Translations under genes and position numbers: made by a program
In this document: one piece after another, positions 1 through 25,348 of the stretch
How positions within the stretch are numbered: the stretch's first letter is position 1
Layout of the letters: every line of letters begins with the position of its first letter
Virus record (IMG/VR): IMGVR_UViG_3300036715_000169
Location: 1 to 25,348 of that record
DNA from: a virus
Length of the DNA: 25,348 bases
Strand: one strand, 5' to 3'
Notes under the pieces: generated by a model
Told to the model about the DNA's origin: nothing
What the model saw: the letters and a program-made list of their open reading frames with translations, nothing else
Database searches by the model: none

Positions 1-1
1 A

Positions 2-109
2 TTTAAACCAATGATTGATATGCAAGGTGCAATGTATAAAACAACGGAAGCAATATGGAGTAATTTAAAGACTAATTATGACTGCGAACAAATCCTTTTA
101 CAATTTTGA
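2..109 (+). CDS. 3' end of an unknown frame (partial)
   Basis: An open frame enters from the left edge and stops at TGA 107-109. It reads FKPMIDMQGAMYKTTEAIWS and continues for 15 more residues. It has no recognisable motif. It could be the C-terminus of a gene lying mostly outside the window, or a 32-residue protein from the ATG at 11, or chance. The 108 bases that follow (110-217) have no gene. They are A-rich and end in a leader (TTAATACTTACA at 201-212) resembling the leader before the gene at 767. Confidence 0.3.
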   Translation, partial: FKPMIDMQGAMYKTTEAIWSNLKTNYDCEQILLQF

Positions 110-217
110 AAAAATTGAGGAGCGTGGGCAAAAAAAGTTTAAAAAAATTATTGCACATAACTCCTTTATTGTAGCAGTTCAAAATCTTACACCAATAAAA
201 TTAATACTTACAAAGCA

Positions 218-460
218 ATGAGTGAACTAAGCAACAAAATAAAAGAGCATTTGCAAAAGCGTATTCAAGAAAATGAACTAAATAATACCGAGATGGTAGA
301 AATTATTGATACCGTTGGAATGTATCTAAATTTAAAGACCATTGCTAACTATGCAACGCTTGAAAATATATCATACAACGGAGTTTTATCACGTATAAAG
401 TCAGGCAAGATTAAAGAATACGAATTGTTTGGAGTTAAATTTATAATAAGTAATAAATAA
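218..460 (+). CDS. small helix-turn-helix-like protein
   Basis: This is an 80-residue protein of unknown function. Residues 1-35 look like an amphipathic, partly coiled helix. Residues about 39-78 have the pattern of the excisionase/MerR-type winged helix: a first helix (TIANYATLENIS), a second helix (YNGVLSRIKSGKI), then a short strand (YELFGVKFII) that would form the wing. By family knowledge such small proteins bind DNA as excisionases or phage regulators. The next gene starts one base after the stop and has the same type of fold, so the two probably form a transcription unit. The DNA-binding role is inferred from the pattern only. Confidence 0.6.
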   Translation: MSELSNKIKEHLQKRIQENELNNTEMVEIIDTVGMYLNLKTIANYATLENISYNGVLSRIKSGKIKEYELFGVKFIISNK

Positions 461-461
461 T

Positions 462-650
462 ATGAAAAAAAAGAAATTAGTAAGCGTAAAGAAGTATGCT
501 GAATTGTGTGGTATATGTATGCAGGGTGTGTACAATAGGATAAACAGAGGTACATTAAAGGTTTCAACATCTTATCCAGTTAAGTTGATTGACTGTATAA
601 AATACTCTCCAAAACTATCAAAAAGGGGCAGACCTGCATATAAGGATTGA
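462..650 (+). CDS. small excisionase/MerR-like helix-turn-helix protein
   Basis: A 62-residue basic protein. After a lysine-rich start, SVKKYAELCGICMQGVYNRI matches the helix-turn-helix of excisionase-like proteins, and RGTLKVSTSYPVKLID would be the wing. The C-terminus (KLSKRGRPAYKD) is basic and carries a GRP element resembling an AT-hook, which could add minor-groove contacts. The gene follows the similar protein at 218 by one base. It is followed by a 116-base gene-free stretch with a promoter, so the pair may control that promoter. No integrase lies in the window, so excision is not supported; a regulatory role is a guess. Confidence 0.6.
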   Translation: MKKKKLVSVKKYAELCGICMQGVYNRINRGTLKVSTSYPVKLIDCIKYSPKLSKRGRPAYKD

Positions 651-699
651 ATTTTATTGGTATGTATATCAGTAAGTTACATATTTATTTGAATTATTT

Positions 700-770
700 T
701 ATTGTTTAATTAAATGTTTAATGTACTATTGTAAAAAATTAATACTAACAATTAAAAACTTGCAAAATGA
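700..770 (+). promoter_or_regulatory. early promoter with palindrome, copy 1
   Basis: TTG at 702-704 and TACTATTG at 724-731 are 19 bases apart, close to the Bacteroidota -33/-7 layout. The spacer holds the palindrome TTTAATTAAA (705-714) followed by a second TTTAAT. Bases 700-722 recur identically at 3620-3642. Bases 746-770 recur with one difference at 3660-3684. This suggests two promoters under the same control. The promoter drives the gene at 767. Confidence 0.65.
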
Positions 771-1114
771 ACACAGTACAATTAAAATTTGACCACCTTT
801 GCACCTTTGCCGATAAAGTAAGCAAGGAAGTAAAAGTAGCTTTCCCACACCTTGAATGGTTGTTGGATTTTAAAGTTGCTCCTCTTGTTGCACAACTAAA
901 CTTTCAGAAATTATCTAAGGCAACACAATTAGACCACCTTTTAATGTCTGAGATTGAGGCTCTCAATTTATTGGCACTTGAATTAGAGCCTATGTTTTGG
1001 GATATGAAAAGACTTGCTGATATGGAAGCAATAGTAATACACGAAGCATCACAAAAAAGAATGCGTATAGCTTATGATAACAACTCTAATATTAACTTTA
1101 ATACTTTAAAATAA
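767..1114 (+). CDS. unknown early protein
   Basis: A 115-residue protein I do not recognise. It is largely helical by composition, with a leucine-rich middle (LLMSEIEALNLLALELEP, residues about 57-74) and an asparagine-rich tail. There are no cysteine clusters, signal peptide or membrane segment. It is the first gene after the early promoter, and its TAA overlaps the ATG of the next gene (TAATG), which indicates translational coupling. The start is the ATG directly behind the A-rich GCAAA leader that is shared with the gene at 3681. A host-takeover or regulatory role would fit the position but nothing in the sequence shows it. Confidence 0.65.
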   Translation: MNTVQLKFDHLCTFADKVSKEVKVAFPHLEWLLDFKVAPLVAQLNFQKLSKATQLDHLLMSEIEALNLLALELEPMFWDMKRLADMEAIVIHEASQKRMRIAYDNNSNINFNTLK

Positions 1115-1323
1115 TGGAAAAACGATATGTAGTAACTTTAGACCTCTATGTTTATAGTGAGAATGACAGCGAAGCAATTGCAAAGGCTCATAACCTAGCT
1201 AACACAATAGCAAACATTAATGATAACGAATGTAGCGTTATTGATATAGCAGAGCAGCCCTTTGGAGTAATCGGAAACCGTAAAGTAGTATTAACCCCTA
1301 ACACAAACGAAAATGAAGGATAA
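1114..1323 (+). CDS. unknown small protein
   Basis: A 69-residue protein with alternating strand and helix character: a first strand (RYVVTLDLYVYS), a helix (DSEAIAKAHNLANTIA), then strands (CSVIDIAEQPFGV, RKVVLT). A beta-alpha-beta pattern with a D/N-S-E-A-I-A-K-A helix is typical of small phage proteins of unknown function. It begins inside the stop codon of the preceding gene and its end overlaps the next gene by 11 bases, so it belongs to the same operon. No catalytic residues are apparent. Confidence 0.65.
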   Translation: MEKRYVVTLDLYVYSENDSEAIAKAHNLANTIANINDNECSVIDIAEQPFGVIGNRKVVLTPNTNENEG

Positions 1324-1543
1324 TATAATAACAAAATTGATGTTTTTTAGCTGTTGTATGATATTTCTAACAGTTGGTTTTGTAGTTCTGAGCAAACACA
1401 TAAGCAACGAGCCGATGAACACAAACGAAATACCAACGGTTATACAACCTCAAAAAGATAGCGTAATAACTACTTGCCCTCATTGTGGGTACAAAGTATC
1501 AATTGAATGTAACGAATCAAACACAACCTATAAAAACAACTAA
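1313..1543 (+). CDS. small membrane protein with a CPHC motif
   Basis: A 76-residue protein. Residues about 8-27 (LMFFSCCMIFLTVGFVVLSK, preceded by one lysine) form a single hydrophobic segment that can act as an N-terminal membrane anchor or an uncleaved signal. The rest is hydrophilic and includes TTCPHCGYKVSIEC, with cysteines spaced CxxC and a third further on, which suggests a small metal-binding or redox-active knuckle. Orientation is unclear; the short basic N-terminus would favour the C-terminal part facing the periplasm. The role is unknown. Superinfection exclusion is a common fate of such early phage membrane proteins, but that is a guess. Confidence 0.6.
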   Translation: MKDNIITKLMFFSCCMIFLTVGFVVLSKHISNEPMNTNEIPTVIQPQKDSVITTCPHCGYKVSIECNESNTTYKNN

Positions 1544-1544
1544 T

Positions 1545-1754
1545 ATGACTGAAATGTTAACTAATAAGGAAACTACTTTAAAAGTAGGGCAGCAAATACA
1601 AACCAATAAGTTTATAGAAGATAAACTGTGGTATAAGATAGAGCAATGGCAATTATTGACAGACCGTGATAAACTTTCCCTAACTGGCACAGCCTTAGAA
1701 AACGAAATAAAAGTATTACAAAATAAATATTGTTCAACTAAAATCAACTACTAA
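1545..1754 (+). CDS. unknown small protein
   Basis: A 69-residue protein from the ATG at 1545, which sits one base after the previous stop. An upstream TTG at 1485 in the same frame would overlap the preceding gene by about 60 bases and is less likely. The sequence contains a tryptophan-rich helical stretch (DKLWYKIEQWQLLTDRDKLS) and no recognisable motif. It lies directly before the ERF gene, with two bases between its stop and the next ATG, so it is probably part of the recombination operon. Confidence 0.55.
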   Translation: MTEMLTNKETTLKVGQQIQTNKFIEDKLWYKIEQWQLLTDRDKLSLTGTALENEIKVLQNKYCSTKINY

Positions 1755-1755
1755 A

Positions 1756-2292
1756 ATGACAAAAGCAAATGTTTACACAAAGTTATTGGCTTTTCAAAAG
1801 CTAGGAATATCAGTTAAGAAAGATGGAAAAAACCCTCACTTTAAAAGTGCTTATGCTACACTTAACGAGGTGTTAGATAAAGTAAAAAAGCCTTTAAACG
1901 ACTTAGGGTTAGTGATTATATTTAGTCCTGAAACCGATGGACTAAGAACTATTCTTTACGATACTGAAAGCGACACTCAATTAGATGGATTTATGAAGTA
2001 TGTAGGAATTGGTAATGCTCAGCAGTTACTAAGCTGCAATACTTACTTTCGCAGAGGCTCTTTAGTGTCTTTGTTAGGATTAGAAGATGAAGATGATGAT
2101 GGAACAAAGGCAAGTGTACCAGTACCACCAAAAGCAATTGTAAAGCCTAAATTATTAATTGGTACGCAAGTATTTAAAGAAGCTGTTGCTTGGTTGAATA
2201 AGCCTAATGGAAATTTAGAGGCTATTATGAAAAAATATGAAGTAACAGAAGAAGTTAAAAATGCATTATTAGAAGCTGTAACAGCACAATAA
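1756..2292 (+). CDS. erf: ERF-family single-strand annealing protein
   Basis: A 178-residue protein. Residues about 14-58 carry the ERF family opening: LGISVKKDGKNPHFKSAYAT, then a helix LNEVLDKVKKPLNDLGL. The core continues through LDGFMKYVGIGNAQQLLSCN and an RRGSLVSLLGL helix ending in an acidic EDEDDDG stretch, matching the usual end of the ERF domain. Family members bind single-stranded DNA and anneal complementary strands, in phage recombination and genome circularisation. The C-terminal 55 residues after the acidic stretch are a variable tail. Neighbouring Gp157-like, SSB-like and NinB-like genes support a recombination module. Confidence 0.85.
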   Translation: MTKANVYTKLLAFQKLGISVKKDGKNPHFKSAYATLNEVLDKVKKPLNDLGLVIIFSPETDGLRTILYDTESDTQLDGFMKYVGIGNAQQLLSCNTYFRRGSLVSLLGLEDEDDDGTKASVPVPPKAIVKPKLLIGTQVFKEAVAWLNKPNGNLEAIMKKYEVTEEVKNALLEAVTAQ

Positions 2293-2294
2293 TT

Positions 2295-2789
2295 ATGAAA
2301 CAATCACTATTCCAAATCGAACAAGAGTACAAGGATATTGCAGAGCAATTAATTGAACTTGAAGGAGAGCCAACTTTTGAATTAGAGGCTGCTTTAATTA
2401 TCAATCAACAAAACTTAGAAACCAAAAGCACTAATTACGGTATCGTGATAAAGCAAATGGACTATGAAGTGGGAATTATTGATAGCGAAATAAAAAGGCT
2501 TAACGCTTTAAAGAAACAGCGTATCAATGCAATTGAAAGGCTTGAAAATAACATTCAGAATGCAATGGAGATATTCGGAGTTAGCGAAATTAAAACACCG
2601 TTAATGAAGTTATCATTCAGGAAGTCTGAGAGTGTAGAAGTGGAAAACATCGACCTTTTAGATAAGGAATTTGTAGTAGAAAAGACTACATTTGCAGCAG
2701 ACAAAACAAAGATTAAAACAGCTATCAAAGAAGGTAGAACGGTGCAAGGTGCAACGCTACAAATTAATAATAACCTCCAAATAAAATGA
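2295..2789 (+). CDS. siphovirus Gp157-family protein
   Basis: A 164-residue protein with the build of the Gp157 family: an N-terminal helical part with LIELEGEPTFELEAAL, a long coiled coil (residues about 45-95, GIVIKQMDYEVGIIDSEIKR onwards), then a beta-rich part with TPLMKLSFRKSESVEVEN and a terminal LDKEFVVEKTTFAADKTKIK to AIKEGR segment. These last elements are the usual hallmarks of the family. Gp157 of a Streptococcus phage was associated with phage resistance, but a biochemical role is not established. The protein commonly sits next to annealing proteins and SSBs, as here. Its stop overlaps the next start (ATGA). Confidence 0.8.
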   Translation: MKQSLFQIEQEYKDIAEQLIELEGEPTFELEAALIINQQNLETKSTNYGIVIKQMDYEVGIIDSEIKRLNALKKQRINAIERLENNIQNAMEIFGVSEIKTPLMKLSFRKSESVEVENIDLLDKEFVVEKTTFAADKTKIKTAIKEGRTVQGATLQINNNLQIK

Positions 2790-3160
2790 GTATGGAACTA
2801 TCAGGAATTTTAATCGTAAAAAAGGGTACTAAACAAGTATCGGACAAATTTAAGAGCCGAGAATTTGTAATTGAAACAGCAGAAAAGTACCCACAAACAA
2901 TCTGCTTTCAATTAAGCCAAAACAATGTAACAGCTATTGACATAGCTAACATAGGCGATGAATTAAAAGTGCATTATAACTTACGGGGTAGGGATTGGAC
3001 TAGTCCACAAGGCGAGGTAAAGTACTTCAACACCATTGAGGCTTGGAGAATTGAAAAGTTAAGCAAAGGAAACAACATTACAAACGATGACATATCAAAT
3101 GATAATGCTGCAAGTAATTACTTTGTACCTACGGGAGATAGCGATGGATTACCATTTTAG
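2786..3160 (+). CDS. DUF3127 protein, probable single-stranded DNA-binding protein
   Basis: A 124-residue protein. Residues 3-95 fit the DUF3127 pattern: ELSGILIVKKGTKQVSDKFK, then REFVIET, then NIGDELKVHYNLRGRDW, then a strand pair ending FNTIEAWRIEKL. The family is common in Bacteroidota phages and is thought to have an OB-like fold. After a low-complexity N/D/S linker the protein ends in DSDGLPF, very like the acidic aromatic tip (DDDIPF) of bacterial SSB that recruits partner proteins. I therefore infer the phage's SSB, working with ERF and the helicase. The ATG at 2786 overlaps the upstream stop as ATGA. Confidence 0.8.
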   Translation: MSMELSGILIVKKGTKQVSDKFKSREFVIETAEKYPQTICFQLSQNNVTAIDIANIGDELKVHYNLRGRDWTSPQGEVKYFNTIEAWRIEKLSKGNNITNDDISNDNAASNYFVPTGDSDGLPF

Positions 3161-3163
3161 TAA

Positions 3164-3571
3164 ATGAAACTAGAGATTATAACCAACATCAAAGGCGGTA
3201 AGATGCAGCCTAAACACTCTCGAATGATTGTAGATTACATACAGTTATTCGAGGGTAAGGCGGTACATATTACAGTTGATAAGCATAGTGGTAAAAGGTC
3301 ACATAGGCAAAATGCTTTGTGGTGGGTGTACGTTACTATCCTAGCCTCTGAAATAGGTTACAATAAAAACGAGATGCACGAAATATTAAAGATGAAGTTT
3401 TTGAAAAAAGAGAAGGTGGATGAAAAGACTGGCGAAGTATTCGAGTATTTAGGTAGCACTACATCGTTAAACAAAACAGAGTTTGGCGAAATGATTAATA
3501 GCCTTGTACAATGGGCTGCCGAAACATTCAATGTAGTTATGCCTTTGCCGAATACTCAGTTAGAAATATAA
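3164..3571 (+). CDS. ninB: NinB-like recombination protein
   Basis: A 135-residue protein. A strand part (KAVHITVDKHSGKRSHRQN, residues about 34-50) leads into ALWWVYVTILASEIGYNKNE and HEILKMKFL, then STTSLNKTEFGEMINSLVQW and a final VVMPLP. The RSHRQN-LWW core and the threonine-rich turn before a helix of the T-E-F-x-E-xI type are typical of the NinB (lambda Orf)-related group. Lambda Orf supplies RecFOR-like help to annealing recombination, loading recombinase on SSB-coated DNA. Its position right after the SSB-like gene agrees. Assignment to NinB rather than a sister DUF is from memory of the motif. Confidence 0.7.
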   Translation: MKLEIITNIKGGKMQPKHSRMIVDYIQLFEGKAVHITVDKHSGKRSHRQNALWWVYVTILASEIGYNKNEMHEILKMKFLKKEKVDEKTGEVFEYLGSTTSLNKTEFGEMINSLVQWAAETFNVVMPLPNTQLEI

Positions 3572-3619
3572 TTTTATTTAACTAATTACCAACCACTTAC
3601 AACTATTTTTAAAATAAAG

Positions 3620-3684
3620 TATTGTTTAATTAAATGTTTAATATATATTTACATCGTATTAACAATTAAAAACTCGCAAAATGA
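3620..3684 (+). promoter_or_regulatory. early promoter with palindrome, copy 2
   Basis: TTG at 3622-3624 and TATATTTA at 3644-3651 are again 19 bases apart. The palindrome TTTAATTAAA lies at 3625-3634. The 23 bases 3620-3642 are identical to 700-722, and TAACAATTAAAAACT at 3660-3674 recurs at 746-760. The stretch between the two shared blocks differs in sequence and length (17 bases here, 23 there). That is consistent with conserved control sites around a free spacer. The promoter drives the gene at 3681. Confidence 0.65.
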
Positions 3685-4010
3685 CAACAACAAATGAAAT
3701 TTTAAAAATGACACACCAAGAGTTACTTGTTGCAAGTGTTGAAGTAAAACAAATGTATTCAGAAGCAAAAATTATGCAAAATTTAACAGTAGCAACAAAT
3801 TTAATTATTCAAGGTTATAAACACCTACAATTTCAAAATGGTGGATGTATTCAAAAGAAAAAAGGAACTGACCATTTAGGAAAATTTACTATTTATGTAA
3901 TTAAAAATGGTTACGGAACAGGAAAAGTAACAAACACTTTTTTAACATTAAAAGAATGTTTAACACACTTAGAAGGTAGCGGTTGGGGAGAAATAAAAAG
4001 TTACAAATAA
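3681..4010 (+). CDS. unknown early protein
   Basis: A 109-residue protein I do not recognise. Residues 1-50 are helical (LKMTHQELLVASVEVKQMYS). The second half has strand character (DHLGKFTIYVIKNGYGTGKV) ending with a helix LTLKECLTHLEG. It is the only gene directly behind the second copy of the duplicated early promoter, and it shares its start context (GCAAAATGA) with the gene at 767, although the proteins themselves are not alike. The start ATG is fixed by that shared leader. Confidence 0.65.
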   Translation: MTTTNEILKMTHQELLVASVEVKQMYSEAKIMQNLTVATNLIIQGYKHLQFQNGGCIQKKKGTDHLGKFTIYVIKNGYGTGKVTNTFLTLKECLTHLEGSGWGEIKSYK

Positions 4011-4053
4011 ATCTAACTTTTGCGAGTGTGGGAAAGGGCAACCAAGTACCACA

Positions 4054-4395
4054 ATGCAAACAACTAAAACAATTATGTACTACTTACTAGAACTAGAACT
4101 AATGAATAGAGAAAACAGTTTTTTTAACACTACTGCGGAAAGCGGTCAGTTGTTAATGAATTACGAAAGCATAGCCAAAGGTCAAGAGACAGACATTGTA
4201 AGCGTGTTTAACCCAGGCGATAAGCTAACACCTTACGAGGTTGAATTTAGACTATCACGAAGCAATAAAACAATGTTAATAGGCTCAGTTAAAAGAGGGT
4301 TAACAAATATGGTAACAAAAGGATTATTAACCAAGAACTCCGAAATGAAACTTGGGGTTTATGGTAGGAAAAATTATACTTGGTCACTAAAATAA
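4054..4395 (+). CDS. unknown protein, possible winged helix
   Basis: A 113-residue protein. Residues about 65-112 run YEVEFRLSRSNKTMLIGSVK, then a helix LTNMVTKGLLT, then GVYGRKNYTWSL. This pattern, with two helices, a GLL turn and a terminal two-strand wing carrying GRxxY, resembles winged-helix DNA-binding domains. The N-terminal 60 residues have no clear match. The gene stands alone, 43 bases after the previous stop and followed by a 155-base gap with the replication promoter, so it could be a regulator of that promoter. Both fold and role are inferred from pattern. Confidence 0.55.
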   Translation: MQTTKTIMYYLLELELMNRENSFFNTTAESGQLLMNYESIAKGQETDIVSVFNPGDKLTPYEVEFRLSRSNKTMLIGSVKRGLTNMVTKGLLTKNSEMKLGVYGRKNYTWSLK

Positions 4396-4429
4396 ATTTT
4401 AAAATAACTCCACCTATCAAATAATTTAC

Positions 4430-4437
4430 TATATTTG
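4430..4437 (+). promoter_or_regulatory. -7 box of the replication promoter
   Basis: TATATTTG matches the Bacteroidota -7 consensus TAnnTTTG exactly. No TTG is present 19 bases upstream, only AT-rich DNA. Transcription would begin near 4442, exactly where the folded leader stem begins. Confidence 0.6.
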
Positions 4438-4441
4438 CACC

Positions 4442-4523
4442 GTTCGCTCAACATTATGAAATTAATAAAAAGTCCCATTTGTAACATTGCCACTTTGCTA
4501 AATCTTTTAGCTGTTGGGCGAAC
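4442..4523 (+). ncRNA. structured 5' leader of the replication operon (candidate cis-acting RNA)
   Basis: GTTCGCTCAAC (4442-4452) pairs with GTTGGGCGAAC (4513-4523) to form an 11-bp stem with one G-U wobble. This stem encloses a second hairpin, GCTAAA 4497-4502 with TTTAGC 4506-4511 and a three-base loop, which ends one base before the closing strand. The closing stem begins where transcription from the upstream -7 box should start, as in the first helix of many riboswitches and leader elements. It matches no riboswitch class I know. Confidence 0.45.
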
Positions 4524-4554
4524 CTTTGTTATGAGTGGGCATTTTATTATATGA
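4456..4554 (+). CDS. possible 32-residue leader peptide
   Basis: ATG at 4456 opens a frame that stops at TGA 4552-4554, overlapping the ATG of the replication gene as ATGA. The peptide begins MKLIKSPICNIATLLNLLAV and is short, basic at the start and then hydrophobic. It lies entirely across the folded leader, so translating it would open the closing stem. That would suit a coupled or attenuating leader peptide. It could equally be a chance frame in a non-coding RNA. Confidence 0.35.
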   Translation: MKLIKSPICNIATLLNLLAVGRTFVMSGHFII

Positions 4555-5216
4555 AAGACCCAGCATTCTTATTTTACCCTTCCGACTTCTTAACAGGCAC
4601 TATGTTTATGAATAATGAGCAGATTGGTATATACATACGTTTACTTTGCTCACAACATCAGCACGGTGGCATAATAGACAAAGTATCTTTTAATTCTTTA
4701 GTAGGTAGCAATGATTTAATAAGGTCGAAATTTACCGAAACAGATACAGGATATTACAATGAAAGGTTAACAGGCGAAATGGAAAAAAGGAATAAAAAAT
4801 CTACAAATATGAGTGAAACTGCAAAGGAAGTTTGGTTAAAGAGAAAAGAAGCAAAAAATACAATTGTAAAAGAAAAGAATACAAATGTATTACAATTGCA
4901 AAACAAAAGTAAAACAAAAGTAAAGAAAAAAGATACAATTGTTATACAACCTGTAAATGTAAATGAAGATATAATTTTAAATAAAGAAATAAAGGTATAT
5001 TCATCATTCGCTCATTTAAAATTAACTTACGATGAATTTGATAAATTGATTGATTGTGGATTTACTAAAAAGCAAATTGATGAAACAATTGAATCAATCC
5101 AAAACTACAAAAAGAATACAAACTATGTTTCCCTTTATTTAACTTTAAAGAAATGGATTAAGAGTGAACAAGGAACAACCAGTCCAACACAACGAACTTC
5201 AATGAAATTCTCATAA
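4551..5216 (+). CDS. DUF1376-type phage replication protein
   Basis: A 221-residue protein. Residues 1-75 have the DUF1376/YdaU opening: DPAFLFYPSDFLTGTMFMNN, then EQIGIYIRLLCSQHQHGGI, a winged-helix domain of replication initiators and helicase loaders. Residues about 85-145 are a lysine-rich linker. Residues about 153-208 (FAHLKLTYDEFDKLIDCGFT, then IQNYKKNTNYVSLYLTLKKW) match the C-terminal domain often seen in phage replisome organisers. The protein would open the origin and bring in the helicase encoded next, whose ATG overlaps this stop. Its expression is likely governed by the folded leader upstream. Confidence 0.75.
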   Translation: MKDPAFLFYPSDFLTGTMFMNNEQIGIYIRLLCSQHQHGGIIDKVSFNSLVGSNDLIRSKFTETDTGYYNERLTGEMEKRNKKSTNMSETAKEVWLKRKEAKNTIVKEKNTNVLQLQNKSKTKVKKKDTIVIQPVNVNEDIILNKEIKVYSSFAHLKLTYDEFDKLIDCGFTKKQIDETIESIQNYKKNTNYVSLYLTLKKWIKSEQGTTSPTQRTSMKFS

Positions 5217-6607
5217 TGGAAAACAAACAGATACCACAGGCTATTGATTTAGAAAGGGTTGTTTTAGGTGGGCTACTCTATGATTCAAACGCTTACGCAA
5301 AGATTGCTGAGATATTCACAGTTGATTTATTTTACACAGAACAGCACCAACTTATAGCCGAAACAATAATCGAGTTACATAACTTTAGTAACCCTGTTGA
5401 CTTACTAACTGTTTCAAGTTCAATTATTAAGAAAGGAAAAACAAAAGTAGCACCACCTTACTATATTTCAGAACTTTGCAGTCAGTCAGCAAGTACAAGC
5501 AACATTGAATACCACACAAGAATACTTATGCAAATGAGCCTAAAGCGTTCATTGATAGATATTTCAAACGAATGTAATACATCAGCATTTGATTTAACTG
5601 AGGATATTTTTGAAACGATAGATTTGTTTGAAAAGAAGGTAAACGTAATTACAAGCCGAATAATAAGCGAAAAAATTAATAATGTAGGAGAACTATACAT
5701 TGATAGCGTAAAGCAAACACAAGCGATAAAAACAGCCAAGAATGGCATAATAGGAGTACCAAGTGGATTTACAGATTTAGATAAGAAGACTTCGGGGTGG
5801 CAAAAGACTGATTTAATAATTTTAGCAGCTAGACCAGGAATGGGTAAAACAGCATTTGCTTTAAATGTTGCTAGAAATGCAGCAGTTGATTACAATAAAG
5901 CAGGGGTTATATTCTCTTTAGAGATGGGTAAACTTCAATTAATGGCACGTTTAAAAGCATCGGAAACAGGATTGCATTTAGAAAAGTTTTTGCGTACTGG
6001 ATTAACTGAATTTGAAGAAAGCCAATCACATACACAATGCCACAAGTTAGTTAACAGTCCGATATACATTGATGACGAAGGAGGCTTATCTGTATTTAAA
6101 CTAAGGAATAAGGCAAGGAAGTTAAAGCGAGAAAAGGGTATCGAATGGATTATTATTGATTACATTCAGTTAATGACTGAGGGTGGAAAGTTTAAAGGCA
6201 ATAGAGAGGCTGAGGTTTCATCAATTAGTAGGCAGTTAAAATCTTTAGCAAAGGAATTAGATATTCCTATAATTTGTTTAAGCCAATTAAGTAGGGAGTG
6301 CGAGAAAAGACCCGATAAAATACCTCAGCTTTCAGACCTTAGAGATTCGGGAGCAATTGAGCAGGATGCTGATATGGTAATGTTTATTTATAGACCTGAG
6401 TATTACGGCTTAATGGAAGATTCAGAAGGTCAAAGCACACAAGGTAAAGCTATGGTAATAATAGCCAAGCATCGTAATGGTGGATTGTGTAAAGTTCAGC
6501 TATCCTTTTTAGGACATAACACTAAATTTTACGATGAAAACTTACAAGAACGCAACGATTTTAAATCCCTTCCAAACGGATTAGCCGAATGGGAACAAAA
6601 GATGTAA
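5216..6607 (+). CDS. dnaB: replicative DNA helicase, DnaB family
   Basis: A 463-residue protein, full length for a DnaB. The N-terminal helical domain (IPQAIDLERVVLGGLLYDSN) is followed by a linker and a RecA-like motor domain. Walker A is ARPGMGKT at residues 205-212, Walker B is WIIIDYIQLM near 311-320, then LSQLSREC (motif 3) and DLRDSGAIEQDADMVMFIYR (motif 4). DnaB hexamers unwind DNA 5' to 3' at the fork with ATP. It starts in the stop codon of the replication protein and ends just before the NinG-like gene, forming a replication operon. Confidence 0.95.
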   Translation: MENKQIPQAIDLERVVLGGLLYDSNAYAKIAEIFTVDLFYTEQHQLIAETIIELHNFSNPVDLLTVSSSIIKKGKTKVAPPYYISELCSQSASTSNIEYHTRILMQMSLKRSLIDISNECNTSAFDLTEDIFETIDLFEKKVNVITSRIISEKINNVGELYIDSVKQTQAIKTAKNGIIGVPSGFTDLDKKTSGWQKTDLIILAARPGMGKTAFALNVARNAAVDYNKAGVIFSLEMGKLQLMARLKASETGLHLEKFLRTGLTEFEESQSHTQCHKLVNSPIYIDDEGGLSVFKLRNKARKLKREKGIEWIIIDYIQLMTEGGKFKGNREAEVSSISRQLKSLAKELDIPIICLSQLSRECEKRPDKIPQLSDLRDSGAIEQDADMVMFIYRPEYYGLMEDSEGQSTQGKAMVIIAKHRNGGLCKVQLSFLGHNTKFYDENLQERNDFKSLPNGLAEWEQKM

Positions 6608-6609
6608 CT

Positions 6610-7149
6610 ATGCCTACCTGTAAGACCTGTAAAGATAAATTCATAGCCCGTTGGTTCAATCAAAAGTACTGTATGGTACACGATGAATGTATAAAAGCAT
6701 TTAGCACTTGGGTAGGTGAACAAAACAAAAAGAAGATTGACAAGGCAATAAAGCAGGACATTAAAGAGAGAAAAGAAAAGTTAATGAGCCATAAGGATTA
6801 CATTAAACTTTTACAAGTGGTGTTTAATACATACATTCGCTTAAGGGATAAGCATTTACCTTGCATAAGTTGTGGAACATTTAAAGCAGAGGAGTTTCAC
6901 GCTGGACATTACATTGCAACTACTTATCAATACTTACGCTTTGATGAAGCAAACGTACACAAACAATGCTCTAAGTGCAATACTTACCTCAGAGGCAACT
7001 CAATACCATATCGAATAGAATTAATTAAAAGAATAGGCTTAAAAGAAGTTGAACGAATTGAGAATGATAGACACAAGCGACTTGAAATGACAATTACTCA
7101 AATAAAAGAAAAAATGATTCACTACAAGAAATTAATTAAATTAAAATAA
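6610..7149 (+). CDS. ninG: NinG-like (Rap) recombination endonuclease
   Basis: A 179-residue protein from ATG 6610, two bases after the helicase stop. An in-frame start at 6589 would overlap the helicase and add MGTKDVT. An N-terminal zinc knuckle (CKTCKDKF, cysteines 4 and 7, and C21) is followed by a basic coiled segment (residues 38-60). Then comes an HNH-like core: CISCG (85-88), FHAGHYI (96-102), H117, QCSKCNTYLRGN (C120, C123). This arrangement matches the NinG/Rap family, which cleaves branched recombination intermediates in lambda-like phages. With ERF and NinB relatives upstream it completes the recombination set. Confidence 0.85.
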   Translation: MPTCKTCKDKFIARWFNQKYCMVHDECIKAFSTWVGEQNKKKIDKAIKQDIKERKEKLMSHKDYIKLLQVVFNTYIRLRDKHLPCISCGTFKAEEFHAGHYIATTYQYLRFDEANVHKQCSKCNTYLRGNSIPYRIELIKRIGLKEVERIENDRHKRLEMTITQIKEKMIHYKKLIKLK

Positions 7150-7154
7150 TTTAG

Positions 7155-7162
7155 TATATTTG
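7155..7162 (+). promoter_or_regulatory. -7 box of the packaging-gene promoter
   Basis: TATATTTG, preceded by TAG as at 20796 and 23025. The next gene starts 20 bases downstream, so the leader is very short. No -33 TTG is seen. Confidence 0.55.
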
Positions 7163-7181
7163 TCATAAGTTATGAGTTATT

Positions 7182-7466
7182 ATGGCAAAAACATCAGGTT
7201 CTTTTCAAAAAGGACACAAAGGATATAAACCAAAGGGGGCAATTAGTAAAATAACCCGAAGCGTTAAAGAGGTGTTCCAAGCTGCATTTGATGAAATGCA
7301 AGAAACAAAACACGCTAATCTGTTAACGTGGGGTAAGGAAAACCCTAATGAGTTTTATAGGTTAACAGCTAAACTTATCCCAGCAGCAATGGAAGTAAAA
7401 GCCGATATTCAAATAAACGACATAACAGGGGTGGTAATATTGCCACCTGAAACTAAAGATAAATAA
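7182..7466 (+). CDS. candidate terminase small subunit (DUF5681-like)
   Basis: A 94-residue protein. It begins GSFQKGHKGYKPKGAISK, the glycine- and lysine-rich opening of DUF5681-like phage proteins, and continues with a helix (SVKEVFQAAFDEMQETKHAN) and FYRLTAKLIPAAMEVK. Proteins of this build commonly lie just before the large terminase and are taken for DNA-recognition subunits. There is no ATPase motif. It starts the packaging operon behind its own promoter. The family fit is good; the packaging role is inferred from position. Confidence 0.65.
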   Translation: MAKTSGSFQKGHKGYKPKGAISKITRSVKEVFQAAFDEMQETKHANLLTWGKENPNEFYRLTAKLIPAAMEVKADIQINDITGVVILPPETKDK

Positions 7467-7467
7467 A

Positions 7468-7683
7468 ATGAACTTAAAAGAATTAGAAAAATTTGGAAAG
7501 GTTGTTATTCGTGTAGACAATGGCACTTCATATAGGGTTAAATTAACAGATGGGTATGCGCCTTATAATGTAGCTGAGTTTGTTGAAACGATTAAAGAAG
7601 AATTTATCGGCAAGTACGATAAAGTTGAATTATGTACTACACAAGGCGACCTTTTTGAGCTTATTTTAGTGCCAAAAGATTAA
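7468..7683 (+). CDS. unknown small protein between terminase genes
   Basis: A 71-residue protein with strand and helix character: KVVIRVDNGTSYRVKLTDGY, a helix (NVAEFVETIKEEFIGKY), then KVELCTTQGDLFELILVP. It begins one base after the previous stop. No known motif is apparent. The regular beta-alpha-beta look suggests a real folded protein. It might help packaging, given that it sits between small and large terminase genes, but nothing in the sequence shows that. Confidence 0.6.
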   Translation: MNLKELEKFGKVVIRVDNGTSYRVKLTDGYAPYNVAEFVETIKEEFIGKYDKVELCTTQGDLFELILVPKD

Positions 7684-7727
7684 AAAAATTATTATCCTAG
7701 ACCAATGGTGTCAATACTCAGATTAAA

Positions 7728-9041
7728 ATGGTCTTAGAAATAACACCAACAGAAAAACAATACGAGGCTTGGCAATTATTAGGGGATAATACTACAAGTT
7801 TTTTATTGTTTGGAGGTGGTGCAGGAGGTGGTAAATCCTTTCTTGGCTGTCAATGGCTAATTGCTCAATGCTTAGGATATAAAAATGTTCGTTATTTAAT
7901 GGCTCGTAAAGAGTTAAAGCAATTAAAGGCTACAACCTTAAATACTTTCTTTAAAATATGCTCTGAATACAACATTAAACGTGACATTCACTATAATTAC
8001 AATGCTCAATCGGGAGTAATATCATTCTTACAAACGGGAAGCGAGATTGTCTTAATGGATTTAGTAAAGAAACCTAGTGACCCGATGTTTCAAGACTTAG
8101 GTTCGTTGGAATTAACAGGTGCATTTATTGATGAAGCAGGAGAGATTGATTCTTTAGCGTTTGACATTCTTAAATCAAGAATAGGTAGGCAGAACAATCA
8201 AGCCAATGGAATTATGCCTAAAATACTAATGACTTGTAACCCAATAAAGAACTGGCTTTATTATTCATTCTTTAAACCTAATAGAGAGGGTACGTTAATA
8301 GAAGGGTATAAATTCTTACAAGCCCTTGTTACAGATAACAACAAGGTAGATGAAGATTACATTAATCAGTTAAGAAGCATAACAGATAAAGTAACAAGAC
8401 AACGATTATTATTGGGCGATTGGGAGTACTCAGACGATTCAAGCCAGTTAATAACCTATGACAGTATAATTGATTCGTTTAACAATCATTTTGTAAAGAA
8501 TGGCACAAGGTACATAGTAGCTGATATAGCAAGATTCGGAAAGGATAAAACCGTTATAGGTGTGTGGTCAGGGTTTATACTTGAGAAGGTTGTCGTGTTA
8601 AGAAAATCAAGTATAACAGACACAGCCGAAAAGATAAGAGAATTGCAAGGTGTTTGGTTTATTCCTACAAGTCAAGTGTTGGTAGATGAAGATGGTGTAG
8701 GTGGTGGAGTAAAAGACATATTAAAATGCAAAGGCTTTGTAAATAATTCAACAGCAGCCAAAGGCGAACAATATATTAATCTTAAATCACAATGCTATTA
8801 TCGTATGGCAGAACGAATGAACAAAGCTGAGTACTGGTTAAAATGTACCGATACACAAATAAAGGAACATATCATTGAAGAATTAGAGCAAGTAAAACAG
8901 AAAAGCGTTGATAGTGATGGTAAAAAAGCAATCATATCAAAAGATTTAGTAAAGGATATATTAGGTCGTTCACCTGACTATTCAGATATGATAGCATACA
9001 GAGAATACTTTGAATTATTTGCTACAAAAAAGATTTTTTAA
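7728..9041 (+). CDS. terL: terminase large subunit
   Basis: A 437-residue protein with both TerL domains. The ATPase has Walker A GGGAGGGKS at residues 29-37, Walker B GAFIDEAGEI (DE at 135-136) and coupling motif MTCNP near 168-172. The RNase H-like nuclease has its first acidic residue at D266 (VADIARFGKD), a second in VLVDEDGVGGG (D320, D322) and a third near D417-D420 (PDYSDMIAY). The enzyme cuts concatemeric DNA and pumps it through the portal into the prohead. Length and motifs are complete. The small subunit candidate lies upstream; the portal follows one gene later. Confidence 0.95.
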   Translation: MVLEITPTEKQYEAWQLLGDNTTSFLLFGGGAGGGKSFLGCQWLIAQCLGYKNVRYLMARKELKQLKATTLNTFFKICSEYNIKRDIHYNYNAQSGVISFLQTGSEIVLMDLVKKPSDPMFQDLGSLELTGAFIDEAGEIDSLAFDILKSRIGRQNNQANGIMPKILMTCNPIKNWLYYSFFKPNREGTLIEGYKFLQALVTDNNKVDEDYINQLRSITDKVTRQRLLLGDWEYSDDSSQLITYDSIIDSFNNHFVKNGTRYIVADIARFGKDKTVIGVWSGFILEKVVVLRKSSITDTAEKIRELQGVWFIPTSQVLVDEDGVGGGVKDILKCKGFVNNSTAAKGEQYINLKSQCYYRMAERMNKAEYWLKCTDTQIKEHIIEELEQVKQKSVDSDGKKAIISKDLVKDILGRSPDYSDMIAYREYFELFATKKIF

Positions 9042-9060
9042 TTTGTATTGATTAATTATT

Positions 9061-9068
9061 TATATTTG
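9061..9068 (+). promoter_or_regulatory. -7 box upstream of the gene at 9156
   Basis: TATATTTG followed by CAAT. No TTG lies 19 bases upstream, although TTTG at 9042-9045 is nearer. It gives a leader of about 80 bases that contains the hairpin at 9105-9142. Confidence 0.55.
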
Positions 9069-9104
9069 CAATATCATTCTTGGAGTTTTGCCTCTCCGTT
9101 ACAA

Positions 9105-9142
9105 AAAAGGTTATAGATTATAAACTATAATAATAACCTTTT
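9105..9142 (+). promoter_or_regulatory. long hairpin in the leader of the gene at 9156
   Basis: AAAAGGTTAT (9105-9114) is the exact reverse complement of ATAACCTTTT (9133-9142), giving a 10-bp stem with an 18-base AT-rich loop. It ends 13 bases before the ATG. It could be a transcript stabiliser, a translational control element, or a weak terminator for read-through from the terminase genes. The short T run after the stem is only four long, so efficient termination is doubtful. Confidence 0.5.
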
Positions 9143-9155
9143 AAAACCTTTAAAA

Positions 9156-9749
9156 ATGGCAATTTGCGATACTTTTAGTTGCACAAATGGAATAGGCGAT
9201 ACAGTCATTCCTAATTGTGGAGATGTAGATTATGGTAAGAAGATTGTAAAAGTCTTTCTTATGAAAACAACAGGAGCAGGATTTCCTGATGTTAGTTCTT
9301 TAATTGTAGAATCCAACTGGACTACCAGGATGGGTTACGCTGCAACAGGAGCAAACTCTGTTGATAGAATTGTAGCTTTGGGTGACTTGCACGTTGGTAT
9401 TAAACCTGCTGCTGAAGTAGAAACTGAAGAAGCACCTTACGGTGGCGATGAATTAGTTGCTCGTAAACACTCTATTACTTTTGAAATAAAAAGATGGAAC
9501 GCTGCATTAATTACAGCTATTAATAACTTAAGATGTATTGACCAATACAACTTTTGGTATTTAACAGAAACGGGTTATTTGTTTGGAGGTATTGCTGGTT
9601 ATCCATCTGCATCATTTGTTTGGGGTGGACTTGAACACGCAGGTATTGGACAAGGTAAATCAAAAAGTACTAATGCAGTATCTTGGTATTCTAAGGATGA
9701 CAGTATTGGTTATTTGACTACTTTCCTTAAAACAAAAACAAACCCTTAA
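9156..9749 (+). CDS. unknown, probable virion protein
   Basis: A 197-residue protein I cannot assign. The start is cysteine-bearing (MAICDTFSCTNGIGDTVIPN), followed by strand-rich segments (KKIVKVFLMKTTGAGFPDVS, KHSITFEIKRWNAALITAIN) and a glycine- and aromatic-rich end (FWYLTETGYLFGGIAGYPSA). The beta-rich, glycine-rich composition and lack of enzyme motifs suit a structural protein. It has its own promoter and a structured leader, as expected for a gene made in large amounts. A tail-tube or head-decoration protein is possible. Its position between terminase and portal is unusual for either. Confidence 0.6.
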   Translation: MAICDTFSCTNGIGDTVIPNCGDVDYGKKIVKVFLMKTTGAGFPDVSSLIVESNWTTRMGYAATGANSVDRIVALGDLHVGIKPAAEVETEEAPYGGDELVARKHSITFEIKRWNAALITAINNLRCIDQYNFWYLTETGYLFGGIAGYPSASFVWGGLEHAGIGQGKSKSTNAVSWYSKDDSIGYLTTFLKTKTNP

Positions 9750-9760
9750 TACTACCTATA

Positions 9761-11470
9761 ATGGTTCTTGATGATGCAAAGATTAAGAGCCTTATAGAAA
9801 AGCCTTACAGTAAGGCTTTAATAGATAGGGCAAAACAATTATTTAAGTCACACCGACTTCATATAAAGGGAGTCGGTGTTGATGACTTCCTTGCTCGTAT
9901 GGAACAATACGAAAACGAAGCGCAACACAATTTAAGGAAGCGACTTGCCAAACCTGCTACTGTACCTATTTATGGTAAAGAGTTAGCACCATTTAGTAAG
10001 GCATTTTCTGCACAAGGTTTCTCTCGTTATTATAACTTCAAACTAGAAAACCAAAAGTCAGACTTTAAGAATTATTTAATGTCAGACTTAGGTGATGGAA
10101 TGAATATGTCACAATGGATGCGTTATTGGCTTGAAAAGGTTAATTACGATTCAACAGGACTAATGATGGTAGAATTACCAAGCGAATCAGAGGAAGAACT
10201 AAATCCTTATATTTGCTTTAAGTCTATTAATGATATTCACGATATTGAGTTTGAAGGTAATAATATTGAGTATGTTATACTTAAATGGGAACACGAGGCA
10301 ATGGAATATGAAAATGTGTTACACAATTCAGGTATAGAATATTTTAGAGTAATTGATGCTGAGTTAGACCGTATCTATAAACGTGAAGATGGTAATATAT
10401 CTGAAGTGTTAGATAAGCAACTTAAAAATAAGTTTGGTTATGTTCCTGCTATTGCAGTATCAAATCAAAAAGATTCAATAAGCGAAGCAAGAACATCTTA
10501 TGTATGGCAGTCAATAGGATTAGCAGATGAATATTTGTTAGATAGTTCTATCCACACCATAAGTAAGAAGCTACACGGATTTCCGATTAAGTATATGCGC
10601 CAACAAGGGTGCAAGGTATGTTCAGGAAGTGGTATGTTATCAAATCCTAGATACTTTGACGATAATTCTTTGTCACAAACAATGAATTGTTCAGGGTGTA
10701 ACGGTACAGGCTATTCAATGAAATCAGATGTTAGTGATGTGATAATCATTCCAACACCAACACAAGGCGAACCCGATGTATTACCAGTTGCAGGTTATGT
10801 ACAACCTGATATTGCTACTTTATCAGAACAAAGAACAGAAAGCGATTGGTTAAGAATACATATATCTAAGGCTATTTGGACTGCTGATGATTCAGTAGGC
10901 ACAGGGTCAAGCGATAAAACAGCAACAGGTGTAGTTCACGATGTACAAAGTGTACACGATAAACTAAATATAGTAAGTGATAATGCACAAGAAGTTGAAA
11001 AGTTTTTGACTGATACTTTAGCATTGATTCGTTACGGTAGTGATTACATTGATTCAGCTATTAATTATGGTAGAAGGTATTTTGTAAGAACTGCTGATGA
11101 AATAGAGAGGTTATATGAAGCTGCACGAACAGCAAACTTACCTACTCACTTACTAGATGCATACATTGAAGAACTTATTTATGTTAAGTTTGGTAACGAC
11201 CAAATGGAACTACAAAGACAATTAAAGCTAAACGAGTTAGAGCCATTTATACATCTATCAGCAAAAGAAGTAAAAGATTTAGGAGTAAGCCAAAGCGATT
11301 TATTTTTAAAAATATACTTCAATGATTATATTGAATTGTTTGAACGTGAAGGAAACAGTATATCGCTTTCAAGTACAACAGATATAGCTAAAAAGTTAGC
11401 AGAGTATAATAAGGCAAAGGTTGATGAAACAAAACCAATTATTGAACCAATAATACAACCTATTGAATAA
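9761..11470 (+). CDS. portal protein with a zinc-knuckle insertion
   Basis: A 569-residue protein in the portal position. Residues 90-210 contain the beta-rich portal core (YICFKSINDIHDIEFEGNNI). Residues 365-450 hold the helical stem region, including SVGTGSSDKTATGVVHDVQS. The C-terminus is proline-rich and acidic. Residues about 284-318 carry two knuckles, CKVCSGSG (C284, C287) and CSGCNGTG (C310, C313), like half of the DnaJ zinc-binding repeats. The portal dodecamer is the DNA entry channel and nucleates head assembly. The assignment comes from gene order, size and the general pattern rather than a single decisive motif. Confidence 0.8.
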   Translation: MVLDDAKIKSLIEKPYSKALIDRAKQLFKSHRLHIKGVGVDDFLARMEQYENEAQHNLRKRLAKPATVPIYGKELAPFSKAFSAQGFSRYYNFKLENQKSDFKNYLMSDLGDGMNMSQWMRYWLEKVNYDSTGLMMVELPSESEEELNPYICFKSINDIHDIEFEGNNIEYVILKWEHEAMEYENVLHNSGIEYFRVIDAELDRIYKREDGNISEVLDKQLKNKFGYVPAIAVSNQKDSISEARTSYVWQSIGLADEYLLDSSIHTISKKLHGFPIKYMRQQGCKVCSGSGMLSNPRYFDDNSLSQTMNCSGCNGTGYSMKSDVSDVIIIPTPTQGEPDVLPVAGYVQPDIATLSEQRTESDWLRIHISKAIWTADDSVGTGSSDKTATGVVHDVQSVHDKLNIVSDNAQEVEKFLTDTLALIRYGSDYIDSAINYGRRYFVRTADEIERLYEAARTANLPTHLLDAYIEELIYVKFGNDQMELQRQLKLNELEPFIHLSAKEVKDLGVSQSDLFLKIYFNDYIELFEREGNSISLSSTTDIAKKLAEYNKAKVDETKPIIEPIIQPIE

Positions 11471-11475
11471 ATTAT

Positions 11476-11483
11476 TATATTTG
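11476..11483 (+). promoter_or_regulatory. -7 box upstream of the gene at 11565
   Basis: TATATTTG followed by CAATT, five bases after the portal stop. The leader of about 80 bases holds a hairpin and a direct repeat. No -33 TTG is evident. Confidence 0.5.
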
Positions 11484-11491
11484 CAATTCCA

Positions 11492-11537
11492 AACCATATT
11501 TATTATGGTTGCCTACCGACTGAACAAACTACCGACT
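11492..11537 (+). promoter_or_regulatory. leader hairpin and 9-base direct repeat
   Basis: AACCATA (11492-11498) pairs with TATGGTT (11504-11510) around a five-base loop. It is followed by CTACCGACT at 11513-11521 and again at 11529-11537. This is the second late leader with a hairpin, after 9105-9142. The repeat could be a protein-binding site on DNA or RNA; no function can be read from it. Confidence 0.4.
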
Positions 11538-11564
11538 ACAACTATCAATTAAGTTACAAAAGTT

Positions 11565-12056
11565 ATGACTGAATTAAAAAAAACGTATGTCAAAGCAATA
11601 CGCATAGACACAAAAGGAAACACAATGACAAAAGGCGATTTAGAACAGCCCGATGTATGTGCATTTAGCTTACAAGATTGGAAGCAAATGAGTGAAACAA
11701 AGGGTCTGAATTGGAAGTATATTGAACATATACCTTGCCCAAGTGAAGGAGATATATTAAAAGAGTATGTAACAGGAGGGGCAGAGATTACAGCAGTAAA
11801 AGAGTTTATTAAAAATGGGGGTGTTTTGGATTTACCAAAAGAGCCTGAACGTATAAAGAGTGATGCCGAGTTAGTAAAAGAGTTAATGGCAAGAATAACT
11901 GAACTTGAAAAAGGTAAAGTAAGTCTTGAACAAAAACCTGATGACTACTTAAATGGGTTAACCGATGACCAGTTAAAAGAATTGGCAAAGGATAATAACA
12001 TTACAGGATTTGGCAATATGAAACGTGAAACATTAATTAATAAACTAACAAAATAA
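11565..12056 (+). CDS. unknown protein with C-terminal HeH/SAP-like motif
   Basis: A 163-residue protein. Residues 1-65 form a small domain (KTYVKAIRIDTKGNTMTKGD, then SLQDWKQMSETKGLNWKYIE). Residues 93-125 are a charged, partly coiled linker. Residues about 127-161 (YLNGLTDDQLKELAKDNNIT, then a loop and KRETLINKL) match the helix-extended-helix pattern of SAP/HeH/Rho-N domains, which bind nucleic acid. Such tails occur in small head-region proteins of many phages. The gene sits between portal and scaffold, has its own promoter and leader, and is followed by the scaffold after three bases. Confidence 0.6.
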   Translation: MTELKKTYVKAIRIDTKGNTMTKGDLEQPDVCAFSLQDWKQMSETKGLNWKYIEHIPCPSEGDILKEYVTGGAEITAVKEFIKNGGVLDLPKEPERIKSDAELVKELMARITELEKGKVSLEQKPDDYLNGLTDDQLKELAKDNNITGFGNMKRETLINKLTK

Positions 12057-12059
12057 ACA

Positions 12060-12965
12060 ATGGAACTAAACGCAACAGCAGTAGAACATATAGCAACGGT
12101 ACTAAAAGTAGACATCGAAGCATTAAAAACAGCATTAACAACAGCCGATGCTAAAGTAGATGAGATTATACCAACATCAATAAAGGTATTCTTAGAGAAT
12201 GATTACAATACGTTAATAGATAACGTTCAAAAGGAGGGTAAGATGGTTAACGGTGTTCTTATAGGTGGTTATGAGAATGGGAAAAAAGCAGAAAGGGAAA
12301 TGACTGTTAAGAATTTAAAGCGTACACACAACATTGAGAATAACGAGATAAAAACTATTGACGATGTGTTAAGTGTATTAGTAGAAAAGGCTAAAGGCGA
12401 TTCGGGTAAGAGTGAGCCTGAAGCAGTAAAAGAATTAAAAAAAGAAAAAGAACAGTTACAAATACTTGCACAAAGCAAGGATAAAGAGATTGCCGATTTA
12501 ATAAGTAAGAATGAAACAACAATTAAACAAGCTGCTGTAAAAGGTGCTATTGAAAGAGTTGTTAGTTCTTTAAACATTGATGCACCTGATTCGGTTATAA
12601 ACGGTCAGCGTGAGTTAGTGATTGATAAAGCAATGCAGAAGTACCGAATAGAAAATGAGGATGGTCGTTCAGTAGTTTACGACAACTCAACAGGGGTAAA
12701 GATGGTTGATAGCCTTCAAAATCCGTTACCAATAGAAGTAGTGATTACAAACTTTGCTAAAGGTTACGTTAGCTTGAAAGGCTCTGAGGGAGGTCGAGGT
12801 GCAGCATCTTCCAAAAATAATAACCAATCAGGAAGTGAAGTAGGCAACATAAAAAACAAAGTTGACCTAGAAAACTACTTACGAAACAAAGGTGTTAGTC
12901 CAACCTCACAAGAGGCGACATCAATAATGCTAGAGGTTTATAAGTTAAACCCTGATTTTAAATAG
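12060..12965 (+). CDS. candidate capsid scaffold protein
   Basis: A 301-residue highly charged protein. Residues about 115-160 are a strong coiled coil (EAVKELKKEKEQLQILAQSK, then DKEIADLISKNE). Residues 235-265 are a low-complexity G/S/N linker (GSEGGRGAASSKNNNQSGSE). A short C-terminal helical segment (DLENYLRNKGVSPTSQEATS) could be the capsid-binding tail. A charged coiled-coil protein directly before the major capsid gene, eight bases away, is the standard position and build of a scaffold. No protease motif is visible in the window, so scaffold exit rather than cleavage is possible. Confidence 0.7.
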   Translation: MELNATAVEHIATVLKVDIEALKTALTTADAKVDEIIPTSIKVFLENDYNTLIDNVQKEGKMVNGVLIGGYENGKKAEREMTVKNLKRTHNIENNEIKTIDDVLSVLVEKAKGDSGKSEPEAVKELKKEKEQLQILAQSKDKEIADLISKNETTIKQAAVKGAIERVVSSLNIDAPDSVINGQRELVIDKAMQKYRIENEDGRSVVYDNSTGVKMVDSLQNPLPIEVVITNFAKGYVSLKGSEGGRGAASSKNNNQSGSEVGNIKNKVDLENYLRNKGVSPTSQEATSIMLEVYKLNPDFK

Positions 12966-12972
12966 ATAAACA

Positions 12973-14004
12973 ATGGCAAATTTCACAGCAACAGACTTGC
13001 TTACAATCCGTGTACAAGCGGAAGCCTCAATGGCAGCAAGGATTAACAAGAATGAATTACGACCACCGTTAACAGGAGCATTAAATGCTTATTTTGCATC
13101 AACACCTGACTTAATTAATGGAGGTGCTTCTACAATTTCAAGTTTAAAGAACTCAACAGCACAACCAGTTGCTATTCCTGTTGTAAAACAGTTAACAACT
13201 ACTGTTGATTCGGCTCGTGCTTGTGGTGCAACTGAGGTAGGGGATTCTGCTTTAATTACTCCAACTTTCCAAATAGTATCAAAAGGCTTTAAAATGTCAT
13301 CTTTGATGTTTGCAGGAAACGAGATTAATTTTCAAGAAGCATTCCGTAACAACTTGGAGCAAACATTCATAAAGTTACACTTAAACTTAGAGCAAAAAGC
13401 TATTACTAACTTGGTGGCAAATCAGTCAGCAATTAATAACGGTTCTTTGAATACTTGGTTTGGTGCATTAAACCAAATGAACGTATCGGCAGCTAACTAC
13501 AATTACTTTTATTCAAGTATTGCAGCAGAATTGTTGGAGAATAACTTTAACGGTCAATTGTTTAACGTGCATATGGCAGCAGGTCGTGAGCAAGTACTTC
13601 GTACAGGCGCACAAGGTATGGGTAACGCTACTAACTTGCAATGGCAAATGGATGGTTTCACCCACTTTGCTACAAACAGCATATCAAGACCAACAGCATC
13701 AACAACTGCTTCTTTTATCTTTGTACCAGGAACAGTAGGTATCGTTCCTTGGATTAACAAAGTATCAAGAATAGGAGAGGACTTTGGAACTGAAATGTGG
13801 ACTACAATCAATGACCCTTTTGTACCAGGACTTACTTGGGAATTAAAAGTACGCAAATCTTGTGCTGATAATTCAGCAGTAACAACAGGTGGCGAGGCTG
13901 ACCCTACTTATGAGTTCCGTATATCAGCAGAGTTTGCTTACATTGCAGCTTACACTTCAAATACTGATACAGGTATCTACAAGTATGTTCAGAAAAACAT
14001 ATAG
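12973..14004 (+). CDS. major capsid protein (probable)
   Basis: A 343-residue protein, usual size for an HK97-fold capsid subunit. N-terminal helices (LTIRVQAEASMAARINKNEL) precede a middle rich in A, N, S and Q (LEQTFIKLHLNLEQKAITNL) and a beta-rich end (FVPGTVGIVPWINKVSRIGE; TWELKVRKSCADNS). No catalytic motif is present. The assignment rests on gene order (terminase, portal, scaffold, then this gene), length, and the strong intrinsic terminator directly behind it, which is typical of a very highly expressed late gene. The fold itself cannot be verified by eye. Confidence 0.75.
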   Translation: MANFTATDLLTIRVQAEASMAARINKNELRPPLTGALNAYFASTPDLINGGASTISSLKNSTAQPVAIPVVKQLTTTVDSARACGATEVGDSALITPTFQIVSKGFKMSSLMFAGNEINFQEAFRNNLEQTFIKLHLNLEQKAITNLVANQSAINNGSLNTWFGALNQMNVSAANYNYFYSSIAAELLENNFNGQLFNVHMAAGREQVLRTGAQGMGNATNLQWQMDGFTHFATNSISRPTASTTASFIFVPGTVGIVPWINKVSRIGEDFGTEMWTTINDPFVPGLTWELKVRKSCADNSAVTTGGEADPTYEFRISAEFAYIAAYTSNTDTGIYKYVQKNI

Positions 14005-14036
14005 TAGTTAGTAAAGTGTTAATAATTATTTGAACG

Positions 14037-14072
14037 GTAGCCTTTCTGAAATATGGAGGGCTACTTTTTTTT
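14037..14072 (+). terminator. intrinsic terminator after the capsid gene
   Basis: GTAGCC (14037-14042) pairs with GGCTAC (14059-14064). The pairing extends inward to a 10-bp stem, GTAGCCTTTC with GGAGGGCTAC, including two G-U pairs. The stem is followed by a run of eight T. It separates the head operon from the cassette behind it. Confidence 0.85.
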
Positions 14073-14075
14073 AAT

Positions 14076-14083
14076 TAAATTTG
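14076..14083 (+). promoter_or_regulatory. -7 box of the cassette promoter
   Basis: TAAATTTG fits TAnnTTTG and begins four bases after the T run of the terminator. It gives a leader of only about 12 bases before the cold-shock gene at 14103. This is the only promoter seen for the whole 6.5-kb cassette. Confidence 0.6.
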
Positions 14084-14102
14084 CATTAATTAACAATTGA
14101 TT

Positions 14103-14291
14103 ATGACAGGTAAAATTAAATTCTTCAACCAATTAAAAGGGTACGGTTTTATTATAGACGATGAAACAAGCAAAGATATATTCCTTCATATTACAAATGT
14201 AAAAGGTCAACCTAAAGAAGGGGATAACGTGACATACGATATTAAGGAAGATAAGAAAGGGTTACACGCTTTCAATGTTGTTAAAGCGTAA
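14103..14291 (+). CDS. cold-shock domain protein
   Basis: A 62-residue protein consisting of one cold-shock domain with little beyond it. KGYGFI at residues 12-17 is RNP1 and DIFLHI at 25-30 is RNP2, the two aromatic RNA-binding motifs. The five-strand pattern is complete, though the protein is slightly shorter than the usual 65-70 residues of CspA relatives. Such proteins bind single-stranded RNA or DNA and melt RNA structure. I chose the ATG at 14103 over an in-frame TTG at 14097. It is the first gene of the glycosyltransferase operon, four bases before the next start, so it may help translation of the long transcript that follows. Confidence 0.9.
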   Translation: MTGKIKFFNQLKGYGFIIDDETSKDIFLHITNVKGQPKEGDNVTYDIKEDKKGLHAFNVVKA

Positions 14292-14295
14292 CACT

Positions 14296-15447
14296 ATGCA
14301 GAACTACCGATTATTAGTTGTAATGATTCCTGAAGTAAGTGGAGTAAGTTATTACAGGCAATCAATGCCACACGAACACTTATCTAAAAACTTTCCTGAG
14401 TTTGAAATTACCTACACAACAGGTCAAGAGTTAAACGGTAAGCCAAAAGAATACTATAAAGACTTTCAGTTAGTAATATTTCAAAGGGATTTACCCAATG
14501 AAGAATACGTTAACACAGTTAAGTCTATGGGTTGTGTTGTATTGTTAGATATTGATGACCATTGGCAAGTACCTAAACACAATTCAAGTTACTATGATTA
14601 TAAGAAGTATAATTTAAGTGAAAAGATTATTAAGTCTTTTGTATTAGCTGACCACATTACTACTACTACACCTTACTTAAAAGAGCAAATAAAACGATTT
14701 ACATATAGTGGTATAAGTATATTACAAAATGCAATTGACCCAAGTATTAAGCAGTTAGGAATAAAAGAAATACTATCTGATAAGATGCGCTTTGGATATA
14801 TGGCTACACCAAACCATATAGAAGACTGTAAATTAATGAAGGATAGCATACAATCACTACTTTATGATAGAACTATGCAAGGTAGGTATCATTTATCTTT
14901 AGGAGGCTTTAATATGGATAGTCGATTAGCTTTTGAAATAGGTGGCGAGATAGTAGATTATGAAAAGATAAGCAAACCACTAAGAAAGTTAATGAAAATT
15001 GAAGGATATAAGCAGCCATTTGAAGAAATGGAGGAAATATTCACCAATAAAGGTAGGGTAAAAGATTACTCAAGGATATTAAGTAAGCCAGTTGATGAAT
15101 TTATGCAAGGCTACAATGAATTAGATGTTTGTTTAGTACCTTTAGTGGATAGTGACTTTAATCGTTGTAAGAGTGAGTTAAAAATGATTGAGGCAGGGTG
15201 GTTTAAAAAGGCTTGTATATGTTCAGATGTAATTCCTTACAACACTATTGATATAGCTAATTTTGTTAACAACAATAACAAGTTAGGGTTTTATTTTGCT
15301 ATAAAATATTGCATTGAAAACCCACACTATGTTGAGAACTTGGGTAACAAGTTACACGAATATGTAATTGTTAACCACAACTTAGATAACACCAATATAT
15401 TTAGAGCAGAGTTATATAAAGAATTAATAGATAAACGTAATGATTAA
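14296..15447 (+). CDS. GT-B glycosyltransferase (GT4-like)
   Basis: A 383-residue protein from ATG 14296, four bases after the previous stop; an in-frame ATG at 14275 lies inside the cold-shock gene. The N-terminal half has a Rossmann-like start (YRLLVVMIPEVSGVSYYRQS) and an acceptor-side part with DIDDHW. A linker segment FGYMATPNHIEDCK begins the C-terminal domain. LVPLVDSDFNRCKSELKMIE then EAGWFKKACICSDVIPY is the nucleotide-sugar binding segment, where GT4 enzymes use E/K residues on the diphosphate and a conserved glutamate on the sugar. It would transfer a sugar from a nucleotide donor in the cytosol; donor and acceptor are unknown. It overlaps the next gene by 8 bases. Confidence 0.8.
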   Translation: MQNYRLLVVMIPEVSGVSYYRQSMPHEHLSKNFPEFEITYTTGQELNGKPKEYYKDFQLVIFQRDLPNEEYVNTVKSMGCVVLLDIDDHWQVPKHNSSYYDYKKYNLSEKIIKSFVLADHITTTTPYLKEQIKRFTYSGISILQNAIDPSIKQLGIKEILSDKMRFGYMATPNHIEDCKLMKDSIQSLLYDRTMQGRYHLSLGGFNMDSRLAFEIGGEIVDYEKISKPLRKLMKIEGYKQPFEEMEEIFTNKGRVKDYSRILSKPVDEFMQGYNELDVCLVPLVDSDFNRCKSELKMIEAGWFKKACICSDVIPYNTIDIANFVNNNNKLGFYFAIKYCIENPHYVENLGNKLHEYVIVNHNLDNTNIFRAELYKELIDKRND

Positions 15448-16099
15448 GTGCTTTATAATACATTTTAATAGACCTACTTTTTTAGCTAGGCAGTTAGATG
15501 TATTAATGCAGAATAAAGAATTAGATTTAATTGTGGTTGACAATGGCTCAGCTTACACTCCATTAGTTCCTAAAGGTGTAGAATTATTGCTTATAAATAA
15601 GAATTATGGACACACAGTAGTATGGGATTCGGGAATGAGTAAAATGGTAGCACCAAACGAAAAGTATATAGTAACTGATTGCGATATAATACCACCTAAT
15701 TGCGACTACCTTAAACTATTGAACGAAGGACTAGATAAGTACCCACATATTAACAAAGTAGGCTTAGAATTGAATATTAGCAGAATACCTAAAGCGTACC
15801 ACAAAAGAGCAGAGGTTGTTAATCACGAAAAAAAAGTACTTTACCGTAAAGAAATAAAGGATAAAAACTTTGTTGAATGTGGAGTAGATACTACATTTGC
15901 ATTGTACCGTGAAGGGTATCACAATTACTCTGTTTGGGGTACAGACACAAACGAATGGCAAGGTAAATGTCTAAGTTTAAGAACTAAAAAGATTGAAGCA
16001 GACCATTTAGGATGGCACGTTATTAAACCGTATGATGAAGAAACACAATTTTATTTTAACTCAATAAGGCATTTGCCAATAGCACAATGGAAAGACTAG
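15440..16099 (+). CDS. GT-A glycosyltransferase-like protein
   Basis: A 219-residue protein. The start KCFIIHFNRPTFLARQLDVL then LIVVDNGSAYTP is the GT2-type nucleotide-binding opening. The metal-binding DxD is DCD at residues 80-82 in YIVTDCDIIPP. A later HLGWHVIKPY segment is in the place of the acceptor-side loop. It is compact and has no membrane segment, so it is likely cytosolic. It starts in the preceding gene's last eight bases and overlaps the next by 13, so the three proteins are translated together. Sugar and target cannot be read from sequence. Confidence 0.8.
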   Translation: MIKCFIIHFNRPTFLARQLDVLMQNKELDLIVVDNGSAYTPLVPKGVELLLINKNYGHTVVWDSGMSKMVAPNEKYIVTDCDIIPPNCDYLKLLNEGLDKYPHINKVGLELNISRIPKAYHKRAEVVNHEKKVLYRKEIKDKNFVECGVDTTFALYREGYHNYSVWGTDTNEWQGKCLSLRTKKIEADHLGWHVIKPYDEETQFYFNSIRHLPIAQWKD

Positions 16100-16791
16100 A
16101 ACAAAAGATATTGATTAAATTTGCTACCCGAAGCCGACCTCAAAAGTTTGCTTCTTGCATAGCTAATATATTAAACAATGCAAACCAACCCGATAACTTA
16201 TTAATACTTGTATCTATTGATGGTGATGACTATTCAATGCAAAATATAGTAGAAGGTTCGGCTGTTGTAAAAAACATTCACTTTGTAAGTGGTAGTTCAA
16301 AGAATAAAATAGATGCAATTAATCGTGATGTAAACGAATGCCAGTATGAATGGGATATACTAATTAATTTTAGCGATGACCAAGAGTTTGTAGTACAAGG
16401 CTTTGATGACATAATAAGAAAGGATTTTGCAGAGCATTTTCCTGATGGCAATGGTTGTATGCACTACAAAGACAAAAATGCACCATTAATGACAATGAGC
16501 ATAATAGATAGAAAATATTATGCAAGGTTTAATTATATATACCATACTGATTATGTGTCTTTATGGTGTGATAACGAGGCTCAAGATGTGGCAATTATGT
16601 TAGGAAGGTATAAGTATATAGACTACGTTATATTTCATCACAACCATCCTGGTTGGGGATTAGGTGCAATGGATGAACAGTATAGAAAAACTGAGGCTTT
16701 TTATAAGCAAGATGAAGAAGTATTTTTAAAACGACAAGAAAACAATTTTGACCTAATAAATATTGAAGGACAATGGCAGATAAAAGCGTAA
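16087..16791 (+). CDS. GT-A glycosyltransferase-like protein
   Basis: A 234-residue protein. ILIKFATRSRPQKFASCIAN is the first strand and helix. ILVSIDGDDYS is the next strand with its acidic turn. NKIDAINRDVNECQYEWDIL then INFSDDQEF places SDD at residues 96-98 as the metal site. HHNHPGWGLGAMDEQY lies where the catalytic base of GT2 enzymes is expected, here D/E rather than the usual ED pair. No membrane segment is seen. It overlaps both neighbours by 13 and 19 bases. Its sequence clearly differs from the flanking GT-A genes, so recent duplication is not evident. Confidence 0.75.
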   Translation: MERLEQKILIKFATRSRPQKFASCIANILNNANQPDNLLILVSIDGDDYSMQNIVEGSAVVKNIHFVSGSSKNKIDAINRDVNECQYEWDILINFSDDQEFVVQGFDDIIRKDFAEHFPDGNGCMHYKDKNAPLMTMSIIDRKYYARFNYIYHTDYVSLWCDNEAQDVAIMLGRYKYIDYVIFHHNHPGWGLGAMDEQYRKTEAFYKQDEEVFLKRQENNFDLINIEGQWQIKA

Positions 16792-17351
16792 GATTAAGCA
16801 TTCTTATATTGACTATTCATAGCAGACAAAAGGAATTTGATAAGTTGTTTGATGAGTTTTTTGTTCAATGTATAGATGCAAAAGAACAATGCGAAATACT
16901 TTATGAATGTGACAATGGCGAGTTAACAAAGGGAACTAAAAGAAACATATTAATGAATAGGGCAAAAGGGGAATACCTTTGTTTCTTTGACGATGACGAT
17001 ATACCTAGCATTGATTATGTAGAACAGATATTAAAGGCTTTAGAATTAAATCCTGATTGTTGTTCTTTGCGTGGACTTATTACTCAAGATGGTGGAGAGC
17101 CTGAAGTATTTGAACATAGCATTAAATATGAGGAATGGAAAACAAACGATACAGGAATGGTAAAATATGAAAGACCACCAAACCACTTAAACACAATAAA
17201 GTCAAGCATAGCAAAAAAAATACCATACGCTGAAATAAATCACGGTGAAGACCATCAATGGAGTATGGATTTAAAAGCAATTGGATTGATTAAAACAGAG
17301 GGTTATATTGATTCAGTTATTTATAATTATATTTACATAAGTAAAAAATGA
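16773..17351 (+). CDS. GT2-family glycosyltransferase
   Basis: A 192-residue protein and the clearest GT2 member of the cluster. RLSILILTIHSRQKEFDKLF opens the fold. TKGTKRNILMNRAKGEYLCF then FDDDDIPS gives the donor site (DDDD at residues 73-76). NHGEDHQWSMDL supplies the ED pair (159-160) expected of the catalytic base. It is short for GT2, with only the core fold and no C-terminal extension or membrane helix. The end overlaps the next gene as ATGA. Donor sugar is unknown. Confidence 0.85.
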   Translation: MADKSVRLSILILTIHSRQKEFDKLFDEFFVQCIDAKEQCEILYECDNGELTKGTKRNILMNRAKGEYLCFFDDDDIPSIDYVEQILKALELNPDCCSLRGLITQDGGEPEVFEHSIKYEEWKTNDTGMVKYERPPNHLNTIKSSIAKKIPYAEINHGEDHQWSMDLKAIGLIKTEGYIDSVIYNYIYISKK

Positions 17352-18208
17352 GTAAAGAAAGATTTAAAGGCGCAGTAGTGTATTCTTTATTCGGATATGA
17401 TAGAGAAAGGGCTGAGAATTGTTTTGATTTTAACTCTTATTTAAGAGGGTTAATGATAAATATTAGAATGAATAAATTGTTATTTCCCGATTGGGATATA
17501 ATACTACAAACAGACACAGCAACAAACGCAGCATTTTTACCTTTGTTTGAAAAGTTACCAATAATAGTAGAGGTTAATTCAGATGGAACACCATTAACAA
17601 AGGCAATGTTGTGGAGAATGAAGCCGATATTCCACTATAAGCATCCTAACTGGAAATATACACACATTATTTGTAGGGATTTAGATAGCCCACCAACATA
17701 TAGAGAAGCACAAGCTGTTAAACATTGGATAAATAAAGATACAGCAGCACACGCTATTACGGATTCAGTAAGCCATAACTTACCATTGTTAGGTGGTATG
17801 ATTGGGTTTAAATGTGGCGATTTTGTAGGAATGACAAAAAAAATGGATTGGAATAGTTTATTTGAAGGTGTTGATATTGATTTTAACCGTAAGGGTGCAG
17901 ACCAAGACTATTTAAACAAGTTTATTTACCCTATATTTGCTACATTTGATAGACCATCAATTACACAACATTATGTATTAGGAATGGCAAATACTTTCTT
18001 AGCTGGATATAATAATAATATACCTGACTTAGAATTAGGTTTAAGTTATGAATTAAAAGAAAGCAATAATGTATGTGGACATATAGGTAGTGCAGGATAT
18101 TATGAAGCTTCAATGTTTAAGTTTTTGCGTAATTATTGGCACGATTTTGATTACTTGTTGGAAGTAGAAAAGAACTATCCTAATATATTTTATTGGTGCA
18201 ATGAATAA
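17348..18208 (+). CDS. GT-A-like glycosyltransferase
   Basis: A 286-residue protein. KGAVVYSLFGYDRERAENCF opens the fold. LLFPDWDIILQTD and WRMKPIFHYKHPNWKYTHII lead to CRDLDSPPTYREAQAVKHWI, in which DLD (111-113) is a DxD motif followed by a helix typical of transferases related to capsule-modifying enzymes. LLGGMIGFKCGDF lies where the acceptor pocket would be. The protein is rather larger than the other GT-A members because of a C-terminal 80-residue part (YVLGMANTFLAGYNNNIPDL onward). It overlaps the tiny gene that follows by 8 bases. Confidence 0.7.
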   Translation: MSKERFKGAVVYSLFGYDRERAENCFDFNSYLRGLMINIRMNKLLFPDWDIILQTDTATNAAFLPLFEKLPIIVEVNSDGTPLTKAMLWRMKPIFHYKHPNWKYTHIICRDLDSPPTYREAQAVKHWINKDTAAHAITDSVSHNLPLLGGMIGFKCGDFVGMTKKMDWNSLFEGVDIDFNRKGADQDYLNKFIYPIFATFDRPSITQHYVLGMANTFLAGYNNNIPDLELGLSYELKESNNVCGHIGSAGYYEASMFKFLRNYWHDFDYLLEVEKNYPNIFYWCNE

Positions 18209-18386
18209 CGGAACATATAAGATAACTGAAAGTGCAGAAGATATGCACGATAGTACAGACCTTGCAAGGGTTATAACTATTGAGTATGCTGAAGGAGTTA
18301 TTATACATACATTTATATTTGGTAAATTAGATTCAACAGAAATAAAAAAGAAAGATGGAAAAAATAGTAGTAGTATCAACAAATAA
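18201..18386 (+). CDS. unknown small protein inside the cassette
   Basis: A 61-residue protein of unknown function. It contains a beta-rich segment (DLARVITIEYAEGVIIHTFI) and a lysine- and serine-rich end. It overlaps the preceding gene by 8 bases and the next by 32, in different frames. Without it a gap of about 146 bases would break an otherwise gap-free operon, which argues that it is real. The long 3' overlap means its last ten codons could be incidental. Confidence 0.5.
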   Translation: MNNGTYKITESAEDMHDSTDLARVITIEYAEGVIIHTFIFGKLDSTEIKKKDGKNSSSINK

Positions 18387-19089
18387 TAACCCTGATTATA
18401 TGTTCTATTCGCCTTATATTCTAAAGGCTTGGAACAGTTACGGATGGAAAGTAGCAGTAATAATTACTCACGATGTAGACCCTGCAAATGTGGTAGGGGA
18501 TTATATCATACAACTACCCGACATTACAGGGTTAAGAACAGAAACACAAGCACAGGGAGGAAGGCTTTATGCAGCTAATTACTTGCCCGTTGATTCGTTG
18601 GTAATGACTAGCGATATGGACTTACTCCCTTTGTTTGACTATTGGCATCCTAAAGAAGATGAGGTTACAGTTTATGGTCACGACTTAACGTGGAGGTCTT
18701 TCTATCCAATGGGTTATATATGTATGCCTTGCATTAAATGGAAGGAAGTAATGAACTTAAAATTTAACACTAAAGATGAGTTTTTAAGAGATGCAAACGA
18801 AACACAAATAGCTTTTGCTCCTGATTGGGATAGTTGGTGGAACTTTGACTGGGATTTAATCACTAAAAGATTAAAGCCTATGCACGATTCAATAACCTTT
18901 ATTGATAGAGGGCAAATAAACATAGCAGGAGCATCACTAGCTTATGGTAGGGTAGATAGGTTTAATTGGGAAGAAACACAAAAGCAAGACCATTGGATTG
19001 ATGCACATTGTGAGAACAACAATGTTAGGCATCCTGAGAAACTTGCTAAGTTTTTAACCGTATTTGAAAAGGTATATGGAAAATTATAG
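18355..19089 (+). CDS. GT-A-like glycosyltransferase
   Basis: A 244-residue protein. KIVVVSTNNNPDYMFYSPYI is the opening strand and helix. GWKVAVIITHDVDPANVVGD follows, and LVMTSDMDLLPLFDYWHPKE gives DMD at residues 87-89. A set of aromatic residues (APDWDSWWNFDWDLITKRLK) near residue 150-175 may line the acceptor site. No membrane segment is present. Its stop overlaps the methyltransferase gene by 14 bases. It resembles the protein at 17348 in general plan but not closely in sequence. Confidence 0.7.
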   Translation: MEKIVVVSTNNNPDYMFYSPYILKAWNSYGWKVAVIITHDVDPANVVGDYIIQLPDITGLRTETQAQGGRLYAANYLPVDSLVMTSDMDLLPLFDYWHPKEDEVTVYGHDLTWRSFYPMGYICMPCIKWKEVMNLKFNTKDEFLRDANETQIAFAPDWDSWWNFDWDLITKRLKPMHDSITFIDRGQINIAGASLAYGRVDRFNWEETQKQDHWIDAHCENNNVRHPEKLAKFLTVFEKVYGKL

Positions 19090-19615
19090 AGAAAAATTTT
19101 GTGCAAGTGGTGGCGACTTATGTTACTACCCTTTATTATTTATTGGTTTAGAAGAAACCAAAGGTAGAGTAATGGAGTTTGGTATGGGTCACGGTTCTAC
19201 ACCATTGTTAAACGACTATTGTACAGCTAAGAAAAGAATGCTGCATTCATTTGATTATAATGAGGGGTGGAGGTCTAAATTTGATAGCATATTAAATGAC
19301 TACCATAAATCATTTTTAGTTACTGATTGGGGAAAGGTTTATGAAAATGAAGCTGAGTTAATCTTTATTGACCAATCACCTGGAGAGGAACGCAAAGAAA
19401 CAATTAATGCTTACCAACATACAAAAGGTATTTTAGTTATTCACGATACAGAGCCAACAGGAGCAGGAGATTATCAAGTACGACCTTTATTTAGTTTGTT
19501 TAAATATAAGATTGAAGTACAAACAGCAGGGGCTTGGGCTACTGCATTAAGTAATGAAATTGACATTACTAAATGGGTAGGCGAAAAGTTTGGAGGTTAT
19601 ACTATTTCATTATGA
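19076..19615 (+). CDS. class I SAM-dependent methyltransferase-like protein
   Basis: A 179-residue protein from ATG 19076; an in-frame TTG at 19064 would lengthen the overlap. RVMEFGMGHGSTPLLNDYC (residues 31-49) is the glycine-rich motif I of Rossmann methyltransferases, with E34 and the GMGHG loop. LHSFDYNEGW is the second strand with its acidic end (D60). AELIFIDQSPGEER then GILVIHDTEP are later strands, with IDQ and HD in the active-site region. It would move a methyl group from S-adenosylmethionine to an unknown acceptor, perhaps a sugar made by its neighbours. The start of the next gene overlaps its stop. Confidence 0.75.
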   Translation: MENYREKFCASGGDLCYYPLLFIGLEETKGRVMEFGMGHGSTPLLNDYCTAKKRMLHSFDYNEGWRSKFDSILNDYHKSFLVTDWGKVYENEAELIFIDQSPGEERKETINAYQHTKGILVIHDTEPTGAGDYQVRPLFSLFKYKIEVQTAGAWATALSNEIDITKWVGEKFGGYTISL

Positions 19616-20235
19616 GTAACTGTGTTGTAAGTGTCGCATTTCGTGAGCCATATTTAACTCATAGTGCTAGGCAAGAAAAGCATTATGGCGATTATAATAG
19701 GATTGTGTTTAGAGATGAATTGCCGATTAAAGGCGGTAGTATTATAGGCGAAGAATTAATACCTACTTTCCAAAAGTCTTTATACGGTTTTAAGCCTCAC
19801 GCAATACAAAGAGCAATAGATTTAGGATATAAAAAGATTATTTGGCTTGACCCTTCAGTATTACCTACTTCAGATATTAAGATTCTTTTTGATGCTTTAG
19901 ATGAACACCCTATACTAAATGTTTTAGGTGAGCATAAATTATCTAAAATGACAAGCGACAAAGCGTTATTATACTTTAAGGTGCAACCAAGCGAAATAGA
20001 TAATATAAATCACTTAGGCGGTACTATTTATGGTTTTAATTTTGAACATCCAAAGGCAGTAGAAGTATTTAATTTGTGGAAACAAGCTGAAGAAGAAGGT
20101 GCTTTTGGTAATCAGAACGAGTTTATGGCAGGACATTGGGCTGATGAATCGTGTATGGCTTTATGTATGTACAAGGCAGGAGTGCCACAATATCAAGAAT
20201 ATAAATTTACTTACGTTAATCAAAAGAACTTATGA
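19612..20235 (+). CDS. GT-A-like glycosyltransferase (DxS variant)
   Basis: A 207-residue protein from ATG 19612, which overlaps the previous stop as ATGA; an in-frame ATG 39 bases upstream lies inside the methyltransferase gene. The core element YKKIIWLDPSVLPTSDIK (residues 74-91) ends a strand with LDPS, a DxS in place of the metal-binding DxD. HLGGTIYGFNFEHPKAVEVF then GHWADESCMALCMY forms the acceptor side, with a DES that may supply the base. The fold resembles small galactosyl-type transferases. The missing second aspartate might reduce metal dependence or mark a non-catalytic partner. The gene overlaps the next as ATGA. Confidence 0.6.
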   Translation: MSNCVVSVAFREPYLTHSARQEKHYGDYNRIVFRDELPIKGGSIIGEELIPTFQKSLYGFKPHAIQRAIDLGYKKIIWLDPSVLPTSDIKILFDALDEHPILNVLGEHKLSKMTSDKALLYFKVQPSEIDNINHLGGTIYGFNFEHPKAVEVFNLWKQAEEEGAFGNQNEFMAGHWADESCMALCMYKAGVPQYQEYKFTYVNQKNL

Positions 20236-20795
20236 TACAATTTATAGCAGAGCATACCGTTGACACATCACTATTAAAGGGTGGAGTATGTATAGATGTA
20301 GGGTGTTTAGGGTTTGATTTTAGTAATGCTATGCACGATTTAGGTTGTGAAGTTTGGGCTTTTGATATTCAAAATATGAATCCTAAACACGAACATATAC
20401 GTTTTGAACGTGCTGCAATATCAACATCAAGTGGTATTGCTAGTTACAACGAAGTAAGCGACAAACAAGCTGCAAACATTATTTCAGATGGTAGTATTGA
20501 AGTACCTAGATACAGTTTAAATAGTGTATATGAGCAAATAGGTAAACCGATTGATATACTTAAATTGGATTGTGAAGGAAGTGAGTATTTTATATTGAGC
20601 GACTTTAATTTTAAGCCAATACCACAACAAATAAGTGTAGAGTTTCACGAACATTGCCAAAAGGACTTGCACAATTTGTTATTTGATAAGTGTATTGAAA
20701 ACCTTTTAAAGTACTATAATCCAATAAAAATGGATAGATATGCAGCACACGGAGCAGGTTTTAATTATTGGGACTGTTTATTTGTTAAAAAATAG
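20232..20795 (+). CDS. FkbM-family methyltransferase
   Basis: A 187-residue protein. GVCIDVGCLGFDFS (residues 18-31) is motif I. EVWAFDIQNMNP is the following acidic strand end. IDILKLDCEGSEYFILSD (107-124), in which KLDCEGSE is at 111-118, is the signature of the FkbM family. FkbM enzymes methylate hydroxyl groups of sugars and related molecules, so capping of a glycan made by the upstream transferases is likely. It is the last gene of the cassette, and the tail promoter begins one base after its stop codon. It is shorter than most FkbM proteins (about 230-280), with a minimal core. Confidence 0.85.
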   Translation: MIQFIAEHTVDTSLLKGGVCIDVGCLGFDFSNAMHDLGCEVWAFDIQNMNPKHEHIRFERAAISTSSGIASYNEVSDKQAANIISDGSIEVPRYSLNSVYEQIGKPIDILKLDCEGSEYFILSDFNFKPIPQQISVEFHEHCQKDLHNLLFDKCIENLLKYYNPIKMDRYAAHGAGFNYWDCLFVKK

Positions 20796-20803
20796 TATAT
20801 TTG
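20796..20803 (+). promoter_or_regulatory. -7 box of the tail-gene promoter
   Basis: TATATTTG, preceded by TAG as at 7155 and 23025. It lies directly after the FkbM stop and only 15 bases before the ATG at 20819. Confidence 0.55.
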
Positions 20804-20818
20804 TAAAAATATTCTACA

Positions 20819-21922
20819 ATGATAGATTACACTAAAATACAAGCGTGTCTTACTGGAACTAATCAGTTAGTAGGATATAGGAACTCAGACGATAGCTGTG
20901 TTGGTAATATAATCAACAGCAACGTAACAGGAAGCACAAGCGGAAAGTATGTTACATCTATTCCTGGTATAACAATGGAACTAATCAAAGCTAATTTAAG
21001 CAGCGATTATTCAACGGTAACAGCTTACTTAAACTATATTAATGGCGAAGAAGTTATTAATGCGGTGCAAGACTTTGTTAAAAGGCATAAGGAGTTAACA
21101 GGAGCAAGGCATTTAATAGATAACATTGACCCTGTAAAGAGTAGAGATATATTCTTTACAGATAAGATTACAAAGTCAGGAAGGTTTGTAGGTATTGAGA
21201 TAACACCATTACAAAGCGATAATGTAGCGGTATGGTTAAGAATGTTTGGTACTCAATTTGATACAATAGAGGCAGCAAGAACGATTTATTTATACGATTG
21301 TTCACAAAATACAGCGATTAAGACATTTACCTTAACCACTACAAAGACATTGAGTTTAGAATGGTGGACTTTAACTGATTTTGTATGTAATTACAAGTCA
21401 ACAACAGGTGGTACTGGTGCTAGGTTTTTACTAGGATATTATGAGAATGACTTTACAGGTCAAGCAATAGACACAAGGCTTTGGAATAATTGCTGTGGTA
21501 ATTATTGGGTATCTGAATATCAAAAATATGTAACAGTAAGAGGTGTTACTTTTGAAAGCACACAATTAAACGGTACATCGTTACCTAATATAGAACAAAT
21601 AAGTTATACAGACCAAACCTTTGGGCTTCATTTAAAGGCTACTGTTACTTGTGACATCAGCGATACTATTTGCCAAAACAAACAGTTATTTGACAGCATA
21701 GTTCAAAAGAAATTAGCTATGAGAATACTTTGGGATTTCTACAATAGCAATAGAACAAATGCAAATGCAGACTTTTCAAGGGATAAAGCAATGAATAACA
21801 TTACACGCTTAGAAAAGGAGTATGAAGATGATTTAAAAGGCATAAGAATGGACTTTACCGATATTGATAGAGTGTGTCAACCTTGTTCTAAAAACACTAT
21901 CTACACGCAAACAATGAGATAA
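20819..21922 (+). CDS. unknown, probable tail or neck protein
   Basis: A 367-residue protein I cannot assign. Strand-rich segments (SGRFVGIEITPLQSDNVAVW, AIKTFTLTTTKTLSLEWWTL) and serine/threonine-rich loops suit a structural virion protein. CCGNYW, TICQNKQ and CQPC supply several cysteines. The C-terminal 60 residues are helical and charged. No enzyme motif is seen. It is the first gene after the cassette, under its own promoter and upstream of the tail chaperone genes, so a tail-tube, tail-completion or connector role is likely. Confidence 0.6.
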   Translation: MIDYTKIQACLTGTNQLVGYRNSDDSCVGNIINSNVTGSTSGKYVTSIPGITMELIKANLSSDYSTVTAYLNYINGEEVINAVQDFVKRHKELTGARHLIDNIDPVKSRDIFFTDKITKSGRFVGIEITPLQSDNVAVWLRMFGTQFDTIEAARTIYLYDCSQNTAIKTFTLTTTKTLSLEWWTLTDFVCNYKSTTGGTGARFLLGYYENDFTGQAIDTRLWNNCCGNYWVSEYQKYVTVRGVTFESTQLNGTSLPNIEQISYTDQTFGLHLKATVTCDISDTICQNKQLFDSIVQKKLAMRILWDFYNSNRTNANADFSRDKAMNNITRLEKEYEDDLKGIRMDFTDIDRVCQPCSKNTIYTQTMR

Positions 21923-22159
21923 ATGGAATTAACAATTACCCTTGCTTTATCAAACGCTTTTTTATATTTTCTACTGTGGAATAAATGGTTTTTTACATTC
22001 GGTAAAAACTTTTGTTCATTTTGCATATTATGGTGGACTTGTTTTATAGAGGCTTCAATAATGGATATACTACATTTATCCTTACTTACACTTATTAAAG
22101 CAATGGCAATGACTTGTATATCAATAACAGCGTATTTCTATTTAAAAAACAACCAATAA
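21923..22159 (+). CDS. small membrane protein (possible holin-like)
   Basis: A 78-residue hydrophobic protein. Segments about 3-19, 26-46 and 50-73 look membrane-spanning, and the C-terminus is short and polar (YLKNNQ). The start ATG follows the previous stop without a gap, and its TAA shares a base with the next ATG. Size, composition and number of segments resemble holins, but holins usually sit beside an endolysin and none is seen nearby. Position among tail genes could equally mean a tail-linked membrane protein. Confidence 0.55.
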   Translation: MELTITLALSNAFLYFLLWNKWFFTFGKNFCSFCILWWTCFIEASIMDILHLSLLTLIKAMAMTCISITAYFYLKNNQ

Positions 22160-22230
22160 TGTCAACATCAAACAAAGTAAAAGAGTTATTAATATGGCTT
22201 GAATGGTTTAAAAAACAACAAAAGAAATGA
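22159..22230 (+). CDS. tiny 23-residue protein
   Basis: ATG at 22159 begins in the last base of the preceding stop and TGA at 22228-22230 overlaps the ATG of the next gene. The peptide (MSTSNKVKELLIWLEWFKKQ, then three more residues) is an amphipathic helix with basic ends. The perfect fit into the 67-base gap at both ends, together with the TAATG/ATGA junctions, argues for a real gene or a coupling peptide rather than chance. Its function is unknown. Confidence 0.55.
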   Translation: MSTSNKVKELLIWLEWFKKQQKK

Positions 22231-22694
22231 AGACTATAAAAATAGGCAAAACAGACTATTTCCTTACAGAAACAGCAGAAGAATTATCAATTAAAAGGTA
22301 CACCGAATTAGAGGCTTTAATGGTCTTTAAAATGACAGGAGTACAAATACCTAGTTTAGTAGAAGCAATGCGAGGATTCATTGCAGGATTTGACGAAAAT
22401 AGCAAATCTAAAATGCTTATATCTTTAAAGGATTATCATACTGGGTTATTGGAGATACAAAACAAAAACAATTCAGACCAATTGATTTACAGCCTAATTG
22501 TGTTGGAGGAAAATGAAGATAGTACAGAATACAATTCAGGACTAGCAAAAGAGAAACTAGACCGAATGAACAAAGATGGTTTAACGCAAAAGGTTGTGAG
22601 GGAAACGGTAGATGCTTTTATAGTCGCCTCTCCACTACTCTACGCACAATCTTTGCTGATGAGTTTGGAGGGGCAGAAGATGAAACAAGAATAA
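22227..22694 (+). CDS. tail assembly chaperone, short form (G-like)
   Basis: A 155-residue protein directly upstream of a frameshifted extension and of the tape-measure gene, which is where tail chaperones G and GT lie in siphophages. It begins TIKIGKTDYFLTETAEELSI, a beta-strand and turn typical of these chaperones, then helical segments (YTELEALMVFKMTGVQIPSL). Chaperones of this kind bind the tape-measure protein and recruit tail-tube subunits. Its last 24 residues (frame 0) are replaced by the extension when the -1 shift occurs. The class is inferred from gene order and the frameshift. Confidence 0.65.
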   Translation: MKTIKIGKTDYFLTETAEELSIKRYTELEALMVFKMTGVQIPSLVEAMRGFIAGFDENSKSKMLISLKDYHTGLLEIQNKNNSDQLIYSLIVLEENEDSTEYNSGLAKEKLDRMNKDGLTQKVVRETVDAFIVASPLLYAQSLLMSLEGQKMKQE

Positions 22695-23002
22695 GTATAT
22701 TAAGGGATTTAGGCATACAATTTGCGGAGGCTAAGGAGTTAGGCAAATCAAGGACAGAAGTAGCAGAAGCAGAGATTAAATATGAAGAATACAAAAAGGA
22801 ATATAGCGAACATTTAGATAAAAGCCGAAACGAGATAATAGGCAAGGTTCGTAAGATATACCAAGACTTTGAGGAACTTTGCTTTAGTATATCCAAGATT
22901 GATGGTCAGGTTACAATGGATGAGTTGACAAAGAAAAGTGTTTATGACTTTTATAGATATAAACAGTTATTAATTAAGCATTTGAATAAACAAAAAAAAT
23001 AA
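22523..23002 (+). CDS. tail assembly chaperone extension, -1 frame (T-like)
   Basis: The -1 frame relative to the gene at 22227 is open from 22523 to TAA 23000-23002 and has no ATG before position 22917. Codons before about 22616 read poorly; after it the protein looks well formed: RLSTTLRTIFADEFGGAEDE, then ISILRDLGIQFAEAKEL, a long charged coil and FYRYKQLLIKHLNKQKK. A slip at TTTT (22616-22619), where the TTT codon re-pairs one base back, would fuse 131 residues of the short form to 127 new ones (258 in all). The heptamer is not a textbook X-XXY-YYZ, so the slip site is uncertain; a sequencing error is the main alternative. Confidence 0.6.
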   Translation, partial: YRIQFRTSKRETRPNEQRWFNAKGCEGNGRCFYSRLSTTLRTIFADEFGGAEDETRISILRDLGIQFAEAKELGKSRTEVAEAEIKYEEYKKEYSEHLDKSRNEIIGKVRKIYQDFEELCFSISKIDGQVTMDELTKKSVYDFYRYKQLLIKHLNKQKK

Positions 23003-23024
23003 TAAAAGAGTAATAAAAAAATAG

Positions 23025-23032
23025 TATATTTG
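23025..23032 (+). promoter_or_regulatory. -7 box of the tape-measure promoter
   Basis: TATATTTG preceded by TAG and followed by CAATTG. Transcription would start near 23039, with about 35 bases of leader including the small hairpin CCGA (23045-23048) and TCGG (23057-23060) before the TTG start at 23076. Confidence 0.55.
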
Positions 23033-23075
23033 CAATTGAAACCACCGATAGTTACTTCGGGCAATATCCTTTACA

Positions 23076-25348
23076 TTGTCAGAGATAAAGATAACTTTAG
23101 ATGCGTTTTCACAGTCATCAAGCCTTGATGAATCCATTAAGAAGCTAGAGAAAATCATTGAACTTTCAGATAAAATTAAGAATAACAAGGATGCCTTAAA
23201 AAGTGGCTCTACAAGTGCAAATGATACAGCTAAATTAGTTGCTGAAAATGCAAAATTGGCTGAAGCTATTGAAAAGGTTAGGATAGCAGAAAAAAAGAAG
23301 CAAGACACTATTAAAGCCGAAGAAGGTATAGTAGGCTCGTTAAAAAAGGAAGTTAGGGAACTAAACAAAGCAATAGACCAATCAAAGAACATTAAGGAAG
23401 TTGAGCAACTAAACAAAAAGTTAACCGAAACAAAAGGTAAACTAAACGATGTTAAGAATGCTGGTAAAGAAGCAACAAATACATTTGGTAATGCCCTTTC
23501 ATCATTTCAGTTTAAATTTAATGCTCTAGGTCAGGCAGCAGGACAATTAGCGATAGGTGCATTAAGTGCAATATCATCACACGCTGTTGAGTTTGGGAAA
23601 GAGAGTGTAAAAGCCTTTATAGAAGCCGAATTAAATGCTAAAAAATTACAGGTAGCATTAGAAAATATTGGTGGAGAGGGCAAGGGGGCATTTGATAGGT
23701 TAATAAAACAATCTGAAGAATTGCAGAAAATATCAATATTTTCAGATGATGATATACAAAAGGCTCAAACTGCATTAGTTCAGTATGGGTTAACATCTGA
23801 AGAAGTTGAAAAGTTGATACCAAAAATACTAGACTTAGCATCTGCACAGGGCATTGATTTAGCAACTGCAACAGATGTATCAATTAAGGCTATTAATGGT
23901 CAAACAAAAGGTCTTAAAACAGCAGGTATAGCATTTGAAGATACTGGAACAAAAGCAGGAAACTTAGCAAAATTAACTGATAATCTTAATAAATTTCAGG
24001 GGCAATCTTCTGCAATAGTGGAAACTAACGCAGGTAAATTAGAGATGCTGAAAAATGCTTACGATGATGTGATGGAAAATGTTGGGGAGTTTATTGTTGA
24101 TGCAGCAGAACCATTAGTAGACATACTGGCATTTGTAGCAAATGGATTTACGATAGCAGGGGAAGAAGCGGAAAAATTTAAGGATAATGTAAAACTGTCG
24201 GAAGAAGAAATAAAAAAGCTAAACAGTTCAATGTTGGCTTTTCAGATTGCAACACAAAAAACATTGATTGAGAAACTGGAAAAAGCAGGTGGCGATGGAG
24301 GTTCAATACAAAAAGCAACCGAGCAATTAAAGAAGCTAAATGCTCAATTATTTGGTGGCGAAGCATCAAAAATGACCGATGCTGCGATTGAGGAACAAAT
24401 AAAAAGGCTATCAGAGAAAAAACTCGAATTTTTATCAAAAGGGGAATTGTCAAATGCTGAAAAGATTGAAATATTAAAAAGCAATTTAGATGCAAAAAGT
24501 AAGCTAAATGAAAAAACAAATGATGCAAAATCGGGAAACGAACAAAAGGTAAAGTATCGTGAAAAAATAAAACTTATAAAAAAGTCAGCAGAAGAAGAAA
24601 AAACAATTATAGTAGAAAATAACGAAGAAAGAATAAAATCAAATGATTTAGAAATTGCCAAGTTTGCACGATTACAAAAAGAGAAAAAAGAAAAAATTGA
24701 TAAAGCTCACGAATTAGGATTGGAAAAATTAAGGGAAGAAGCTGAAGCAGAAAAGGAACAGCAGGAAGAACGCAAAAAACAAGCCTTGCAATTTGGCGAA
24801 GATGTAGTAAAAGAACTTGAAAAGATAAGCGACAAAAAGATAGCATTGTTGGACAAAGAAATTAGCAGCCAAGATAAAAACATAGATAAACAAAGAGAGT
24901 TAGCTGATAAAGGATTGGCTAATACTTTAGCATTTGAGGAAAGGAAAAAAGCTGAATTAGAACGTGCTAAAATAGCAGAACAAAAGAAACAAGAAAAACT
25001 AGCTAAAATACAAGCCTTTTTTAATGCGTTTGCTTCTTACTCTAAAGATGAGCCACAAACAGCAGCAGTTAAGGCTTTAAAAGATGTATTACTTGCTGAA
25101 GTAGTAGCTAAGGCATTTGCTAAAGAGGGTGGTATAGTAGGAGAAATAGCAGAGCCATTGTCAGGTGGCAGAATTGATAGAGGTATCTTTAAAGGTCGTT
25201 CACACGCAAGAGGTGGAATACATTTAGAGGCAGAGGGTAACGAGGGTATCTTTAGTGGTAAAGAAATGGGTAATTTAGGAAGGGAAAATTTTTATAATCT
25301 TAAAAACCTATTAAAGAACCCGATTGACGATGGTATATTTGAAAGGCA
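23076..25348 (+). CDS. tail tape-measure protein (5' part, cut by the window edge)
   Basis: At least 757 residues with no stop before the edge. The frame is open back to a stop at 23049-23051 and contains no ATG for the first 300 or so codons, so the TTG at 23076 (product begins SEIKITLDAFSQSSSLDESI) is the likely start. Residues 20-130 are coiled coil. A hydrophobic stretch follows (ALGQAAGQLAIGALSAISSH). The tape-measure core has NGQTKGLKTAGIAFEDTG, then KFQGQSSAIVE and MLKNAYDDVMENVGEF. Residues 370-650 are charged coiled coil. GRSHARGGIHLEAEGNEGIF near the end is a common feature of Bacteroidota tape measures. It sets tail length. Confidence 0.9.
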   Translation, partial: MSEIKITLDAFSQSSSLDESIKKLEKIIELSDKIKNNKDALKSGSTSANDTAKLVAENAKLAEAIEKVRIAEKKKQDTIKAEEGIVGSLKKEVRELNKAIDQSKNIKEVEQLNKKLTETKGKLNDVKNAGKEATNTFGNALSSFQFKFNALGQAAGQLAIGALSAISSHAVEFGKESVKAFIEAELNAKKLQVALENIGGEGKGAFDRLIKQSEELQKISIFSDDDIQKAQTALVQYGLTSEEVEKLIPKILDLASAQGIDLATATDVSIKAINGQTKGLKTAGIAFEDTGTKAGNLAKLTDNLNKFQGQSSAIVETNAGKLEMLKNAYDDVMENVGEFIVDAAEPLVDILAFVANGFTIAGEEAEKFKDNVKLSEEEIKKLNSSMLAFQIATQKTLIEKLEKAGGDGGSIQKATEQLKKLNAQLFGGEASKMTDAAIEEQIKRLSEKKLEFLSKGELSNAEKIEILKSNLDAKSKLNEKTNDAKSGNEQKVKYREKIKLIKKSAEEEKTIIVENNEERIKSNDLEIAKFARLQKEKKEKIDKAHELGLEKLREEAEAEKEQQEERKKQALQFGEDVVKELEKISDKKIALLDKEISSQDKNIDKQRELADKGLANTLAFEERKKAELERAKIAEQKKQEKLAKIQAFFNAFASYSKDEPQTAAVKALKDVLLAEVVAKAFAKEGGIVGEIAEPLSGGRIDRGIFKGRSHARGGIHLEAEGNEGIFSGKEMGNLGRENFYNLKNLLKNPIDDGIFER

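Follow-up and report, generated by a model that had tools for sequence, protein, structure and literature searches.

A probable virion-glycosylation operon between the capsid and head-tail adaptor genes of an environmental phage

The window analysed here, an entire IMG/VR record of 25 kb (25,348 nucleotides) and a fragment of a viral genome, contains an eleven-frame block rich in transferase genes that is probably a virion-glycosylation operon, which would use host NDP-sugars to build a methylated oligosaccharide on proteins of the virion. By computation, we show the content of the block, its insertion into the head operon, the homology of one enzyme to that of a phage with a reportedly glycosylated capsid, the recurrence of the module in other viruses, fusions among its genes, and the near-absence of DNA-modification and O-antigen routes. 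The host of the virus is a probable Bacteroidota bacterium. The block and its surroundings comprise the following features.

9156–9749, + strand: candidate major tail protein and second candidate acceptor, flanked by the terminase and portal genes, which is the arrangement of TCUEAP2
12973–14004, + strand: major capsid protein (MCP), immediately 5' of the cassette, candidate acceptor (phrog_7231, 2.5e-41)
14036–14065, + strand: intrinsic terminator behind the capsid gene (11-pair stem, then eight T; fold -16.8 kcal/mol)
14076–14083, + strand: TAAATTTG, Bacteroidota-type -7 promoter element ahead of the cassette (weak as a single site; element class enriched in intergenic gaps)
14103–14291, + strand: cold-shock domain protein (PF00313, 5.9e-19; mechanical ORF start TTG 14097)
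14275–15447, + strand: GT1, GT-B glycosyltransferase (phrog_7162, 1.4e-39)
15440–16099, + strand: GT2, weakly matched GT-A family-2-like glycosyltransferase (PF00535, 0.0064, under the cut-off)
16087–16791, + strand: GT3, GT-A-like glycosyltransferase, conserved partner of GT4 (phrog_14945, 3.1e-11)
16773–17351, + strand: GT4, GT-A family-2 glycosyltransferase (phrog_14775, 4.4e-33; PF00535, 9.9e-8), homologue of the Che8 gp108 N terminus
17348–18208, + strand: GT5, transferase with a predicted GT-A fold whose family is missing from Pfam (AlphaFold2 pLDDT 86)
18201–18386, + strand: u61, small conserved protein between GT5 and GT6 with a DSTD motif (homologue in contig G001, E 7.9e-5)
18355–19089, + strand: GT6, transferase with a predicted GT-A fold like that of glycogenin/LgtC and ABO enzymes (AlphaFold2 pLDDT 86)
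19064–19615, + strand: MT1, putative SAM-dependent methyltransferase (conserved E-x-G-x-G-x-x-S motif and H-D-T-E; uncertain start, either TTG 19064 or ATG 19076)
19612–20235, + strand: GT7, putative GT-A-like transferase (W-x-D-x-S-type motif kept among 14 homologues; mechanical ORF start 19573)
20232–20795, + strand: MT2, FkbM-type methyltransferase (PF05050, 1.1e-7, over the cut-off)
20796–20803, + strand: TATATTTG, promoter element for the following transcription unit (Bacteroidota-type match)
20819–21922, + strand: head-tail adaptor-like protein, directly 3' of the cassette (phrog_8189, 7.5e-46)

ORF analysis placed all eleven frames co-directionally on the + strand (14,103–20,795), as an earlier sequence-only reading had described. 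From 5' to 3', consecutive frames overlap by 17, 8, 13, 19, 4, 8, 32, 26, 43, and 4 bases, and a 23-base gap separates the last frame from the next gene. The overlaps thus span 4–43 bases as called; since homologues place the true start of GT7 at about 19,612 rather than 19,573, the 43-base overlap shrinks to 4. The frames encode the cold-shock protein, one GT-B and six GT-A-like transferases (GT2 and GT7 being the least certain members), one small protein, and two methyltransferases, so that the earlier account of the content was accurate except for its count of five GT-A-like enzymes. Its placement of the cassette between head and tail genes is correct as an interval and can be narrowed to the space between the major capsid and head-tail adaptor genes. 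However, the cassette is not fully self-contained, as had been proposed, because no gene for NDP-sugar synthesis was seen within the block.

The terminator and the promoter elements at both cassette ends were likewise recovered. The + strand of the window has ten copies of TATATTTG and the - strand none; six of the ten fall in the intergenic 6% of the window (binomial p 8e-6). A sigma-70-type promoter scan of the window stayed at chance level (43 found versus 42.2 +/- 6.7 expected), as did the spaced pattern TTTG-N17-23-TAnnTTTG (3 found versus 2.54 expected); among the patterns scanned, only the -7 element is informative.

Comparison with related phages indicates that the cassette is an insertion, because the capsid and adaptor genes are 6,815 bases apart in this virus and only 0–1,600 bases apart in 53 relatives (0–506 bases in 51 of them; 1,534 and 1,600 in the other two). 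None of those 53 phages encodes a homologue of any cassette protein, and relatives of the module were found in other IMG/VR contigs. The flanking genes have counterparts elsewhere: proteins annotated as MCPs in Pan5, PDS1, and Flavobacterium phages are homologues of the MCP, the adaptor-like protein is homologous to the Pan5 adaptor and to TCUEAP2 8409–9707, and the tail protein candidate is weakly similar to TCUEAP2 tail major protein 2 (E 0.005). TCUEAP2 is the nearest relative on the portal tree (support 0.5). Replacement of a cement gene by the cassette was considered and rejected, because the capsid-adaptor gap of TCUEAP2 is likewise only 74 bases and the window yielded no cement homologue. 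Recent acquisition from a genome of differing composition is also unsupported, as GC3 of the cassette (0.259) is close to that of the head (0.256) and tail genes (0.254).

Profile searches and structure prediction, both proposed as checks in the sequence-only reading, were informative. The former matched the cold-shock domain (6e-19), GT1 (1.4e-39), GT3 (3e-11), GT4 (4e-33), and MT2 (1.1e-7), while AlphaFold2 models compared by Foldseek assigned GT-A folds to GT5 and GT6. The predicted GT5 structure matches GT-A enzymes, glycogenin among them (E about 1e-5), and that of GT6 matches glycogenin (4.4e-7), ABO transferases, and LgtC. These family matches of the cold-shock protein and four enzymes, together with the predicted folds, put the block beyond chance. 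An R-D-x-D-S motif is kept in 20 GT5 homologues, and GT6 carries a D-x-D motif. Pfam searches over all members of the GT5 and GT7 families gave no matches, MT1 has no Pfam match, and PDB sequence profile searches with GT3, GT5, GT6, GT7, and MT1 found nothing credible. The module of about ten genes includes two transferase families unknown to Pfam, in addition to the small DSTD protein, which has no name. Profile-profile comparisons between cassette proteins yielded nothing significant, and the transferases are thus not demonstrably recent duplicates.

A functional lead comes from GT4, which matches gp108 of mycobacteriophage Che8 (2e-11 in a collection search, 1e-19 pairwise) as well as enzymes of other Mycobacterium, Gordonia, and Actinoplanes phages. 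It shares 27–34% identity with six actinophage enzymes, and the DDDD and GED motifs are invariant. Phage virion glycosylation is documented in mycobacteriophages, whose capsid and tail-tube subunits bear glycans at their C-termini (PMC12619734); the major capsid protein of Che8 (cluster F1) is reportedly glycosylated (PMC11256854; Freeman et al. 2023, as cited there and in PMC12619734). Serine and threonine make up 20% of the last 40 residues of the capsid protein in the window and 25% in the tail-tube candidate, neither C-terminus being strikingly rich. In Che8 gp108, the GT4 domain is fused with a methyltransferase domain (Methyltransf_24, 3.7e-11). An identity of that domain with MT1 is not claimed, as hhalign gave a non-significant 11.5%; GT2 reached an hhalign probability of 55% against the Che8 gp109 group. 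The window thus combines a soluble transferase homologous to that of a virion-glycosylated phage (GT4), linked methyltransferase genes (MT2 by its FkbM match of 1.1e-7, MT1 by motif only), and a position within a virion operon, which is seen in clusters J and O but not in Che8. Glycosylation of the virion itself, as suggested earlier, remains the best-supported direction, given the GT4–Che8 gp108 homology and the glycosyltransferase and methyltransferase genes in cluster J and O head operons. In describing DNA and O-antigen as the usual targets of phage glycosyltransferases, the sequence-only reading left published virion glycosylation aside, and the idea is less new than that reading supposed because such glycosylation had already been described.

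GT4 relatives are encoded by at least 379 IMG/VR contigs; single-protein scans of viral contigs with the capsid protein or GT4 returned nothing, and alignment queries were needed. Three contigs (G001, also L092; G002, L095; and G003, L096) carry much of the module with its order kept. G001 reads GT1-x-GT3-GT4-GT5-u61-GT6-GT7-x-MT2-x-MT1 ahead of the terminase, and G002 and G003 show part of this order. GT3, GT5, GT6, GT7, and MT1 of these contigs are 47–66% identical to those of the window, and u61 is conserved, its member in G003 being recognised by position and alignment. Unlike the window, these contigs have additional proteins of ~290 and ~160–190 residues and lack the cold-shock gene, and in G001 and G003 the module lies upstream of the terminase. 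No cold-shock homologue was found in the 80 GT4 loci searched, and GT1 homologues are present in L092, L093, L095, L129, and L143. As labelled by single-round searches, GT3 occurs in 67 of 81 loci (window counted) and adjoins GT4 or shares one frame with it in 34 of 45 non-redundant loci. Single-frame fusions among relatives join GT3-GT4, GT5-GT6, GT7-MT2, and GT3-GT5, and the first three tie the cassette enzymes to one pathway.

Head, packaging, or tail genes neighbour the relatives in six of ten sampled viral loci and a terminase in a seventh (L092). Three bacterial contigs with cassette relatives have portal, MCP, or tape measure genes nearby, one of them, from Rhizobiales, in the order TerL-portal-x-MCP-GT. 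Several observations speak against a virion role: the unremarkable, though not decisive, C-terminal Ser/Thr content given above, a large group of T4-like contigs that has GT3-GT4 beside DNA polymerase rather than virion genes, and some GT4 relatives that lie on bacterial contigs without obvious phage context.

The presence of GT4 relatives on some bacterial contigs would suit enzymes that extend LPS, capsule, or lipid-linked glycans of the host, blocking superinfection or altering lysis, and loci for surface glycans often encode family-2, FkbM, and glycogenin/LgtC-like folds. We consider such remodelling unlikely, because none of the cassette proteins has a membrane segment (highest 19-residue mean hydropathy 1.23) that could anchor a transferase, GtrA was absent from all 30 other cassette-bearing records searched, and the Rhizobiales and Erwinia copies lie inside head/tail operons expected to be silent in a lysogen. 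Glycosylation of hydroxymethylated phage bases, either T4-like or dependent on a C5-methyltransferase and TET (Pyle et al. 2024, as cited in PMC12619734), is a common role of phage glycosyltransferase clusters and would agree with the T4-like and Phapecoctavirus relatives near DNA polymerase genes and with the weak match of fused prophage enzymes to the PHROG beta-glucosyl-HMC-alpha-glucosyltransferase. However, the thymidylate-synthase/hydroxymethylase family appeared in one of those 30 other records (a 225 kb phage), the C5 methylase PF00145 in two of 31 (the window not one of them), and Tet_JBP PF12851 in none of 31, although that family matched no control either; two sugar-type methyltransferases and a head-operon placement also fit poorly, and this role is improbable. 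The hydroxymethyl-pyrimidine pathway and O-antigen conversion set named earlier as counter-evidence are thus essentially absent from the 30 records, while a base-modification pathway could still sit in this virus's genome, since the record is only a fragment. Modification of a host protein or small molecule in the cytosol for takeover or defence evasion would suit proteins that all look soluble and FkbM and TylF-type methyltransferases that also act on small molecules, but is very improbable given the recurrent placement by capsid, portal, and tail genes and the homology of GT4 to the enzyme of Che8, a phage with a reportedly glycosylated virion.

If the block glycosylates virions, the cold-shock protein and the ten further proteins would be expressed late from their own transcription unit. 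One transferase would add the first sugar, from a host NDP-sugar, onto a virion protein, the major capsid or tail tube being the likeliest acceptor. GT4 and GT3 form the conserved core, GT1, GT2, GT5, GT6, and GT7 may lengthen the chain, and MT1 and MT2 would methylate sugar hydroxyls. The modification may keep the particle from being recognised or degraded, or it may tune adsorption.

The related blocks in hundreds of environmental virus contigs suggest that glycan coats on phage particles may be far commoner than thought. Tentatively, and with slightly less than even confidence, we propose that many unrelated environmental phages share a module of about ten genes, conserved and moving horizontally, that builds O-methylated oligosaccharides on their particles, virion glycosylation being general rather than an actinobacteriophage peculiarity. 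As a module of this size lies in a probable Bacteroidota phage and has relatives across hundreds of environmental contigs and several host groups of phages, particle glycans would then become a common factor in adsorption, particle stability, and immune recognition of phages; virome proteomics would be affected as well, because database searches miss modified peptides. The fusions and u61 offer concrete handles for enzymology.

Compared with known systems, Che8 genes 108–110 likewise encode a GT4-type GT-A enzyme, more small transferases, and a methyltransferase domain. However, these three genes lie at the right end of the Che8 genome, with GT4 fused to the methyltransferase, whereas the window has eleven genes in the head operon, a standalone GT4, and seven transferases in a probable Bacteroidota phage. 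The cluster J insertion (LittleE gp15-18, Thibault gp11-19; PMC3706429) shares the position between capsid and head-tail connectors and the combination of glycosyltransferases and methyltransferases. In LittleE, the MCP is followed by a glycosyltransferase, a kinase, an MT-GT, a glycosyltransferase, and then the connectors (PMC3706429), and gp15 is a GT4 homologue. That insertion differs in its Ser/Thr kinase and other gene families, and LittleE gp15-19 contain no clear homologues of GT1, GT5, GT6, or GT7. Between portal and protease, cluster O phages encode three transferases together with an O-methyltransferase, for which methyl and glycan modification of the capsid was proposed (PMC4351075); by description, Corndog gp35-38 resemble the window in uniting such genes in the head operon and differ in number (four) and in the portal-protease position. 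The four-glycosyltransferase cluster gp102-105 of Phapecoctavirus Mt1B1_P17 includes the GT1 homologues gp104 (4e-26), which matches Glyco_trans_1_4, and gp105 (6e-12), but lies beside DNA polymerase I with no methyltransferase annotated within it. Overall, this kind of system is known from actinobacteriophages, and the window holds a larger, widely distributed version of it outside them.

The eleven overlapping frames (14,103-20,795) between the major capsid protein (MCP) and head-tail adaptor genes form a real glycosyl- and methyltransferase cassette, as the sequence-only reading had claimed; the frames, their families, the insertion, and the conserved module all bear this out. By sequence match, GT1 is a GT-B enzyme, GT3 a PHROG glycosyltransferase, GT4 clearly a family-2 GT-A enzyme, and MT2 an FkbM methyltransferase; GT2, GT7, and MT1 carry putative assignments from motifs and weak matches. 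GT5 and GT6 fell in no sequence family, and their AlphaFold2 models, built from homologue alignments (pLDDT = 86 for each), matched glycogenin, LgtC, the ABO transferases, and other GT-A enzymes with TM-scores that, being moderate (0.34-0.57), support the GT-A fold class and do not bear on sugar or acceptor. The small protein u61 has a homologue in the environmental contig G001 (E 7.9e-5) and shares with a protein of contig G003 a DSTD motif, a similar C-terminal half, and a position between GT5 and GT6, which together indicate a real gene. None of the cassette proteins has a membrane segment. No other cassette was found to contain the cold-shock protein, whose gene may simply be the first of the operon.

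The window is the complete IMG/VR record and, because that record has only 25,348 bases, a fragment; its gene content is of the siphovirus type.

Features of the window
7,728: terminase
9,156: tail-protein candidate
9,761 (9761-11470): portal
12,060: scaffold-like gene
12,973: MCP
20,819: adaptor
23,076 onwards: tape measure
4430, 7155, 9061, 11476, 20796, 23025, + strand: intergenic TATATTTG, in six gaps ahead of gene groups

Virion proteins of the window matched B40-8, TCUEAP2, P12002L/S, PDS1, and Flavobacterium phages, and the Elizabethkingia phage TCUEAP2 adjoins the window in the portal tree with weak support. Six of the ten + strand copies of TATATTTG are intergenic, although intergenic DNA makes up 6% of the sequence (p 8e-6). 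TATATTTG is similar to the -7 element (TAnnTTTG) of promoters in Bacteroidota. These six copies are likely a set of phage promoters, and together with the protein matches and tree position they make a Bacteroidota host likely. Portal residues 281-321 resemble the CxxCxGxG zinc finger of DnaJ (PF00684 8.7e-5, below cut-off), a segment uncommon in a portal protein, with cysteines invariant across four related portals. Between portal and scaffold (11565-12056) lies a 163-residue protein with a Rho_N/HeH-like C terminus, whose only homologue among related loci is in L006, a contig with an identical portal.

To evaluate the insertion, the window was compared with four named phages and with 77 environmental loci carrying a related portal. 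In the 53 relatives that hold both MCP and adaptor, the two genes are 0-506 bases apart, except in two (1,534 and 1,600), and in the window they are 6,815 bases apart. No homologues of the eleven cassette proteins were present in the portal-related loci compared. GC and GC3 of the cassette equal those of neighbouring genes, so recent entry from a genome whose composition differs is not supported. L006 and L007 carry a portal identical to that of the window, indicating that its lineage exists elsewhere; both contigs end before the cassette position. Two other loci (L033 6160-7314, L034 4886-5974) have an extra frame of ~360-380 residues between MCP and a cement-like gene, near the place of the cassette.

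A concatenated cassette query without GT1 matched 64 phage records, nearly all via GT4 (hosts: Mycobacterium 35, Gordonia 22, a few others), among them gp108 of mycobacteriophage Che8, in which a methyltransferase domain is fused to the GT4 domain. A profile from GT4 and six phage homologues found relatives in at least 379 IMG/VR contigs, of which the best 80 were kept. GT3 adjoins GT4 in 31 of 45 non-redundant loci and shares its frame in three; GT5 occurs in 19, GT7 in 13, and MT2 in 7. In G001 (41.6 kb), the module keeps the gene order of the window apart from the methyltransferases, which both come after GT7, and it ends three small genes before terminase; contigs G002 and G003 agree with G001 as far as they extend. 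The cassette is one instance of a module recurring across environmental phages. Several loci fuse its genes.

Single-frame fusions
GT3-GT4: L090, L097, L100, L129, L158
GT5-GT6: L106
GT7-MT2: L099
GT3-GT5: L118

Genes fused in one frame usually function together, and these fusions therefore independently support a single pathway.

Ten large neighbouring proteins were sampled from viral loci. Families of head, packaging, or tail proteins accounted for six of them (protease, terminase, portal, tail fibre J, tail protein, MCP) and DNA polymerases or primases for two, while the other two had no match; in an additional locus, L092 (G001), terminase lies beside the module. In three bacterial contigs, probable prophages carry GT4-type enzymes within a head or tail operon. 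The Rhizobiales contig (L184 3581-9655) has, in order, terminase, portal, one frame, MCP, and a multi-domain glycosyltransferase of 692 residues. In the Erwinia contig (L188 6458-13535), a similar enzyme of 686 residues precedes the tape measure by a few genes. The Planctomycetota contig (L181 2-8609) has portal, one frame, MCP, then transferases. In both L184 and L188, a frame of ~200 residues comes after the ~690-residue multi-domain protein that includes the GT4-type enzyme. In T4-like contigs (L101-L116, L130-L133, L137-L140, L144), a GT3-GT4 pair with a long island of further frames lies 3' of the genes for DNA polymerase and a UvsX-like protein. A Phapecoctavirus cluster of four glycosyltransferases, two of them GT1 homologues, lies near DNA polymerase I (L083 12708-15852).

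The reading that the enzymes glycosylate phage DNA is retained mainly because of the T4-like loci, where GT3-GT4 lies close to DNA polymerase. Cassette phages should then make hydroxymethylated bases, but the thymidylate-synthase family, which includes hydroxymethylases, occurred in 1/30 records (9/14 control genomes were positive) and in none of the searched T4-like GT3-GT4 contigs, and C5 methylases occurred in 2/31. Tet_JBP matched no record, nor any control. For host surface remodelling, GtrA, a marker of O-antigen conversion, was found in 0/30 records and in seven controls. Because many records are incomplete, these absences only lower the standing of both readings.

The sequence-only reading pointed in the right direction in proposing a virion glycan. 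The analysis establishes gene content, insertion, homology, module conservation, fusions, and neighbourhood; the acceptor, chain extension, and methylation we infer. One core enzyme would transfer a sugar from a host NDP-sugar to a Ser or Thr residue on a virion protein, the remaining transferases would lengthen the chain, and MT1/MT2 would methylate it. By analogy with mycobacteriophages, the acceptor is most likely a capsid or tail-tube protein; neither protein of the window has an obvious Ser/Thr-rich tail. An extra 191-residue protein of G001 looks, by eye, like a short NAD-dependent sugar epimerase, which would be compatible with sugar remodelling.

Virion glycosylation is already known in actinobacteriophages, so the cassette is a variant of a known phenomenon; for Che8 we follow papers citing Freeman et al. 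2023. LittleE carries transferases directly 3' of MCP, and a Ser/Thr-kinase-like gene lies within its glycosyltransferase block (L085 8583-9086). Cluster J phages have 8-10 genes inserted between capsid and connector genes (PMC3706429), and cluster O phages have an O-methyltransferase and transferases between portal and protease, proposed by the authors to put methyl and glycan groups on the capsid (PMC4351075). What is new here is a larger cassette in a different host group.
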